Source: Ignavibacteriota bacterium (lineage in GTDB: Bacteria; Bacteroidota; Ignavibacteria; UBA10030). Taken from it: DNA of 58,114 nucleotides. The position numbers were made by a program, and so were the translations under genes. The stretch covers positions 1 through 58,114 of the forward strand of contig PLMS01000047.1 in NCBI GenBank assembly GCA_003142575.1. Direction: 5' to 3'. Below the pieces are notes generated by a model. The model worked only from the letters and a program-made list of their open reading frames with translations, had not been told where the DNA came from and ran no database searches. How positions within the stretch are numbered: the stretch's first letter is position 1; every line of letters starts with the position of its first letter. Of this stretch, positions 1-58,114 are shown in pieces.

Positions 1-693
1 TTCGTGGTCGGTTGGGTGATTTTTGAATTTACATTGCCGCCAGTTATTAAGGATGGTGGTCCCCTAGTTATCGCCCTTATCGCACTTGTGATCATGCTGA
101 TCGCTGTTATTATAGAACGCATGCTTACATTGAAGAAAGCAAACGGGAGAGGCAATATGACAGTTTTTTTAAAGAATGTACAGCAAGCCGTCAATGCAGG
201 TGATATCGATGCAGCACTTGCAATATGCGATAAGCAGCGCGGTTCCTGCGCCAATGTTCTCCACGCTGGTTTGGAACGGTACAAGACTATTGTTGAAGAA
301 GGCGATGTGAAAGGGCAAAAAGAATTAATGGAAAGTATCCAACGCTCCATTGAAGAAGCGACGATGCTCGAAGTACCTATGTTGGAACGTAATTTATCGA
401 TGATGTCCACAATTGCCTCTATCGGAACGATGGTAGGATTACTTGGAACAGTTATCGGTATGATTCGTGCATTCCAAGCTATGTCGCGCGCCGGAGCACC
501 GGATGCCATTCAGCTTGCTCTTGGTATCTCTGAAGCGCTTATTAACACCGCTGGCGGTCTTGTCGCTGGTATCGGCGGCATCGTTGCATACAATTTCTTT
601 GTCACGAAAATCGACAACTTCACCTATATGATTGACGAAGCAAGCTATTCCATAGTTCAATCATTAGCTTCACGCAGACCGCATAAGAAGTAA
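1..693 (+). CDS. exbB: ExbB/TolQ-type proton channel subunit (5' partial)
   Basis: Inner-membrane subunit of the ExbB-ExbD motor that uses proton motive force to drive TonB. The reading frame is open from the first base of the window, and a hydrophobic segment (VVGWVIFEF) already begins there, so the true start probably lies outside. A second membrane segment follows (residues about 20-37), then a cytoplasmic domain. The MotA/TolQ/ExbB core lies near residues 135-205 with the motif GTMVGLLGTVIGMI and a last helix ALINTAGGLVAGIGGIVAY. It is followed after 17 nt by two exbD genes and tonB, all on the same strand, which fixes the role as TonB energising rather than flagellar MotA or TolQ. Confidence 0.9.
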   Translation, partial: FVVGWVIFEFTLPPVIKDGGPLVIALIALVIMLIAVIIERMLTLKKANGRGNMTVFLKNVQQAVNAGDIDAALAICDKQRGSCANVLHAGLERYKTIVEEGDVKGQKELMESIQRSIEEATMLEVPMLERNLSMMSTIASIGTMVGLLGTVIGMIRAFQAMSRAGAPDAIQLALGISEALINTAGGLVAGIGGIVAYNFFVTKIDNFTYMIDEASYSIVQSLASRRPHKK

Positions 694-710
694 CCGGGAA
701 AGGTGACGTT

Positions 711-1178
711 ATGCCAAAACATAAAAAGAAAAGACTCGGCACTCGCATCGACATGACACCCATGGTGGATGTGGCGATGTTATTGCTCACGTTTTTCATG
801 ATGACGACGCAGTTCAAACCGCCCGAGGATGTCGAAGTAATTATCCCGGCGTCACATTCGCAGTTTAAGCTGCCTGAATCGCACATTATGATGGTGTATG
901 TGAACAAGGAAGGTAAAATTTATCTTGGCGTTGATGCCCAAGGTTTAATGGAGCGCTTGTTTGGATCACAAAACAAATACAAACGTGCTATTGAAGTAGA
1001 TAAAAACACGCTTGGCAATATTCTTATGCAGGCGCGTATCAACGATCCGAAGCTTCGCACGGTTGTGAAGGGCGATAAAGATGCCCCATACGGACCGATA
1101 GAAGATGTTATGGATGTCTTGGTGAAAGCACAGATTACGCGCTTTAATCTTGTCACTGATTTGGATAAAGGAGTATAA
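711..1178 (+). CDS. exbD: ExbD/TolR biopolymer transport protein (first copy)
   Basis: Periplasmic stator subunit of the TonB motor, 155 residues. The short basic N-terminus (MPKHKKKRLGTR) stays in the cytoplasm. The single membrane helix carries the family's essential aspartate in the motif IDMTPMVDVAMLLLTFFM. The C-terminal periplasmic domain ends with the usual 'ITRFNLVTD' type strand. It starts 17 nt after exbB and ends 2 nt before the second exbD. Two different ExbD subunits in one operon suggest a heteromeric stator, as in other Bacteroidota-type TonB clusters (inference). Confidence 0.93.
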   Translation: MPKHKKKRLGTRIDMTPMVDVAMLLLTFFMMTTQFKPPEDVEVIIPASHSQFKLPESHIMMVYVNKEGKIYLGVDAQGLMERLFGSQNKYKRAIEVDKNTLGNILMQARINDPKLRTVVKGDKDAPYGPIEDVMDVLVKAQITRFNLVTDLDKGV

Positions 1179-1180
1179 CT

Positions 1181-1678
1181 ATGGCCGGTGCAGATGTTGT
1201 TGAATCGAAATCGCACGCAAAAGGAAAGAAGAAAAAGAAGCGCGCCGGCGTTCGTATTGACATGACGCCGATGGTGGACGTGGCAATGTTGCTGTTGACA
1301 TTTTTCATGTTCACAACGGTCTTCAATAAACCGCAAACGATGGAACTGAACTTGCCACCGGATGAAAAAGGTGTAGAAGTTGCAGCTTCACTATTGTTGA
1401 CGTTGAGAGTTGCGCCAAATTTAGAAATCTTCTGGAGCATGGGAGATAAAGATAGTGAACTCAAACAGATCGCATTTAAAGAGTTGCGGCCATTGTTAAT
1501 TGAAAGGCTTCGCACTATTCCAAAACTCATCACACTTGTGAGGATCGATCGTGAAGCGAAATATAATGATATGGTCGATATTATCGATGAGCTAAATCTC
1601 GCCAATATCACTAAATTCAGTATAGCTCCGATTAAAGATGGTGATAAAAAATTGTTAAAGAAGGCGATGGGAGGATAG
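1181..1678 (+). CDS. exbD: ExbD/TolR biopolymer transport protein (second copy)
   Basis: Second ExbD paralog, 165 residues, with a strongly basic N-terminus (KGKKKKKRAGVR) and the same membrane motif IDMTPMVDVAMLLLTFFM containing the proton-carrying aspartate. The periplasmic part differs clearly from that of the first copy, so this is an old duplication and not a recent one. It is separated by 2 nt from the gene before and 8 nt from tonB, so the genes are surely co-transcribed. Confidence 0.93.
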   Translation: MAGADVVESKSHAKGKKKKKRAGVRIDMTPMVDVAMLLLTFFMFTTVFNKPQTMELNLPPDEKGVEVAASLLLTLRVAPNLEIFWSMGDKDSELKQIAFKELRPLLIERLRTIPKLITLVRIDREAKYNDMVDIIDELNLANITKFSIAPIKDGDKKLLKKAMGG

Positions 1679-1686
1679 GAGACGAT

Positions 1687-2397
1687 ATGTCACAAACAAT
1701 AGCAGTAACGCAAAAATATGGCGCAATAGAACTCAAGGCAGTCGCCCAAAAATATATGATGATAGGTGTCGTGGGGGCCACCATTCTGAGTTTTTCTTTC
1801 ATTGGTTCATATTATCTTGTCGCATGGTTGACCGAAGAAGCAGAACCTGTTCATACGGTCCGCATCATGAAATACTCAGATCTTGGACCACCTCCATCAT
1901 TGACCAATCAAGAAGCGTCCGCGGTTGCAGCAACTGGGGCGGCAGTGAAGCCAAGTGTTGGTGTACCGGTTCCTGTACCTGATGCCGAGGTAAATCCTGA
2001 GCAAACAATCATGTCGCAGACAGAGATGAGCCAGCAGCAAGCCGCACCCAAACCTGAAATGACGGGCGGCGCAGAACTGAAGATCGATGATGAAGGTCCA
2101 CCTCCAGATTTCGTTCCGTATGAAAAAGAACCTACGGTTGTCAAACGCATTGAACCGAAATATCCTGACCTTGCCTTGCGTGCGGGACTGGAAGGCAACG
2201 TGTTAGTAAAAGTGTGGGTGGACAAAGCAGGAAAAGTGCGGAAGGTTATCCTTCTCAAGAGTGATGCCCCAGTTTTCGAAGAGGCTGCGATTGCAGCAGC
2301 GAATCAGTGGGTCTTTACTCCGGCAGTGATGCAGAAAGGACCCGTATCGGTATGGGTTTCCATTCCATTCCGGTTCAGACTAACAGGAAACAAATAA
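1687..2397 (+). CDS. tonB: TonB family energy transducer
   Basis: Couples the ExbB/ExbD motor to outer-membrane receptors. The protein has 236 residues: a cytoplasmic N-terminus of about 25 residues, a membrane helix near residues 27-48 (VGATILSFSFIGSYYLVAWL), a Pro/Ala/Glu-rich periplasmic spacer, and a C-terminal TonB domain at about 155-232 (EPKYPDLALRAGLEGNV and ANQWVFTPAVMQKGP). The spacer is short for TonB, which is usual in this group. It is the last gene of the exbB-exbD-exbD-tonB run. No TonB-dependent receptor lies in this window, so the substrate is unknown. Confidence 0.92.
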   Translation: MSQTIAVTQKYGAIELKAVAQKYMMIGVVGATILSFSFIGSYYLVAWLTEEAEPVHTVRIMKYSDLGPPPSLTNQEASAVAATGAAVKPSVGVPVPVPDAEVNPEQTIMSQTEMSQQQAAPKPEMTGGAELKIDDEGPPPDFVPYEKEPTVVKRIEPKYPDLALRAGLEGNVLVKVWVDKAGKVRKVILLKSDAPVFEEAAIAAANQWVFTPAVMQKGPVSVWVSIPFRFRLTGNK

Positions 2398-2412
2398 TCA
2401 TTAAACAACGTC

Positions 2413-2477
2413 GAAGCTGATGAGCGTAGGGAAACAGAACACACAGATGTGCACTGTTACTGAGACTTATCAGCTTC
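2413..2477 (+). terminator. Long inverted repeat after tonB, possible transcription end
   Basis: GAAGCTGATGAG (2413-2424) pairs with CTTATCAGCTTC (2466-2477) with one mismatch, and the loop could hold a small inner hairpin. A weak T run (cgtttta) follows. It lies between tonB and the next gene. The loop is long and the T tract poor, so it may only be a partial terminator or an RNA-processing structure. Confidence 0.3.
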
Positions 2478-2501
2478 GCACGTTTTAGAATCAGGGAATT
2501 C

Positions 2502-2720
2502 ATGGTGCTGAAGCTCTCCAACATTTCGATATACCTCGGTTACTCAGTCTCTGCGGTTACCTTTGTGTTTGGAATCATCATCATGAGCGGTCGTGCGTTC
2601 CAATATATACCGATTCAAATGCGAATGATGTTCGGTATCGTTATGATACTTTGGGGAGTGTACCGGTTTGTCCTTACCAAAACTCGGGCTCGCCGGCAAC
2701 ATGAAGACGAAGAAGAATGA
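2502..2720 (+). CDS. Small two-helix membrane protein
   Basis: A 72-residue protein with two membrane segments (about residues 9-28 and 38-57) and a charged C-terminal tail (KTRARRQHEDEEE). No family is recognised. Its stop overlaps the start of the next gene by 4 nt (ATGA), so the two are translationally coupled, which suggests that it works with the phosphate-binding-like lipoprotein or at least shares its expression. Confidence 0.7.
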   Translation: MVLKLSNISIYLGYSVSAVTFVFGIIIMSGRAFQYIPIQMRMMFGIVMILWGVYRFVLTKTRARRQHEDEEE

Positions 2721-3619
2721 AACGTTTTTTTTTCTCTATACTTCTCATTCTCTTAGCGGGTGTAGGCGGGTGTAAGAAAAAAGACGAGACGGCAACGTCC
2801 GGACATCGTCTTCTCCTGACAGCCGATCCATACGTGCCTCTCATGCAGCAGGAAGTGGAACAGTTCATGAGCCTCTATCCGGAAGTGAAGATGGAGGTGC
2901 GCAGTGCTTCAACTCGTGAGGCAGTTGTCCTTTTGCTGAATGACAGTGTGCATTCGATTGTGATCGATCGACAATTCAATGAAGAAGAGCAGAAGGTTAT
3001 TCAACAATCTGCCATCAGAATCGTTGAAACTAGAATTGCTGAGGACGGCGTTGCTATTATCGTTCACAAGCAAAATCCAATCTCAAACATCCGTACAGAA
3101 TCTGTTCGGAGTATTGTTGCAAACACGGTGAAGGATTGGAGTCAGATTACCGAAGCTCATTGGTCCGGCGGCATCGATTTTGTTTTAACAGGCAAGAACT
3201 CCGGAATGTACGAACTACTTCAGAAAAGGATTTTTTCAATATCGAAACCATTGGAGCCAACGACCGTTATGCCAAATCAAAGCGAGGTGGTAAAGTATGT
3301 ATCTACGCATCCACAGTCGGTTGGATGTGTTGCCGCGTCGCTTGTGAACGATGAGAGAGAGCAAATAAAAGTGATTCCGGTTCTTGCAAAATCACCGGAG
3401 GGGAGTGAGAAGAAATATGAACCGCGGCAGCAAGAAATTTACAACGCTCTTTACCCATTCCATTTTTCTTTGTATCTTTACAATGCAGAAATAAAGACGT
3501 CTGTTGGAGTAGGTTTCGGTGCACTGGTACTCTCAAATTTTGGACAAAAAATTATTCAAAGGGCGGGTTTAGTTCCTGCTTCAATTCCATATCGCACTAT
3601 TCAACTACATGCGGAGTGA
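2717..3619 (+). CDS. PstS-like substrate-binding lipoprotein
   Basis: A 300-residue lipoprotein: the N-terminus MKRFFFSILLILLAGVGGC ends in a lipobox cysteine at residue 19. The body has the fold signature of phosphate-type periplasmic binding proteins: an early strand (LLLTADPYVPLM), a tail of the type GVGFGALVLSNFGQKIIQRAG, and a middle segment (DWSQI and GKNSGMYELLQKRI) resembling the PstS hinge region. No permease or ATPase gene is nearby. It follows tonB and precedes a TPR protein, so it may act with the TonB system rather than with an ABC importer (inference). It overlaps the gene before it by 4 nt. Confidence 0.7.
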   Translation: MKRFFFSILLILLAGVGGCKKKDETATSGHRLLLTADPYVPLMQQEVEQFMSLYPEVKMEVRSASTREAVVLLLNDSVHSIVIDRQFNEEEQKVIQQSAIRIVETRIAEDGVAIIVHKQNPISNIRTESVRSIVANTVKDWSQITEAHWSGGIDFVLTGKNSGMYELLQKRIFSISKPLEPTTVMPNQSEVVKYVSTHPQSVGCVAASLVNDEREQIKVIPVLAKSPEGSEKKYEPRQQEIYNALYPFHFSLYLYNAEIKTSVGVGFGALVLSNFGQKIIQRAGLVPASIPYRTIQLHAE

Positions 3620-3626
3620 AACATCA

Positions 3627-5246
3627 ATGAAACGCATACTATCAGTTGTCATTCTCATTCTCGTCACTGCTGCGGCATCACTTTTCAGTCAGTCGCAACT
3701 TGATAAAGCTAAGGAACTGGTAAAACAAAAAAAGTTCACCGAGGCTATCACGGTATGTCAGGCCTATCTCCAATCCAGCCAGAAAGATGAAAATGCATGG
3801 TTACTTCTTGCAAAATCTCTTCAGCAAATTGGTTCGCTTGACTCTGCAGAAAATGCTGCAAAGAAAGTTGTACAGTTGGATGACGAAATGTTGGAAGGAT
3901 ATACGGTCCTTGCACAAGTGCAACTTGAAAAAAAGAATGTTCAAGATGCCTATGCAACTGCAAAAGCCGGACTAAAAATGATAAAGAAGAAACAGCCAAA
4001 ATATCCACCGTTGCTTGTGGTACTTGGGCAGATTCTTCTTGCGACTGACTCCACAGATGCGGCTTTGGTTGCTGCTTCAGAAGCAAAAGAGTTAGATTCA
4101 AGAAATGCAACTGCATATGAGGTCATAGGAGATGCCTATGAGAAGCAGAAAGTTGCACCAATGGCGATCAGCAGTTATGAAAATTCATTGGAAATTGATT
4201 CTTTACAGATGCGGGTTCTCTATAAGCTCGCGAATACATATACAAAAGAACGGCAATACACAGAAGCGGCGCGCGTGTATAACCGAATACTATCCCTTGA
4301 CCCTAATAATGATGTTTCCCGTTTGGAACTTGCGCGTCTATTCCAACGAGCAAAACAATGGGCAAACTGTGCGGCAACTCTTAAAGACTACTTCAAGAAA
4401 GAAAAAAATCCGTCCAAAGATATTCAATCAATGTATCTGGAAGCGCTCCTGAAGAGCAGACAATATAAAGAGGCTGCTCAAGTCGGTCAAGAATTTTTAA
4501 AAGTCGAACCAAAATCGCCTCTTGCATACAGGGCAATAGCCAACGGATTTTTTAATGAAAAGAAATATGTGCAAGCAATTGAGAATTTTAAGAAAGTAGA
4601 CACATTAGAATTTGATGATTATCGATGGCTCGGCGCTTCGTACAAACAATTGAAAAAGGACTCACTTGCAGCAATGACATGGGAAGAAGGGCTCAAAGAT
4701 TCAACGCAAGCTGTCAATGTACGATCGTACTATATGGATCAAGTCGCATCGACTTGGATGTATTTGAGATCGTATGAACGGGCTGGAGAATTCTATCAGA
4801 AGAGAATACAACTTGATTCAACTGCTGTTGGCGCTTATATCAATTATGCTCAGTGCATGATGCAATTAGAACGGTTTGAAAAAGCAGTTTCTGCTCTTAA
4901 GACTGCAATAGCGAAGAGTCCAAAATTTCCGCCGGCATATACAAATCTAGGTTTCTGTTATTTCCAAATGAAAGAGTTTGATGCGGGACGTAAAGAATTC
5001 GAAACAGCTATTAAAATAATTGATACAGCAGAATCGAGATATAAAGTCGAGCTTGCCGATTCTTATCGTATGATTGGACTTTCGATCATGATGGATAAAA
5101 AAGTACCGGAGGAAGAGTCTAAAAAGAAATGGGAGGATGCGATTGTCGTTTTGAAGAAATCATTAAAATACAAAGAAGATGTAGCTCAAACACACCTCTT
5201 GCTTGGACAATATACCAAAACTCTAATAAAGAGGAAGATGCAATAA
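3627..5246 (+). CDS. Secreted TPR-repeat protein, frameshifted near its C-terminus
   Basis: The product has a signal peptide (MKRILSVVILILVTAAASLFSQ) followed by tetratricopeptide repeats over almost the whole length, for example DENAWLLLAKSLQQIGSLD and PPAYTNLGFCYFQMKEFDAG. The ATG at 3627 was chosen because it begins the signal peptide; an upstream in-frame ATG at 3609 overlaps the previous gene. The frame ends at 5246 in the middle of a TPR unit, with the unlikely tail QYTKTLIKRKMQ. The missing half-repeat continues in another frame up to 5329 (next entry). One A lost near 5210 explains this; with it restored the protein would be about 567 residues long. It is either a real mutation or a sequencing/assembly error. 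Confidence 0.8.
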   Translation: MKRILSVVILILVTAAASLFSQSQLDKAKELVKQKKFTEAITVCQAYLQSSQKDENAWLLLAKSLQQIGSLDSAENAAKKVVQLDDEMLEGYTVLAQVQLEKKNVQDAYATAKAGLKMIKKKQPKYPPLLVVLGQILLATDSTDAALVAASEAKELDSRNATAYEVIGDAYEKQKVAPMAISSYENSLEIDSLQMRVLYKLANTYTKERQYTEAARVYNRILSLDPNNDVSRLELARLFQRAKQWANCAATLKDYFKKEKNPSKDIQSMYLEALLKSRQYKEAAQVGQEFLKVEPKSPLAYRAIANGFFNEKKYVQAIENFKKVDTLEFDDYRWLGASYKQLKKDSLAAMTWEEGLKDSTQAVNVRSYYMDQVASTWMYLRSYERAGEFYQKRIQLDSTAVGAYINYAQCMMQLERFEKAVSALKTAIAKSPKFPPAYTNLGFCYFQMKEFDAGRKEFETAIKIIDTAESRYKVELADSYRMIGLSIMMDKKVPEEESKKKWEDAIVVLKKSLKYKEDVAQTHLLLGQYTKTLIKRKMQ

Positions 5247-5329
5247 AAGAATATAAACGAACGCTGCAACTGGATCCAAAAAATAAAGATGTGAAAAAGA
5301 GCCTCGAAATACTTGAACAGGCAAGGTGA
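5211..5329 (+). pseudogene. Out-of-frame C-terminal TPR segment of the preceding gene
   Basis: This stretch reads IYQNSNKEEDAIKEYKRTL, then a typical LDPKNKDVKKSLEILEQ helix and a TGA at 5327-5329. It completes the TPR unit left unfinished at HLLLGQ in the gene before. CAATATACC would need to be CAAATATACC to join the two frames. The segment has no start of its own and should be read as the 3' end of the TPR gene. Confidence 0.75.
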
Positions 5330-5416
5330 TCTTTGGATGCCTTGAGGTGTTTATAACGAAAAATTATTAAATAAGTTCACATTTCTTCCACACAGTTCGA
5401 AATGAAAGGAACCGCG

Positions 5417-6439
5417 ATGAAGAATAAAATCATCCTTTTCTTACTTGCTGTCATAGTCATACTTCCCGGGTGCTCAAAAAATGCAGCTGTGAGAATTAAA
5501 GAGTGGGCACAATTTCAGGATCAGTTTTTTAAAATTTCATTTAATTATCCCAAAGATTGGGTCGTTGTAACCGGGTCGACAAAAGTCGTCATTTCCTCGT
5601 CTGCTGAAGCGGCAGAGAAATTTTTTGATCATGATTCGCGAAAAGCTGACGGCGTCCAGGTTATTATTGCTTCAGAACGCAGTGACTCCTTGCAAGATTA
5701 TGTAAAGTATGTTCGCGATTTTAAAGATACCAAGGAATCAGAGGGATATAAAGTGACAGAGATGGAAGATGTAAAGATAAACGGAATTGATGCAAAAAAA
5801 ATCAGTTATTCTGGTGTCATCGATGAGAAAACTAAAATTAAAGCGATTTATGCTGCGACCTTGAAAGATTCCACGATGTACTATGTTCAATACACGGCTT
5901 TCAATGATCTTTTTGAGCCCTATAAACCTGTGTTCGATTCTGTCTTGGCGTCGCTGATACTGCCTCAGAAAATTGTTATACCAAAGGGTGTGGATCCTGC
6001 AATTCCTCTTACACAAGTTGAGAAGTACTCTGATAATTATATTCAATTGGAATATCCTGCCAATTTTGGTCCGATTGAACTATCTAAAAAAGGAGATATG
6101 ATCTCCGGAGTACGATTTTCCGGGAATAAGGATGGTATGCGGAATGATTGCAGCATTGACATTGACATACGACCGGCAAAGAAGCTTTCGATAGAGAAGG
6201 TTGTAGAACAGAATTCGAAGTTCTTTAATCCCAAATCCCAGGGTGAAACGAAAGTCGGCAGCGATAGAGCCCTGTATTTGAACTATGTACCGCAAAAAGT
6301 TAAGAACATTGATAGTCGAGTTTATTTTATTGTTAAAAACGATAAAATTTACCGCATTATTCTGAACTATTATGCTCCGATGAAAAAGGACTTCTTGCCC
6401 GCATTTGAAAAATTCATTGCTTCCATCCGCTTAAAGTAG
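5417..6439 (+). CDS. Lipoprotein with two PsbP-like domains
   Basis: A 340-residue lipoprotein with signal MKNKIILFLLAVIVILPGC. The ATG at 5417 was preferred over the one at 5402 because AAAGGA (5405-5410) sits 6 nt before it. Two similar halves each begin with a strand pattern of the PsbP/DUF1795 type: FKISFNYPKDWVVV near residue 35 and IQLEYPANFGPIEL near residue 210. Each half ends in a segment typical of such domains (YYVQYTAFND and YRIILNYYAPM). Such domains bind small ligands or partner proteins, but the function here is unknown. It is followed by a strong terminator. Confidence 0.75.
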   Translation: MKNKIILFLLAVIVILPGCSKNAAVRIKEWAQFQDQFFKISFNYPKDWVVVTGSTKVVISSSAEAAEKFFDHDSRKADGVQVIIASERSDSLQDYVKYVRDFKDTKESEGYKVTEMEDVKINGIDAKKISYSGVIDEKTKIKAIYAATLKDSTMYYVQYTAFNDLFEPYKPVFDSVLASLILPQKIVIPKGVDPAIPLTQVEKYSDNYIQLEYPANFGPIELSKKGDMISGVRFSGNKDGMRNDCSIDIDIRPAKKLSIEKVVEQNSKFFNPKSQGETKVGSDRALYLNYVPQKVKNIDSRVYFIVKNDKIYRIILNYYAPMKKDFLPAFEKFIASIRLK

Positions 6440-6462
6440 TATTATTATTCCCATCTTTTGAA

Positions 6463-6498
6463 AAGCCGGGACCGCCCAGCGATCCCGGCTTCTTTTTT
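6463..6498 (+). terminator. Intrinsic terminator after the PsbP-like lipoprotein
   Basis: AAGCCGGGAcC pairs with GATCCCGGCTT around a short loop and is followed by CTTTTTTT. This is a strong rho-independent terminator for the gene ending at 6439. Confidence 0.88.
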
Positions 6499-6570
6499 TG
6501 AATTCGGAAAATTGAATTTTGGATCCTGATAGTACTAGTCCTACACTCGCCCATTCGGGAGTGAAGGAAT

Positions 6571-6913
6571 ATGCAACAAGCCGTCCAAGTGTTTTAGCGT
6601 GCTTACAGGATTGCTTACTCTTGTGTTTACCTATGTAATCTTTGCCGGTTGGATTTTCTTTGTACTTGGTGCCGTTGCGGTTTTTATTATTCGTAAAAAT
6701 ATGCCTTTCGCCAACCGTGCATTTCGTGTGCCAGGATACCCGTGGGTGCCGATTACATTCATTTTTGTAACAACGTGGTTTGTCGTGAACACACGTATTG
6801 AACAAACAGCCGATTCTTTAGTAGGCATCCTATTGCTTCTTGTAGGAATTCCTTTCTATCTTTATTGGAAACAACAAATGAACCGTGTGGCTCTTTCGGG
6901 AAAGCAATCCTAA
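6571..6913 (+). pseudogene. Decayed C-terminus of an APC-family amino-acid permease
   Basis: The readable part (from about 6596) carries the last three membrane helices of an amino acid/polyamine/organocation transporter, with TYVIFAGWIFFVLGAVAVF and the family-typical loop NRAFRVPGYPWVPI. Just upstream, ATG CAA CAA GCC GTC CAA GTG TTT continues the same protein (QAVQVF, like the usual LQAVWAS) but is shifted by one extra T before SVLTG. Nothing of the first nine helices remains. The stop codon TAA overlaps the terC start as TAATG, so translation of this remnant, if any, would feed terC. Confidence 0.75.
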
Positions 6914-7851
6914 TGCATACCATCCTTCTTTGGGTTGGATTTAATGTTTTTATCCTCGTTCTTCTCATCGTGGATTTAATGGTATTCAACCGCAAACCCC
7001 ATGAGATCAGCATTCGAGAATCCTTGGTGTGGAGCGGAATATGGATTTTCATTTCGCTTCTTTTTAATGTCGGAGTATTTCTCTGGTACGGTCATGAAGC
7101 AGCACTGCAATTCTTCACCGGATACCTCATCGAGAAATCTCTCAGTGTTGATAATCTTTTTGTTTTTCTCCTCTTGTTTTCATATTTCAAAGTACCAGCA
7201 AAGTATCAGCATAAGGTTCTGTTCTGGGGAATTATAGGCGCTCTGATTATGCGAGGCGGACTTATTTCCTTAGGGGCTGTCTTGGTTACGCGGTTTCATT
7301 GGATACTCTATCTTTTTGGGTTATTTCTTGTCGTTACAGGAATTAAAATGGCATTTCAGGATAAGGAAAAAGAAGTGCATCCTGAACGGAATATCGTTGT
7401 TCGGTTTTTTAAAAAGATCTTTCCGGTGACTGCCGGATATCATGAAGAGAAGTTCTTTGTGAAGACCGGCGGGAAACGTTATGGCACACTTCTGTTTGTT
7501 GTGCTCATTGTCATAGAAACAACAGATCTTCTTTTTGCTGTAGATTCTATCCCTGCAATATTTGCCATCACGCAAGATTCATTTATCATCTATACATCCA
7601 ATGTGTTTGCTATTCTCGGCTTGAGATCTCTCTATTTTGCCTTAGCAGGAATGATGGATTTATTTTACTACCTCAGGCATGGATTGTCGGTTGTACTCGT
7701 CTTTGTAGGGTTAAAGATGTTGCTGATGGGATATGTACCAATTCCAATTGGATTAGCATTGGGGGTGGTTGGTGCTGTGCTTTTGATTGCAATTAGGGCG
7801 TCAATCATCAGGTCAAAAAGGTTGAAGAAAAAACACACTTTATCTCACTAA
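6913..7851 (+). CDS. TerC/Alx family membrane protein
   Basis: An integral membrane protein of 312 residues with about eight or nine helices. TerC family signatures are present: SVDNLFVFLLLFSYF in the third helix, and ETTDLLFAVDSIPAIFAIT, both with the conserved acidic residues thought to bind metal. Relatives (Alx, TerC, MeeF/MeeY) export manganese and help load metals onto exoenzymes. The start is the ATG at 6913, in TAATG overlap with the permease relic and just after GGGAAAG. Some Alx-type genes have pH-responsive leaders, but none is evident here. A hairpin terminator follows. Confidence 0.88.
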   Translation: MHTILLWVGFNVFILVLLIVDLMVFNRKPHEISIRESLVWSGIWIFISLLFNVGVFLWYGHEAALQFFTGYLIEKSLSVDNLFVFLLLFSYFKVPAKYQHKVLFWGIIGALIMRGGLISLGAVLVTRFHWILYLFGLFLVVTGIKMAFQDKEKEVHPERNIVVRFFKKIFPVTAGYHEEKFFVKTGGKRYGTLLFVVLIVIETTDLLFAVDSIPAIFAITQDSFIIYTSNVFAILGLRSLYFALAGMMDLFYYLRHGLSVVLVFVGLKMLLMGYVPIPIGLALGVVGAVLLIAIRASIIRSKRLKKKHTLSH

Positions 7852-7905
7852 TCCTGGTGCGATCATCAGATAGAGGAAAATATCCCCGTCGATCGCAGAG
7901 TTTAC

Positions 7906-7944
7906 AAAAAAAGGCATACAGATTTATTCCTGTATGCCTTTTTT
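7906..7944. terminator. Bidirectional intrinsic terminator between terC and the cold-shock gene
   Basis: AAAAAAGGCATACAG and CTGTATGCCTTTTTT form a hairpin with an A tract before and a T tract after. It can end transcription of the plus-strand terC gene and of the minus-strand cold-shock gene. Confidence 0.88.
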
Positions 7945-7988
7945 GTCTTATTCCAGAATGTTCAATCGCAAGAAATGAAATGCATCCC

Positions 7989-8189
7989 TTACACCTTGGA
8001 AACGTTCACTGCCTGGAGACCTTTCGGTCCCTCCTGGACTTCAAACTGCACTTTGTCACCGTCGTTCAGGGTTTTGTACCCTTCGCCAACGATCGACTTA
8101 AAATGCACGAATACATCTTCGCCGCTTGCGCGAGAAACGAATCCAAACCCCTTAGCGCTGTTGAACCATTTGACTGTTCCTTGTTCCAT
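7989..8189 (-). CDS. cspA: CspA-family cold-shock protein
   Basis: A single cold-shock domain of 66 residues that binds single-stranded nucleic acid. Both RNA-binding motifs are clear: KGFGFVSR (RNP1, usually KGFGFI) and EDVFVHF (RNP2, usually VFVHF), and the protein starts [12 protein letters not shown]. The start at 8189 is fixed by AAAGGA eight nt upstream on the minus strand and by family length; a longer in-frame extension to 8291 is leader RNA. A convergent terminator is shared with terC. Confidence 0.95.
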
Positions 8190-8351
8190 GGAACAAATCC
8201 TTTCATATAAGATGTTCCCCGACCAACCGTCGGGATGGTGTACGCCGCAACTACCGACTCTTGCGAAAAAATCAGCGAACAGAGATACCAATTGGTAGTT
8301 GCTCGTTGATAGCTTCTTACACTTGGGATGCAGAGCTTAGCCCCATCTAAG

Positions 8352-8379
8352 ATTATCGAAGCAGATTCCCCTATGTCAA
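8352..8379 (-). promoter_or_regulatory. Sigma-70-like promoter of the cold-shock gene with a long leader
   Basis: On the minus strand TTGACA (8374-8379) is followed after 16 nt by GATAAT (8352-8357). Transcription would begin near 8345 and leave an untranslated leader of about 155 nt. Long structured leaders are known to control cspA-type mRNAs by temperature. The promoter is read from the consensus only. Confidence 0.5.
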
Positions 8380-8886
8380 CCGACAGGGAATTCTCACAAT
8401 AAAGCAAGCACGGTGTACTGTTACTTGGCGCTATTAAAGTACAATTTGTTAAGATAACTTCCAAATGGAAAAATCGATCTTGTGCAAGCTCATATGATAC
8501 TCCAAACGAATCCATATACTGTCAAAAATAGTAATGTGATTGTCTGGTATTATACGCTCGTCTTTTTAATAGTTCTTGTTCGTCGTTTTCCTAAGAAAAA
8601 AGAGAAAATTTAAGCTATGTTCATGTGTTTGTAATAGTATGAACGGCTTTTTTCCAACATTGAAAATGACAAATTGTTGTATGGATTGAGCCGAAACAAA
8701 CCTGAAAAATGAATAAACGAGGAGGGTTCCCTTTGCAGATTGGAGTTCACATTGCACAATCTCCTTGTAATTTTTATGTGACGAGTCAAACTCACCTGCA
8801 AAGCTCTATCTCATGCGTAAATATTTTGTCTATGTACGTTTCTGGTTTATGACGAGATCATTGCTTACTTGGTTAAATCCTCTTTT
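8380..8886. other. Intergenic region with one possible micro-ORF
   Basis: No normal gene is visible. An open frame on the plus strand at 8494-8613 would code for a 39-residue protein with one hydrophobic segment (VIVWYYTLVFLIVLV) and a basic tail (RRFPKKKEKI). That layout fits a small membrane protein, but the start has no good ribosome binding site, so it may be chance. Confidence 0.25.
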
Positions 8887-11133
8887 TCATTTCACCAGGA
8901 CTAACTTCTTGGTGCTCGTAAACTTTTTTTGATCATCACTCAATGACTGCGAAGTCATACGATACATATACATACCGCTTGCTAATTTACTTGCATTCAA
9001 TGGCACTGTATAATAGCCAGCCGTGTAGTTTGCATTCACAAGTGTTGCAACTTCACGTCCAAGCATATCATAGATTGCTATCTTCACGCTACTGTTTTGT
9101 GGAATACCAAACTTAATATTTGTTGTTGGGTTAAACGGATTTGGATAGTTCTGACTTAATGTAAATTCCTTAGGCAATTCTATTCGAGTTTCGACATCTG
9201 TAGAACCTACCCGGACAAAAAAAACGACTATCGCAAAGTCATTGTTTGCGTCTGTAGCTTTCACAGTGACTGTCGAGCTGCCATCGGTAAGTGGAGTCAC
9301 CATCAAGGTATCGTGTATAATCACTACTGTATCAACAGCAGGATTAGTGTTTGATGTTAAATAAGTAAATGTACCTGCGCCTCCTGAAAATTTATCTTTG
9401 AGAGCCACTTTATAAGAATTAGGAGAATATACACCATCGATTTTGTGAAAAATAATATAATAAGGAGGAGGAGGAACAAAAGGATATATCGTACCATAAG
9501 TGAATATTGCTCCACCAGTTCTTAGACCATCAACTGAACTTTTGCTGATAGCTGTGAAGCCGGTGGTTGAACTTATTTCGTTATCATAATTAGTGTTTTC
9601 GCCTTGTAATAACCAGTCGTTATTGATATCACCAACTGCGCCATTTCTTCTGATGATTCTAACATTTCCTGCGTCATCAAAATCTGTAAAATTTCCTGCT
9701 GTTAAACCAAGGTCAAATACTGTGCTTTGATCAATACTGCCTATTGTATAAATGCTCCAATAGAATGATGGATATCTTGAAATATCAACACCAGTTTTAA
9801 TTCCATCGGTGATAGGTAATCCTTGAAAACCACCGGGATTTGAATTTACATGGCTGACAACTATTGTAGCATTAGGAACTGTAGGAACACCGAATGCTGA
9901 ATTAAATGATAAAATTATAGGTCTGTAAATCGTACCGGTACCAACTGGGAATACATTTGTTGCCTCTGTTGAACCTACAATAGTGCCATTATTAACGAGT
10001 TGCTTTGCAACATTACCAGCTACGTGGCTTGAGTCAGAAGCACCAATGTAACCTTGACTCCGTGCTCCACCTGAAACAGCACCGGTTGTAGGAGCTGCAA
10101 GATAAAGAATATTGGTGCCGGTTTGGAATATACCTTTCGTAAATGTAATAACACCCGCGCCTAGATTCAAATTACCGCCTGACAATGTAACTGTAGTGGC
10201 ACTGTCTGCTTTCGCTATTGTCAAAGAGTATAATGGCATCCCTGTTGCAGGAGCTGAAGAAGGTACTATAATTGTAGTTTTCGCAGTTCCTGCCAGCGTT
10301 AAAGCAGCGCCGAATACAGTAATTGGTATCGTTGCATTTGAATCAGCATCTTCTGCAATAACCAAATCGCCATTCAATGTGATTGGAGCGCCAACTAATG
10401 TTGTGAGGTTATTCTTAATTGATAATACACCAGTAATGGTAACTGGAGTATTCAAGGTAGTTGTTCTGTTAGCTGTGTTGCCTAATCGTGTAAAACTTAA
10501 GTTCCTTACTGTTGCCGGCAATTCTGGACCAGAATTATAAGCAGCAGTAGAAGGAACGTACTGTACACTTATTCCATTGCCATAAACAACTGCGCCTGTG
10601 CCTACTAAAGCTAAGATTCCTGCATCAATTGTAATTAAGGAGCTATCAGCAATGGCTAAAGTATTTCCTATGTTTAATACACCGGATGTTAATGTCAATC
10701 CATCTGATAGGTTGAAATTACCTGAATCAAAAATAACTGTGTTATTCGGAGATGTGAAAGTATTATTTACATGAAACACAGAATTAAGAGTCACTGCTCC
10801 ACCAGTTGATCGAAACGTTAGCTTTTTTATTACAGCTATCGTTGCCTGTTCACCGGTTGCAACACCATAAGCTATGCCTGTATGAGCGACGTAAATAGTA
10901 TCGCCCGCGTTCGATGCATCGATCGCACCGAAAGAAGCTCCGCTAAGTGTTTTCTTTGGACCAATGACGCCTAAATCCGGGGATTGTAATGTGGGGGATG
11001 AACCGTCGCGTCCATCATTACCAATGGCACTATTATCGACGTACCACGCCCTTTGCGCAAACGTTGCCGGACTTATGAGGACTATAAGTCCTACTAAAAG
11101 AACCAGCGAAATAAAAAGATTTCTTAGGTTCAT
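8887..11133 (-). CDS. Secreted protein with type IX sorting domain
   Basis: An extracellular protein of 748 residues. The start at 11133 has GGAG nine nt upstream and begins a signal peptide (MNLRNLFISLVLLVGLIVLI, cleaved after TFAQ). The body is rich in Thr, Asn, Gly and Val with repeated short strands (for example LTLTSGVLNIGNTLAI), suggesting a beta-helix or adhesin-like fold. The last 90 residues are a Por secretion/T9SS type A sorting domain: LSQNYPNPFNPTTNIKFGIP, then YDMLGREVATLVN and GMYMYRM. This domain directs export across the outer membrane and is then cleaved. No T9SS machinery gene lies in the window. The actual ligand or role is unknown. Confidence 0.85.
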   Translation of the reverse strand: MNLRNLFISLVLLVGLIVLISPATFAQRAWYVDNSAIGNDGRDGSSPTLQSPDLGVIGPKKTLSGASFGAIDASNAGDTIYVAHTGIAYGVATGEQATIAVIKKLTFRSTGGAVTLNSVFHVNNTFTSPNNTVIFDSGNFNLSDGLTLTSGVLNIGNTLAIADSSLITIDAGILALVGTGAVVYGNGISVQYVPSTAAYNSGPELPATVRNLSFTRLGNTANRTTTLNTPVTITGVLSIKNNLTTLVGAPITLNGDLVIAEDADSNATIPITVFGAALTLAGTAKTTIIVPSSAPATGMPLYSLTIAKADSATTVTLSGGNLNLGAGVITFTKGIFQTGTNILYLAAPTTGAVSGGARSQGYIGASDSSHVAGNVAKQLVNNGTIVGSTEATNVFPVGTGTIYRPIILSFNSAFGVPTVPNATIVVSHVNSNPGGFQGLPITDGIKTGVDISRYPSFYWSIYTIGSIDQSTVFDLGLTAGNFTDFDDAGNVRIIRRNGAVGDINNDWLLQGENTNYDNEISSTTGFTAISKSSVDGLRTGGAIFTYGTIYPFVPPPPYYIIFHKIDGVYSPNSYKVALKDKFSGGAGTFTYLTSNTNPAVDTVVIIHDTLMVTPLTDGSSTVTVKATDANNDFAIVVFFVRVGSTDVETRIELPKEFTLSQNYPNPFNPTTNIKFGIPQNSSVKIAIYDMLGREVATLVNANYTAGYYTVPLNASKLASGMYMYRMTSQSLSDDQKKFTSTKKLVLVK

Positions 11134-11451
11134 ATTATACTCCAATAGATGAGTTGGAGATAAGCTATTATTTGGAATAACATTTGGAATGAAAATATTT
11201 TTCCTCAATCTTCCATTATTTTTATTCAAATATGGAACTTAATTTCTTATAGTTTTGGGAAGTAACGTTTTCATTTTCGGCGATTTATCTTTAACTCTTG
11301 AATAATACAACAATTACCAACTTATGTGCTTTTACCAGACTAATAACTTTCGATAATCTTGCATTAGTTCCTCTTCAACTCAAAACTGAATTAATCTACG
11401 AAAGAAAGAGGTGGAGAGCAATTTTAGATCTGGGACTAATTTGGTGTTCTC

Positions 11452-11615
11452 TCACCTGGTACGCTTTTCAATATTATCAAAAATGGACTGACAGACTCCA
11501 TCAAGATTTTCGCGTACATCGGTATTTACAAAACGTAAAAACCGTATGCCATATGACTCAATCTGTGCTTTATGCTTCCCATCCATCGCTATTGTAGTTG
11601 CAGGTGATTACGAAA
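11452..11615 (-). pseudogene. Relic of a DUF559-domain protein
   Basis: On the minus strand the frame ending in TGA at 11452-11454 reads TIAMDGKHKAQIES, then GIRFLRFVNTDVRENLDGV and CQSIFDNIEK. This is the typical end of DUF559 proteins (a small endonuclease-like fold: an acidic 'EVDG.QH' strand, then G-x-x-V-L-R-F-x-N-x-x-V and N-L). The N-terminal half and about 20 residues between the DG and GIR segments are missing, and no start is visible, so only a fragment remains. Confidence 0.5.
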
Positions 11616-11805
11616 CAAAAACGTAGGAACTTGACCTCCTAAATTCTCTTTCTTTTTAATGTAAATGGCAGGCAGGGAGTGTTTTTCTTACGAGAGATTA
11701 TTGGTATATTATTCGTTAGTATATAGCTTACTCTTATTTAAGTAGAAACTTGAACAGACAATATCTATGTTCACTAATATTTGAAAGAGAACACTGAGAT
11801 ATCTG

Positions 11806-11916
11806 TTTGATTTGAGTGGAAATGTCGCCGTCGTTACCAGTGCACGCACTTGTTTGTGTCAAGGGCTATGTCTCTTGAATTGGCGGAAGCAGGAGCAGAA
11901 TATAGCATATACAAAG
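11806..11916 (+). pseudogene. Relic of a KduD-like short-chain dehydrogenase N-terminus
   Basis: The frame at 11806 reads FDLSGN, then VAVVTSARTCLCQG, and after a one-base shift AMSLELAEAGAEY. This is the start of an SDR of the KduD type (FDLSGKVAVVTGA.TGLGQGMA.ALAEAGAD). The three glycines of the NAD-binding TGxxxGxG motif are replaced by Ser, Cys and Cys, each explained by a single change in a GGT codon. About 37 codons remain, without start or C-terminus. It lies 90 nt before uxaC, in the position where hexuronate operons often hold such a dehydrogenase. Confidence 0.65.
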
Positions 11917-12008
11917 CAATAATGCAGGAGGATTCGTGTTACATCGATATTACGCTATGACAGTTCGTAGAGTCGATTGATCTTGAACTAATCTAAAAGG
12001 ACGGACTT

Positions 12009-13418
12009 ATGAAAGAAGAATTCATCCATAAAAATTTCTTACTTGACACAAAAACCGCGTCGAAGTTGTATTATACCTATGCGGAACCACTTCCCATCAT
12101 TGATTATCATTGTCATGTTCCGCCAAAAGAAGTTGCACAGAATCGTCAGTTTGAGAACATGACGCAAATATGGCTCGCAGGGGATCACTACAAGTGGCGG
12201 GCAATGCGTACGTGCGGTGTCAAGGAACAATTTATTACCGGTAATGCATCAGATTGGGAAAAATTTGAAATGTGGGCACGTACAGTACCAAAGACAATCC
12301 GCAATCCGCTGTACCATTGGACGCACCTGGAACTAAAGCGTCCTTTTGGCATTTCAGATAAACTACTCAACGAAAAGACAGCAAAATCGATTTGGGAAAA
12401 GTGTAATGCAAGGTTAGCCACTCCCGGTTTTACCACTCAGGGTATAGCGAAACGGATGAATGTCAAAATCATTTGCACCACTGACGATCCGATTGATTCT
12501 CTCGAGTATCATGACGCATATGCAAAAAAGGGTAATGGATTTACAAAGATGTTGCCGGCGTTTCGACCGGATAAAGCAATGGCAGTGGAAAATGTAGATG
12601 CGTTTCTCTCCTATCTCCAGAAGTTAGAAACCGTATCCGGAATTGAGATAAAGGATTTCGACTCGTTGCTTGTTGCTATTCGTGCTCGGCATGATTTCTT
12701 TCACTCGCGTGGCTGCAGGGTCTCGGATCATGGTATCGAAACAGCGTATGCAGAAGACTACAAGGATTCAGAAATTAGATTTATTTTTAAAAAGCTCCAG
12801 AAGGGAAAAAGTCCTGATGCAGTCGAGACATTGAAATTCAAATCGGCGATGATGTATGAGTTTGGTGTGATGGATTACGAGAAGGGATGGGTACAGCAAC
12901 TCCATCTCAGTGCACTTCGCAATAACAACTCAAGAATGATGCGTGTGCTTGGACCGGATACTGGATTCGATTCTATCGGTGATTTCGAGATTGCTCGGCC
13001 ATTGGCTAAATTCCTCGATAAGCTCGATACAGAGAATAAGCTTGCTAAGACCATTCTCTACAATCTTAATCCAAGAGATAATGAATTGATGGCGACCATG
13101 ATTGGGAATTTCCAAGATGGAAGTGTTGCTGGTAAATTACAGTATGGTTCAGGCTGGTGGTTCCTTGATCAACGTGATGGTATGCAAAAACAAATCGAAG
13201 CACTCTCGAACCTGGGAATGTTAAGTCAGTTTATCGGCATGCTCACAGATTCAAGGAGTTTTCTCTCGTATCCGCGACATGAGTATTTCCGAAGATTACT
13301 CTGCAATATTCTTGGTGGCGAGATAGAACAGGGTCTGATCCCGAACGACATGAAACTCATTGGCGGTATGGTTCAGGATATTTGCTATAACAATGCAAAA
13401 AAATATTTTGGTTTTTAA
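12009..13418 (+). CDS. uxaC: Glucuronate isomerase
   Basis: Converts D-glucuronate to D-fructuronate and D-galacturonate to D-tagaturonate, the first step of hexuronate breakdown. The length of 469 residues equals the family norm. The metal-binding HxH near the N-terminus is intact (IIDYHCHVPPKEV), as are FENMTQIWLAGDHYKWRAMR, CTTDDP and the C-terminal GGWWFLDQRDGM-like segment (here GSGWWFLDQRDGM). The start has AAAAGGAC upstream. The gene itself seems intact, but its neighbours on both sides are relics of hexuronate-pathway-type enzymes, so it may now be an orphan. Confidence 0.95.
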   Translation: MKEEFIHKNFLLDTKTASKLYYTYAEPLPIIDYHCHVPPKEVAQNRQFENMTQIWLAGDHYKWRAMRTCGVKEQFITGNASDWEKFEMWARTVPKTIRNPLYHWTHLELKRPFGISDKLLNEKTAKSIWEKCNARLATPGFTTQGIAKRMNVKIICTTDDPIDSLEYHDAYAKKGNGFTKMLPAFRPDKAMAVENVDAFLSYLQKLETVSGIEIKDFDSLLVAIRARHDFFHSRGCRVSDHGIETAYAEDYKDSEIRFIFKKLQKGKSPDAVETLKFKSAMMYEFGVMDYEKGWVQQLHLSALRNNNSRMMRVLGPDTGFDSIGDFEIARPLAKFLDKLDTENKLAKTILYNLNPRDNELMATMIGNFQDGSVAGKLQYGSGWWFLDQRDGMQKQIEALSNLGMLSQFIGMLTDSRSFLSYPRHEYFRRLLCNILGGEIEQGLIPNDMKLIGGMVQDICYNNAKKYFGF

Positions 13419-13505
13419 TTCGATATGAAAATTGTTTGAGTATCAATACAATCAACAAGGGTGACATGAAAGACAGGATCGAAAATTAATACAGACCAAG
13501 AAGCC

Positions 13506-13710
13506 GAATTTGATGTGCTCTTGCTGAGAGAAGGCATGAACTATATGAGTTCTCTATGACATCCGTGGATTGATCTTATCCCTATATTTGAAGTGTGTAT
13601 GCCGGCGGAGGCGAATACAATATTCCCTGTGCTCTGGCACACGTTATGGTATGCGTGCAAACTATATTGCATGCTTGAAGAACACGGTGAAGAGGCCATT
13701 CCGGCTTGAA
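13506..13710 (+). pseudogene. Relic of a PfkB-family sugar kinase, probably KDG kinase
   Basis: Three broken pieces in order match the N-terminus of PfkB-type kinases such as 2-keto-3-deoxygluconate kinase. EFDVLLLREGM (13506-13538) corresponds to FDVxTFGEGM. VYAGGGEYNIPCALAHV (about 13593-13645) matches the PfkB signature GGGEANVAxALA. After a one-base deletion, YGMRANYIACLKNTVKRP (13645-13698) matches the next strand. Stops and shifts separate the pieces. It lies 90 nt after uxaC. Confidence 0.7.
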
Positions 13711-13919
13711 TTACTCTTAAATAATCTTTTTTTGAATTTCTGGGTGGAAAGCCCTTTGTGAGGTATATATGCAGCAGTTGTTTCTTGTAAGTACTTGCAT
13801 TTCTGTACGCCTTACTGTAAATTGATTCGGAATTTAACAACACAGTGAGAGACCGTTGATGTTTAAAACATTATCCGATTGCACTATCTTTTTTTTCTCT
13901 TTGTCATACTGAGGTTTCT

Positions 13920-16805
13920 ATGTTCTCATCGAGACTCTTTTGGAAAGTAACCTTTTATTTTGCCCTTCTTCTCGTTATCCTTTCAGCAACAACGGTCGTA
14001 ACCCTCTATTTCTTGACACAAATTCAAAAAAGTTATGGTCAAGCATTTGTCGATATAACAACGACATCTACTTTGGATCGTATGAGAGAATTGCTTGTCG
14101 ATATCCAATCTACAGCAGACGACTATTTGTACATAGGAATACCAGAGAAAAAATTGGCATATAATTCTTCTTTGAATGCATTCGATAATGAGATGATTAC
14201 GCTTCAGAAGAGCTATTCAGATTCTATTGATCTCCAGACATTGAAACAAATCCGGACATCTGTCTATGAGTGGGTTAACAATATTGGAGATAAGAGAATA
14301 TTGCTTTATTCCTCAGGTCTGACTGGTGAGAAATTCGGAGAAGAGATACGATCGTTGGGCCGTCAGGAAACTACTGCTGAGTATCTGGACATTGCAAGAA
14401 CATTGATCAACACGCTTTATCAGCGACGGCTAAGATCCGTCCCAATGAATATTGAGAATGCTATTGAATTAGCAGGAAAAATAAACACCTATATCATATC
14501 TGTGAATGTATTATTCGCAATCTTTGCCATTGCTCTTGGTATTTCGCTTTCAAAGTCTATCACAAAACCTATAGGACTCTTACGTGATGGAACACAGAAT
14601 ATCATGAAAGGTGTGTTTAAACCGATAACGCTGCGCCAGCATGATGAATTGGGAGCTTTGGCAAAGGATTTCAATCACATGTCTGAAATGCTGCAAAACA
14701 ACTACAATCGCCTGACGGCGTATTCAGAGTTGATGACAGCATTGAATAAGCACGAATCGACTGAAAACGTAGAACAATCCAGTTTGCAAATATTGTGTTT
14801 GCATATGGGCGCTGCGGTTGGCGCATTATATCTTCTGGAGAACGAATCAAATGTATTGAGATTAGCCAGCGGCTATGCCCTGAATATGACCGAAGACAAG
14901 TTGGAATATAAAGTAGGGGAAGGTATTCCCGGCCAGTGCGCCGCGATGAAACAGAATCTTGAAGTCAGCGATATTGTTGCCACCAAAGGATTCATCATCG
15001 ATACAGGTCTTGTGCGCGTTGCACCTACCAATGTTTTGGCAGTGCCTATTCTGTTTCAAGAAAATCTCATTGGTGTGATTGTTCTGGGTGCTATGCAGCC
15101 ATTCGATATACTTCGCCTGGAAATTATCAAAAATTCCGTTCCGCAGATCGGTGTTGCTATTACCAACGCGATGAACACTGATTCTACGCGAAAGCTTTCG
15201 ATCGAAATTGCGACAAAGAATAATCAGCTCAATACGAAGAATGTTGAACTGCAGAAGGCATACCGTGTAAAATCGGACTTCCTCTCGAACATGTCTCATG
15301 AACTGCGAACCCCGCTGAACTCCATCATCGGCTTTACTTCTGTTTTATTAGGACCACACGGCGAGCCGCTCACTCCCGATCAGGCAAAGGCAATAGAAAA
15401 AGTATTGAAGAATGGTAAACACTTGCTTGAACTCATTAATGATATTTTGGATTTTTCAAAAATTGAGGCAGGCAGAACACCTATCAATATTGACAGCGGT
15501 GAAATTAGTGAAATCATTTCAAACGTCATGATCACCGTGGAACCAATGGTGACGACGAAAGGTGTGAAACTTATTCAGGAGGTTGAACCCGACCTTCCCA
15601 TATTGAATACCGATATCCTCAAGGTTAAGCAAATCCTCCTGAATCTCTTAAGTAATGCAGCCAAATTTACCGAACAGGGTACTATTTCGATTTCTGCAAA
15701 GAAGTATGGCGACATGATTTCTATCTCCGTGAAAGATGATGGTATCGGTATTGAACCAAAAAATCTTGACCGTGTCTTTGAGGAGTTTTCTCAGATCGAT
15801 TCGAGCAGCTCCAGAAAGTATAAAGGCACTGGTCTAGGATTACCGATTGCGAAAAATTATGCTCGCCTGCTGGGTGGTAATCTTACGGTGCAAAGTGAGT
15901 TCGGGAAGGGTTCTACGTTTATTCTTGTTCTTCCGCCTACATTCCCTAAAGATAAGCTTCAGAAACCTGGTGAAGAGCCAGCGCCTCCAAAGGGTACGCC
16001 GGCTGCCGCGACAACAGCAGTACCCTCGGCAACGAGACCTGCACCGGAGAAATCAGTCGCACCTTCTTCAAGCATTCTTGTTCTTTGCATTGATGATGAT
16101 GCGGAGGTGATTGATCTTCTGCGCCGCTATCTCATTCCGGAAGGCTATTCAGTTCGAGGAGCAGCGTCGGGAGAAGAAGGAATTCGATTAGCACAAGAAC
16201 TTCGTCCCGCAGTTATTACTTTAGACGTTATGATGCCGGAGAAAGACGGTTGGCAAGTTCTTCGAGAGCTAAAGAATAATCCTGCGACGAAAGATATTCC
16301 TGTGATTATTCATTCGATTATTGAAAACCGACCGTTGGCATTATCGCTTGGTGCATTGGAAGTCATTGCAAAACCATCTGAACCTAAGGAAGTGCTCAAT
16401 GTTGTGGAACGTGCCTGCCGCTCCAAGAATCAGCCAATCATGATCGTCGATGACAACCAGGATTTTGCTGATTCATTAAAAATATTGCTTGAAACGGAAG
16501 GATATCGTGCAGTGGCGATGTACAGCGGTGAAAATGCACTTAAGGAGATTGAGAATATCAATCCGTCGCTCTTATTCCTTGATCTTCTTATGCCGGGTAT
16601 GGACGGTTTTGCTGTTGTGAAACAACTTCGCAGTCAGGAACGATGGCGCGATCTTCCTATCGTGATTGTTACCGGCGCCGAGATTACAGACGGACAGCGT
16701 AAGAGCTTGAATACTCTCACTCAGGAGTTTATCGAAAAAAGTCAATTCTCGAAAGAAATGATTTCGAGTACGATCAAGAAAATCATTTATCAATCACCTC
16801 ACTAG
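13920..16805 (+). CDS. Hybrid sensor histidine kinase with GAF and two receiver domains
   Basis: A membrane sensor kinase of 961 residues. Order of parts: membrane helix (10-33), external sensor region (about 34-190), second helix (about 191-212), HAMP (213-265), GAF (about 285-425), HisKA with the phosphorylated His460 in FLSNMSHELRTPLNSIIGF, HATPase_c (about 565-690, with DDGIGIEP and KGTGLGLPI), a Pro/Ala/Thr linker, and two receiver domains with phospho-Asp in LDVMMPEKDGW and LDLLMPGMDGF. The two receivers make a branched phosphorelay possible. The next gene, 19 nt later, is a second REC-kinase, so both probably act in one pathway. The signal is unknown. Confidence 0.93.
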   Translation: MFSSRLFWKVTFYFALLLVILSATTVVTLYFLTQIQKSYGQAFVDITTTSTLDRMRELLVDIQSTADDYLYIGIPEKKLAYNSSLNAFDNEMITLQKSYSDSIDLQTLKQIRTSVYEWVNNIGDKRILLYSSGLTGEKFGEEIRSLGRQETTAEYLDIARTLINTLYQRRLRSVPMNIENAIELAGKINTYIISVNVLFAIFAIALGISLSKSITKPIGLLRDGTQNIMKGVFKPITLRQHDELGALAKDFNHMSEMLQNNYNRLTAYSELMTALNKHESTENVEQSSLQILCLHMGAAVGALYLLENESNVLRLASGYALNMTEDKLEYKVGEGIPGQCAAMKQNLEVSDIVATKGFIIDTGLVRVAPTNVLAVPILFQENLIGVIVLGAMQPFDILRLEIIKNSVPQIGVAITNAMNTDSTRKLSIEIATKNNQLNTKNVELQKAYRVKSDFLSNMSHELRTPLNSIIGFTSVLLGPHGEPLTPDQAKAIEKVLKNGKHLLELINDILDFSKIEAGRTPINIDSGEISEIISNVMITVEPMVTTKGVKLIQEVEPDLPILNTDILKVKQILLNLLSNAAKFTEQGTISISAKKYGDMISISVKDDGIGIEPKNLDRVFEEFSQIDSSSSRKYKGTGLGLPIAKNYARLLGGNLTVQSEFGKGSTFILVLPPTFPKDKLQKPGEEPAPPKGTPAAATTAVPSATRPAPEKSVAPSSSILVLCIDDDAEVIDLLRRYLIPEGYSVRGAASGEEGIRLAQELRPAVITLDVMMPEKDGWQVLRELKNNPATKDIPVIIHSIIENRPLALSLGALEVIAKPSEPKEVLNVVERACRSKNQPIMIVDDNQDFADSLKILLETEGYRAVAMYSGENALKEIENINPSLLFLDLLMPGMDGFAVVKQLRSQERWRDLPIVIVTGAEITDGQRKSLNTLTQEFIEKSQFSKEMISSTIKKIIYQSPH

Positions 16806-16824
16806 AGAAAGAACAGAGAAACAT

Positions 16825-17949
16825 ATGGACGTATCGCAACCCACAATTCTTGTCGTTGATGATACTGAGGATAATCTCGATTTATTGGAGTTCGCCCTCA
16901 AACGAAAACCAGTGCGGATGTTACGTGCAAGTAGCGGCAAAGAATGTTTACAGATATCAGCTCAGAATCGTCCGGATGTTATTATATTGGATATTCAAAT
17001 GCCGGAAATGGATGGGTTCGAGACCTTGAAACATCTACGCGCTTCAAAGAAAACCGCGGACATTCCTGTCATCTTTCTCACGGCTCAACGGAAAGATGCT
17101 TCGAGTATTGAACAAGGTCTCTCGTTAGGGGTGGATGAGTACCTCACGAAACCGATCGACATTGATGAGTTATTAGTTCGCACCCGTTCGCTTGTACGTC
17201 TCAAAAAAATGGAAGCTGAACTTGAGCGGACGAAGGCTGATTTTATGGCGATGCTCATCCACGATATGCGTAGTCCGATTGGAGGAGTCAGCAGTATTCT
17301 GGAATTACTCGAAGAACCGTTGATCAAAGGTTCTCCGATTCAAGATGTCCATCGGGAACTTCTCATTTCAGCTGAAGATGCCACGAGGCGATTGCTCAAT
17401 TTGATCAACGACATGCTAGACCTCTCAAAATTTGAAGCCGGCAAAATGAACCTGATCCGAGAACCGGTGTATATTGGTGAAATTGCCAATAGAATCGTGA
17501 AACAAATGCAGCCTCAATTCAAACAAAAGCGGATCCAAATTGATATCTCACTTGAAGATGGCTTGCCGTCAATTTCAGCAGATGCACAAAAAATAACTCA
17601 GGTATATGCGAATATCCTCAGCAACGCGTTAAAATTTACACCAGCCAAAGGAACTGTCCAAATTTCGGTGGTGAGTTCAAAGAACGCAGCCGGAGCGATT
17701 GAATTCATACAGACTTCGATCAGCAACAACGGACCTGGAATTCTTCCGAATGAACTACCGACGCTCTTCGAACGGTATAAACAAGGTATAGCTTCTGAAA
17801 TTGTACAAGCAAAAGGCACGGGATTGGGATTGGCAATTTGTAAGCTCATTGTGGAAGCACATGGCGGAGTTATTACAGCAGAAAGCGAGCCTGGAAAAAT
17901 AACCACATTTCGATTCAGTCTTCCGGCAAGTGCTCCCGCGGAAAGCTGA
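16825..17949 (+). CDS. Response regulator-histidine kinase hybrid
   Basis: A soluble protein of 374 residues. An N-terminal receiver (about 1-122) carries DDTEDN, the phospho-Asp in VIILDIQMPEMDGF, and the lysine in YLTKPID. It is followed by a short coiled linker, HisKA with the phospho-His in MLIHDMRSPIGG, and HATPase_c with SNNGPGI and GTGLGLAICKLI. This layout fits a kinase switched by phosphorylation of its own receiver. It probably takes phosphate from, or works beside, the hybrid kinase just upstream. Confidence 0.92.
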   Translation: MDVSQPTILVVDDTEDNLDLLEFALKRKPVRMLRASSGKECLQISAQNRPDVIILDIQMPEMDGFETLKHLRASKKTADIPVIFLTAQRKDASSIEQGLSLGVDEYLTKPIDIDELLVRTRSLVRLKKMEAELERTKADFMAMLIHDMRSPIGGVSSILELLEEPLIKGSPIQDVHRELLISAEDATRRLLNLINDMLDLSKFEAGKMNLIREPVYIGEIANRIVKQMQPQFKQKRIQIDISLEDGLPSISADAQKITQVYANILSNALKFTPAKGTVQISVVSSKNAAGAIEFIQTSISNNGPGILPNELPTLFERYKQGIASEIVQAKGTGLGLAICKLIVEAHGGVITAESEPGKITTFRFSLPASAPAES

Positions 17950-17987
17950 GAGAAAAATTCTTAAACATTAGAACAACAGGAAAATCT

Positions 17988-19592
17988 ATGTGGGAACAAA
18001 AGCAGATAGGGACCGTGAAAGAAGTAGTCAACGTAACAGTCGTTGTTCTTCTTGATCGTGAAATCACCAATATGACAAAAAAAATTGGAGATAGGGTTTA
18101 CTATATCGGGCAGATCGGTTCCTACGTGCTCATTCCGATTGGTGCTATCTATGTTATCGGTATTGTTTCAGGAATCAAGAAAGAGGAAACACGTGAAGAT
18201 GGAGTGGGCTTTATTCAATATATTCTGACGGTCACGTTGGTAGGAACAATCCGAAAAGGAAAATATGAGACAGGCGTTTCGGTTATGCCGACAGTGGATA
18301 TGGTTGTTTATTTACTGGAAGACAAAGACATCAAGTCTATCTTTGCAGCGTATCAGCAGTACAATTTTTCCATCGGACAACTCTCCTTGTTTGAAAATGA
18401 GCGCGCTTATTTAGATCCGAATCGGTTCTTTGGAAAACATCTCGCAGTTCTCGGCTCAAGTGGTTCGGGAAAGTCCTACACTGTTGCATCCATTCTCCAA
18501 AAGGTTGCACGATTCTCGGATACCCATATTGTCCTTCTTGATCTCCACAATGAATATCGTGAAGCTTTTCCTGATACGGGCCAATTCTGTGATATCTCAT
18601 CGCTCGAACTTCCGTATTGGTTGATGAATGCAGAAGAGATGCTCGAAATGTTTTTGGAACCTACGGATGATAATGCTTCAGTTCAAGGTGCTATTCTCCA
18701 AGATCTTATCTACGCGGCAAAAAAAGCTAAGAACCCGACACTCGCAGATGTCATTACGATTGATTCGCCGGTTTCGTACGATTTGAAAGAAATACGTACG
18801 AGACTGCATTTTCTCGATACTGAAAAAGTGAATACTCCGGGAGGCATGAAGGAGGGACCATACTTCGGTAAGTTCTCTCGTTTATTAATTCATCTCGACA
18901 ATAAAATGAGCGATCCACGGTATGCATTTTTATTCCAACCTAATATTTGTGTAGAAACAGAGTCCGTATTGCCGCTCCTTATGACGCTTTTCGGTCTTGC
19001 GAGCAAAGCACGGATTACTATTTGGGATATGAGCGGTGTTCCATTTGATGTTGTCAAAACAATTTCTGCCTTGATAGCAAGAGTGACATTTGATTTCAAT
19101 TTCTGGAATCCAAATCGCCATGAGATGCCTATCTTGTTAGTGTTCGAAGAGGCTCATAATTACCTTTCGACTTCCAATGACGGATCAAAAGCAGCACGGC
19201 GAACCGTTGAACGCATTGCGAAAGAGGGAAGAAAATACGGTGTCAGCTGTATGATTGTCAGTCAACGTCCTTCGGATATTTCTGAGACGATTCTCTCTCA
19301 ATGCAACAATTTTATTATTTTGCGATTACTCAATCCGACCGATCAGGCATACATACGTCGTCTGATGCCCGATACATTCAGCGGACTCGACAGCGTTGTT
19401 CCGCTTCTTCGTCAAGGTGAATCCATTATTATAGGTGATGCGATTCCTATTCCACAGCGTGTACAAATTGATCTTCCCACACCGACTCCGCACAGTGCCG
19501 ATGTGAAATTCTTTGATAAGTGGAAACACCCCAATACAAAGACAGACGTAGCGGAAGTCATGGATCGCTGGTGGAACCAAAAGAGAAGCTGA
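17988..19592 (+). CDS. HerA-like FtsK/VirB4-type ATPase
   Basis: A 534-residue hexameric DNA translocase-type ATPase. The N-terminal part (about 1-110) looks like a HAS barrel. The ATPase has a P-loop in LGSSGSGKSYTVASI, a Walker B in ILLVFEEAHNYL, and an SQRPSDI sensor stretch, all typical of HerA. HerA usually works with the nuclease NurA in DNA end resection, and in some defence systems with other effectors. No NurA or effector gene is adjacent; the neighbours are two sensor kinases upstream and the cysteine operon downstream. It begins 38 nt after the kinase gene and may be co-transcribed with it. Confidence 0.88.
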   Translation: MWEQKQIGTVKEVVNVTVVVLLDREITNMTKKIGDRVYYIGQIGSYVLIPIGAIYVIGIVSGIKKEETREDGVGFIQYILTVTLVGTIRKGKYETGVSVMPTVDMVVYLLEDKDIKSIFAAYQQYNFSIGQLSLFENERAYLDPNRFFGKHLAVLGSSGSGKSYTVASILQKVARFSDTHIVLLDLHNEYREAFPDTGQFCDISSLELPYWLMNAEEMLEMFLEPTDDNASVQGAILQDLIYAAKKAKNPTLADVITIDSPVSYDLKEIRTRLHFLDTEKVNTPGGMKEGPYFGKFSRLLIHLDNKMSDPRYAFLFQPNICVETESVLPLLMTLFGLASKARITIWDMSGVPFDVVKTISALIARVTFDFNFWNPNRHEMPILLVFEEAHNYLSTSNDGSKAARRTVERIAKEGRKYGVSCMIVSQRPSDISETILSQCNNFIILRLLNPTDQAYIRRLMPDTFSGLDSVVPLLRQGESIIIGDAIPIPQRVQIDLPTPTPHSADVKFFDKWKHPNTKTDVAEVMDRWWNQKRS

Positions 19593-19671
19593 ATTCTACG
19601 AGAAAAAGAAGAATAAGCGAGAAAAGCAGAAACGACAGCGAAGAAAGCTTGAAAGGAACAAATTGTTTCTC

Positions 19672-19693
19672 TATATTGTTGATAGACAATATA
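19672..19693. promoter_or_regulatory. Perfect 8-bp palindrome upstream of the cysteine leader
   Basis: TATATTGT and ACAATATA flank TGATAG. This perfect inverted repeat lies about 30 nt before the cysteine-rich leader peptide and 275 nt before cysE. It looks like a repressor operator or activator site, with the arm length and spacing of a dimeric regulator such as an Rrf2/CymR-type protein, but the protein is not identified. Confidence 0.45.
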
Positions 19694-19723
19694 TGTAATC
19701 AGAAGATATTATTTTTGCAGGGT

Positions 19724-19834
19724 ATGATGGTACATATAAATAATGCTCGGAATGCAGGAAGTGTAATTGTAGCAGCGGTGTGTTTCTGTTGTTGCTGTCA
19801 TAGGAGAATTACGAGCAGAGTACTCAAGAAATAA
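19724..19834 (+). CDS. Cysteine-rich leader peptide of the cysE-cysK operon
   Basis: A 36-residue open frame (ATG at 19724, or 19727) that ends at TAA 19832-19834. Its middle reads SVIVAAVCFCCCCHRR, so five of six successive codons (19781-19798) are TGT or TGC. It is followed by an intrinsic terminator at 19862 and then by cysE and cysK. Runs of codons for the end product in a leader are the hallmark of ribosome-mediated attenuation, as in trp and his operons; poly-cysteine leader ORFs acting this way are known from mycobacteria. Low Cys-tRNA would stall the ribosome and let transcription run on. The ribosome binding site is weak (GCAGGGT). An alternative view is chance coding. Confidence 0.65.
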   Translation: MMVHINNARNAGSVIVAAVCFCCCCHRRITSRVLKK

Positions 19835-19861
19835 TTTTATAAATGTTTTTGTTTTTTGACG

Positions 19862-19892
19862 AAAGGCTCGGCGATGCTGAGCCTTTTTTATT
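19862..19892 (+). terminator. Intrinsic terminator (attenuator) between the Cys leader and cysE
   Basis: AAAGGCTC pairs with GAGCCTTT around GGCGATGCT and is followed by a T run. It lies 27 nt after the leader peptide stop and 80 nt before cysE. A competing pair is possible between CGAGC (19811-19815, inside the leader ORF after the Cys codons) and GCTCG (19866-19870, the left arm of the terminator), which would break the hairpin. It could instead simply end the herA-like transcript. Confidence 0.75.
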
Positions 19893-19968
19893 TATGGGAA
19901 CCTATTTGATACAGAACGCATTACTATAGTATTAATATACACGAACAATATGAACAAGGAGGATGAAA

Positions 19969-20820
19969 ATGACTCATGAGACACTTTATCATGGATTTGC
20001 TCAAACACTGAAAGAACGTCGTGATGATCATTCACTCGGATTTCAGCTCAAGAAGGGAACGCAAGAATTTGTGGAAAACTTGCTTGCTATTTTATTCCCG
20101 CATTTTTGTAAGGAGATGTTCTATACAAAAGAGGAAATAGAATCGCGTCTTGTACTCTTGGAGCGTGATTTAAAGCGTCTGCTTCTTCCACTTTTGAAAG
20201 ACACGTCATTGAATCTGGAAGATATAGTTGAACAATTTATGCAGACACTTCCGGATTTGCATGATAACCTCTGGCTGGATGCCGAAGCTATTACCAGTGG
20301 AGATCCGGCGGCCGAGAGTGTTGACGAAGTGATTCTGGCATATCCCGGTTTTTCAGCCATCGCAATCTATCGTATCGCGCATGAATTCTATGTAATGCAT
20401 GTTCCTATTTTCTCACGTCTCATTACGGAATATGCGCATCAAATAACGGGAATTGATATTCATCCCGGCGCTCAAATCGGAACATCATTCGCTATTGATC
20501 ATGGAACCGGTATCGTTATTGGTGAGTCTGCCATTATCGGTAAAGATGTAAAGATGTACCAAGGAGTTACGCTTGGGGCTCTCAGTGTGGATAAGAAATT
20601 AGCGAAGTCTAAACGCCATCCGACTATCGAAGATGGTGTTGTTATCTATGCGCAGGCGATCATTCTTGGCGGTGAGACTATTGTCGGTCATCATAGTGTT
20701 ATCGGGGGAAATGTCTGGCTCACCACGAGTGTGCCGCCGTTCTCCTCTGTGTATCAAGAAAGCAAAGTAACAGTGCGCCCCAAAGAAATGACGGGTGCGC
20801 CAATTGATTTTAGTATCTAA
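19969..20820 (+). CDS. cysE: Serine O-acetyltransferase
   Basis: Makes O-acetylserine from serine and acetyl-CoA, the first step of cysteine synthesis. The product has 283 residues, with a long helical N-terminal domain (about 1-150) as in the EpsC/SrpH type, and a C-terminal left-handed beta helix with hexapeptides: [20 protein letters not shown] with the catalytic Asp-His, then [19 protein letters not shown]-like repeats (here [15 protein letters not shown]). The ATG at 19969 was chosen because AAGGAGG (19957-19962) lies 6 nt before it; the ATG at 19963 touches that site. A promoter-like TTGATA (19906) and TATTAA (19930) pair lies between the attenuator and the gene. It forms an operon with cysK (19-nt gap). 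Confidence 0.93.
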
Positions 20821-20839
20821 TCACATAAAGGAAAAAATC

Positions 20840-21748
20840 ATGAAAGCAAACTCTATTCTAGAAACAATCGGTAACACCCCTCACGTTCGTGTTCGTCGAC
20901 TCTTCGGTGATCATGAAGTCTGGATCAAATTAGAACGTGCAAATCCCGGCGGCAGTATTAAAGATCGTATCGGGCTCTCCATGATTGAAGATGCTGAGCG
21001 TCGCGGCATATTGAAGCCGGACACTGTCATCATCGAACCGACATCCGGGAATACAGGTATTGGTCTTGCTTTGGTCGCGGCAGTGAAAAAATACAAACTC
21101 ATTCTCGTCATGCCCGATTCGATGTCCGTCGAACGACGGCGGCTCATGGCTGCATATGGAGCGCAGCTGGAGCTTACTCCTCGCGAAAAAGGAATGAAGG
21201 GGGCAATTGAAAAAGCAAGCGAACTTGCAGCAGCAACAAAGAATTCATGGATTCCTCAACAGTTTGAGAATGAGGCAAATATTGAAATCCATCGGAAGAC
21301 GACAGCGGAAGAAATTCTTCGAGATTTTCCACAAGGATTTGATATGTTCATTACAGGCGTCGGCACCGGCGGACATATTACTGGTGTTGCCGAAGTGCTC
21401 AAAAAGAAATTTCCAAAAATCAAAATCTTCGCTGTTGAACCCAGCCTTTCTCCTGTGATTAGCGGCGGGCAGCCAGGACCGCATCCTTTACAAGGACTTG
21501 GCGCAGGCTTCATTCCTAAAAATCTACACACTGAAATACTTGATGGTGTTATTCAGATTACGAAAGATGAAGCATTTGAATACACACAGCGTTGCGCACG
21601 TGAGGAAGGAATTCTTGTCGGTATTTCTTCCGGTGCGTCACTCGCAGCTGTGGCAAAGAAACTTCCTGATCTTCCAAAGAATGGAAAGATCATCACCTTC
21701 TGCTACGACACAGGTGAACGTTATTTGTCGGTTGAAGGATTGTTCTGA
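20840..21748 (+). CDS. cysK: Cysteine synthase (O-acetylserine sulfhydrylase)
   Basis: A PLP enzyme that makes cysteine from O-acetylserine and sulfide. The 302 residues include the PLP lysine in [12 protein letters not shown], the asparagine loop [12 protein letters not shown], the phosphate-binding loop [10 protein letters not shown], and the late GISSGAS motif. The start [20 protein letters not shown] at 20840 has AAAGGA upstream and begins exactly where the family begins. With cysE upstream the pair can form the cysteine synthase complex; CysE normally ends in Ile, and here the last residue of CysE is indeed Ile (PIDFSI), as needed to insert into the CysK active site. Confidence 0.95.
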
Positions 21749-21938
21749 TGACGAAGAATATACAATTCTTGATTATTCATGTTTATTGAGTTATGGGTTC
21801 CTCAGACACACACCCAACTTGCAATCAGAAAGTATGGGTTTGATTTTAAAATTTGAATATTCAAGGCATACATTGAGAAGAAGTTGGAACTGATCAAGAG
21901 AGTTCTTGTTTGTTAGTCAATAAAGAAGAGGGTAGTAA

Positions 21939-21975
21939 AAAAAAATACTCCGACGTACTACCAGACGCCGGAGTA
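21939..21975 (-). terminator. Intrinsic terminator of the minus-strand acyl-CoA synthetase gene
   Basis: On the minus strand TACTCCG (21975-21969) and CGGAGTA (21952-21946) form a hairpin followed by a run of nine T. It ends the transcript of the gene at 22188-23903, leaving a 3' UTR of about 210 nt. Confidence 0.75.
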
Positions 21976-21991
21976 TAGGGAGGCTAACTAT

Positions 21992-22012
21992 GTGTCGTCG
22001 GGGAGACGACAC
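21992..22012. other. Strong GC-rich hairpin in the cysK/acyl-CoA synthetase gap
   Basis: GTGTCGTC and GACGACAC pair perfectly around a 5-nt loop, 16 nt from the terminator hairpin. The sequence from 21749 to 22187 holds no other gene that I can recognise. The hairpin would lie in the 3' UTR of the minus-strand gene and could protect its mRNA end. Confidence 0.4.
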
Positions 22013-22187
22013 GCCACAAGATAAATTCTGAGCACGTGAATGTCAAGTGGTTGCTAAATTAATTTTATGAAAGTAAATCTGGGAAGTATATTTTACTGAA
22101 TGTAAAAAAAAGCAGTTCAGGAATGTTCTGCCCAATGGAGAAAGCAGCACTGTGGCCGTTTCGTGCAAGGATTATCGGTCGTTCCGA

Positions 22188-23903
22188 TCAGTTAGTGTAG
22201 AGATATCGCTTGATTTTCTGTGTCGGTGTCTTTTCGAACGGCTCTGGTTGTTCAATAACACGACTAATGCGTGAAAAAGAAGAAACTTGTTCGTTCACTT
22301 GTCTTCGTATATCTTCCAATAATTGGACAATTCGTTCCCGTGCCTGTGATTCAGTCAATCCCATACTCGAAAATTCAACATCGAGCTTCTCATAGTCGAG
22401 GAAGATACGTGCAACAAACTGTCCTTCGTCTTGATAGGTCAGCGATTCGAGTACGATATCTGATCGGTTAATCACAGACTCGATAGCTTCGGGATAAATA
22501 TTTTCGCCACTCGAACCGAGAATGACATTTTTCATGCGTCCATTGATGTAGAGATAGCCATTCTTATCAAAACTGCCGAGGTCGCCGGTGTGAAACCAGC
22601 CTTCACGTGAGATCACTTCTTCCGTACGCTCTGGATCGCGATAGTACCCCTTCATAACGCTTGGCCCACGCACGACAATTTCTCCAATACCGGATTTTGG
22701 ATGAGGGTTTTCGATGCGCACCTCAAGCCCCGGGACAACGGGACCGGTGGATCGATATTTTGTTTTTTCTGCATTTGCTCCGGCAACGAGGGGCGACGTC
22801 TCTGTTAACCCGTACCCGATGGCATAAGGGAATTCTGCTTCGAGGAGAAACCGCTCAACTTCAGGTGAGAGTGCCGCTCCTCCAATTCCAAAAAATCTCA
22901 ATGCTCCGCCAAATGTCTCCGTCAGTTTCTTGCCGGCAAGTTTGTGGATGCGCTTGCGAATCATCGGAAATTTATAGACGAGTCGCACGATTTTCCGTTT
23001 TTTGATTTCAGGCATGATGCGCGTCTTATACATCTTCTCGATGATTAAAGGAACCGTGAGCATCATCGTGGGTTTTACTTTTTCCAATGCCGGAAGAAGA
23101 ACAGCAGCCGTGGGAAGTTTTTTTATATAATAGACGGATGCACCGTACATAATCGGAAGAATCAATCCTAATGTGCACTCATACACATGGGCAAGCGGAA
23201 GGACGGAGAGCATTCGGTCCTTCTCGTTGATGTCCGGTATTTTGGAGGATGCACTGGCGTTCCAGACAATATTCTTGTGTGTAAGCATGACGCCTTTGGA
23301 ATGTCCCGTGGTTCCTGAAGTATAAATGATGGATGCAATGTCATCTTCGGAAACCTCTCGCTGAATCAATCCTGCAAGACTGAGGACGAGATTCTTGATT
23401 TTCCGCAGTTCCTTGCTTCCTTCTGCAATCAATTGGCGCAATGTTGCTTTCGATGTTGCTGGATTGATGATGGAAAAATCGTTTAACAAAATGATGCAGT
23501 TGAATTCCATAAAATCGAGATCTTCAATCTTGTGATAGAGGCGTTCGGAGATGAAGATGACTTTACTGCCGGAGTGCCGAAGAATATGGTGAATTTCGGA
23601 AGCGTGAAAGTCCGGGAGAATTGGAACTGCGATAGCACCCATCGTGGTGATCGCGAAATAGGCGACCCCCCATTGAGGGCTGTTTTCACCAAGAATTGCA
23701 ATACGGTCGCCATGCACTACCCCTTGATTTTTCAGAAAGACAGAGAGATGGTCAATCTGTCGTTTTAAATCGGAATAGCTGATTGACTCATCGTCTGTAA
23801 AAGTGAGAGCAATGTGTGATGAATTCTTCCGGCAGCTATCTTCTAGAACGTGCTGTAAAGTGAATTGCTGATGTTCGGTTCGTGTTCCATGCTGAGAAAA
23901 CAT
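22188..23903 (-). CDS. Long-chain acyl-CoA synthetase (AMP-dependent)
   Basis: Activates a fatty acid with ATP and CoA. The 571 residues have the adenylate-forming family motifs in order: P-loop-like IIYTSGTTGHSKGVMLTHKN (A3), GYGLTETSPLV (A5), GWFHTGDLGSFDKNGYLYI (A7) and NGRMKNVI (A8). The C-terminus ends in EKTPTQKIKRYLY with the conserved lysine. Its sequence is of the FadD/FACL type rather than acetyl-CoA synthetase. It is a single gene, with its own terminator on the left and a divergent gap on the right. Confidence 0.92.
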   Translation of the reverse strand: MFSQHGTRTEHQQFTLQHVLEDSCRKNSSHIALTFTDDESISYSDLKRQIDHLSVFLKNQGVVHGDRIAILGENSPQWGVAYFAITTMGAIAVPILPDFHASEIHHILRHSGSKVIFISERLYHKIEDLDFMEFNCIILLNDFSIINPATSKATLRQLIAEGSKELRKIKNLVLSLAGLIQREVSEDDIASIIYTSGTTGHSKGVMLTHKNIVWNASASSKIPDINEKDRMLSVLPLAHVYECTLGLILPIMYGASVYYIKKLPTAAVLLPALEKVKPTMMLTVPLIIEKMYKTRIMPEIKKRKIVRLVYKFPMIRKRIHKLAGKKLTETFGGALRFFGIGGAALSPEVERFLLEAEFPYAIGYGLTETSPLVAGANAEKTKYRSTGPVVPGLEVRIENPHPKSGIGEIVVRGPSVMKGYYRDPERTEEVISREGWFHTGDLGSFDKNGYLYINGRMKNVILGSSGENIYPEAIESVINRSDIVLESLTYQDEGQFVARIFLDYEKLDVEFSSMGLTESQARERIVQLLEDIRRQVNEQVSSFSRISRVIEQPEPFEKTPTQKIKRYLYTN

Positions 23904-24179
23904 GTTTCATCTTTCTGAAGTATTCGTTTAAAAGTAAGAAGAAAATAGACAATTAGAAAGCTCACTTCTTCCCATTGTCTCACTTGCGGACAATTCAAAA
24001 TATTCCTACCATGCTTCAACGAATGAAATCTTACATGCCATTGTTTTCCATCGTATGTCTGGAGAGGCGAACAGAGGTCGATTTCATTGTATATTTATTT
24101 TAAGATAATCTACATGCATGTACGAGCTCTTCAAAGTAGGATATTTCAATTTCTTTCTCTTTATTCAGCAGGAGATACT

Positions 24180-25631
24180 ATGATGCAACGTTCTTCTTTT
24201 TCTCTGTTCCTAATCATTCTTTGTGTTTCTTTCTCTGTAGGTCAATCTACGAGCGGTGTGCCGTATACGAAGTATGGCATTTACGACATTGATCGCATCA
24301 GGCCGGAAGAATGCCGCCAGCGGCGTTCTACAGTGATGGCGAAAATGGACTCAAATTCTATCGCCATCTTCAGGGCGCAAGAATATGCGAATCGATCCGG
24401 AGATGTTGATTATCGCTTTCGACAAAACAGCAATTTTCTCTATTTCACAGGATGTAATGAATCGAACAGTACGCTCATTCTTATTCCGGGCGGTTTTGTG
24501 CTGGAGAATGGAAACCTCGTGAAAGAAATTCTTTTTCTCGCTCCTACAACAAAAGAGTGGACAGGTAAAAACCTTGGAACCGAAGGTGCTCGTGAAATTC
24601 TTGGATTTGGATCCGAAGGAACTCAAAGTGTTGCTCTCACAAACGACCGGCTGAAAGAAATTCTCGTATCACTTCTTTCGAATACACACATTGTGTATTA
24701 CACACCTTCTCTTGTAGAGACGCTTATTGATCCGGTCTCGGATATACGTTTTATCAGCTGGCGAGAATCGATGAAGAATCTGCAGGAAAAATATCCCAAT
24801 CTTGATGTAAAAGGAATAAGTACCATCGTTGGAGAAATGCGCGCTGTCAAATCACCCGCAGAAATTGAACTTCTTCAGAAAGCCGCTGATGCCACCATCG
24901 CCGCACACATTGAAGCCATGAAAAGTTGTGAACCCGGAATGTTTGAGTACCAATTACAGGCGGTTGTCGAATATTGTTTTACACAGGCAGGTGCAGAATA
25001 TACCGGCTTTCCATCTATCATCGGTTCCGGACCCAACACTCAATCGTACCATTATGAAGCAAATAGACGCAAAATGCAAAGCGGCGAACTTGTGGTTATG
25101 GATATCGGCGCTGAATATCATGGATATACTGCAGATGTTACGCGCACTATTCCAGTGAATGGTAAGTTTAATCCGGCGCAGAGAGAAATCTATGAGCTTG
25201 TTCTTCAGGCACAGCATGTAGCGATTGACACTATTTATCCCGGTATGATAATGGCGGATGTCGAGAAAAAAGCAATGAAGGTCATTGCCGGAGGATTGAT
25301 TCAATTGGGAATTGCCAAGGATTCTGATGATGTAAAAAAATACTGTCCGCATGGGATGAGTCATTTCATTGGACTTGATGTGCATGATGATGGGTCGATT
25401 GGAAAACTTGTTCCAGGCATGGTTATGGCCGTAGAGCCCGGTATTTATATTCCGGAGGGCAGTAATTGTCATCAAAAATTTTGGAATATCGGAATACGGA
25501 TTGAAGACGATGTAGTGGTAACAGATGAGGGAAGGAGTGTGCTTTCTGCCTTTGCACCGCAATCTGTAGAAGATATTGAAGCGCTTATGAAGAAAAAGGG
25601 CATAGGAAATCAGAAGGTTGGAAAAGAGTAA
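24180..25631 (+). CDS. Secreted Xaa-Pro aminopeptidase (M24B)
   Basis: Removes N-terminal residues next to proline; probably periplasmic or surface-bound. The ATG at 24180 (GGAG six nt upstream) starts a signal peptide (MMQRSSFSLFLIILCVSFSV, then GQS); the frame is open further up but without coding character. The 483 residues hold an AMP_N domain (about 40-170) and a pita-bread M24 domain with the five metal ligands: two Asp in MDIGAEYHGYTADVTRT, His in HGMSHFIGLDVHD, Glu in AVEPGIYIPEG and Glu in GIRIEDDVVVT. Cytoplasmic PepP lacks the signal peptide, so this copy serves peptide use outside the cytosol. Confidence 0.92.
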   Translation: MMQRSSFSLFLIILCVSFSVGQSTSGVPYTKYGIYDIDRIRPEECRQRRSTVMAKMDSNSIAIFRAQEYANRSGDVDYRFRQNSNFLYFTGCNESNSTLILIPGGFVLENGNLVKEILFLAPTTKEWTGKNLGTEGAREILGFGSEGTQSVALTNDRLKEILVSLLSNTHIVYYTPSLVETLIDPVSDIRFISWRESMKNLQEKYPNLDVKGISTIVGEMRAVKSPAEIELLQKAADATIAAHIEAMKSCEPGMFEYQLQAVVEYCFTQAGAEYTGFPSIIGSGPNTQSYHYEANRRKMQSGELVVMDIGAEYHGYTADVTRTIPVNGKFNPAQREIYELVLQAQHVAIDTIYPGMIMADVEKKAMKVIAGGLIQLGIAKDSDDVKKYCPHGMSHFIGLDVHDDGSIGKLVPGMVMAVEPGIYIPEGSNCHQKFWNIGIRIEDDVVVTDEGRSVLSAFAPQSVEDIEALMKKKGIGNQKVGKE

Positions 25632-25762
25632 TAGATATTATAGAATAGTAGCTGTATCTTTGAACAAGTGACGAATTGTTGTTAAAACAATCGGCTGAAT
25701 GAATACCGATATGAAATGATAGCAGCAAGAATAGTGTCCCATCGATAAAAAAGGAGAACGCT

Positions 25763-26764
25763 ATGTCTCACTTGAAACCAGAAGACTGCCTGAGCTTCTT
25801 TTCAGAAGTGTTGAGTATTCTCAAAGCTACTCATGAACCGGAACGTGTGCTCTCGCTTATCGTCGATCGGATTGTACGTATGTATGGCTGTCAGACGTGT
25901 GCAGTCATCATCATCGACCCTGCAACGGAATATCTTCGAGTGGTTGCCAATCATAATTTATCACATCTCTATGTGAAAGAATTCCGATGTTCACTCGGCA
26001 CCGGTGCCATTGCGCGCATGCTCTCTACCGGACATCCGATTCTGATTTCCGATGGAGAACAAGAACCGCAGATTGCACGTGAGGTTCAGCTCGAACATCC
26101 ATTCCGTTCTGCTGTATGCCTGCAAATTGTCGCAGAACACCGCACACTGGGCTACCTTCATGCTGATGCACGTGACTCGAACGTGTTTGCTATGCATGAT
26201 CTTCGCACACTTCAGAGCTTTGCCGATCTGACAAGTATTGCGCTTAATAAGTCATATCTGTATGAAAAAAATCTTCGCCTCGATCCAGTTGATCCCGAAA
26301 CGGGCTTAGAAAAATATGCACCGTTTCTTGAACGACTCAGCACGAGTATATCGCGTGCCGAAGCGAATCGCGAAAGTCTATCTCTTTGTATTTTGGATAT
26401 CGACAATTATAAACAAATTGGCGGTACCTACGGCTATGAAGCATCGAAGCGGCTGCTGAAAGGAATCGCTGGTGTCATCAAGTCTCGTTTACGGCCGATG
26501 GATGCAGCCAGCCGCTACGGATTTGATGAATTAATTATTCTGCGCGAGAACAGCCCCCTTGATAACGGGATCGCGTTCGCCGAAGAATTAAGGAAGATGA
26601 TTGCGGAGACGGAGTTTGCACAGGAAAAAATTCGAACGACGGTAAGCATCGGTGTCGCCGCGTTTCCAGAGAATGCCGGGTCAGAAAAAGATCTCTTGCT
26701 TGCCGCAAAAGAAGCGCTTTATCATGCACAACACAGTGGCAGAAACAGAGTGTCGCATCCGTAA
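25763..26764 (+). CDS. GAF-GGDEF protein with altered active site
   Basis: A soluble protein of 333 residues with an N-terminal GAF domain (about 10-165) and a C-terminal GGDEF-type domain (about 180-333). Aligning SRYGFDELIIL to the usual RYGGDEFVVL gives GFDEL in place of GGDEF: the second Gly of the active loop has become Phe. The preceding DIDNYKQIGGTYGYEASKRL also lacks the usual Asn and Asp (DIDHFKxIND). So cyclic-di-GMP synthesis is doubtful, and the domain may now only bind nucleotide or signal by contact. The late TVSIGVAAFPENA is normal. Confidence 0.88.
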   Translation: MSHLKPEDCLSFFSEVLSILKATHEPERVLSLIVDRIVRMYGCQTCAVIIIDPATEYLRVVANHNLSHLYVKEFRCSLGTGAIARMLSTGHPILISDGEQEPQIAREVQLEHPFRSAVCLQIVAEHRTLGYLHADARDSNVFAMHDLRTLQSFADLTSIALNKSYLYEKNLRLDPVDPETGLEKYAPFLERLSTSISRAEANRESLSLCILDIDNYKQIGGTYGYEASKRLLKGIAGVIKSRLRPMDAASRYGFDELIILRENSPLDNGIAFAEELRKMIAETEFAQEKIRTTVSIGVAAFPENAGSEKDLLLAAKEALYHAQHSGRNRVSHP

Positions 26765-26923
26765 ATTTCAAAATATTGAGATGCCGGATAGTTTTACAGC
26801 TCGGGCTGCATAAAAATCAATTGCATTTTCTTTAGAACGGCATTGTATAGTACACTGTCAATATTGGCCTGTAATATATGTTTGGGGTATATTTGCTGCT
26901 GTATATAGTGATATAGCTTCCCG

Positions 26924-27334
26924 TTACACCTTGATGACATGAAAGATATCGGTGTTGCTTAATAGCCCAACGATTGCCTTACCGTCATAAACAGCTACCC
27001 TCCTTATTCCCTTCGTACGCATCAGTTGAGCACACTCCTTTACCAGGAGATCAGGAGAGACAGTGATAAGCGGCCTTGATTCGATTTCACTAACCTTGAC
27101 TTTTTCCGGATCCTTGTCAGGAGCGACAATTTTACTTACCACATCCTTGCGTGTCACAATTCCCCATGGGTCAGTTGGTGTTTTTCCGTTTACTATCAAG
27201 CTGGAGAGGTTTTCCGCTCTCATGAGTCTGATTGCTTCGGCTACGGACTTATCACCGTCGATGTAAAAGACATACTGCGTCATAACATCGCCTGCTTTAG
27301 CAAATCGTGCATCGTTTAGTATTTCTTTTGCCAT
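26924..27334 (-). CDS. Two-CBS-domain protein
   Basis: A 136-residue protein made of a tandem pair of CBS domains (about 14-70 and 77-136), with DVMTQYVFYIDGDKSVAEAI and RPLITVSPDLLVKECAQLM. Such pairs bind adenine nucleotides and sense energy state. It lies downstream of two deaminase genes on the same strand (56-nt gap) and may be part of their operon, possibly giving adenylate control over nucleobase salvage (inference). Confidence 0.88.
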   Translation of the reverse strand: MAKEILNDARFAKAGDVMTQYVFYIDGDKSVAEAIRLMRAENLSSLIVNGKTPTDPWGIVTRKDVVSKIVAPDKDPEKVKVSEIESRPLITVSPDLLVKECAQLMRTKGIRRVAVYDGKAIVGLLSNTDIFHVIKV

Positions 27335-27390
27335 GTGTCTTCTCCTTCTCCTGGAGCATTGAGCTTCTTCCCTCGGTGGCGGTTATTTAC

Positions 27391-27864
27391 TTAATACTTG
27401 ATCTTGTCTTTCTTTTCCTTCCATTCTTTGAATACTGCGAGCGCTTCACTTTGGGGTATCAGGACCATCGGTATTTTTCGTTCACTAATCTGTTTGGAAA
27501 ATTCGGAATAAATAAATGCATCGTCAAAACCAACATCGGCAGCATCCTGCATGATTGAGGCGATGAATATTTTTGCCAAGCGCGCCCAATACATAGCGCC
27601 GAGACACATGGGGCATGGTTCGCAGGAAGAATATATCTCGCATCCTTCCAGGTGAAAGGTGCCGAGTATTTTGCATGCTTCCCGAATGGCGATGATCTCT
27701 GCATGTGCTGTAGGATCGTTCAAGGATGTAACAAGATTTGTTCCGCTTGCGATGATGATGTTGTCCTTTACGATGAGAGCAGCAAATGGTCCGCCTTTTC
27801 CCGTTTGGACATTCTCCAAAGAGAGCTTGATCGCCTTCCGTATAAAGAGTTGTTGATTTGTCAT
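27391..27864 (-). CDS. Nucleoside/nucleobase deaminase (CMP/dCMP deaminase fold)
   Basis: A zinc deaminase of 157 residues with the two metal motifs THAEIIAIREA-like (here AHAEIIAIREA) and SSCEPCPMCLGAM. The spacing and the tail with EFSKQISERKIPM resemble guanine deaminase (GuaD type) more than the tRNA deaminase TadA. It starts 5 nt after the cytosine deaminase gene, so the two are co-transcribed. Confidence 0.88.
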   Translation of the reverse strand: MTNQQLFIRKAIKLSLENVQTGKGGPFAALIVKDNIIIASGTNLVTSLNDPTAHAEIIAIREACKILGTFHLEGCEIYSSCEPCPMCLGAMYWARLAKIFIASIMQDAADVGFDDAFIYSEFSKQISERKIPMVLIPQSEALAVFKEWKEKKDKIKY

Positions 27865-27869
27865 AATGG

Positions 27870-28304
27870 TCAGAGCTTTCCGATATCTTCATTCCAGAGG
27901 GTTGGATTCTTTTTCATGAATTCTTTCATCAGTTCAATGCATTCATCCCAGTCCCAATTATCTACGGTGACCCAGTGATCTTTAAAAAATTCTATGTCTC
28001 CTTCGAAACTTCTCGATTCTCCCACAACAACTTTCTCAATTCCAAATTGGACAATTGCTCCGGAACAAAGATAACAGGGCATGAGAGTGCTAAAGAGAAT
28101 TGTGTTTGCATATGCACCGATGCGTCCTGCATTGCGAAGGCACTCAATCTCTGCATGGGCAAGCGGATCATTGTTCTGAACGCGGCGGTTGTGTCCTCGT
28201 CCGACGATCTTACCGTCCCGCACAAGTACCGAACCGATGGGAATTCCACCTTCCTGCAAGCCAAGCTTGGCTTCTTCGATGGCGGCTCTCATAAATTCTT
28301 CCAT
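27870..28304 (-). CDS. Cytosine deaminase of the fungal Fcy1 type
   Basis: A 144-residue zinc enzyme that should turn cytosine into uracil. The start at 28304 has GGAG before it. Metal motifs are LAHAEIECLRNAGR and STLMPCYLCSGAIVQFGI. The order and wording (EEGGIPIGSVLV-like GGIPIG, GRGHNRRVQ, VVGESRSFEG, and the last residues WNEDIGK) follow yeast Fcy1 closely (which has GGVPIG, GRGHNMRFQ, VVGENVNF, WFEDIGE). Bacterial CodA is an unrelated amidohydrolase, so this is the small fungal-like form. The co-transcribed second deaminase suggests a purine and pyrimidine base salvage unit. Confidence 0.87.
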   Translation of the reverse strand: MEEFMRAAIEEAKLGLQEGGIPIGSVLVRDGKIVGRGHNRRVQNNDPLAHAEIECLRNAGRIGAYANTILFSTLMPCYLCSGAIVQFGIEKVVVGESRSFEGDIEFFKDHWVTVDNWDWDECIELMKEFMKKNPTLWNEDIGKL

Positions 28305-28460
28305 GATATTCTCCAGAAGTATTCCAATATCCAGTCCTATTCTATGGATTATCGGAATAAGATTCAACAAAGAAATGAGCATGGAATGGAATACTGCTTG
28401 AATTTTCGATTCTATTGTTCTATCCTATACAAGTATAAAAATTGAATTATCGGGTGAACA

Positions 28461-29633
28461 ATGACAAGAACACAGACATTTATGATATTCTTTTCTATCA
28501 TTATCGTTCTCTATGGACTGATCAATACATATATCTATGTCCGCGGCTTACAAGTCTTCTCCCTTGGCTCTCCTTTGCGGATATGGTTCACGGTGGTCTT
28601 TTGGTTTCTTTCACTATCATACATCGCAGCGCGATTACTTGAGCGTATTGCCCTTTCGTGGTTAACGGATGGACTGGTCTGGATCGGTTCTTTCTGGATG
28701 GGAGCAATGGCATATTTTCTTATCATTCTCTTAGCCATTGATCTCTTGAGACTTGGGAACTACATCGTCCCATTCTTCCCGGATTTCCTGACGCGAAATC
28801 TTCGATACACGAAACAAGTTGCAGCTCTTATTGTTGTTGGAATTGTTTTCCTCACCGTCATTGGTGCACGTGTGAATGCAATGTTTCCGCGAATTCAAAC
28901 TCTGGAATTGACGATTCATAAGAATTCTCCGTTGAAGGAATTGAATGTCGCGCTTGTGACCGATGTTCATCTTGGAACGATCATCTGTAACAGTCATTTT
29001 ACGCGTATTGTGAAAAAAATTAATTCACTGAATCCGGATATTGTATTGTTTGCAGGCGATTTAGTGGATGAGGATATAGAACCCGTGATTCGTGAAAATC
29101 TTGGAGAGACACTGCGGCAAATCAAATCAAAGTACGGAATCTATGGAATCACAGGAAATCATGAATATATCGGCGGAGTTGAACCCGCATGCAAATATCT
29201 TATCGAGCATGGAGTTATTATGCTGAGAGATAGCGTTGCAAAAGTCGCCGATGCGTTTACATTGGTTGGTAGAGAGGATGTCAGTATTCGGCAATTCAAT
29301 GGGAAGAAGCGAAAACAACTTAGTGAGTTGATGAGCGGCGTTGATACAACTCTTCCTGTCATTCTCATGGATCATCAACCACTCCATTTGGACGATGTTA
29401 TCGGTCATGGAGTCGATCTTCAATTCTCGGGGCATACTCACCACGGACAACTATGGCCATTCAATTATATCTCGCAGGCAGTGTATGAACTGAGCTGGGG
29501 ATATAAGAAGAAAGGCAATACACAATTTTATGTTTCGTGCGGTGTCGGAACGTGGGGCCCGCCGATGCGAACCGGTAATCGGCCGGAAGTGGTACATGTG
29601 AAATTGAAGTTTGAAGATGAAACAAAAAAATGA
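28461..29633 (+). CDS. Membrane-anchored metallophosphoesterase
   Basis: The 390 residues begin with about four membrane helices (residues 5-150), then a calcineurin-like phosphoesterase domain with all metal motifs: VALVTDVHLGT, DIVLFAGDLVDED, GNHEYIGG, and FSGHTHHGQLWP. This arrangement matches the YkuE/YaeI-like group, which includes lipid-head-group and lipid A precursor hydrolases, but the substrate here is unknown. The catalytic domain would lie on the cytoplasmic or periplasmic face depending on helix number. It is transcribed away from the deaminase operon. Confidence 0.9.
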   Translation: MTRTQTFMIFFSIIIVLYGLINTYIYVRGLQVFSLGSPLRIWFTVVFWFLSLSYIAARLLERIALSWLTDGLVWIGSFWMGAMAYFLIILLAIDLLRLGNYIVPFFPDFLTRNLRYTKQVAALIVVGIVFLTVIGARVNAMFPRIQTLELTIHKNSPLKELNVALVTDVHLGTIICNSHFTRIVKKINSLNPDIVLFAGDLVDEDIEPVIRENLGETLRQIKSKYGIYGITGNHEYIGGVEPACKYLIEHGVIMLRDSVAKVADAFTLVGREDVSIRQFNGKKRKQLSELMSGVDTTLPVILMDHQPLHLDDVIGHGVDLQFSGHTHHGQLWPFNYISQAVYELSWGYKKKGNTQFYVSCGVGTWGPPMRTGNRPEVVHVKLKFEDETKK

Positions 29634-29798
29634 GTTGTCGGGTTAATTCAATCGATCAGATTGGATAGCAAATAATTCAAACTTACAGTATCTTATTCGA
29701 TATCCAGACAAATGGTTTGAGAGCAATCAGTGGCGTAGCTTATGCGCCGATCCGTTAAGCGGCGTGTAGAAAGGTTTTATCTCTCTGAAGGACAGATT

Positions 29799-30515
29799 AT
29801 GGATTGGGACAAAACAACTAAATGGGTTCGAAAAGTTGTATATCTGGTTCTTATTTTAATCTTATTCATCGTTTTATTAAACCTCTTCATTTTTCATAAA
29901 GACAAAGATTATCCTTCAGATTCTCTTTTAGTTCCTGATACCACCTGCTTTGTACCGTCCTCTGAGAGAGACAAACGAATCCAGTTTTTATCAGACATGG
30001 TTCTACGGCATCAATCTTCAAATGTTGAGGCCTCTTTAGCTCGCGGAAGTGAACGAATGCAAACACGTTTATCTTTTATTGCTCTGATAGCAATTCTTAT
30101 TGGTCTCTTTCTTTCATTGAAAGACAATAAAATGCAATTAGGAGTTCTACTGGCTATAGTATTTCTGTTCTTAGGATTTTATTTATTTGATCTTCATTCA
30201 TCTGATTTTGACCATCGACATGATTATCTCAGGCAGTGGACTGACAATACAGTTATTAGGTTGTCAAAGGTACATACATCTGATTCTACTTGGTACAATT
30301 TGAATTATGATAGAATAATTGCTTGGGATAGTACATTGAATGCGCATAGTTTTAAAAGAAAAATAAATAATTTTATTTATCCAGACCTTTCTCAAATTGC
30401 TTTTTACTTTTTACCTTTCTTTGTTTTTTTGGGCTTGTATTTATTTTTGGGAAAAACAAAAATTGATACAGAGGAGAAGAAACGCCCTAAACCGCCGTTT
30501 AAACCGGTGGGATGA
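29799..30515 (+). CDS. Membrane protein of unknown function
   Basis: 238 residues from the ATG at 29799 (AAGGA seven nt upstream). Membrane segments are near residues 10-32, 90-108, 112-130 and 200-222. A polar stretch with EASLARGSERMQTRLSF lies before the second segment. The tail RPKPPFKPVG resembles the tail GKFKPIG of the next gene. AT content is higher than in the genes to the left, and no family is recognised. It belongs to an accessory patch next to the integrative element. Confidence 0.7.
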   Translation: MDWDKTTKWVRKVVYLVLILILFIVLLNLFIFHKDKDYPSDSLLVPDTTCFVPSSERDKRIQFLSDMVLRHQSSNVEASLARGSERMQTRLSFIALIAILIGLFLSLKDNKMQLGVLLAIVFLFLGFYLFDLHSSDFDHRHDYLRQWTDNTVIRLSKVHTSDSTWYNLNYDRIIAWDSTLNAHSFKRKINNFIYPDLSQIAFYFLPFFVFLGLYLFLGKTKIDTEEKKRPKPPFKPVG

Positions 30516-30612
30516 GCGCACTGCAAAATTTAAAGAACGTATAGGTGTAATACAGAATTGAAAATTATCAGTGCGATAGTTTAATCGCCATTAGGTCGCA
30601 TTTTATCGAGTA

Positions 30613-31467
30613 ATGACAAAACCAGAAAAACATCCCAAACTCGATCTTATTAATCCAGAAGAATCTTTCAAAGATTTATCTCATAAAATAGATCAACTGC
30701 GAAATAGTTTAATTTCATTTGGCGTTTACAATACCAACAAAATAACTGGTGATATGTTCGATGATAAATATTGTCTTTTGCGCGATTCAATTCTTTATAG
30801 AGCCAATAGTTTGTTGTTTCATTTTAATTTGCTTTTAAACATTCAGAAAATGCACATTGACAATCTAAAGAAAACGAAATTCAATTCTTCTGATAGAAGT
30901 CTATTAATATTAGACAGTCGGGATCAACAAATCTTTTTGTTTGATAGCATTATATTTCACTCAATTTCTCTTTTTGATTATTGGGGTAATTTGGTTGACT
31001 ACGTCTGTAGTTCAAAAAAGCAAATGAACCTGAAATGGAATGGCGTTATCCGTTCAATTAGAGATAAAGCAAATACAATGTTTCAGTCTCCGGTTTCAGA
31101 AATTATTCTGTCTCTAAATAACGAATTTGTTGGTTTACTTAATGAACACCGTTCGGATTTAATACACAACAAAACCGATTTAGGTGCTGCACAATCATCA
31201 TTTAATTTAATGTCAGCCGAATCTAATTTTATAGTATTTGCTCCAAAGAAATTTGTTAAGAGATTTTCACATCTTAAACATCTGTCAAAATCAAATGAAC
31301 TTACATTAAACTATGTCTCTTTCTGGTTGATTGAGCAAACGTTTGATTCTTTGGATAAAATACTTAAAAAATTATTTGAGCATATTGAGATAAATCGCAA
31401 AATTGAAAAAGGCAATGAAGTGTTTTTCTTTAAATCGCCTGATGGAAAATTCAAACCAATCGGTTGA
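30613..31467 (+). CDS. HEPN-like helical protein, function unknown
   Basis: A 284-residue, mostly helical, AT-rich coding region without membrane segments. Near residue 178 it has HRSDLIHNKTD, which fits the R-x4-6-H motif of HEPN RNases, and the overall pattern (helix with FDYWGNLVDYV, then a motif helix) resembles the Cthe_2314-type HEPN group. HEPN proteins are often RNases in toxin and defence systems. The identification rests on this motif and on helix pattern only. It shares a short C-terminal wording (KPIG) with the gene before. Confidence 0.6.
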   Translation: MTKPEKHPKLDLINPEESFKDLSHKIDQLRNSLISFGVYNTNKITGDMFDDKYCLLRDSILYRANSLLFHFNLLLNIQKMHIDNLKKTKFNSSDRSLLILDSRDQQIFLFDSIIFHSISLFDYWGNLVDYVCSSKKQMNLKWNGVIRSIRDKANTMFQSPVSEIILSLNNEFVGLLNEHRSDLIHNKTDLGAAQSSFNLMSAESNFIVFAPKKFVKRFSHLKHLSKSNELTLNYVSFWLIEQTFDSLDKILKKLFEHIEINRKIEKGNEVFFFKSPDGKFKPIG

Positions 31468-31572
31468 CGCATTTGTGTTTGGGATTCTGATTTGTTTAAC
31501 ACAATGTCATTTCTATTTACAGACATCCTCTTATATATTTACTAACTACTCAGCGCATACTATTTGGTCAGT

Positions 31573-31733
31573 GGAACTCCTCTGGAGTTCTGAATAATCT
31601 TGGTTATCCAGAATTACAAACGTACAATCCCTATGGGATTGATATAATAAAGAATTTTACTGAAATGACTCCGTAGGAGTCGTACGTTTGTAACGATAAC
31701 CAAAACAGATATACGGAACTCCGTAAGGAGTTC
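31573..31733. repeat. Cluster of short palindromes (REP/BIME-like)
   Basis: Four small palindromes lie in a row: GAACTCC..GGAGTTC (31574-31590), AATCCctatgGGATT (31626-31640), GACTCCgtaGGAGTC (31667-31681) and GAACTCCgtaaGGAGTTC (31716-31733). The first and last are the same element. Between them TTGGTTATC plus TTACAAACGTAC (31600-31625) is matched in inverted order by GTACGTTTGTAA plus GATAACCAA (31682-31703). The nested symmetry looks like a REP doublet of the kind moved by REP-associated tyrosine transposases. Confidence 0.7.
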
Positions 31734-31803
31734 AACGAATAAAATATGGAAAGTGTTACCTTCTAATCAATTCAATTTTGTTCTTTGAAGCAGCAAATCA
31801 GAC

Positions 31804-31890
31804 TGTAGTTGGCTGTCGCCCATTTGCAGCGGGGCATTTGATTCGATGGGATAAAATCAGTAAATTTAATTTGAACGATAGTCAGCTACA
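31804..31890. other. Inverted repeat just upstream of the truncated tRNA gene
   Basis: TGTAGTTGGCTGTCG (31804-31818) can pair along all 15 positions with CGATAGTCAGCTACA (31876-31890) if three G-U pairs are allowed. It ends 13 nt before the tRNA copy. TTGAAC (31871-31876) in its right arm could be the -35 element of the native tRNA promoter. The purpose is unknown. Confidence 0.35.
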
Positions 31891-31903
31891 TTGTAATTCG
31901 TTG

Positions 31904-31942
31904 GGGCCCTTAGCTCAGTTGGTTAGAGCAGCAGACTCATAA
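31904..31942 (+). repeat. Left attachment repeat: 5' half of a tRNA gene
   Basis: These 39 nt are identical to 49051-49089, the first 39 nt of the complete tRNA gene, from the acceptor stem to the end of the anticodon loop (CTCATAA). The rest of the tRNA is missing here; instead the integrase stop codon follows at 31944. This marks the left end of the integrated element. Confidence 0.93.
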
Positions 31943-31943
31943 G

Positions 31944-33047
31944 CTACTTACCTGTCTCTAAATCTCCTTGTCTTATATCAGTATTTTCCTCCTTTCCATC
32001 TTTAGTGTCACCAATTTGTATACTAGCAAGTCCTAACTCAAGCTGACCAATTGCGCTCCGAAGAGTATTTACTCCGGCTTTCGCATAAATCATAGTTGTC
32101 TTCATACTGGTATGCCCAAGTATTTTACTGATAACAAAAAGATCAACTCCACATTCAACCAGGCGCGTCGCAAATGTATGACGCAAAGAATGCTGTTTAA
32201 ATCCTATAAGGTCAGCCTTCTTTAGAAAGTAAGCGAAATGTTTACTAACATAATCTTCCCGTAAATTCTGAAACAGACTGTCATCTAAACTATGAAGGAT
32301 TGCTAGTGCCTCGGGTGTAAGTGGAACAGTTCGAGAAAGGTGAGTCTTTGTTTTCTCGACGTGTATGACTCTGTTGCTAAAGTCGATATCTTTCATTTGT
32401 AGCCTAGGAACTTCACCGATCCGTAAGCCTGTGTTGAGCAAGAAAACAGCGCACTTTCTAAATAAAGCTACTTTTGTAGGGCGTTTGCGTGATCGCAGCT
32501 GGAGCAGGTGTTGATCTATTTTATTGAACACTCGTCTTGTTTCTTCTACTGTCAGATACAACCTATGTTCGTCAATTTTCATTTTTGTGATCTTTGCAAC
32601 CGGATTATTCTCTAGATAACCCCATCGTATTGCACGATTCAATGCGGCGTGAAGAAATCGATACTGAATGTTGAATGTTGTAGGGCTGGTTTCGCCAATA
32701 ATCGTAGCTTTCCAATGATCAAGCATCTTTACGGAAAGATTTTTCAGAAAGATGTTACCGACAGTGGCAATTAGTTTCTTTGCGTAATGGCGTTCGTTCT
32801 TTATTGTTTTTATGTTCTTTTCAACGCTAGCGATTTTAAAGTATTCATCAAAAAACTCCTGAAGTGTGATATTAGATTTGTGAGTCTTTTCCGGCAGGAA
32901 GATGCCTTTTGAAATATCGGTCTCAACACGAAGCCTAATCTCCTTTGCAAGTTGATAGTTGGATGTTTTAGTTGAGATAAGCCTGCGCCGGCCTTCAAAA
33001 TAGCAATCGACATACCATATTTTTCCACGTTTTCGGAGCGCAGCCAT
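31944..33047 (-). CDS. int: Tyrosine recombinase / phage-type integrase
   Basis: A 367-residue integrase for site-specific recombination at the tRNA gene. N-terminal arm-binding/SAM-like domain (about 60-150) and catalytic domain (about 175-340) with the catalytic Arg in NTGLRIGEV, Lys in VEKTKTHLSRTVPLT, HSLRHTFATRL (His-x-x-Arg), GHTS (second His) and the nucleophile Tyr in TMIYAKAG. The stop codon TAG (31946-31944) lies 1 nt from the attachment repeat, so the gene end forms part of the left junction. Its start overlaps the end of the excisionase-like gene (TAATG). Confidence 0.93.
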   Translation of the reverse strand: MAALRKRGKIWYVDCYFEGRRRLISTKTSNYQLAKEIRLRVETDISKGIFLPEKTHKSNITLQEFFDEYFKIASVEKNIKTIKNERHYAKKLIATVGNIFLKNLSVKMLDHWKATIIGETSPTTFNIQYRFLHAALNRAIRWGYLENNPVAKITKMKIDEHRLYLTVEETRRVFNKIDQHLLQLRSRKRPTKVALFRKCAVFLLNTGLRIGEVPRLQMKDIDFSNRVIHVEKTKTHLSRTVPLTPEALAILHSLDDSLFQNLREDYVSKHFAYFLKKADLIGFKQHSLRHTFATRLVECGVDLFVISKILGHTSMKTTMIYAKAGVNTLRSAIGQLELGLASIQIGDTKDGKEENTDIRQGDLETGK

Positions 33048-33286
33048 TAGTTGTCTTTCTTCAATCGCTTGAAAACATCATCGGTTAATTTGTCAGATAT
33101 CTTTTCTCCTGCAGGAGTAACCTGTTTGCTTTTCAACCATTCGATTATTTCCGTAGTCAAAAAAACAATTCTTCCATCGAGCCTAATATAGGGAATACGC
33201 TTTTCGCGGATCCATTGTCGGATTTTGCTTTGGCAAACCCCTACGCAATCGGCGACTTCAGGTGTATCCATTACGATCTTTTGCAT
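33047..33286 (-). CDS. Excisionase-like helix-turn-helix protein
   Basis: A 79-residue DNA-binding protein of the MerR/Xis-like HTH_17 type: DTPEVADCVGVCQSKIRQWI is the turn-helix part, followed by a wing with IPYIRLDGRIVFLTTEIIEWL. Such proteins guide excision or act as small regulators. It overlaps the integrase start by 1 nt, so it is translated with it. The promoter lies directly before the start codon, leaving almost no leader. Confidence 0.85.
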   Translation of the reverse strand: MQKIVMDTPEVADCVGVCQSKIRQWIREKRIPYIRLDGRIVFLTTEIIEWLKSKQVTPAGEKISDKLTDDVFKRLKKDN

Positions 33287-33296
33287 TTCGATATAA

Positions 33297-33326
33297 ATTA
33301 TATTTTCTGTTTAGTTTGGACGTTAA
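33297..33326 (-). promoter_or_regulatory. Promoter of the xis-int pair, giving a nearly leaderless mRNA
   Basis: On the minus strand TTAACG (33326-33321), 18 nt, then TATAAT (33302-33297). The start codon at 33286 begins only 10 nt after the -10 box, so the transcript would have 3-4 nt before ATG and no ribosome binding site. Confidence 0.45.
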
Positions 33327-33330
33327 AATC

Positions 33331-33909
33331 TTAATTCAAATTAAATCTAGGATTACTGAGAAAATCATCATAATAAATGAACTGGTTGCTTAATTTTAAG
33401 TCATCAAAAAATGACTTTCTGGTTTCAGGATTGTTTATTTGATCTGATATACTGAGTAGCGATAAGCAAAGAATGGAACAACATATATCGTTCGCTGGAT
33501 TTGCGATAAATATATTTTTGCAACGAGCACATCTTTTTACGGAAGTGATAGCCTTAGTGTCAAATAAAAATTGAATTTCCCGTGCAATATAGCCTCCAAT
33601 ATTCGCTTCAAGAGTTCTATGAAGGTAACTGTTACATAGACGAAGTATTCCTTTTTCCGATTCGTTTAATAAATCCGATGGGTTGGGAAGTGTATGGTGT
33701 AAAAAGGAAAGTGTCCACGCGCTTTCACTTCCCTCAAGAAATACAGGTTTTAAAAGGTCTTTACGAAGGATATCCCAAATGTTTAAAAGGGCGTAAAGAA
33801 TTTGATCTTCGGATCCTTTTAATTGAGAGCGTAATAATGGATGTGAATTTAAACAACTGCATTTGACATCATCAGAAGAAGTTATATTTAACAAATCCAG
33901 CCCAAGCAT
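33331..33909 (-). CDS. Zinc-ribbon protein of unknown function (1)
   Basis: 192 residues; helical N-terminal part, then near residue 135 a Cys cluster CARCKNIFIANPANDICC followed by SILC. The pattern C-x2-C-x11-12-C-x3-4-C resembles the zinc ribbon at the end of CGNR-type regulators and is also found in the next gene upstream. The two proteins probably share ancestry. It has AAGGAA before the start. It may be a DNA-binding regulator, but this is only inferred from the metal site. Confidence 0.65.
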   Translation of the reverse strand: MLGLDLLNITSSDDVKCSCLNSHPLLRSQLKGSEDQILYALLNIWDILRKDLLKPVFLEGSESAWTLSFLHHTLPNPSDLLNESEKGILRLCNSYLHRTLEANIGGYIAREIQFLFDTKAITSVKRCARCKNIFIANPANDICCSILCLSLLSISDQINNPETRKSFFDDLKLSNQFIYYDDFLSNPRFNLN

Positions 33910-33964
33910 AAGTCTAATTCCTTTAAATTAATCGACGTTTAAATACCTTGCGATGCTAAAGAAT

Positions 33965-34666
33965 TTAACGATCCTTCCGTCTCTGTAATGCCCAAGGGTT
34001 TTGGTTGACAGTTTTACAATCTGGACATTGTATGGACTCAATTGATTTTCTTATCTTGCCATTTGAATATTTTGGAATAGGTATAGATACTCCACATTTA
34101 TTACAATGGATATTATTGACTGGAATATACTTTCCGTCTATGCGTCGGTTTAAAAAGGTTCGGTAGTATATTTTCTTACGCTTTTTAAAATCTGCTTGAC
34201 GTTTACAGGTGGTAGAGCAGAATCGAGCATCTTTTCGGATGGCAAAATAATATTTGTTGCAGTGATCACAAGTAAGAACATTATAGACCTTAATATTGCA
34301 AGCTAAAGAATAAAGCGCTTCGCCAACTACTCGTTCGATAAATAATTCTGAATCCGAGAATAATTCATCTTTATCAAACGGACGAGTATAGACATCCATT
34401 GTTTTGCTGACCTTGATTCTCGGTCGTAAGTAGTCTTCAAAAAACTCTTCTATGTCATCAACTCGATTTTCGATTCCACTTGAAGGATCAAATATATTGA
34501 TAAGTTTCTTTTTGAGTTTATTAAAATGACTTATTCGCTTTTTCAATGTTGAGCTCGAATAGCACTCGGGAATATCTTCAAAATCCTTTTCTATTTTAAT
34601 AAGCAGTGATTCATCGATGTTATTGTTTAGTAACTGAAGAATGAGGGATTCGCGACCTGCTGCCAT
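33965..34666 (-). CDS. Zinc-ribbon protein of unknown function (2)
   Basis: 233 residues with two metal sites in the C-terminal half: CDHCNKYYFAIRKDARFC followed by STTC (about 140-160), and a later pair HCNKCGV and QCPDCK (about 193-223), both consistent with zinc ribbons. The first matches the ribbon of the preceding small zinc-ribbon gene and of CGNR-type proteins. It starts with AAGGAG seven nt upstream, just downstream of a promoter that holds a perfect 11-bp inverted repeat, which suggests self-regulation. Confidence 0.68.
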   Translation of the reverse strand: MAAGRESLILQLLNNNIDESLLIKIEKDFEDIPECYSSSTLKKRISHFNKLKKKLINIFDPSSGIENRVDDIEEFFEDYLRPRIKVSKTMDVYTRPFDKDELFSDSELFIERVVGEALYSLACNIKVYNVLTCDHCNKYYFAIRKDARFCSTTCKRQADFKKRKKIYYRTFLNRRIDGKYIPVNNIHCNKCGVSIPIPKYSNGKIRKSIESIQCPDCKTVNQNPWALQRRKDR

Positions 34667-34690
34667 TATATACTCCTTTGATAAAATGAT

Positions 34691-34733
34691 AAAAGACTCT
34701 CAATAATGTAAGAGAGTCTTTTATAAATGTCAA
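34691..34733 (-). promoter_or_regulatory. Promoter with an 11-bp inverted repeat flanking the -10 box
   Basis: On the minus strand TTGACA (34733-34728), 17 nt, TACATT (34710-34705). AAAAGACTCTC (34691-34701) and GAGAGTCTTTT (34712-34722) form a perfect inverted repeat whose arms lie on each side of the -10 box. It would serve the zinc-ribbon gene starting at 34666. The same repeat could also act as a terminator for the genes from 38009 to 34769, because it ends in TTTT. Confidence 0.55.
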
Positions 34734-34768
34734 GAGGTAAATTGATAATCTTTGGACTAATACTCTAC

Positions 34769-35212
34769 CTATGTTCTTGCAATAAACAGGCACGAGGCAA
34801 TCTTCTGAATATCCAAGGGCACTTGCAATGACCTAGTAATTTCAATAGAGTCCTTCAAACACTGTTCCATTATCTGTTTTAGACTATCGCCGCTTACTGG
34901 CGCTTGAGTTCGAACGTGATTGTTCACGACCTCCACCAAGACATCCGCCTTCGCCTTCTTCCCATTCGAGACGGCAACTTTTGTTAGTAATATTTCATCA
35001 CCTGCTTTGACTCCAAGTTCCTGAATTTTCTGGCTTATTTCAGGGCTTGCGAAATATGCAAACTCCTGACCATCTCTTTCAACACTAAAGAGATGATATA
35101 TCCCAAATTCACTTTTCCCTTCGTACGGTTTATTCTTCAGTAACCGTAATTTTGTTGGTTGATTCAATTCCAATTCTAACTTCATCCGCTGATTGTTGTT
35201 TGTCTTTTCCAT
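34769..35212 (-). CDS. Hypothetical protein, OB-fold-like
   Basis: 147 residues from the start at 35212 (AAGGAG eight nt upstream; a start at 35218 would be too close to it). The first half has a beta-rich pattern TKLRLLKNKPYEGKSEFG, then HLFSVERDGQEFAYFASPE and GVKAGDEILLTKVAV, which looks like an OB fold as found in phage single-strand DNA-binding proteins. This fits its place next to a Gam-like gene, whose end it overlaps by about 80 nt. The family is not recognised. Confidence 0.6.
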   Translation of the reverse strand: MEKTNNNQRMKLELELNQPTKLRLLKNKPYEGKSEFGIYHLFSVERDGQEFAYFASPEISQKIQELGVKAGDEILLTKVAVSNGKKAKADVLVEVVNNHVRTQAPVSGDSLKQIMEQCLKDSIEITRSLQVPLDIQKIASCLFIART

Positions 35213-35729
35213 TGCCATTACTCCTTATTGTTTTGATTGTCTTATAAGAATACTTTAATTCTGCTGGTCGAAATTCTACAGCGTCGGGAATATGTCCGGT
35301 CGTTTTGATGTGGTCGTGTATTGCCTGGATGTTTGGCTCGAAAGATTCCGGAATAATCTTTAAGAATATTTGATTGGATGGAACGTCAAGAAATTGCTGA
35401 AGTTCCGTAATAGTCACCTTATCGCGTCCTAACCGGAGTTTAAGGACACCGTGCGGCAGACGAATTGTCTTTTCGCCACTTGAATTGATGAATTGATGCA
35501 AATTCCAAGACAGCCAACTTATCTTCTTTTGAACCTTTGTAAGCTCGACGCTGCGATATTCTTCAATTAGTTTGATTTCTGAATCAGCAAGCTCATTAAT
35601 ATCATCTGCACGTTGTTCCAACGTTCCTATTGCAGTTAGTAATTGATCAGCCCGTAAGCGATCTAATTCAAGTTTTCGCTTTTCTTCTTTTTCTTCAACT
35701 TCCGCAAGCAACTCATCCATAAAGTTCAT
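35130..35729 (-). CDS. Mu Gam-like host-nuclease inhibitor
   Basis: 199 residues with a long N-terminal coiled coil (about 5-75, EEKEEKRKLELDRLRADQ) and the beta region of the Gam family (HGVLKLRLGRDKVTI, then LKIIPESFEPNIQAIHDHIK and AELKYSY). Phage Mu Gam binds DNA double-strand ends and shields them from RecBCD-type exonucleases, like bacterial Ku. In an integrative element it would protect linear or nicked intermediates. It has GGAG nine nt before the start. Confidence 0.85.
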   Translation of the reverse strand: MNFMDELLAEVEEKEEKRKLELDRLRADQLLTAIGTLEQRADDINELADSEIKLIEEYRSVELTKVQKKISWLSWNLHQFINSSGEKTIRLPHGVLKLRLGRDKVTITELQQFLDVPSNQIFLKIIPESFEPNIQAIHDHIKTTGHIPDAVEFRPAELKYSYKTIKTIRSNGNGKDKQQSADEVRIGIESTNKITVTEE

Positions 35730-35744
35730 TATTCTTCACTCCTA

Positions 35745-36710
35745 TTAATTGCGTAACATACTTCCGGCCAAAGCAAATGCGCGGACTTTAAATCGTTCAC
35801 TGCCTCCGAACCAAATACTTCGAAGATGTGCCGAAGTGTCTTTGGTCCGTTGAATGTGGTCAGTATATTCTGCAATTGCGTTGTAGGCTCCCCAAAGTGT
35901 TCCGCGACTCATTTCTGCTCCTTTGCCGCTTTCGTGAAGATCAAGAATTGTGCTTCTCATACGCTCTCGCCTTGTTTGATGTTCTGCATCGGGATTATCA
36001 GGAATCAGCACCTTGACGTAATCCATAAGCTCCTTATCGGAAATATGAGTTAAAGCCATACGATTGAATATTGCCTCAAGCTGGTGATAAAGAACATTTG
36101 TGAGGCCAAGAAGTTTATACGCCTGTTCCAATCTTGTATGGGCATTAGCCGTATGCCTAATACGAACTTCCTGATCTGAACCTGCTAACGCAACTGATAA
36201 AGTATTTTGACATACAACGCGTATAGGTGTGAGTTTCGCGCAGGCAAGAGAAGAACCGTCGTGTGAATTTGTGAGCAAAAGGTATTTTTCAACTAAATCA
36301 TCTTTGCCTATACGGATGTAGTCTGGGAGCTTTGCCAGAATCCAAATGCGTTCACCTTTCCCTATCACACCGGCTGTATGATAAATTGCTTCATCCTGTC
36401 CAACAAGAGCATCGAAGAATGTGAATGCATCCTTGTTTTGAATAGGAGAGTAGCGATTGCCAACAATGCCGAGAACATCATTAGTATCTGTGCGGATAGT
36501 TGCGAAATGATTATTAACAGGCTTCCGATCAATCAAATTGACCACAGCTTCCAACGAGACCTTTTCTACAGCATAATCCAAACCTGCTGCTTCAATAGCT
36601 TCTTTTGAAGTAGCTGGGTTATCAAGCCTTGTGCCTAATTTATGCCAAGGTGTTTCACCGACATAAAACATCGCCGCTTTGCCATTATTGATATTAAGAT
36701 TATGAGACAT
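35745..36710 (-). CDS. DUF932 phage/plasmid-like protein
   Basis: 321 residues of the DUF932/TIGR03299 family, with the typical beginning FYVGETPWHKLGT and the later CQNTLSVAL and RIRHTANAH motifs. The family is spread by phages, plasmids and islands; it is of unknown biochemical function and often lies beside Gam and recombination genes, as it does here. A strong AGGAGG lies before the start. Confidence 0.9.
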   Translation of the reverse strand: MSHNLNINNGKAAMFYVGETPWHKLGTRLDNPATSKEAIEAAGLDYAVEKVSLEAVVNLIDRKPVNNHFATIRTDTNDVLGIVGNRYSPIQNKDAFTFFDALVGQDEAIYHTAGVIGKGERIWILAKLPDYIRIGKDDLVEKYLLLTNSHDGSSLACAKLTPIRVVCQNTLSVALAGSDQEVRIRHTANAHTRLEQAYKLLGLTNVLYHQLEAIFNRMALTHISDKELMDYVKVLIPDNPDAEHQTRRERMRSTILDLHESGKGAEMSRGTLWGAYNAIAEYTDHIQRTKDTSAHLRSIWFGGSERFKVRAFALAGSMLRN

Positions 36711-36726
36711 TTATACCTCCTATTTT

Positions 36727-37182
36727 TCAAATCATTCTTAGGGCTGCCATCGAGATAAATGATTCACTTGCAAAAATAATATGATCGTGAACTGGAATAC
36801 CAATGATCTTTCCGGCTTCTACTAATTGCTTTGTGATAGAAATATCTTCTTGCGAAGGCTCTGTATTTTCGGAAGGATGATTATGCGCTATGATAATCGA
36901 AGCTGCTGTAGAAACGACAGCCCCTCGAAATACTTCACGGGGATGTGCAAGGCTAGAGTTTAATATTCCCTCAGTGACGACCTCAAATCCAAGAACTCTG
37001 TTTACAGAATTGAGCCAGAATACCACGAAGCGTTCTCTGACTTGATTCTTAAAAAGTGGTAAGTAGTTATCGAAGATGTCTTGAGGTTCACGAACCAACA
37101 ATTTTTTCTTCCCGTTAAGATCGGGCAAGGACTCCGTGGTTTCACAGAATTTCCAGGTAACTGTTCGCATACTATATCTCAT
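36727..37182 (-). CDS. RadC-type JAMM/MPN-domain protein
   Basis: 151 residues forming only the MPN+ (JAMM) domain of RadC proteins; the helix-hairpin-helix part is absent. The metal-binding motif is intact: IIIAHNHPSENTEPSQED (H-x-H-P...D). Such short copies are common on islands; they may cut ubiquitin-like or other substrates, or act on DNA, and their role is not established. It overlaps the nuclease gene upstream by 4 nt (ATGA). Confidence 0.88.
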   Translation of the reverse strand: MRYSMRTVTWKFCETTESLPDLNGKKKLLVREPQDIFDNYLPLFKNQVRERFVVFWLNSVNRVLGFEVVTEGILNSSLAHPREVFRGAVVSTAASIIIAHNHPSENTEPSQEDISITKQLVEAGKIIGIPVHDHIIFASESFISMAALRMI

Positions 37183-37985
37183 TTCTGAATCCCTTCAAAC
37201 TCTCTGAACCGGTTCCGACCAAGAAGCTTCTGAAACATCGGACAGCCAAAACGGACTTCACAATAGCGTGAACACGAGAAATTATTATATCGGTAGTTAA
37301 ACTCGCCCTTATTTACTTTTGCCGTTGCTTCTGTCAAACTATCGATAAGCTTTTTTTCGTGTCGCTCATCCAGCTTGAACCATTTCCATTCCTCAAGTCT
37401 GGGATTAAACATTAGATAACCTGATTTTAAAAACAAATAAGGTGTGCTTTTCTTCAAACCAATTTGATAGATGACAAGTTGATCTCGTGTAAGGCGTTCT
37501 CGACTGTGAGAATTCTTGAAGTCAATGAGGATTGCTTTAGTGGAATTTGGCTCAATAAGAATTATATCCGCACTGCCAGCAATGCAAAAATCATCAGTAA
37601 TCTTTTCAAAGAAATTAGGCTGAACTTGTAACGAATAGCTCGAATAATTAATTTGCTCAAGCATTTGTATTGCAGTTCTCAGACCAAGTTGGGTTTCTTC
37701 TTTGGTGGCAATAGATTCGAGCTCAGACCATTTTGGCTTGATTTCGTTCAGAACCATTCGCCAAAACATATCAAAATTGTCTTGAAGCCATTTCTTGTCA
37801 TCAAACTGATTCCGATGAATCCAAAACTGAAGAGCACGATCGACTGTAAGACCAGGGATTGCAAGTTTCGCAAAAGTTTGATCCAGTTTAATTTCTGGAT
37901 GTTGCCATCGTTCAATTACTTTGATTTTATACTTGGCGGGACACTGTTTAAATAAAGCCCAACTTGAAGGACTCCAGACAATCAT
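37179..37985 (-). CDS. PD-(D/E)XK nuclease of RecB/Cas4 type
   Basis: 268 residues from the start at 37985, which has GGAAG eleven nt before it and begins MIVWSPSSWALFKQCPAKYK, the usual opening of RecB/AddB/Cas4-type nucleases. The active site is GSADIILI (Asp) and ILIDFKNS (D-x-K), then QLVIYQIGL. Four cysteines, one in FKQCPAKYK and three in CSRYCEVRFGC, are spaced like those that hold an iron-sulfur cluster in Cas4 and AddB. A longer start at 38009 would leave nearly no leader after the promoter. It overlaps the RadC-type gene by 4 nt. Confidence 0.8.
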   Translation of the reverse strand: MIVWSPSSWALFKQCPAKYKIKVIERWQHPEIKLDQTFAKLAIPGLTVDRALQFWIHRNQFDDKKWLQDNFDMFWRMVLNEIKPKWSELESIATKEETQLGLRTAIQMLEQINYSSYSLQVQPNFFEKITDDFCIAGSADIILIEPNSTKAILIDFKNSHSRERLTRDQLVIYQIGLKKSTPYLFLKSGYLMFNPRLEEWKWFKLDERHEKKLIDSLTEATAKVNKGEFNYRYNNFSCSRYCEVRFGCPMFQKLLGRNRFREFEGIQK

Positions 37986-38028
37986 TAAAATGGCTTCCAA
38001 ATGGTTCAATTGTTATAATTTCGATTAA

Positions 38029-38058
38029 ATTATTAACCATTGGAGCACCTTTTGTCAA
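38029..38058 (-). promoter_or_regulatory. Promoter of the minus-strand recombination operon
   Basis: On the minus strand TTGACA (38058-38053), 18 nt, AATAAT (38034-38029). It would drive the nuclease, RadC-type, DUF932, Gam-like and OB-like genes, with transcription from about 38022. The plus-strand cargo starts at 38221 on the other side. Confidence 0.5.
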
Positions 38059-38220
38059 TAAAGATTTTATTTAGCGGAAAGGATTATGGTTGAAATTCGC
38101 CAGAAGATTGGATACCATTTACTGAAGTAAAAAATGTTAAACATTTGTAGAACGTAGATATTTTTTAGCAGCTTATTACTTGATGCCAAAAAATAATAAT
38201 CCAAAATATTGAGGTTAATT

Positions 38221-38583
38221 ATGCTTTATGAAAATAATAAACTAGTCAAAGAGGTTCATTTTAAGAATAAATATGATAAATGGAAAAACCGACTAGATCC
38301 TTCTGAATATAAGGCAATCGAAACCGAGTTAAATAATAAAATTAATGGTCACCCTGTTATCAATGCAAACGAATTGGCAGCATCAATAAATAAAGGAATA
38401 GTTTTTATTCCAATTTTCAAAAAAGCTGCTTTAAGCAACAAAAAGGACTCGAGTCTATGTTTCGGATTGTTTTTGTTTGCTACGATGATGAAGAGAGATG
38501 ATAGGTGGGATACTTATTCTGGCTCAGAATGTAGAATTTATAAAACTAGGAAAATCATTGACGATCAAACAGAAAGAGGATGA
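38221..38583 (+). CDS. Hypothetical protein at the start of the cargo region
   Basis: About 120 residues starting MLYENNKLVKEVHFKNKYDK (GAGG nine nt upstream). Mostly charged and helical, with a hydrophobic stretch SLCFGLFLFATMM near residue 80. No family is recognised. Its end overlaps the next frame, which codes for a glycosylase-like protein, by up to 86 nt depending on the start used there; this overlap hints at coupling. Confidence 0.55.
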   Translation: MLYENNKLVKEVHFKNKYDKWKNRLDPSEYKAIETELNNKINGHPVINANELAASINKGIVFIPIFKKAALSNKKDSSLCFGLFLFATMMKRDDRWDTYSGSECRIYKTRKIIDDQTERG

Positions 38584-39217
38584 ATTCTTTTCTAATTTTC
38601 CAATACCTACCGAGGGATTTGTGCGGGATGGAATCGTTGAGGAAGGATCCTATTCTTCGAGCAGTCTCAAATTATTATTTCTATTAAAAGAGCCGAATAG
38701 CCCTGGAGAAGGTGGATGGAGTCTATTAGATCATATTCATTCAGACAAACATACGCCTACATTTGATACTATTGCGAGGTGGGTTGTCGGGATTCGTAAT
38801 CTTCCAAATAGCATACAATGGAAGTTCGTTAAAGACATCAGTCCTTACTCAAGAATCAGTGCTTTGAACTATGTTGTTTTGTTTAATCTCAAGAAAATAC
38901 CTGGATATGGTATTGCGGATGAAAGAGCTTTGGAAAAATACGTCGAGAGAAATGCCGGGTTGATCAAGAGGCAATTTTCTATCTATAATCCCGACATCAT
39001 AATCTGCTGCGGAAAATCAACCGCAAGATTGTTTACTAACTTTATCTCACCAATCACAAAACCTTGGCAAATCACAAAGGGTGATATTCCTTATAGGGAA
39101 TACGAATCCAATAAAATATTATTTGCTTCTTCACATCCTCAAGCTCGCGTAAATAAAGAACGTCAATACTATGGAATAGTGAATGCGATAAATGAAATAT
39201 TTTTCAAAGATAAATAA
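38498..39217 (+). CDS. Uracil-DNA glycosylase superfamily protein (divergent, 1)
   Basis: 239 residues from ATG 38498; a TTG at 38558 preceded by AGGAAAA is an equally good start and would shorten the overlap with the gene before. Core motifs of the UDG superfamily can be seen: LKLLFLLKEPNSPGEGG (motif A region, usually 'GEaPG'), VVLFNLKKIPGYG (like 'iTNvVKcrP'), NPDIIICCGKSTARLF (like 'kvivaLG..A...l') and the late SHPQARVNK (motif B, usually HPS). The catalytic residue is not certain. A second, different UDG-like gene follows 550 nt later. A role in removing modified bases, perhaps from phage DNA, is an inference. Confidence 0.65.
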   Translation: MIGGILILAQNVEFIKLGKSLTIKQKEDEFFSNFPIPTEGFVRDGIVEEGSYSSSSLKLLFLLKEPNSPGEGGWSLLDHIHSDKHTPTFDTIARWVVGIRNLPNSIQWKFVKDISPYSRISALNYVVLFNLKKIPGYGIADERALEKYVERNAGLIKRQFSIYNPDIIICCGKSTARLFTNFISPITKPWQITKGDIPYREYESNKILFASSHPQARVNKERQYYGIVNAINEIFFKDK

Positions 39218-39250
39218 CCAAATTGTAAATATCTTTTTTGTTGCAAATTT

Positions 39251-39418
39251 ATGTTAATGAAACAAGCTATTGTGATATGTCATATTACCGTCACGAAAAC
39301 TGAACCAAATGAGAGCCTTTATTTATCTGGATTCAAAGACGATTGGTGTGAATGTGTGCAGGGTGGTAAGAAAAATACTGGTGAAATAGATACTGTGATT
39401 TCGTTGGCGTGTAAATAA
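39251..39418 (+). CDS. Possible small protein (55 residues)
   Basis: An open frame from ATG 39251 to TAA 39418 reading MLMKQAIVICHITVTKTEP and later FKDDWCECVQGGKKN. Amino-acid use is protein-like, with three Cys, but the ribosome binding site is poor and no family is seen. It may be a small gene or the remains of a larger one. Confidence 0.3.
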   Translation: MLMKQAIVICHITVTKTEPNESLYLSGFKDDWCECVQGGKKNTGEIDTVISLACK

Positions 39419-39629
39419 GGTTCAAACCACAAAAGGCCAAACCTGCTTGAACAAGTCATTATAAATCAATACGTTACTGACACCATTTGGAGATCGGTAG
39501 GGTCTGGTGTTATATTGTATAAAGAAATTATCATTTTGGAGAATATCGACTAAAACATAAAAATATAGCAATAATAAATATCGCGTAGTTTCGACTGCGT
39601 TCCTTCTGAAAACTGCCATTTTTCGAATC

Positions 39630-39743
39630 CAGGAAACGTATCGAGGACTGCGCCCAATAACATGGGCGCATCCTTTACGTCTTCCTGGTTGGCACGGCAG
39701 TGCCTCAGAAGGGGACGTATTTGGAATGCGCCCTTTTTATTTT
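39630..39743 (+). promoter_or_regulatory. Leader with mutually exclusive hairpins before the second UDG-like gene
   Basis: Three segments share one sequence. A (39630-39656, CCAGGAAACGTATCGAGG then ACTGCGCCC) can pair with B (39665-39689, GGGCGCATCC then ACGTC and TTCCTGG) to form a stem of over 20 pairs. B can instead pair with C (39711-39733, GGGGACGT..GGAATGCGCCC), a stem of about 20 pairs with an inner GGCAC/GTGCC hairpin. C is followed by TTTTTATTTT. So A:B would be an antiterminator and B:C an intrinsic terminator, 32 nt before the ATG at 39776. Because A and C are near copies, it could also be a remnant of a small mobile repeat. Confidence 0.5.
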
Positions 39744-39775
39744 CACTGTCCATATAATAATCAAGGAGATACAAC

Positions 39776-40567
39776 ATGCCAAATACATTAAGTGAATATG
39801 CATTTCCCTTCGGTCAAAAAATTCACGCAGTTCGGCAAATTGATCGTGGTCAAAAGAAAATATTTGTTCTTGGTGTTTATGCAAGCGCGGTGCATGCGAA
39901 ATGGATCTCTGTCCAAGGCAAAATTGTCGTAAAAGCTCTTGCTGTTGCAAGTGAACCTGAAATATTTTGGCGCGGAGAAAATGCCGCAGAAATTATCGGA
40001 AAGATTAAAATTCCCTCTTCTTGTGGTTACTTATTGCCTGCGAGTTCAGTTTTTAATGGTCCGTCGGGAAGAACTCTTGACGATCTGTATCTATATCCTC
40101 TTGGATACACCAGAGAAGATGTTTGGCTTTGTGATCTTTTACCAAAAAGTCGGATGAATCGAGGTCAATCTAATGCAATCGAACGCGTATACAATCCATA
40201 CCTCAAAAAGGGGTTACTTCCCCAGATAAATTTCCCTCCTGTTCCCAAAATCTTTGCCGACGAACAACGAAGAAAAGAAATAGTAAATGAGTTGATAGAA
40301 TCGAAAGCAAAATTAATAATTTTACTTGGCGACAAACCGATAGAAGGATTTTTAAAATATTATCGTCGAATTGACAGCTTATCGCAAATAACAGAAAATG
40401 GAAAGCTTTACGGAAAAACAATTCCGATAAATATTGATGGATATTCAGTCGAAGTTTTACCGTTGGTTCATCCACGTCAAGCGGGACGATTAGGAAAAGC
40501 ATCAAAGAGTTGGGGCAATATTCACAAAGCGTGGGTTCATAGACATCTATCGAGTCGCTTAAGCTGA
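39776..40567 (+). CDS. Uracil-DNA glycosylase superfamily protein (divergent, 2)
   Basis: 263 residues with AAGGAG before the start. UDG-fold features in order: KIFVLGVYASAVHAKWI (first strand and motif A region), GPSGRTLDDLYLYPLG (like 'FvGpaGrlLd.lL..lG'), VWLCDLLPKSR (like 'vyitNlvKcrp'), KAKLIILLGDKPIEGFL, and LPLVHPRQAGR (motif B, H-P-x-x). It is not a close relative of the first UDG-like protein. It stands behind the double-hairpin leader and before the PGN_0703-type nuclease. UDG-superfamily enzymes that attack modified phage DNA (for example Brig1) are known, so a defence role is possible but unproven. Confidence 0.7.
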   Translation: MPNTLSEYAFPFGQKIHAVRQIDRGQKKIFVLGVYASAVHAKWISVQGKIVVKALAVASEPEIFWRGENAAEIIGKIKIPSSCGYLLPASSVFNGPSGRTLDDLYLYPLGYTREDVWLCDLLPKSRMNRGQSNAIERVYNPYLKKGLLPQINFPPVPKIFADEQRRKEIVNELIESKAKLIILLGDKPIEGFLKYYRRIDSLSQITENGKLYGKTIPINIDGYSVEVLPLVHPRQAGRLGKASKSWGNIHKAWVHRHLSSRLS

Positions 40568-40655
40568 CGAAAAATACGGTCGACAAATTCGCTGCCGTAG
40601 CTTAGCTTCAGTAAGAATGATTGATTGTTAGACTATTTAAAGCGAAGAAATTAAA

Positions 40656-41678
40656 ATGTGCACAACTAAAAATATATTAATCGCCTTCGGCGTGTCTCTC
40701 ATATCTTTGTCCTACTGTAATAGCCAAGTATGGAGCGATTATAGTGAGGACAAAAAACCATTATATAATGAAATGATGAAATTGATTGGTAATGTTCCGA
40801 AGGATAAAAAGGACTTTACTCATCTTATGCGTCTCCATCAAGGCTGGTGGCGAACATTTGTACTGTTGGAAAAGTCAGGTCAGCATCCATCGAAGCCAAG
40901 TGAAACTGTATGCAATACAATAACAAATGGTGAAAAGACACAGAAGAATTTCCTTACTACGAATTCATATAAAGCATATGCTAAGACCATTCAAAACAAT
41001 CTGGATAAGTCTCAGATGATCGAAGAAAAGCGCGCAGTAAACAACTTACTCTCTAGTCAGCCACTTTGTTTTAATGCATTTGGGGAAATGGCCATAAACC
41101 TTGACTTAGCGACAGCATTTTTAAAAACATTGTTTCCAGATGTCAAGGAAGTAAAAGAAGTTCTATTCGAATTCCGTCCTGATGGATATAGCTATGATAA
41201 ATCGGCGTTCGATGTGGCATTTATCTTTACGACAACTGATAGCCAGAAAGCCCTTTGGGGGTTCGAAGTTAAATACACCGACAGCTTTTCACCTGTTGCA
41301 AAGAATCGAAAAGAATATTTTCAGGTTTTCACAAAAAATAAAGATCACTTTTTGTGTGAATTTGAATCTTACCAGACGGTTGAAATGAATGAACTGTTTA
41401 GAAACGAGCTTATTGCCCGATGGTGTGAAAATTCTGGAAATGTAGATAAAGCGTATACTGGGATATTCTGTCATCACGATGATACTGCAACTATTTCAGC
41501 AGCAAAACATTTTCAAAAGACCCTGAAAGATGGGGTGAACAAATTTCGCATTCTCACATACAGCGATCTCCTTACTGCGCTACAGAAACTTGATCTAACG
41601 TGGGAACAACGCAAGTGGACGTTTCTCTTTTGGGCAAGATATTGTGGAACAGAATTAAGCGAAGAAATAAGGAAGTGA
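40656..41678 (+). CDS. PGN_0703-type putative restriction endonuclease
   Basis: 340 residues. The body matches the PGN_0703 family of putative endonucleases: WSDYSEDKKPLYNEMM near the start, FNAFGEMAINLD, and a PD-(D/E)XK core with FDVAFIF (Asp) and WGFEVKYTDSF (E-x-K), then SDLLTALQKLDLTWEQRKW and RYCGTELSEEIRK at the end. The first 25 residues (KNILIAFGVSLISLSYCNSQ) look like a signal peptide, which is odd for a DNA nuclease; translation may start later, or the N-terminus may have been joined from elsewhere. It directly follows the glycosylase-like gene (88-nt gap). Confidence 0.75.
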   Translation: MCTTKNILIAFGVSLISLSYCNSQVWSDYSEDKKPLYNEMMKLIGNVPKDKKDFTHLMRLHQGWWRTFVLLEKSGQHPSKPSETVCNTITNGEKTQKNFLTTNSYKAYAKTIQNNLDKSQMIEEKRAVNNLLSSQPLCFNAFGEMAINLDLATAFLKTLFPDVKEVKEVLFEFRPDGYSYDKSAFDVAFIFTTTDSQKALWGFEVKYTDSFSPVAKNRKEYFQVFTKNKDHFLCEFESYQTVEMNELFRNELIARWCENSGNVDKAYTGIFCHHDDTATISAAKHFQKTLKDGVNKFRILTYSDLLTALQKLDLTWEQRKWTFLFWARYCGTELSEEIRK

Positions 41679-41763
41679 AGAACTATGACTTTTTGAGAGT
41701 GTAATTGATAAAAAGCATTGGAGCCGATACTTAACAACTTAATAAACAATCAAAAGGAATGTT

Positions 41764-42390
41764 ATGAAAACGAAATTGATTTTATTGATGCAAATCATAT
41801 TATCATTTTTTCTTTTTGCTCAGGACACTACATCAAATTACTATCCTTTGAAGGTTGGCAATGAATGGACTTACCGATTGGAAGGGAATAACACGCAGGT
41901 TGTCAAGATTATAGATTCTTTGGACCAATACGGTGCTTTTCAAGTTCGAACTGTTGCCAAGTATGGCTCAATGCTTCCAATGACAACTGAAGAATTAATA
42001 GAGCCACGTGGAAATATAGTGCTCAACATAGCATTCCGAGGTGGATTGGGAAGTGGTGAATGGCGTTTCTATTCTGGTAATACAATACTTCAATTTCCAT
42101 TAAGAAAAAATGGAAACTGGAAGGGGGAAAAAGAAGGAACATATAATAAATATCAAGTCATTAGCTTTGAAGATGTTGAAACAAGTGCTGGTAAGTTTGC
42201 CAACGTTTGTAAAATCTTGTTAACCATTACATATCGTAACACAACAACAAACAAAATAGAACCATTTGCAAAGATGTATCAATATTATGCTCCAGATGTT
42301 GGTTTGGTAAAAGAAGAAATAATAAAAAAAGATAAAACTATTTCGATGTATCGTGAATTAATTGGATACAATATTGCTAATTCAAAATGA
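41764..42390 (+). CDS. Secreted protein of unknown function
   Basis: 208 residues with a signal peptide (MKTKLILLMQIILSFFLFAQ). The mature part begins NYYPLKVGNEWTYRLEG, a wording seen in many secreted beta-sandwich or lipocalin-like proteins of Bacteroidota/Ignavibacteria. No catalytic motif is visible. AAAGGAATG-type ribosome binding site. It belongs to a group of secreted proteins within the island cargo. Confidence 0.72.
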   Translation: MKTKLILLMQIILSFFLFAQDTTSNYYPLKVGNEWTYRLEGNNTQVVKIIDSLDQYGAFQVRTVAKYGSMLPMTTEELIEPRGNIVLNIAFRGGLGSGEWRFYSGNTILQFPLRKNGNWKGEKEGTYNKYQVISFEDVETSAGKFANVCKILLTITYRNTTTNKIEPFAKMYQYYAPDVGLVKEEIIKKDKTISMYRELIGYNIANSK

Positions 42391-42494
42391 ATATCAAAGA
42401 AATCATCAACCGAGCACTCCACTCTGCACCAAAGGTTCCTGATTCTGGAGGTAGTCTCTAATTTTTGATCTTAGCAAACAATGGAGGTGATATA

Positions 42495-43613
42495 GTGAAA
42501 AAGAAGGTGATTGTTTTTTTCTTGGTGGTCGTTTGTCTACACGCCGTGTCTATGTCTCAGACAAAGAATGGCGCGGTCGATTGGTGGAAGAGTGCGAATA
42601 CGAAATTAGAGCGTGCAGACTATCAGGGAGCTATTGCTGACTATACCGAGGCAATCAAGTTGAAACCGGATGATGCAAGTGCTTACATTGGCAGAGGTGG
42701 CGCAAAGGGATTTCTTGCAGACTATAAGGGAGCGATTGATGATTTCACAAAGGTGATTGGTTTGAAACCGGATTTCGCAACGGCCTACTTTTACAGGGGG
42801 AAAGCAAAGTCTCACCTTGAAGATTATCAGGGAGCTATTGCTGACTATACCGAGGCAATCAAGCTGAAACCGGATAATGAAGGTGCTTACATTGGCAGAG
42901 GGAACGCAAAGTTATTTCTTGCAAACTATCAGGGAGCTATTGCTGATTTCACCGAGGCAATCAAGCTGAAGCCGGATGATGAAGATGCCTACTTTTACAG
43001 GGGGAAAGCAAAGTATTTTCTTGCAGACTATCAGGGAGCAATTGCTGATTTCACCAAAGCAATCAAGTTGAAACCAGATGATGCATGGGGTTACGTCGGA
43101 ATGGGAATGGTAAAGGATGGCCTTGCAGACTATAAGGGAGCTATTGCTGATTTCACCGAGGCAATCAAGCTGAAGCCGGATAATGAAGATGCTTACCGTT
43201 GGAGGGGAGACGCAAAGCATGCACTTAAGGATTATCAGGGAGCAATTGCTGACTGCACCAAAGCAATCAAGTTGAAACCGGATGACGCAAGTGCTTACAG
43301 GTATAGAGGAAACGCAAAGCTTATGCTTGAAGACTATCAGGGAGCTATTGCTGACTATACCGAGGCAATCAAGTTGAAACAAAATGCCTACTTTGGCAGG
43401 GGGAAAGCAAAGTTTCTCTTTGCAGATAATCAGGGAGCGATTGCTGATCTCACCAAAGCAATCAAGTTGAATCCGGATGATGCAGATGCCTATTTCATCA
43501 GAGGCAGCTCATACGTTGAGCTTCGCCAGAAGAGCAAAGCACTAAAGGATTTCATGAGCGCGATAGAACTAGGTTATCATGTTCCCCAGGAGCTTTTGGA
43601 TTTATGCAAGTAG
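42495..43613 (+). CDS. Secreted TPR protein with near-identical repeats
   Basis: 372 residues starting at GTG 42495, which has GGAGGT six nt upstream (an in-frame TTG at 42465 lacks one). A signal peptide (KKKVIVFFLVVVCLHAVSM) precedes nine 34-residue TPR units of the form DYQGAIADYTEAIKLKPDD. The eighth unit lacks three residues at its turn, and the last helix is diverged (LRQKSKALKDFMSAIEL). TPR arrays bind partner proteins. The high DNA identity between units points to recent expansion by unequal recombination or slippage. Confidence 0.88.
   Translation: MKKKVIVFFLVVVCLHAVSMSQTKNGAVDWWKSANTKLERADYQGAIADYTEAIKLKPDDASAYIGRGGAKGFLADYKGAIDDFTKVIGLKPDFATAYFYRGKAKSHLEDYQGAIADYTEAIKLKPDNEGAYIGRGNAKLFLANYQGAIADFTEAIKLKPDDEDAYFYRGKAKYFLADYQGAIADFTKAIKLKPDDAWGYVGMGMVKDGLADYKGAIADFTEAIKLKPDNEDAYRWRGDAKHALKDYQGAIADCTKAIKLKPDDASAYRYRGNAKLMLEDYQGAIADYTEAIKLKQNAYFGRGKAKFLFADNQGAIADLTKAIKLNPDDADAYFIRGSSYVELRQKSKALKDFMSAIELGYHVPQELLDLCK
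42618..43526 (+). repeat. Nine tandem ~102-nt repeats coding for TPR units
   Basis: The unit GAYTATCAGGGAGCTATTGC is repeated nine times in frame at 102-nt spacing (one unit 93 nt). Many blocks are identical over 30 nt or more, unlike normal diverged TPR genes such as the one at 3627. Confidence 0.9.
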
Positions 43614-43680
43614 GTGTGTATATATTCTTTTTAAACTCGAATAGGGTGTTATGAATGTTTTCCTATGAAAGGCGGCATTT

Positions 43681-44166
43681 ATGAAATACTTATCGCTGTT
43701 AGTATTCATTCTATCTTTATCTGATACTCTGGCTCAGGATAAAAGTGGCATTGTTAGAATTATAGGATCGCCAGTTGGACGAGCCGTAGCTCTTGCAGAG
43801 GAAATGTCTGATAGCCCACCATATATAAAGCGTTATAATGGCGCTATAACAGACATAATCTTTACAAAAAAATACAATTATTTGCGTCCCCTAGGAATAA
43901 ATGCCGCCGAGGTGATAAGTTATCATATAGAGGGTGACACTATATCCTTTGTCGTCACTGAATATTCAGATATCTCTATAGAACAGGTCAGAGCATATTT
44001 TGACAGTGTTTCATTAAAATACTCCGGCTACTATTTTATGTATTATGCGGACACCAGGTATTATATACAAGTATATTTAGATAAGGGCTATCCCATTGCT
44101 ATAACAAGGCTGGTTGATCCAAATAAAATGCCAAAGAAAATAAGACTGTGGCTTAAGCAGCACTGA
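43681..44166 (+). CDS. Secreted protein of unknown function
   Basis: 161 residues with a signal peptide (MKYLSLLVFILSLSDTLAQ) and a compact mature domain with many Tyr and Ile (YSDISIEQVRAYFDSVSL, YYIQVYLDKGYPIAI). No family is recognised. AAAGGCGGC upstream gives a weak ribosome binding site. It lies between the TPR gene and a decayed nuclease copy. Confidence 0.65.
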   Translation: MKYLSLLVFILSLSDTLAQDKSGIVRIIGSPVGRAVALAEEMSDSPPYIKRYNGAITDIIFTKKYNYLRPLGINAAEVISYHIEGDTISFVVTEYSDISIEQVRAYFDSVSLKYSGYYFMYYADTRYYIQVYLDKGYPIAITRLVDPNKMPKKIRLWLKQH

Positions 44167-44299
44167 AATATAGAAAATATGCTTTATAGAGAAGCCAAAG
44201 GATATATAGCTCAGACGACTCAAGAAAATACTCTGAACAAATTTATATTTGACGACCGGCTCCTATTGTCATCAATTCGAAAGGCAAAACACTATTAAA

Positions 44300-44420
44300 G
44301 ACTTCCTATCATCTCTTCAATAACTGGATTTGTCTTTGGAGCAACGAGAATGGTCAATGCTCTTTTGGGTGAGATACTGTGGGACTGAATTAAGCGAAGG
44401 AATCGAAAATATTAATAGGA
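44300..44420 (+). pseudogene. Relic of a second PGN_0703-type nuclease (C-terminus)
   Basis: The frame at 44300 reads DFLSSLQ, a stop (TAA in place of AAA), LDLSLEQREW, and WSMLFWVRYCGTELSEGI. This matches the end of the intact nuclease (SDLLTALQKLDLTWEQRKW, then FLFWARYCGTELSEEI) nearly residue by residue. The upstream part of the gene is gone or unreadable. It shows an older duplication within the cargo region. Confidence 0.8.
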
Positions 44421-44426
44421 GTATCT

Positions 44427-44891
44427 ATGAGAAAATATTCTATTGCTCTTATAATCTTGCTATCTGCTTTTGGCGGGATATTTTTTCTTATGTCCAAAAC
44501 AGGTGAAAAATGGGTGGCGTCTATCTCGCCCGATTCGGTAAGCCCCTCACAAAGTTCAGAAACAAAACAGACGTCAGATTCTTCTGCAATTTCTTCTGAG
44601 ACATCCGAGAGGTCTAATGATCAAAAGCAGATTCCAACAAGCCAATACCCATTTTACGATAATAACACCGTAAAACAATTTTTAGGCAAAACACCAGCTA
44701 AAGCAGTAGCTGTTTTGGGAATTCCGTGGAAGGATGACGTGGATGATGATTTAGGCATCCGCTGGATGTATTTTGAGATAGTATACAAATCAGAATTCGC
44801 AATTGATGGGAAACGTCAAACGCTATGTTTGATATTCCATCCCAGTGGTTCTGATCGTGGTTGGGTTTGTGAGAGTTTTACCATTATTTGA
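44427..44891 (+). CDS. Membrane-anchored or secreted small protein
   Basis: 154 residues with a hydrophobic N-terminal segment (KYSIALIILLSAFGGIFFLM), a Ser/Thr/Glu-rich linker (about 30-75), and a C-terminal domain with FLGKTPAKAVAVLGIPWKDD and WMYFEIVYKSEF. The last part resembles small SmpA/BamE-like folds that follow a flexible linker, but this is only an impression. AGGAG lies before the start. Confidence 0.62.
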   Translation: MRKYSIALIILLSAFGGIFFLMSKTGEKWVASISPDSVSPSQSSETKQTSDSSAISSETSERSNDQKQIPTSQYPFYDNNTVKQFLGKTPAKAVAVLGIPWKDDVDDDLGIRWMYFEIVYKSEFAIDGKRQTLCLIFHPSGSDRGWVCESFTII

Positions 44892-45076
44892 CAATTTGAA
44901 CATCAGAATTTAGCTATATCCATATTTACAAAGCGTTTCTCAATGTAATGCAAATATGAATTTTTACTTCTCTGATATTTGAAGATTACGGGAATCATTG
45001 GGTTTGTCAAGATTATTATGCAGTGTAACAATCTCAATTACTAAAAGTCAGTTATTGTATTTTATTAGGATCCCTT

Positions 45077-46315
45077 GTGAGAATTATCTCAACTCCTTAC
45101 ATCAATAGCAGCATAAAACGTGCTGATTCTTCAAATATCGTTGTTGAAACAAAAAGTTCATTTTCGCCTCATTCCCATCATAACAATACATCTCTGCTGG
45201 ATGATCAACTCTTAATAGCGTCAATACGGAAAACAAAACAAGAGACGCTTTATGATACTGATACGCGACAATATGTCCTTGACTTCATTGGCAGCGATGC
45301 TCAGCTAAAAGATACGATGGCTGAACTTGAATCTATCGATTTAACCATCCGCGAAATATTAATAAGCCTGCCAAAAGAAGTCCGTGTCAAAGCATACGAA
45401 CTGGCTTTGGAAGGAAGATATCAATATGAAAAGATTGTATCACGACCTGCGCTTGTTACTGCCTTACTGTTAAATTCTGATGAACTTTCAGACGGGGGAT
45501 TGACAGATTTAAGCCTCCTCCTATCTGGGAGCGATAGGCATGCTTTAGCCATACTTGGATTCCCACAAAGTCTTACACAAGCCTTTAAGCGAATTGTGCC
45601 CAAATCACTGAATAAAGAGATTCTCCATAGACTGAAGCAATCTTTAGAGCACAATCCGCACATCACCAAACGGTTATGCTTTATCAAACGCATCAATGCA
45701 GGGGTTCTTTCGATGGTCTGTGATAAGGAAGTCGAGACGATAGTAACCGACAGGCTATTAAATGAAGTAGGTGCTGATCAAAGCGAAGATAGAGAAGCCA
45801 AATTAATTATACTCATTAGAAAGATGCTGACTCTACGAGAGGAACCACAGTGCTTTGATTCTATTAAACAGATCAAACGAGCATATCAAAGATCCATTAG
45901 AAATGCAAAGACTGGGATAACACGCGGACGGATTAGATTCCGACCGCCACTTACAGGTAATGAAATGGTCACTCCATTAAATGATGCAAAGACCATTCGC
46001 GATATTGGAGAGCAATTTGAAAATTGTTTAAACAGTGAAAAGCTAAAGGGATATCTCCGATCAATAGCACTGGATCAGAATACTTATATCTACTGTGTGG
46101 ATTTAACTAAAATATTTGAGGCGGTGTTTTCCATTAAACGGAATGAAAAAGGATTTTGGGTGATGGATGAATTTGAGTTTCAAAATCCACACACTACAGA
46201 ATTAATTTATGAGGAACTTCAGGTCGTAATCAGTCAATGGTTGGGGGAAAAACAGAACGTAGATGTTGGAGTAATAACAGAAGAAAGTAATGGTTTAATG
46301 CATATAGAGTTATAG
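45077..46315 (+). CDS. Hypothetical protein with a PcfJ-like C-terminal region
   Basis: 412 residues from a GTG at 45077 (AGGA nine nt before). The first 270 residues are helical and unknown. The C-terminal part has IRDIGEQFENCLNSEKLKGY, then TYIYCVDLTKIFEAVFSIKR and WVMDEFEFQNPHT, a pattern like the 'hNCvgsY...i..g.s.iy.i' region of PcfJ-type plasmid proteins. PcfJ function is unknown. It ends before a strong terminator and stands alone on the plus strand. Confidence 0.5.
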   Translation: MRIISTPYINSSIKRADSSNIVVETKSSFSPHSHHNNTSLLDDQLLIASIRKTKQETLYDTDTRQYVLDFIGSDAQLKDTMAELESIDLTIREILISLPKEVRVKAYELALEGRYQYEKIVSRPALVTALLLNSDELSDGGLTDLSLLLSGSDRHALAILGFPQSLTQAFKRIVPKSLNKEILHRLKQSLEHNPHITKRLCFIKRINAGVLSMVCDKEVETIVTDRLLNEVGADQSEDREAKLIILIRKMLTLREEPQCFDSIKQIKRAYQRSIRNAKTGITRGRIRFRPPLTGNEMVTPLNDAKTIRDIGEQFENCLNSEKLKGYLRSIALDQNTYIYCVDLTKIFEAVFSIKRNEKGFWVMDEFEFQNPHTTELIYEELQVVISQWLGEKQNVDVGVITEESNGLMHIEL

Positions 46316-46390
46316 GTGGTAGTTATTAATAGGATTACACAACAACAAAAAAGGGAAAAATAAAATATAGAGATAGAAGATTAACTTCTT

Positions 46391-46417
46391 AAGTTCCTTT
46401 TTTAGGAACTTCTTTTG
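46391..46417 (+). terminator. Intrinsic terminator after the PcfJ-like gene
   Basis: AAGTTCC pairs with GGAACTT around a short T-rich loop and is followed by CTTTT. It lies 76 nt after the stop at 46315. Confidence 0.7.
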
Positions 46418-46547
46418 GATAACCTGAAAGGTTTCAAAATAATATACGCCAATAGAATTAGTGCACACCTACCTTATAGTCGAAATGTGCCAACATATGG
46501 TAGTCGCTTGATAAAATATTAATAAGCTCAAATCACTTAGTAGGACA

Positions 46548-46591
46548 AATATCGTAAATTCTTTATCACAAGGATCGATAAATACGATATT
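46548..46591. other. Two-step inverted repeat between convergent genes
   Basis: AATATCGTA (46548-46556) with TACGATATT (46583-46591), and inside it TTTATC (46562-46567) with GATAAA (46577-46582). Both arms are perfect. It lies 14 nt beyond the end of the minus-strand ATPase gene. No T tract follows on either strand, so it is more likely an mRNA 3' stabiliser than a terminator. Confidence 0.4.
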
Positions 46592-46604
46592 TAGAACCAG
46601 TGTG

Positions 46605-47435
46605 TCATTGGTCTAAGTATCGATTTTCATCATCATCGTTGTCGTGAATAGTGAATCTGGAATCGCCAGTTGGTTTCATTAAATTTGTTGATATGACTGG
46701 ATGGTCGAGAATTTTAAGGCTAAGTCCTTCTTTATATTCCTTGTATCCCGAGTCTGTAAGATCTTTAATACTTGAAAGAGACAGAAGTATCGTACGAGGT
46801 ATTTTTGCTGCTCTTCGAACAAGCTCATACACTGCCTCCTCCTGCTGAATAGGAATATTTTCCACCTTGCAAGCAGATATAACAAGTTCTTTCATTGAAT
46901 CGATAGTATATTCGATTGGGATATGCCTCAATCTGCTCTCAATTATTGGTTTTAATTTAACAACATCTGTTGCGACAAGAACTACAGGTGTATTAGGGTA
47001 AATGTCAAGATAATGCTGTAGTCGGTCAAAGTTTCCCGGGTGGAAATTGTCAGCATCGTCAAGCCAAGCAAAAGGTCCGCCTCCCCAAAAACAATTATAC
47101 GAGAGTTCCTGAAATAAGAGTTTAAAATCCAATTCAGTTCCGGTTCGCATATAGGAAGAATGAAGTTTTCTTCCATACCCTATACCATTTCCTATTTCTT
47201 CGCAGGTTTCACATTTATTACAGCAGTCGAAGCCATTTCTGTTTTGACAAAAACGGGCTTTCATTAGCAATAGAGCAATGGTTGATTTCCCGCATCCTTT
47301 AGGAGCGACTAATGCAATATGGGCAGCCTTGTTGGGATCAACAATTGGTTGAAAGAATGGAAGGATATCTTCAAGTCCCTTCATCTCCGACATACGTGTC
47401 GGTTTATTGCGATGATGTAAGTCTGGTGATGTCAT
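46605..47435 (-). CDS. DNA polymerase III delta'-like AAA+ ATPase
   Basis: 276 residues with a clamp-loader-type ATPase: P-loop in APKGCGKSTIALLLM, a zinc knuckle CCNKCETCEEI as in DnaX/HolB proteins, Walker B in PFAWLDDADNF, sensor 1 in VVLVATDVV, and the SRC-like arginine motif ESRLRHIPI. The C-terminal helical lid is present but the clamp-binding collar domain is absent, so it is not the replicative delta' itself. It overlaps the upstream 409-residue gene by 4 nt, so the two proteins probably work as a pair. Similar ATPases on islands often power DNA-related or defence complexes (inference). Confidence 0.72.
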   Translation of the reverse strand: MTSPDLHHRNKPTRMSEMKGLEDILPFFQPIVDPNKAAHIALVAPKGCGKSTIALLLMKARFCQNRNGFDCCNKCETCEEIGNGIGYGRKLHSSYMRTGTELDFKLLFQELSYNCFWGGGPFAWLDDADNFHPGNFDRLQHYLDIYPNTPVVLVATDVVKLKPIIESRLRHIPIEYTIDSMKELVISACKVENIPIQQEEAVYELVRRAAKIPRTILLSLSSIKDLTDSGYKEYKEGLSLKILDHPVISTNLMKPTGDSRFTIHDNDDDENRYLDQ

Positions 47436-48661
47436 TTTTGAACTCCTTTTCTTCTAGTATCGATTCCAGTGATTGTTCTTAAAGTATTAATATCCCATAG
47501 GCGGCACATCCGAGGACGGCGATCGGTCTTCTTACCTTGTTCGTCGGTTAAGTCAACCGTTTTACGATCTTTAGTCTTACTAATTCGGTTGTCGATGAGT
47601 GTAGAGATGATTTTTTTGGTATTCATTAAAGATCTATATGTCGAATCAACATCCTTGGAGGTTCTTACATATGCAATGAAAGCTTCAGTAGGGATCCACG
47701 TTTCATCTAATTCTCCAAGCCCATAATCTCTTATAAAGTAAGCTGCAAGACTAAGAATTTCTTTTTCTACATTAAGGCTACTTTCACGCTCATATAACTC
47801 CATAAGATGTTTTAAAATATTTGAAATCTGTTCAATATCATTGGGCTCAATAAGACCGAGTAATCCAAGGACTCTGGCCATTACTACTAGAGAGAAATAT
47901 GGATTGTTGTCTGAGATAGATTGACCGATTTCTTTAATTGCGTCAACTATTGTCTTCTGAGCGACCAATGAAAAATGTAATGCAGCGGCAGAGATTTCTT
48001 TAAGTCTTTCATCGCTCGGTTGAGTTGGAAGAAGAGAATGACCATAGATATGGGCTGCATACCGATCTATCTTTTCATAATTCGATTTGCTGGTAACAAC
48101 TGCTTTGGGGCTATAAATAGTTGTGCTTTTAATATCACCTTCATAAAGATGATACTGCTGAGAGGAATGGTTTTGGCTAATAAGACAAAGTTTTTGAATT
48201 GCTGGTCTATACTTATTTGATTCTTCGAAGAGTAATGTCGCTGAATTCCTTGAAATAAAGTGACGGATTGCGCTTAGTCCATCGTGAGGTTTAACAATAT
48301 ATCCGTTGAAACATATCCTTCTAAGTATATGAAGCAGGTCTAATATAATATGTCCCGATACATCGCTTAGAAGGAGTATTCCGTGTGAATCAAATAGAGG
48401 AAAACAATAAGTGCTCAGGGCGAAGAGGCTCAACAATTTATCAATTGGTATTTGAGACGTATCGTTATTCTTATATGGAAATAAAGTGCAGAGTGATTGA
48501 AATAAGAGTTCGTATTTTGATGCCGTGAGTGAATTCCAAGAAAGATTTTCGATATCGATTGTATTACAGCAACTAAAATCACTGGAATATTTAGATTCGG
48601 TGTCTTTGACTTCTCCATAAGAGAGTTGATATAACTTCTGGCCGTCAGCTAATTCATACAT
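47432..48661 (-). CDS. Partner of the delta'-like ATPase; possible inactive ATPase
   Basis: 409 residues of unknown family. The middle part follows the layout of primase-helicase (DUF3631-like) ATPases: a strand and turn GILLLSDVSGHIILDLLHIL where a P-loop would be expected, NSATLLFEESNKYR where Walker B would be, and YSPKAVVTSKSNYEKIDRYA where the 'PkaiaT...l.dR' stretch would be. The P-loop lysine is missing, so ATP hydrolysis is unlikely. The end (RPRMCRLWDINTLRTITGI) resembles C-termini of such helicases. Its stop overlaps the ATPase start by 4 nt. A promoter-like TTGCAG (48716-48711) and TATACG (48692-48687) lies upstream, with AAAAGGA before the ATG. Confidence 0.5.
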   Translation of the reverse strand: MYELADGQKLYQLSYGEVKDTESKYSSDFSCCNTIDIENLSWNSLTASKYELLFQSLCTLFPYKNNDTSQIPIDKLLSLFALSTYCFPLFDSHGILLLSDVSGHIILDLLHILRRICFNGYIVKPHDGLSAIRHFISRNSATLLFEESNKYRPAIQKLCLISQNHSSQQYHLYEGDIKSTTIYSPKAVVTSKSNYEKIDRYAAHIYGHSLLPTQPSDERLKEISAAALHFSLVAQKTIVDAIKEIGQSISDNNPYFSLVVMARVLGLLGLIEPNDIEQISNILKHLMELYERESSLNVEKEILSLAAYFIRDYGLGELDETWIPTEAFIAYVRTSKDVDSTYRSLMNTKKIISTLIDNRISKTKDRKTVDLTDEQGKKTDRRPRMCRLWDINTLRTITGIDTRRKGVQK

Positions 48662-49050
48662 TAGTCCTTTTTCGTTTTTATACTGTCGTATAGTTCGAAA
48701 ATTATTAATCCTGCAATCCTGCGATACTGCTACGAATCGATTTGTCTATGGAAATAAAAGATCATTTCTATTTTTAAAATATCTGCACAAAACAGATGCT
48801 GCTATCATCCTGCATCGGTTCTGTCTTTTCTCATTCAAAATTTTCAGATTTTGTTGAAAATGGGTGTAGTTATCCATCTTGCTTATCTTTGGATTTTGTG
48901 CTACTTTTATGTGCCTCAAGCCGTTACTATTGGATGACACTTGATACCAAGTGTTACCAATTTGTAACCTGTCAATCGAGGTTTAAGGTTTACTTTGGAG
49001 ATTTTAGGTAAAATAGTAACAGGTAAATGCGGTTTTCAAATTAAAAACAC
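48662..49050. other. Right-end noncoding region of the island, with a 7-bp palindrome
   Basis: No gene is seen in these 389 nt. They contain the presumed promoter of the 409-residue protein (near 48687-48716). They also hold a perfect inverted repeat ACACTTG..CAAGTGT (48937-48954), which may be an operator or an integrase/excisionase arm site. The last 60 nt must supply the promoter of the tRNA gene, since the native one stayed at the left end. Confidence 0.5.
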
Positions 49051-49124
49051 GGGCCCTTAGCTCAGTTGGTTAGAGCAGCAGACTCATAATCTGCGGGTCG
49101 CTGGTTCGAGTCCAGCAGGGCCCA
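49051..49124 (+). tRNA. tRNA with CAT anticodon, probably tRNA-Ile2
   Basis: A complete cloverleaf: acceptor GGGCCCT with AGGGCCC, D arm GCTCAGTTGGTTAGAGC, anticodon arm GCAGA-CTCATAA-TCTGC with anticodon CAT at 49085-49087, T arm GCTGG-TTCGAGT-CCAGC, discriminator A; the CCA end is not encoded. The acceptor and T arm (CTTAGCTCAG, GGTCGCTGGTTC, GTCCAGC) are much closer to E. coli tRNA-Ile2 (ileX) than to elongator tRNA-Met. If so, the C of the anticodon is changed to lysidine and the tRNA reads AUA. It is the attachment site of the 17.1-kb element. Confidence 0.93.
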
Positions 49125-49145
49125 CAAACCTCTTCGTTCTTCGTG

Positions 49146-51338
49146 TTACTTCGATTGAAGGACAAATACACCGCTCCAGTTATCGGACGGCGGCGTGATC
49201 TGATATAACTTCATCCGTTCAATATACAGTTGGCAGACAGAATCGTCTGGAACTTTCTCCATTGCGTGTTCCATGAACGCAATGCCCTCATCCCATCGGC
49301 GCTCTTGATATGCTTTGAGTCCTTGATCATAGATATCGAGAAAGTACTTCATCTTATCGTCTAGCGGTTTATTGGCGAGGTCTATGAGTTCGTAGATTTG
49401 CACGGGTTCGGATTTGCCTACGACTTGCACACGGTCAACCATGCGAGTGACCAAGCGTTTGCCGGTTTTTTTGTGGGTAAACTCTGAGATGAGAATACCG
49501 GTACCATATTGCTTATTCACTCCTTCAAGACGAGAGGCGAGATTGACCGGGTCTCCTGTGACCGTATAGTTTTTTTTCTGCTCGGATCCCATATTCCCGA
49601 CAATACATAATCCCGTATTCACACCTATACGCTGCTTGATTCCCACGCCGCCAATCTTGAATAACTGTGTTTGAAGTTTATCCAATTGTGATTGCATGTG
49701 CACGGCAGTAACGCAGGCATGGTATGCAGAATCGGAATCAGGCAGCGGTGCACCCCAGAATGCCATAATGGAATCGCCGATGAATTTGTCCACTGCACCG
49801 CCGTTTGCTAAAACGACATTCGTCATATCAGTGAAGTAGATATTGAGAAGTTTGACGAGAACATCCTCGCTCACTTTTTCCGAAATACTCGAGAAGCCTT
49901 TGATATCGGTAAAGAGGATCGTAATCTCATGTTTTTCACCGCCCAATCTTGCAAGGCTTGGATTATTAATAAGAATTCGGACAACATTGCTGTCGACATA
50001 TGTGCCGAACATGCTCGTAATCATCTTGCGCTGGCGGCCTTCTGTAGCTGCTTTGTAAGCAACGGTTGTAACAAAACAAATGAGAAGTGCGCTCAGCGGG
50101 GCTGCCATGTTCAACCAGAGATGTGCAGAATTGAAAGCGACAATAGCACTTGTCAAGAAGAGAAATGTCACGACAATAAGAACGAGAATCCCGATTTTCA
50201 TATGCCGTGTTTGCGTAACGAATCCAACGATAAGTGTGATAATCAGGAGAAGGAGGAATTGGATCCACGCAGGTGCCTGTGTAATGAATGAGTTTGTGAC
50301 TATCATATCATAGACATTTGCGTGCGTCATAAATCCAGCCGATGATTCTTCAAATGGAGTGGCATAGTAATCACCGATGGAACGAATTGTCGGACCTATG
50401 ATGCATACCTTTCCATTAAACTGTTCAAAGAATTTTTCATTTCGCTCCTTGGCGGCTGAAAGCACGTCATAAAAGGAAACCGACGGAAACAATTCGCTTT
50501 TGCCGATATAATTTATCAATACTTCGCCCCACAGACCGGTATGGATGACAAGTGAACCGGCATAGACGATCGTACCATCCTCTGTGTCTTCAAACCGTAC
50601 TTGGTTCGGTTTGATGTTGAGTGCTTTGAGTGCGAGTGCAAAACCGAGAGATGGATACAAGCGATCAGCGTATTCAATATAGAGCGGCATAGAGCGGATG
50701 ACACCGTCTAATTCATCCGGAATGAGCAATGCGTGACCCACTCCCGTTGAGACATTAGCCAACTCAGGAAATGGAAAATCGTTTATGAATGGTGCGCGTG
50801 GGAAATGATGTTGTTTCGGCGCAGGGACTCCAAATTTCCCAATCACATAATGTGCAGTGCTATCGACGTTTCTGAGGCTGACTTGTTCGCGTTCTGTCTT
50901 TGAGGGGATGAACGGACCAATGACCTGATAGGTGTTTTGTGTTTGCGACAAATATTGGACGAGGAGAGCGTCTTCTGTACTGTCGACATCCTGTTTAGCG
51001 GCAAGGAACACATCAAGCGCAACGGCTTTCGCACCCGAGTTGCTCAGGAGTGTCATCACTGCGCCGTACTGATCACGTGGAATCGGCCACCCGAGTTGCT
51101 TATCAGTGTAGTCGTCGATCTTAATCATCACGACATTCTCTGCGTTTGTACGAACACCACGGAACCGCATCAACATATCTAGGCTGCGCCGTTCCACAGA
51201 TTGGAAGATGTTTGTTCCTATCGTGTCGGGAATCAAGGATGTATGAAACAGAAGTTCGACGAGGAGTACAGTTGCCAGGGCAATGATAATGCCTGCGAAA
51301 CGTTTCAAATGGAATTTCTTTTCTTCAGCGGGTGTCAT
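49146..51338 (-). CDS. CHASE2-domain adenylate/guanylate cyclase
   Basis: A membrane class III cyclase of 730 residues. The start at 51338 has AAGGA eight nt upstream. Parts: membrane helix (about 14-35), periplasmic CHASE2 sensor (about 45-350, with FDTRGVRTNAENVVMIKIDD-type beginning, here RFRGVRTNAENVVMIKID), three helices (about 355-425), and a class III catalytic domain (about 475-650) with ITILFTDIKGFSSISEKV holding the first metal Asp, and AVDKFIGDSIMAFWGAP holding the second. The tail has TPR-like helices. It makes cAMP or cGMP upon an external signal. It converges with the tRNA gene. Confidence 0.92.
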   Translation of the reverse strand: MTPAEEKKFHLKRFAGIIIALATVLLVELLFHTSLIPDTIGTNIFQSVERRSLDMLMRFRGVRTNAENVVMIKIDDYTDKQLGWPIPRDQYGAVMTLLSNSGAKAVALDVFLAAKQDVDSTEDALLVQYLSQTQNTYQVIGPFIPSKTEREQVSLRNVDSTAHYVIGKFGVPAPKQHHFPRAPFINDFPFPELANVSTGVGHALLIPDELDGVIRSMPLYIEYADRLYPSLGFALALKALNIKPNQVRFEDTEDGTIVYAGSLVIHTGLWGEVLINYIGKSELFPSVSFYDVLSAAKERNEKFFEQFNGKVCIIGPTIRSIGDYYATPFEESSAGFMTHANVYDMIVTNSFITQAPAWIQFLLLLIITLIVGFVTQTRHMKIGILVLIVVTFLFLTSAIVAFNSAHLWLNMAAPLSALLICFVTTVAYKAATEGRQRKMITSMFGTYVDSNVVRILINNPSLARLGGEKHEITILFTDIKGFSSISEKVSEDVLVKLLNIYFTDMTNVVLANGGAVDKFIGDSIMAFWGAPLPDSDSAYHACVTAVHMQSQLDKLQTQLFKIGGVGIKQRIGVNTGLCIVGNMGSEQKKNYTVTGDPVNLASRLEGVNKQYGTGILISEFTHKKTGKRLVTRMVDRVQVVGKSEPVQIYELIDLANKPLDDKMKYFLDIYDQGLKAYQERRWDEGIAFMEHAMEKVPDDSVCQLYIERMKLYQITPPSDNWSGVFVLQSK

Positions 51339-51527
51339 GACATTCATCCTTGGTGTGGTGAAGTAAAGATAAAGAACAGACGGCAAAACTGGTGCTAATC
51401 TAACAAGGAGGTATGCCAAATGCAAGGATACCTTGTCGTTCGGCGAAAATATTGTGATATTATATATTGACAAAGGTGCAAATTCTTGTTATGATTTTAC
51501 AGCTATCCCATTCATACTGGAAAACAT

Positions 51528-52124
51528 ATGAACCTGTTCAAAATTTTTGCCATTCTCCTCTTTTCAATGCTTATTTTACCAACGTGGAACACTGCCGAAG
51601 CGAGCTTGATTTTCAGATCCGATACATTAAGTATTGGAGATGAAGCGCCCCAGTTTGTGATGCGCAATCTTATAACAAATACAGGTGTCTTTCTTCGTGA
51701 TTTTACGGGTAAGACGCTGCGAGAACCATGGAAGAAAAAAGAACGGCAAGTGGTTGTTTTGAGTTTCTGGGCAACATGGTGTCAGCCCTGCAAGAATGAA
51801 ATCCCAATTCTTACAAAGCTTGCAGCTGATTATAAAGATCAAAATGTGAAATTCTTTCTTGTCAATACTATGGAGAAAGCTGAATCGATTGAAGACTCAG
51901 TACGCGATATGTATAAGAATCGCGGCTATACATTACCATGTTTAGTGGATCCATCGGGCAGATATGCAAGTCTGTATTCCGTCCATGGGTTACCGGTCTT
52001 GGTGGTGATTGATAAATTTGGGATTGTGCGCAAAATCAATCACGGCTACCATGAAAATTTTCAAATTGAACTGGAAAAATTGATAAAGGAGCTCCTGAAA
52101 GAAGAAGAACCCGCAAAGAAGTAG
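51528..52124 (+). CDS. TlpA/ResA-like thioredoxin-fold protein
   Basis: 198 residues with a signal peptide (MNLFKIFAILLFSMLILP) and an AhpC/TSA-Redoxin type thioredoxin fold. The redox motif is CxxC in LSFWATWCQPCKNEIPIL; the cis-Pro is in HGLPVLVVIDKFG. It probably acts in the periplasm, reducing disulfides, for example for cytochrome c maturation. It is transcribed alone in front of two CsgG-like genes. Confidence 0.88.
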   Translation: MNLFKIFAILLFSMLILPTWNTAEASLIFRSDTLSIGDEAPQFVMRNLITNTGVFLRDFTGKTLREPWKKKERQVVVLSFWATWCQPCKNEIPILTKLAADYKDQNVKFFLVNTMEKAESIEDSVRDMYKNRGYTLPCLVDPSGRYASLYSVHGLPVLVVIDKFGIVRKINHGYHENFQIELEKLIKELLKEEEPAKK

Positions 52125-52244
52125 GGGGCAAAGATTCTTACGTATATTCTCAAAAAATACAATGATGTGAACATCGAAATGACTGAAATTGTGTATGGTT
52201 CTTCATTTCGCATATTGAAGAACCGTTAAACTGTGAGGTGTTTG

Positions 52245-52745
52245 ATGTGGCAAAGGCTACTATGGTGTGTCAGTAGTATTCTTCTTCTTATCGGCTGCAG
52301 TTCAACAGAAAAAATTTCCCCTCCGTCACCTATCCTTTGCAGTATTCTTTCACTCGAATCACGCGCCGGTATGAAGGCAGGCGAAGCTGAGAGTGTAACA
52401 GATATGTTTTCATCCGCATTGCAGAATACCGGACGATTCACTGTAGTCGAGCGGAATAAATTGAACGCTGTGTTGCAGGAACAAGGATTCCAAGCAACTC
52501 AAAACGGGGAAGATGCAGTGAAAGCAGGGAAAATACTTTCTGTACGAAAAATGTTCTCGGGTTCCATCGGTATGTTGGGAAAGAAGTACGTCGTGAATCT
52601 AAAAATGATCGATGTGGAATCTTCACGGGTAGAGTATGCTCACATATGGACGTATGATGACGATCTGGAAGATATTGGTGAGAAGTTCTTGCCGAAGTTA
52701 GTTCAGGAATTTATAAAGAGTCTCGATGGCACGCTGAAGAAATAA
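52245..52745 (+). CDS. CsgG/LpoB-like lipoprotein
   Basis: 166 residues; the ATG at 52245 (GAGGTG four nt before) starts a lipoprotein signal ending in LLLIGC. The mature part follows the CsgG/LpoB fold: SILSLESRAGMKAGEAESV, FTVVERNKLNAVLQEQGFQ, MFSGSIGMLGKKYVVNLKMI and a last helix. These proteins form outer-membrane pores (CsgG) or activate cell-wall synthases (LpoB). The small size and lack of a pore insert favour an LpoB-type assembly or unknown role. A paralog follows directly. Confidence 0.8.
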   Translation: MWQRLLWCVSSILLLIGCSSTEKISPPSPILCSILSLESRAGMKAGEAESVTDMFSSALQNTGRFTVVERNKLNAVLQEQGFQATQNGEDAVKAGKILSVRKMFSGSIGMLGKKYVVNLKMIDVESSRVEYAHIWTYDDDLEDIGEKFLPKLVQEFIKSLDGTLKK

Positions 52746-52800
52746 CTGCCGGACGCAAGAGATCAGCGGAATTTAAAATATTTTTATGCAGGAGGTTCAC

Positions 52801-53502
52801 ATGTGTTTACATCTATTCCTACATCCTTCCCTTATCCGTTTCGTTTTACTTCTATTCCTGATTTCGATTGTGGCTCCTGCCGCATTGAGTCAGGACAATA
52901 AACTTCAGAAGAAGAAAATAAATCTTGCTGTTCTGGAGTTCGAGGCGCGCGGCGGTGTATCGAAGGAAGATGCAGCATCGCTGTCAGATGCCTTCCAGGG
53001 ACAGATCATTGAAACAGGTGAATTTATTGTCGTTGACCGCAACCGGATCAAGTCTATTCTCCAAGAGCAAGGATTTCAGCAATCGGAAGCATGCTCACAA
53101 GTGGAATGTATTGTGGAAGTTGGAAAAATTTTGAAAGTGGAAAAAATGTTTGCTGGAACGATCGGGAAAGTCGGGAAAATCTATACCATAAATATACAAG
53201 TGATCGATATTGCCACAGCACAGATTAATCAAAATAAGAGCCGCCGACATTCTGGTGATATTGAAGATTTGCTGACGGATATCATTCCTGAGTTAGCCGC
53301 TGAGATGGCGAAGGAACTAACCGGCAAAGACGTAAAAGTGTCAACCGGTACAACAGGCGGTTCGTCTTCGTGGATATGGTACACGCTTGGAGGAGTTGTG
53401 GTGCTCGGCGGTGGTGCGGCTGTTTTATTATCGCAAAAGAAAGATAACAGCAGCAGCCAGTCACAAACACAGCAATTGCCAGAAGCTCCAGGTTTACCGT
53501 AG
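52801..53502 (+). CDS. CsgG/LpoB-like protein with C-terminal membrane segment
   Basis: 233 residues starting at 52801 with AGGAGG upstream. A signal segment (FVLLLFLISIVAPAALS) is followed by the same fold as the previous gene (VVDRNRIKSILQEQGFQQ, MFAGTIGKVGKIYTINIQVI), then a Thr/Gly/Ser linker and a second hydrophobic helix (WYTLGGVVVLGGGAAVLL) with a polar tail. The two neighbours arose by duplication. The extra helix would hold the protein in a membrane facing the periplasm. Confidence 0.8.
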   Translation: MCLHLFLHPSLIRFVLLLFLISIVAPAALSQDNKLQKKKINLAVLEFEARGGVSKEDAASLSDAFQGQIIETGEFIVVDRNRIKSILQEQGFQQSEACSQVECIVEVGKILKVEKMFAGTIGKVGKIYTINIQVIDIATAQINQNKSRRHSGDIEDLLTDIIPELAAEMAKELTGKDVKVSTGTTGGSSSWIWYTLGGVVVLGGGAAVLLSQKKDNSSSQSQTQQLPEAPGLP

Positions 53503-53604
53503 ACATAGAACTCTGAGAAGTTGCTCACCATGGTCAACTGCACAATTAATCTTTGCAAGTGTACCAAGGATAAGAGAAATTTGAACATCATAATGAGGCA
53601 CACG

Positions 53605-56600
53605 ATGAAGAATTTGATAAAAACGATTGACCATCATTGTTTGCATGGCTTTCACAGCTTCAACAGTAAACAAGCGAGAGGCACACACCATCTTTTAAAT
53701 ACGATTTTCCCACAGTGGAGTTTTATTGTATTGTTGTTACTGTCGCTCGTACCAATATTTTCTCTTGTTGCCCAGAATCAGAAAGCAATAAAAGCTCTCC
53801 TGCAAGAGGATAAAATTTATTACACGCCTCAATTGGCAGGTTCGAGTCCGGTGATGAAGCAACCAATCGTTGGAAATCCCAGTGTACAAGGAAGGAGGGA
53901 ATTATCTACCGATTTGGATTTGCGGTCCTTTAAAAGGTCGTCATCTGCTTTATCAAAGCCACAACTGATGGCAAAAATCAATTCTGCAAAACAAATGTTG
54001 ACTGATGTGTCTATTTACGCTGGAACTGCAGATCAACGATCGCCTCAGATTGTTTCTGATGGCAGTGGAATGTATGTCGTATTTGAAAATTATGATATAG
54101 TGGGAGGCACTTATCCATATGGTAGTGTCGATATGTATAAATCAGTAGATGGAGGACAGGTCTGGAATTATTGGAACTCTGTTTCCAGTACTTCATATCA
54201 TTTGTATTCACCTCAGATTGTGCTTGTAGGAAGCGATGTCGTAGTCTCATACCAACGCAATGGCGCGCTACGGACGTACCGCTTTGATCCGGCTGTTGAA
54301 AAGTTAAATCCGGACGTACCTGTTCCTGTTGTAAGCACAACCGAATATGTTGTAGATCATAAAATGGTCACAGATGCTCAGAAGTATATTGGAACGTCCT
54401 ATCTTTACATGGCTATTCTCTTCAAACAAGCAGATGGAAAAAATAAGGTATTATTTACTATTTCCAAGGATACAGCTCGGACATGGCAAGCATTTGATTC
54501 CTTAGGACTTTCACAATCAGAGCTTAATGCATCATCCATCGGACTCGACTATAGCTCAAGTGGACTGTATATTGCATATTTAGGAACTAATACGAATGCA
54601 GGTTCTATCGTATTGCGAAAATCTGTATCCTACGGCTCATCGTGGACCTCTGAAACAATTTTACCGATGAATGCATATGGTGGTATGAATAAAAAAATTG
54701 GTCCGATGGTAGCGGCAACAGGACAACGCATCGCTGTAATATATCAATATGACTATAAAGGAGATGCAACAGATTGGAAGACGGGATCTGATTTTGATGT
54801 GTACGCGGATGTTTCGGATGATGGAGGTGCAACATGGCAGGAGCGTGTGGTGAGTTGGTGGACTGGAGTTGATGAGATTTTACCTAATGTCACGAGCGAC
54901 TATGACGGCAATTTTTACGTGTCTTTCCTACAGAATGGAAAAACACGGATCAGTATGGCGGGATCAGAGTTTGCTTTCGGATATTCAGATAGCTCTTCAA
55001 CTGCGAATGTAAGCATGGACGATTTCCCTTCTATTTATGGCAGCACCGTTTCTGGTACTCATACGGCATATTCCACCTGGACAGAGTTATCGAACGGGCT
55101 GGATATCTATGGCGCCGCAACTGTACTCAAAATACCTCCATTATCTCCAGCAAATCTTGTCGCTTCGGTCGTATCATCAACACAGATTAAGCTTTCTTGG
55201 AGCGATAATTCGACGGATGAAACAGGGTTTGTCATTTATTATCGGCAGACGGGAACAGGAGCTGTTTTTGCACAACAAGGAGTTGTTGGTGCAGGAGTAA
55301 CATCGTCTTCAGTCACTGGATTATCATCTTCAACAGGATATGATTTCTATGTACGTGCTTTTAATGCAAACGGACTTTCGCTCAGAACAAATATTGTGAG
55401 TGCAACAACGCAAAGCGGCGGCACTACAATTCCCACAATCACTTCATTCACCCCAACCTCCGGACCTATTGGTACCACAGTCACCATTGCCGGTACAAAC
55501 TTCGATCCAACCGCAGCAAACAACGTCGTTTACTTCGGAGCGGTGATGACGCCGGTTATTTCGTCCAGTTCGACATCGCTCAAGGTGACAGTACCTGTAG
55601 GGGCAACATATCAACCAATTACGATAACGGTAAATGGCTTGACTGCATACTCAAATGCGCCGTTCATTGTTACGTTCGTTGGCGGAGGGGCAATCACCAG
55701 CAATTCATTCTCCACGAAAGTAGATTTTACAACTGGGTCATATCCCTTTAGCGTCGCCATTGGAGATGTCGATGGCGATGGAAAACCGGATCTTGTTGTG
55801 ACAAATGCCGTTAGCAATTCAGTTTCGGTCTTTCGGAACACGGGTACAAGTGGGACTATCTCGTTTGCGGCGAAAGTGGATTTTACGACAGGGTTAATGC
55901 CCTTTGGTATCGCTATTGTTGATGCAGATGGCGATGGGAAGCTCGATCTTGTTGTGGCAAATTACAATAGCAATACTATTTCGGTCTTTCGGAACACGAG
56001 TACAAGTGGGACTATTTCGTTTGCTACGAAAGTGGATTTTACGACGGGGTTAAATCCCTCGAGTGTCGCCATTGGTGATGTAGATGGCGATGGGAAGCCC
56101 GATCTTGTTGTGGCGAATTACGGTAGCAATACAGTTTCGGTCTTTCGGAACACCAGCGCAATTGGGAGTGTTTCATTTGCTGCGAAGGTGGATTTTACAA
56201 CAGGGTTAGAACCCCAAAGTGTCGCCGTTGGTGATGTAGATGGCGATGGGAAGCCCGATCTTGCTGTGGTAGATAGTAGCAGTACAGTTTCGGTCTTTCG
56301 GAACACCAGCGCAATTGGGAGTGTTTCATTTGCTGCGAGTGTTGATTTTACAACAGGGTTAGGACCATCGGGTGTCACCATTGGCGATATAGATGGCGAT
56401 GGGAGGCCAGATCTTGCTGTGGCAAATTACAATAGCAGTACAATTTCGGTCTTTCGGAACACCGGTACAAGTGGGACTATCTCGTTTGCTGCGAAGGTGG
56501 ATTTTACGACGGGGTTAAATCCCTCGAGTGTCGCCATTGGTGATGTAGATGGCGATGGGAAGCTCGATTTTGCAGTGGCGAATTACAATAGCAGTACAAT

Positions 56601-58114
56601 TTCGGTCTTTCGGAATACCGGTACAAATGGGAGTGTCTCCTTTGCAGACAAGATTGATTTCACAACAGGCACAGAACCTTTTATTGTTGCCATTGGTGAT
56701 GTAGATGGCGATGGGAAGCCCGATTTTGCTGTGGTGAATTTCGGTAGTAGTACAGTTTCGGTCTTTCGGAATACGATATTAGTAGATAATACTCCTCCAA
56801 CCTTTACTGTCAGTCCCTATACTACCGGCACACCGGTACTTGTGGATGCTAACGGTCTGGTCAGTTCGTCACCGCAAGTGAGTGCTTCAGCATCTGATGC
56901 AGGATCAGGAATTTCGCGGATGCAGGTTGCTTATCGAAATACATCAGAACAGAGTTGGTCGTACTCGCAATTCGTGTCTGCGACTTCAATCAGTTTTTCG
57001 ATTCCAACAAATAAATTTATCTATAACACCAAACCTATCGGCGTGAATTACCGCGTTGGCGCCTGGGATAATGCAGGAAATGTGACATGGTCTCCGTATA
57101 ATTCCATCGATGTGCAATTAGACCCGCAGGCCACCGATAAATCGTTTGATATGCCGGCAGCCTCGCAGCTAAGCAATAAAACAACTGCATATCGAATGAT
57201 CTCCGTACCGTATGATCTAGGTCCAACAAATCAACAGCCAAATAAACTGTTAAGCAACTTTGGGTCTCACACAGATAATAATGTCTCCTATGCTCGGTGG
57301 CGTTTCCAACGGTACGTCAATGGACAATATCAGGATTATGATCAATTTAGTCAGACAAATGCAGTTATTCCCGGTGCGGCATTTTTCTTTATTGTCAGAG
57401 ATCAAGGCTCGCAGATTGTTGTTCAGGGGGCAAGTGTTGTCCGATCGGATGTTATGTATAACACCGGTATTTCATTGCAAAGCGGATGGAATCTTGTCGG
57501 GAATCCATTCAATATCCCGTATCCGATTGATAGTCTCGTGTTTTATGCCACTGCCTCAACCGTGCCTCAGCCTATACGCCAGCATGCATATTACAGCGGC
57601 ACTGGTCCAATCGGCGGCTGGGATACAACTTCTGCATCTGTTAGCCAAATACAGCCGTGGTCAGGAATAGCAGCGTATGTGAACAGTGCGGGAACATTAA
57701 AATTTCCTTCGGCGGGTCAGCGCAGCGGGTTGCCGAAGACGAACCGTGTATCCTCTGTTCCGCCAATTGAAAAAGAGACTGCCGGGAATTGGACCGTTGC
57801 TGTCAATGCATATCGTGCTGATATTGATATGCGCTGTGACGGGAGTTCTCTTGGCATGGCACAAGGAGCCAATGAAGGTGATGATCCGTATGATTCATAC
57901 ATTCCACCGATTGTTGGTGACAAAAATGTTGCCGTCTACTTCAAGAATGCCGATGGTGCGATGATGCGTGACATCCGTCCACTGAACGAGGACGGCGATG
58001 TGTGGGAAATGCGCGTCGTGACCGGTGATGCCGGAGCGAATGTAAAATTAACTTTAGGTGATCATCTCAGTCTACCCAATCCGGCATTCGAAGCGTATCT
58101 CATCGATATCGATG
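53605..58114 (+). CDS. Giant secreted multi-domain protein (3' partial)
   Basis: Open from ATG 53605 (GAGG before it) to the window end, at least 1503 residues. A long basic N-region leads into a hydrophobic signal (residues 40-56, FIVLLLLSLVPIFSLVAQ). Then: sialidase/BNR-like propeller region (about 130-500, repeated S-x-D-G-G/D-x-W), FN3 domain (about 511-600, PANLVASVVSSTQIKLSW), IPT/TIG domain (about 610-690, ITSFTPTSGPIGTTVTIAG), seven FG-GAP/VCBS repeats (about 704-1057), and a Bacteroidota-type region leading towards a C-terminal sorting domain that would lie beyond the edge. It is likely an adhesin or cell-surface binding protein exported by T9SS. Confidence 0.85.
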   Translation, partial: MKNLIKTIDHHCLHGFHSFNSKQARGTHHLLNTIFPQWSFIVLLLLSLVPIFSLVAQNQKAIKALLQEDKIYYTPQLAGSSPVMKQPIVGNPSVQGRRELSTDLDLRSFKRSSSALSKPQLMAKINSAKQMLTDVSIYAGTADQRSPQIVSDGSGMYVVFENYDIVGGTYPYGSVDMYKSVDGGQVWNYWNSVSSTSYHLYSPQIVLVGSDVVVSYQRNGALRTYRFDPAVEKLNPDVPVPVVSTTEYVVDHKMVTDAQKYIGTSYLYMAILFKQADGKNKVLFTISKDTARTWQAFDSLGLSQSELNASSIGLDYSSSGLYIAYLGTNTNAGSIVLRKSVSYGSSWTSETILPMNAYGGMNKKIGPMVAATGQRIAVIYQYDYKGDATDWKTGSDFDVYADVSDDGGATWQERVVSWWTGVDEILPNVTSDYDGNFYVSFLQNGKTRISMAGSEFAFGYSDSSSTANVSMDDFPSIYGSTVSGTHTAYSTWTELSNGLDIYGAATVLKIPPLSPANLVASVVSSTQIKLSWSDNSTDETGFVIYYRQTGTGAVFAQQGVVGAGVTSSSVTGLSSSTGYDFYVRAFNANGLSLRTNIVSATTQSGGTTIPTITSFTPTSGPIGTTVTIAGTNFDPTAANNVVYFGAVMTPVISSSSTSLKVTVPVGATYQPITITVNGLTAYSNAPFIVTFVGGGAITSNSFSTKVDFTTGSYPFSVAIGDVDGDGKPDLVVTNAVSNSVSVFRNTGTSGTISFAAKVDFTTGLMPFGIAIVDADGDGKLDLVVANYNSNTISVFRNTSTSGTISFATKVDFTTGLNPSSVAIGDVDGDGKPDLVVANYGSNTVSVFRNTSAIGSVSFAAKVDFTTGLEPQSVAVGDVDGDGKPDLAVVDSSSTVSVFRNTSAIGSVSFAASVDFTTGLGPSGVTIGDIDGDGRPDLAVANYNSSTISVFRNTGTSGTISFAAKVDFTTGLNPSSVAIGDVDGDGKLDFAVANYNSSTISVFRNTGTNGSVSFADKIDFTTGTEPFIVAIGDVDGDGKPDFAVVNFGSSTVSVFRNTILVDNTPPTFTVSPYTTGTPVLVDANGLVSSSPQVSASASDAGSGISRMQVAYRNTSEQSWSYSQFVSATSISFSIPTNKFIYNTKPIGVNYRVGAWDNAGNVTWSPYNSIDVQLDPQATDKSFDMPAASQLSNKTTAYRMISVPYDLGPTNQQPNKLLSNFGSHTDNNVSYARWRFQRYVNGQYQDYDQFSQTNAVIPGAAFFFIVRDQGSQIVVQGASVVRSDVMYNTGISLQSGWNLVGNPFNIPYPIDSLVFYATASTVPQPIRQHAYYSGTGPIGGWDTTSASVSQIQPWSGIAAYVNSAGTLKFPSAGQRSGLPKTNRVSSVPPIEKETAGNWTVAVNAYRADIDMRCDGSSLGMAQGANEGDDPYDSYIPPIVGDKNVAVYFKNADGAMMRDIRPLNEDGDVWEMRVVTGDAGANVKLTLGDHLSLPNPAFEAYLIDID
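55717..56775 (+). repeat. Seven in-frame FG-GAP/VCBS repeats
   Basis: Seven units of about 50 residues of the form KVDFTTGLNPSSVAIGDVDG, then DGKPDLVVANY and SVSVFRNT. Each holds a calcium-binding D-x-D-G-D-G loop. Several DNA blocks are identical between units. Seven units are the number needed to close one beta-propeller. Confidence 0.88.

What the first reader, a model, noticed from the sequence alone, without database searches (positions are those of the whole stretch)
38498..41678. Two divergent uracil-DNA-glycosylase-like proteins beside a PD-(D/E)XK nuclease
Both 239- and 263-residue proteins keep the UDG layout (an N-L-K-K or C-D-L-L-P-K strand, a helix with 'LG', and a late HP motif: SHPQAR, LVHPRQ) but differ from each other and from repair UDGs. 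They are followed by a PGN_0703-type nuclease. A base excision step followed by cutting at abasic sites would be an effective attack on phage DNA with unusual bases. Glycosylase-based phage defence (Brig1) is known, but a paired-glycosylase/nuclease unit of this kind is not known to me.
Basis: partly seen in the sequence, partly recalled or inferred. Interest (0 to 1): 0.75.

Follow-up and report, generated by a model that had tools for sequence, protein, structure and literature searches.

The report
Two unusual antiviral-type DNA glycosylase genes
A mobile stretch of a bacterial genome carries two distant relatives of uracil-DNA glycosylase, enzymes that clip bases out of DNA; they look like two separate anti-virus genes that may cut altered bases out of phage DNA, while the nuclease gene beside them appears to be an unrelated neighbour.

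Summary
The genome also has its own canonical UDG. The nuclease is a true PD-(D/E)XK protein.

The three-gene unit is not supported. Among 80 U1 loci the nuclease occurs in none and U2 in one. U1 and U2 are two separate mobile families: U1 often among defence genes and once in a Vibrio integron, U2 beside restriction genes, on a Variovorax megaplasmid and on viral contigs.

At the base-reading position U1 keeps UDG's asparagine (66 of 66), U2 has aspartate (11 of 11); Brig1 has an acid there. Best reading, inferred: two stand-alone Brig-like antiviral glycosylases, U1 for uracil/thymine-type and U2 for cytosine-type modified bases. Four of 79 U1 loci carry another UDG-superfamily gene within 2.5 kb, so loose stacking recurs. 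No activity was tested, and the most relevant preprint (Getz 2025) was not held.

The parts
38558..39217 (+). Conserved K44-E45-x-N47, N110-x-K112-K113 and H193-P194
   Evidence: start; residues over 66 sequences; model and fold; profile match to housekeeping UDG
39776..40567 (+). U2: UDG-fold protein, 263 aa. Conserved G33-x-Y35-x-S37-A38, D120 and H232-P233
   Evidence: residues over 11 sequences; model and fold; alignment to UDG
40656..41678 (+). PD-(D/E)XK nuclease, 340 aa ORF; first ~37 residues without counterpart in most closer relatives; probably a separate passenger
39602..39712 (.). Strong hairpin between U1 and U2, single-copy in the genome; role unknown
   Evidence: (z -7.26, 0 of 200 shuffles as stable)
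38209..38583 (+). Small ORF, 124 aa, overlapping the U1 start; not seen in the other held loci
   Evidence: distant match on a Roseomonas plasmid
44288..44404 (+). Decayed fragment of a second copy of the nuclease C-terminus
   Evidence: 64% identity, one stop
31944..33047 (-). Tyrosine recombinase at the end of the minus-strand block beside the cargo genes
   Evidence: PF00589, E=1.3e-26

Best explanation
U1 and U2 are two stand-alone antiviral DNA glycosylases of the UDG superfamily, from two different families, stacked in the cargo region of a mobile island. Each most likely flips out and excises a non-standard base from invading phage DNA and leaves abasic sites that stop phage replication, as reported for Brig1 and Brig3. 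The conserved residue at the base's Watson-Crick edge suggests different prey: U1 keeps the UDG asparagine (uracil/thymine-type bases), U2 has aspartate (cytosine-type bases). The nuclease is a separate passenger. Shown: fold, conserved residues, surroundings of relatives, lack of an obligate partner. Inferred: base excision, substrates, phage defence.
For: UDG fold of both. Active-site-like conservation: in U1, K44, E45, N47, N110, K113 and H193 invariant in 66 sequences; in U2, D120 and H232-P233 invariant in 11. Column mapping of U2 D120 onto the Asn of UDG by two alignments, and of U1 N110 onto it. Brig1 has E147 at that position (section 10 of PMC11078745); Brig3 D127 is needed for defence and is compared with Brig1 residue 147 in section 11. 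Both are additions to a canonical own UDG, absent from the other 31 genomes of the family. Mobility: U1 in many phyla and in a Vibrio integron; U2 on 6 viral contigs and a Variovorax megaplasmid. Neighbours of U1 (247 proteins scanned): WYL 9, GmrSD_N 4, IetA 5, mad2 3, type I methyltransferase 2, SspE 2, AbiEi 1, JukA 1 at E<=1e-10. Neighbours of U2 (91 scanned): HD-CE 3, Methylase_S 2, mad8 4, type I methyltransferase 3, AriA 2.
Against: No activity was tested. U2's motif I (GVYASA) lacks the acid or Asn usual there, and its model is only moderate. The neighbour tallies have no background control and most neighbours are not defence genes. Some relatives sit among what look like ordinary chromosomal genes (L026 for U2, L107 for U1). 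The window's own island holds no recognised defence system: 10 nearby proteins gave only weak PADLOC matches. The residue-to-substrate rule is an inference.
Confidence: 0.5

Rival explanations
1. UDG-fold proteins that do not excise bases from phage DNA: they act on free modified nucleotides, bind DNA, or serve as parts of other defence systems. This applies mainly to U2.
For: U2 lacks the usual motif I residue. In G041 a YfbR-like 5'-deoxynucleotidase lies between U2 and U1; in two genomes (L024, L025) U2 follows a 272-276 aa gene and an HD gene of about 1040-1054 aa, consistent with 3 HD-CE matches among its neighbours. One U1 paralogue in Psychroflexus has lost KExN.
Against: HP motif and base-reading position are strictly conserved in both families, as expected for enzymes that handle a flipped base. 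No partner is constant.
Confidence: 0.22
2. Accessory repair glycosylases that remove uracil or damaged bases from the host's own DNA.
For: The UDG fold and U1's retained Asn; best structural matches are repair UDGs.
Against: The genome already has a canonical UDG. Both genes are patchy (U1 strong in 6 of 394 and U2 in 11 of 395 phylum genomes) and occur on an integron, a plasmid and viral contigs.
Confidence: 0.15
3. A true multi-glycosylase unit: UDG-fold genes with complementary base preferences are selected to sit together.
For: U1 and U2 are close together in two genomes with different gene order (window; G041). 4 of 79 U1 loci have another UDG-superfamily gene within 2.5 kb: U2 in L083, two U1-family genes in tandem in L063, a divergent UDG in L077, a family-4-like UDG in L090.
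Against: 75 of 79 U1 loci showed no second UDG with the profiles used. Genome-level co-occurrence of U2 with U1 (1 of 50) is no higher than U2's background (11 of 395). The near/far comparison is borderline (p=0.051; its one far gene is known from a motif only). Defence genes cluster anyway.
Confidence: 0.1
4. One reading: glycosylases make abasic sites and the adjacent nuclease cuts them.
For: Same strand, 88 bp between U2 and the nuclease in the window.
Against: Nuclease in 0 of 80 U1 loci and 0 of 16 U2 loci; no U1 or U2 family gene in 9 + 3 nuclease loci. A decayed second nuclease copy lies 2.6 kb away without any glycosylase of its own.
Confidence: 0.03

Closest known systems
Brig1 (alpha-glucosyl-hmC DNA glycosylase) and Brig3 (5hmC DNA glycosylase, with BapA)
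   Same: UDG-superfamily proteins found among defence genes; single-gene action; an acid at the base-reading position in Brig1 (E147) and, by the authors' comparison of pockets, Brig3 (D127), as in U2 (D120). Papers: passages and sections of PMC11078745 and PMC13160076.
   Different: Brig3's N50-P51-S52-R53-x-E55 is replaced by KExN in U1 and GVYASA in U2; U1 has Asn at the base-reading position. No BapA-like partner was looked for. No Brig sequence was available for direct comparison.
Brig2 and Dag1/Dag2 (modified-thymine and modified-guanine antiviral glycosylases)
   Same: Same kind of defence according to one sentence in PMC13216743 and one in PMC13160076.
   Different: Unknown: the preprint (Getz 2025) is not held, so U1 or U2 may belong to a family described there.
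Family-4 uracil-DNA glycosylase (repair) and UdgX
   Same: Closest solved structures for both proteins; same late HP motif; U1 keeps the base-reading Asn.
   Different: GE[AG]PG is replaced; the four cysteines invariant in the UDG set (C104, C107, C175, C191) are not among the conserved positions of U1 or U2; U2 has Asp for Asn.

Membership tests
UDG superfamily | UDG fold | tested here: met
   Models and structure comparison: U1 Z 13.0, U2 Z 9.1 to 4zbx; profile matches
UDG superfamily | Match to Pfam PF03167 above its curated cut-off | tested here: not met
   20.4 and 23.3 bits against 24.3; both just below
Family-4 UDG | GE[AG]PG motif I | tested here: not met
   KExN in U1, GVYASA in U2, against invariant G131-E132-x-P134-G135 in six UDGs
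Family-4 UDG | Four conserved cysteines (Fe-S ligands, recalled) | tested here: not met
   C104, C107, C175, C191 invariant; no such conserved cysteines
Family-4 UDG | Asn at the end of the VFICN strand | tested here: met
   Met by U1 only (N110 in 66 of 66); U2 has Asp in 11 of 11
Brig-type antiviral glycosylase | Acid at the base-reading position | tested here: met
   Met by U2 only (D120); U1 has Asn
Brig-type antiviral glycosylase | Brig3 motif I residues N50 and E55, needed for defence | tested here: not met
Brig-type antiviral glycosylase | Excision of a modified base; protection against phage | not testable with these tools
   Needs protein and plating assays
Brig-type antiviral glycosylase | Sequence relationship to Brig1, Brig2 or Brig3 | not tested
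   No Brig sequence was at hand; none appears among the structure rows shown, which excludes nothing
   0 of 80 U1 loci and 0 of 16 U2 loci have the nuclease

The most novel reading that the evidence does not exclude
Bacteria stack UDG-fold glycosylases of different base preference side by side (Asn type for thymine/uracil-like bases, Asp type for cytosine-like bases) as a modular, broad-spectrum base-excision immunity; the window and the G041 locus would be two independent assemblies of the same complementary pair, and the Psychroflexus run of three U1-family genes a further case.
Probability: 0.14. Interest if true: 0.7.

Novelty: new variant of a known kind. Interest (0 to 1): 0.45.

Why it matters
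Base-excision immunity is a young field (Brig1, Brig2, Brig3, Dag1/Dag2). U1 and U2 would add two UDG-fold families whose motif I is unlike GEAPG and unlike the residues reported for Brig3, carried on an integron, plasmids and viral contigs, together with a simple residue rule (Asn or Asp at the base-reading position) that predicts prey and can be tested with single mutants. If stacking is real, it would show how hosts keep up with phages that change their base modification. Novelty is limited because the Getz 2025 preprint, which I could not read, may already include these families.

Tried and rejected
Integron-cassette idea for the window: the genome has two IntI-type integrases above cut-off, on other contigs, and a Vibrio U1 is a cassette whose spacers recur in the array (the attC type is recognised from recall). 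By eye I saw no attC-like spacer around the window genes, and the hairpin between U1 and U2 is single-copy. No Rfam family matches it. Not pursued further.

UdgX-like cross-linking to DNA: considered because UdgX structures match; its special loop was not examined, so this stays open.

Viral relatives: four scans with U1 or U1 alignments and one with single-sequence U2 found none; only the U2 alignment found six. Phage records gave none for U1 or U2 at 1e-5. No Brig structure is among the rows shown by the fold searches; that excludes nothing.

Small upstream ORF as partner: no recurrence in the held loci. The U1 versus U2 profile alignment did not place the motifs sensibly, so the residue mapping rests on comparison with housekeeping UDG. 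The gene at L063 3155-3772 is called UDG-like from a recalled motif (GTFPP) only; Pfam gave no match; it is not among the 4 of 79 and counts only as the one far gene.

Counts and what was left out: one search kept 80 of 86 relatives; L118 gave no U1 ORF, so 79 for counts that need it. L083 is the G041 locus (L018) and L048 the Vibrio locus (L003). For neighbour tallies L083, L097, L108, L114 and L118 were left out, leaving 75 loci; of 266 neighbour proteins listed 246 were scanned plus L063 3155-3769 (124 + 123 = 247), 20 being dropped by hand, mostly short ORFs and the L063 tandem genes. For U2, 91 of 114 listed neighbours were scanned. The 16 U2 loci are L018, L022-L030 and L039-L044; G388 (L017, a short contig end) and three near-identical Variovorax records were not examined. 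The U1 structure alignment used the window plus 65 of the 74 relatives. Of the 8 weak matches, I read 6: five are GE[AG]PG-type UDGs, one is another UDG-like type.
Full report
What is there. The window is most of one contig of an unnamed 3.3 Mb genome. On its minus strand, between 31944 and 38009, lies a mobile-element-like block: a tyrosine recombinase and, among others, a DUF932 protein, a RadC-like protein and a PD-(D/E)XK protein. Plus-strand genes follow: a small ORF, U1, U2, the nuclease and several more. A tRNA-Met lies at 49051-49125.

Are U1 and U2 UDG-like? Yes. Single-sequence Pfam hits are just under the cut-off. The U1 family profile finds S. tokodaii UDG in the PDB at E=1.3e-4; the U2 family profile finds it only at E=0.032. 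The predicted models match family-4 UDG and UdgX best: U1 Z 13.0 (model pLDDT 93.3), U2 Z 9.1 (model pLDDT 77.5). Against a small set of housekeeping-type UDGs, U1 aligns at 95.6% and U2 at 90.2% probability. The genome has its own canonical UDG, with GEAPG and HPAALLR, so these two are extra.

What do the conserved residues say? In the housekeeping set the strand VFICN ends in an invariant Asn (N171). PMC11078745 (section 10) says that the residue there, N82 in S. tokodaii UDG, bonds to the base's Watson-Crick face. U1 has Asn there in all 66 aligned relatives. U2 has Asp in all 11, and two separate alignments place it on that Asn. Brig1 has Glu147 there, and E147A or E147Q affects immunity. 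Brig3 D127 faces the pocket and is needed for defence; the authors compare it with Brig1 residue 147. So U2 fits a cytosine-type base and U1 a uracil/thymine-type base. That an Asn-to-Asp change can turn a UDG into a cytosine glycosylase is recalled, not from a call. Against a simple story, U2's motif I (GVYASA) lacks the usual acid or Asn, and I cannot say what replaces it.

Where do relatives live? In the phylum sample the U1 alignment gave 14 of 394 genomes at E<=0.001, of which 6 are strong (E<1e-30); five of the six weak ones that I read are canonical-type UDGs. U2 is in 11 of 395, own genome included. The public scan found 86 U1 relatives, 80 kept, from Vibrio and Colwellia to Lachnospiraceae, Planctomycetota and Flavobacteria. 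One is a Vibrio superintegron cassette. Among 247 neighbour proteins from 75 U1 loci are WYL regulators (9), GmrSD_N (4), IetA (5), mad2 (3), type I methyltransferases (2), SspE (2), AbiEi and JukA (1 each); the lists are capped at 25 families and there is no background rate. U2 relatives: in G041 beside what read by eye as type I restriction genes and a SIR2-domain gene; in two genomes directly after a 272-276 aa gene and an HD-type gene of ~1040-1054 aa (L024, L025), and in a third (L022) with the same small gene and the HD gene ~3 kb away; on a Variovorax megaplasmid near transfer genes; on six viral contigs with varying neighbours. Some relatives lie among what look like ordinary chromosomal genes (L026, L107). 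The window's own neighbours gave only weak matches to known defence families.

Do the three genes belong together? No. The nuclease is in 0 of 80 U1 loci and 0 of 16 U2 loci; its 9 relatives' loci from other genomes and 3 plasmid loci show no U1 or U2 family gene. U1 and U2 are together in 1 of 80 U1 loci, the G041 locus, in the order U2, an HD/YfbR-like 5'-deoxynucleotidase, U1, then restriction-type and SIR2 genes. The order differs from the window and the two U1 proteins share only about 26% identity, so this looks like an independent assembly. At genome level U2 is in 1 of 50 U1 genomes and U1 in 1 of 17 U2 genomes or records: no enrichment over background.

A weaker pattern. Four of 79 U1 loci have another UDG-superfamily gene within 2.5 kb: U2 in L083; two further U1-family genes in tandem in Psychroflexus (L063); a divergent UDG (L077, E=1e-6 to the canonical profile); a family-4-like UDG with an extra N-terminal region (L090, E=1.2e-41). 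One Psychroflexus paralogue has Asp at the base-reading column and has lost KExN. The near/far comparison is borderline, p=0.051. This may be selection for combined base specificities or simple island clustering.

Known context. Brig1 (PMC11078745: passages and section 10), Brig3 with BapA (PMC13160076: abstract, passages, sections 8 and 11, first part of the references), and Brig2 and Dag1/Dag2 (seen only as sentences in PMC13216743 and PMC13160076) make antiviral glycosylases a known kind. The preprint behind Brig2 and Dag1/2 is not held. DefensePredictor's legend names UDG among domains of predicted systems not yet validated as defensive (one passage of PMC13092281). The listings of searches showed no paper that I recognised as describing U1 or U2, but since the key preprint could not be read I do not claim that they are unpublished.

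Verdict. Observation confirmed; three-gene unit rejected; best reading, at 0.5, is two separate Brig-like antiviral glycosylases with probably different base preferences. Fold and conservation are shown; activity, substrates and defence are inferred.

Noticed in passing
L063:6422-8648 (Psychroflexus gondwanensis): Three U1-family genes in tandem, one with Asp instead of Asn at the base-reading column, KExN lost and an extended C-terminus; a type I methyltransferase-like gene follows (by eye).
   Followed up: partly
L018:4808-13890 (G041, same as L083): U2, a YfbR-like HD 5'-deoxynucleotidase, U1, restriction-type genes and a SIR2-domain protein lie in one run.
   Followed up: partly
   Followed up: partly
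L039-L044 (viral contigs): U2 sits in a variable spot among phage genes (DUF6712 proteins in the tally) with different neighbours in each contig, like phage cargo.
   Followed up: partly
window 39602-39712: Very stable hairpin (z -7.26) between U1 and U2, single-copy in the genome and without an Rfam match.
   Followed up: partly
window 44288-44404: Decayed remnant of a second copy of the nuclease's C-terminus in front of the next gene, 2.6 kb downstream.
   Followed up: no
window 40656-40766: The nuclease ORF begins with a signal-peptide-like stretch that most closer relatives lack; possibly a wrong start or a chimera.
   Followed up: partly
L162:1063-1788 (G379): Another UDG-like protein with GAFPSA as motif I and Asp at the base-reading position (WITD), which recalls U2.
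   Followed up: no
L171:4923-10082 (Pimelobacter simplex plasmid): A relative of the nuclease lies near a RecB-like nuclease and an ADP-ribosylglycohydrolase; the latter gene type also neighbours Brig1 homologues according to PMC11078745.
   Followed up: no
window 49051-49125: tRNA-Met downstream of the cargo genes, a possible attachment site of the island; not tested.
   Followed up: no
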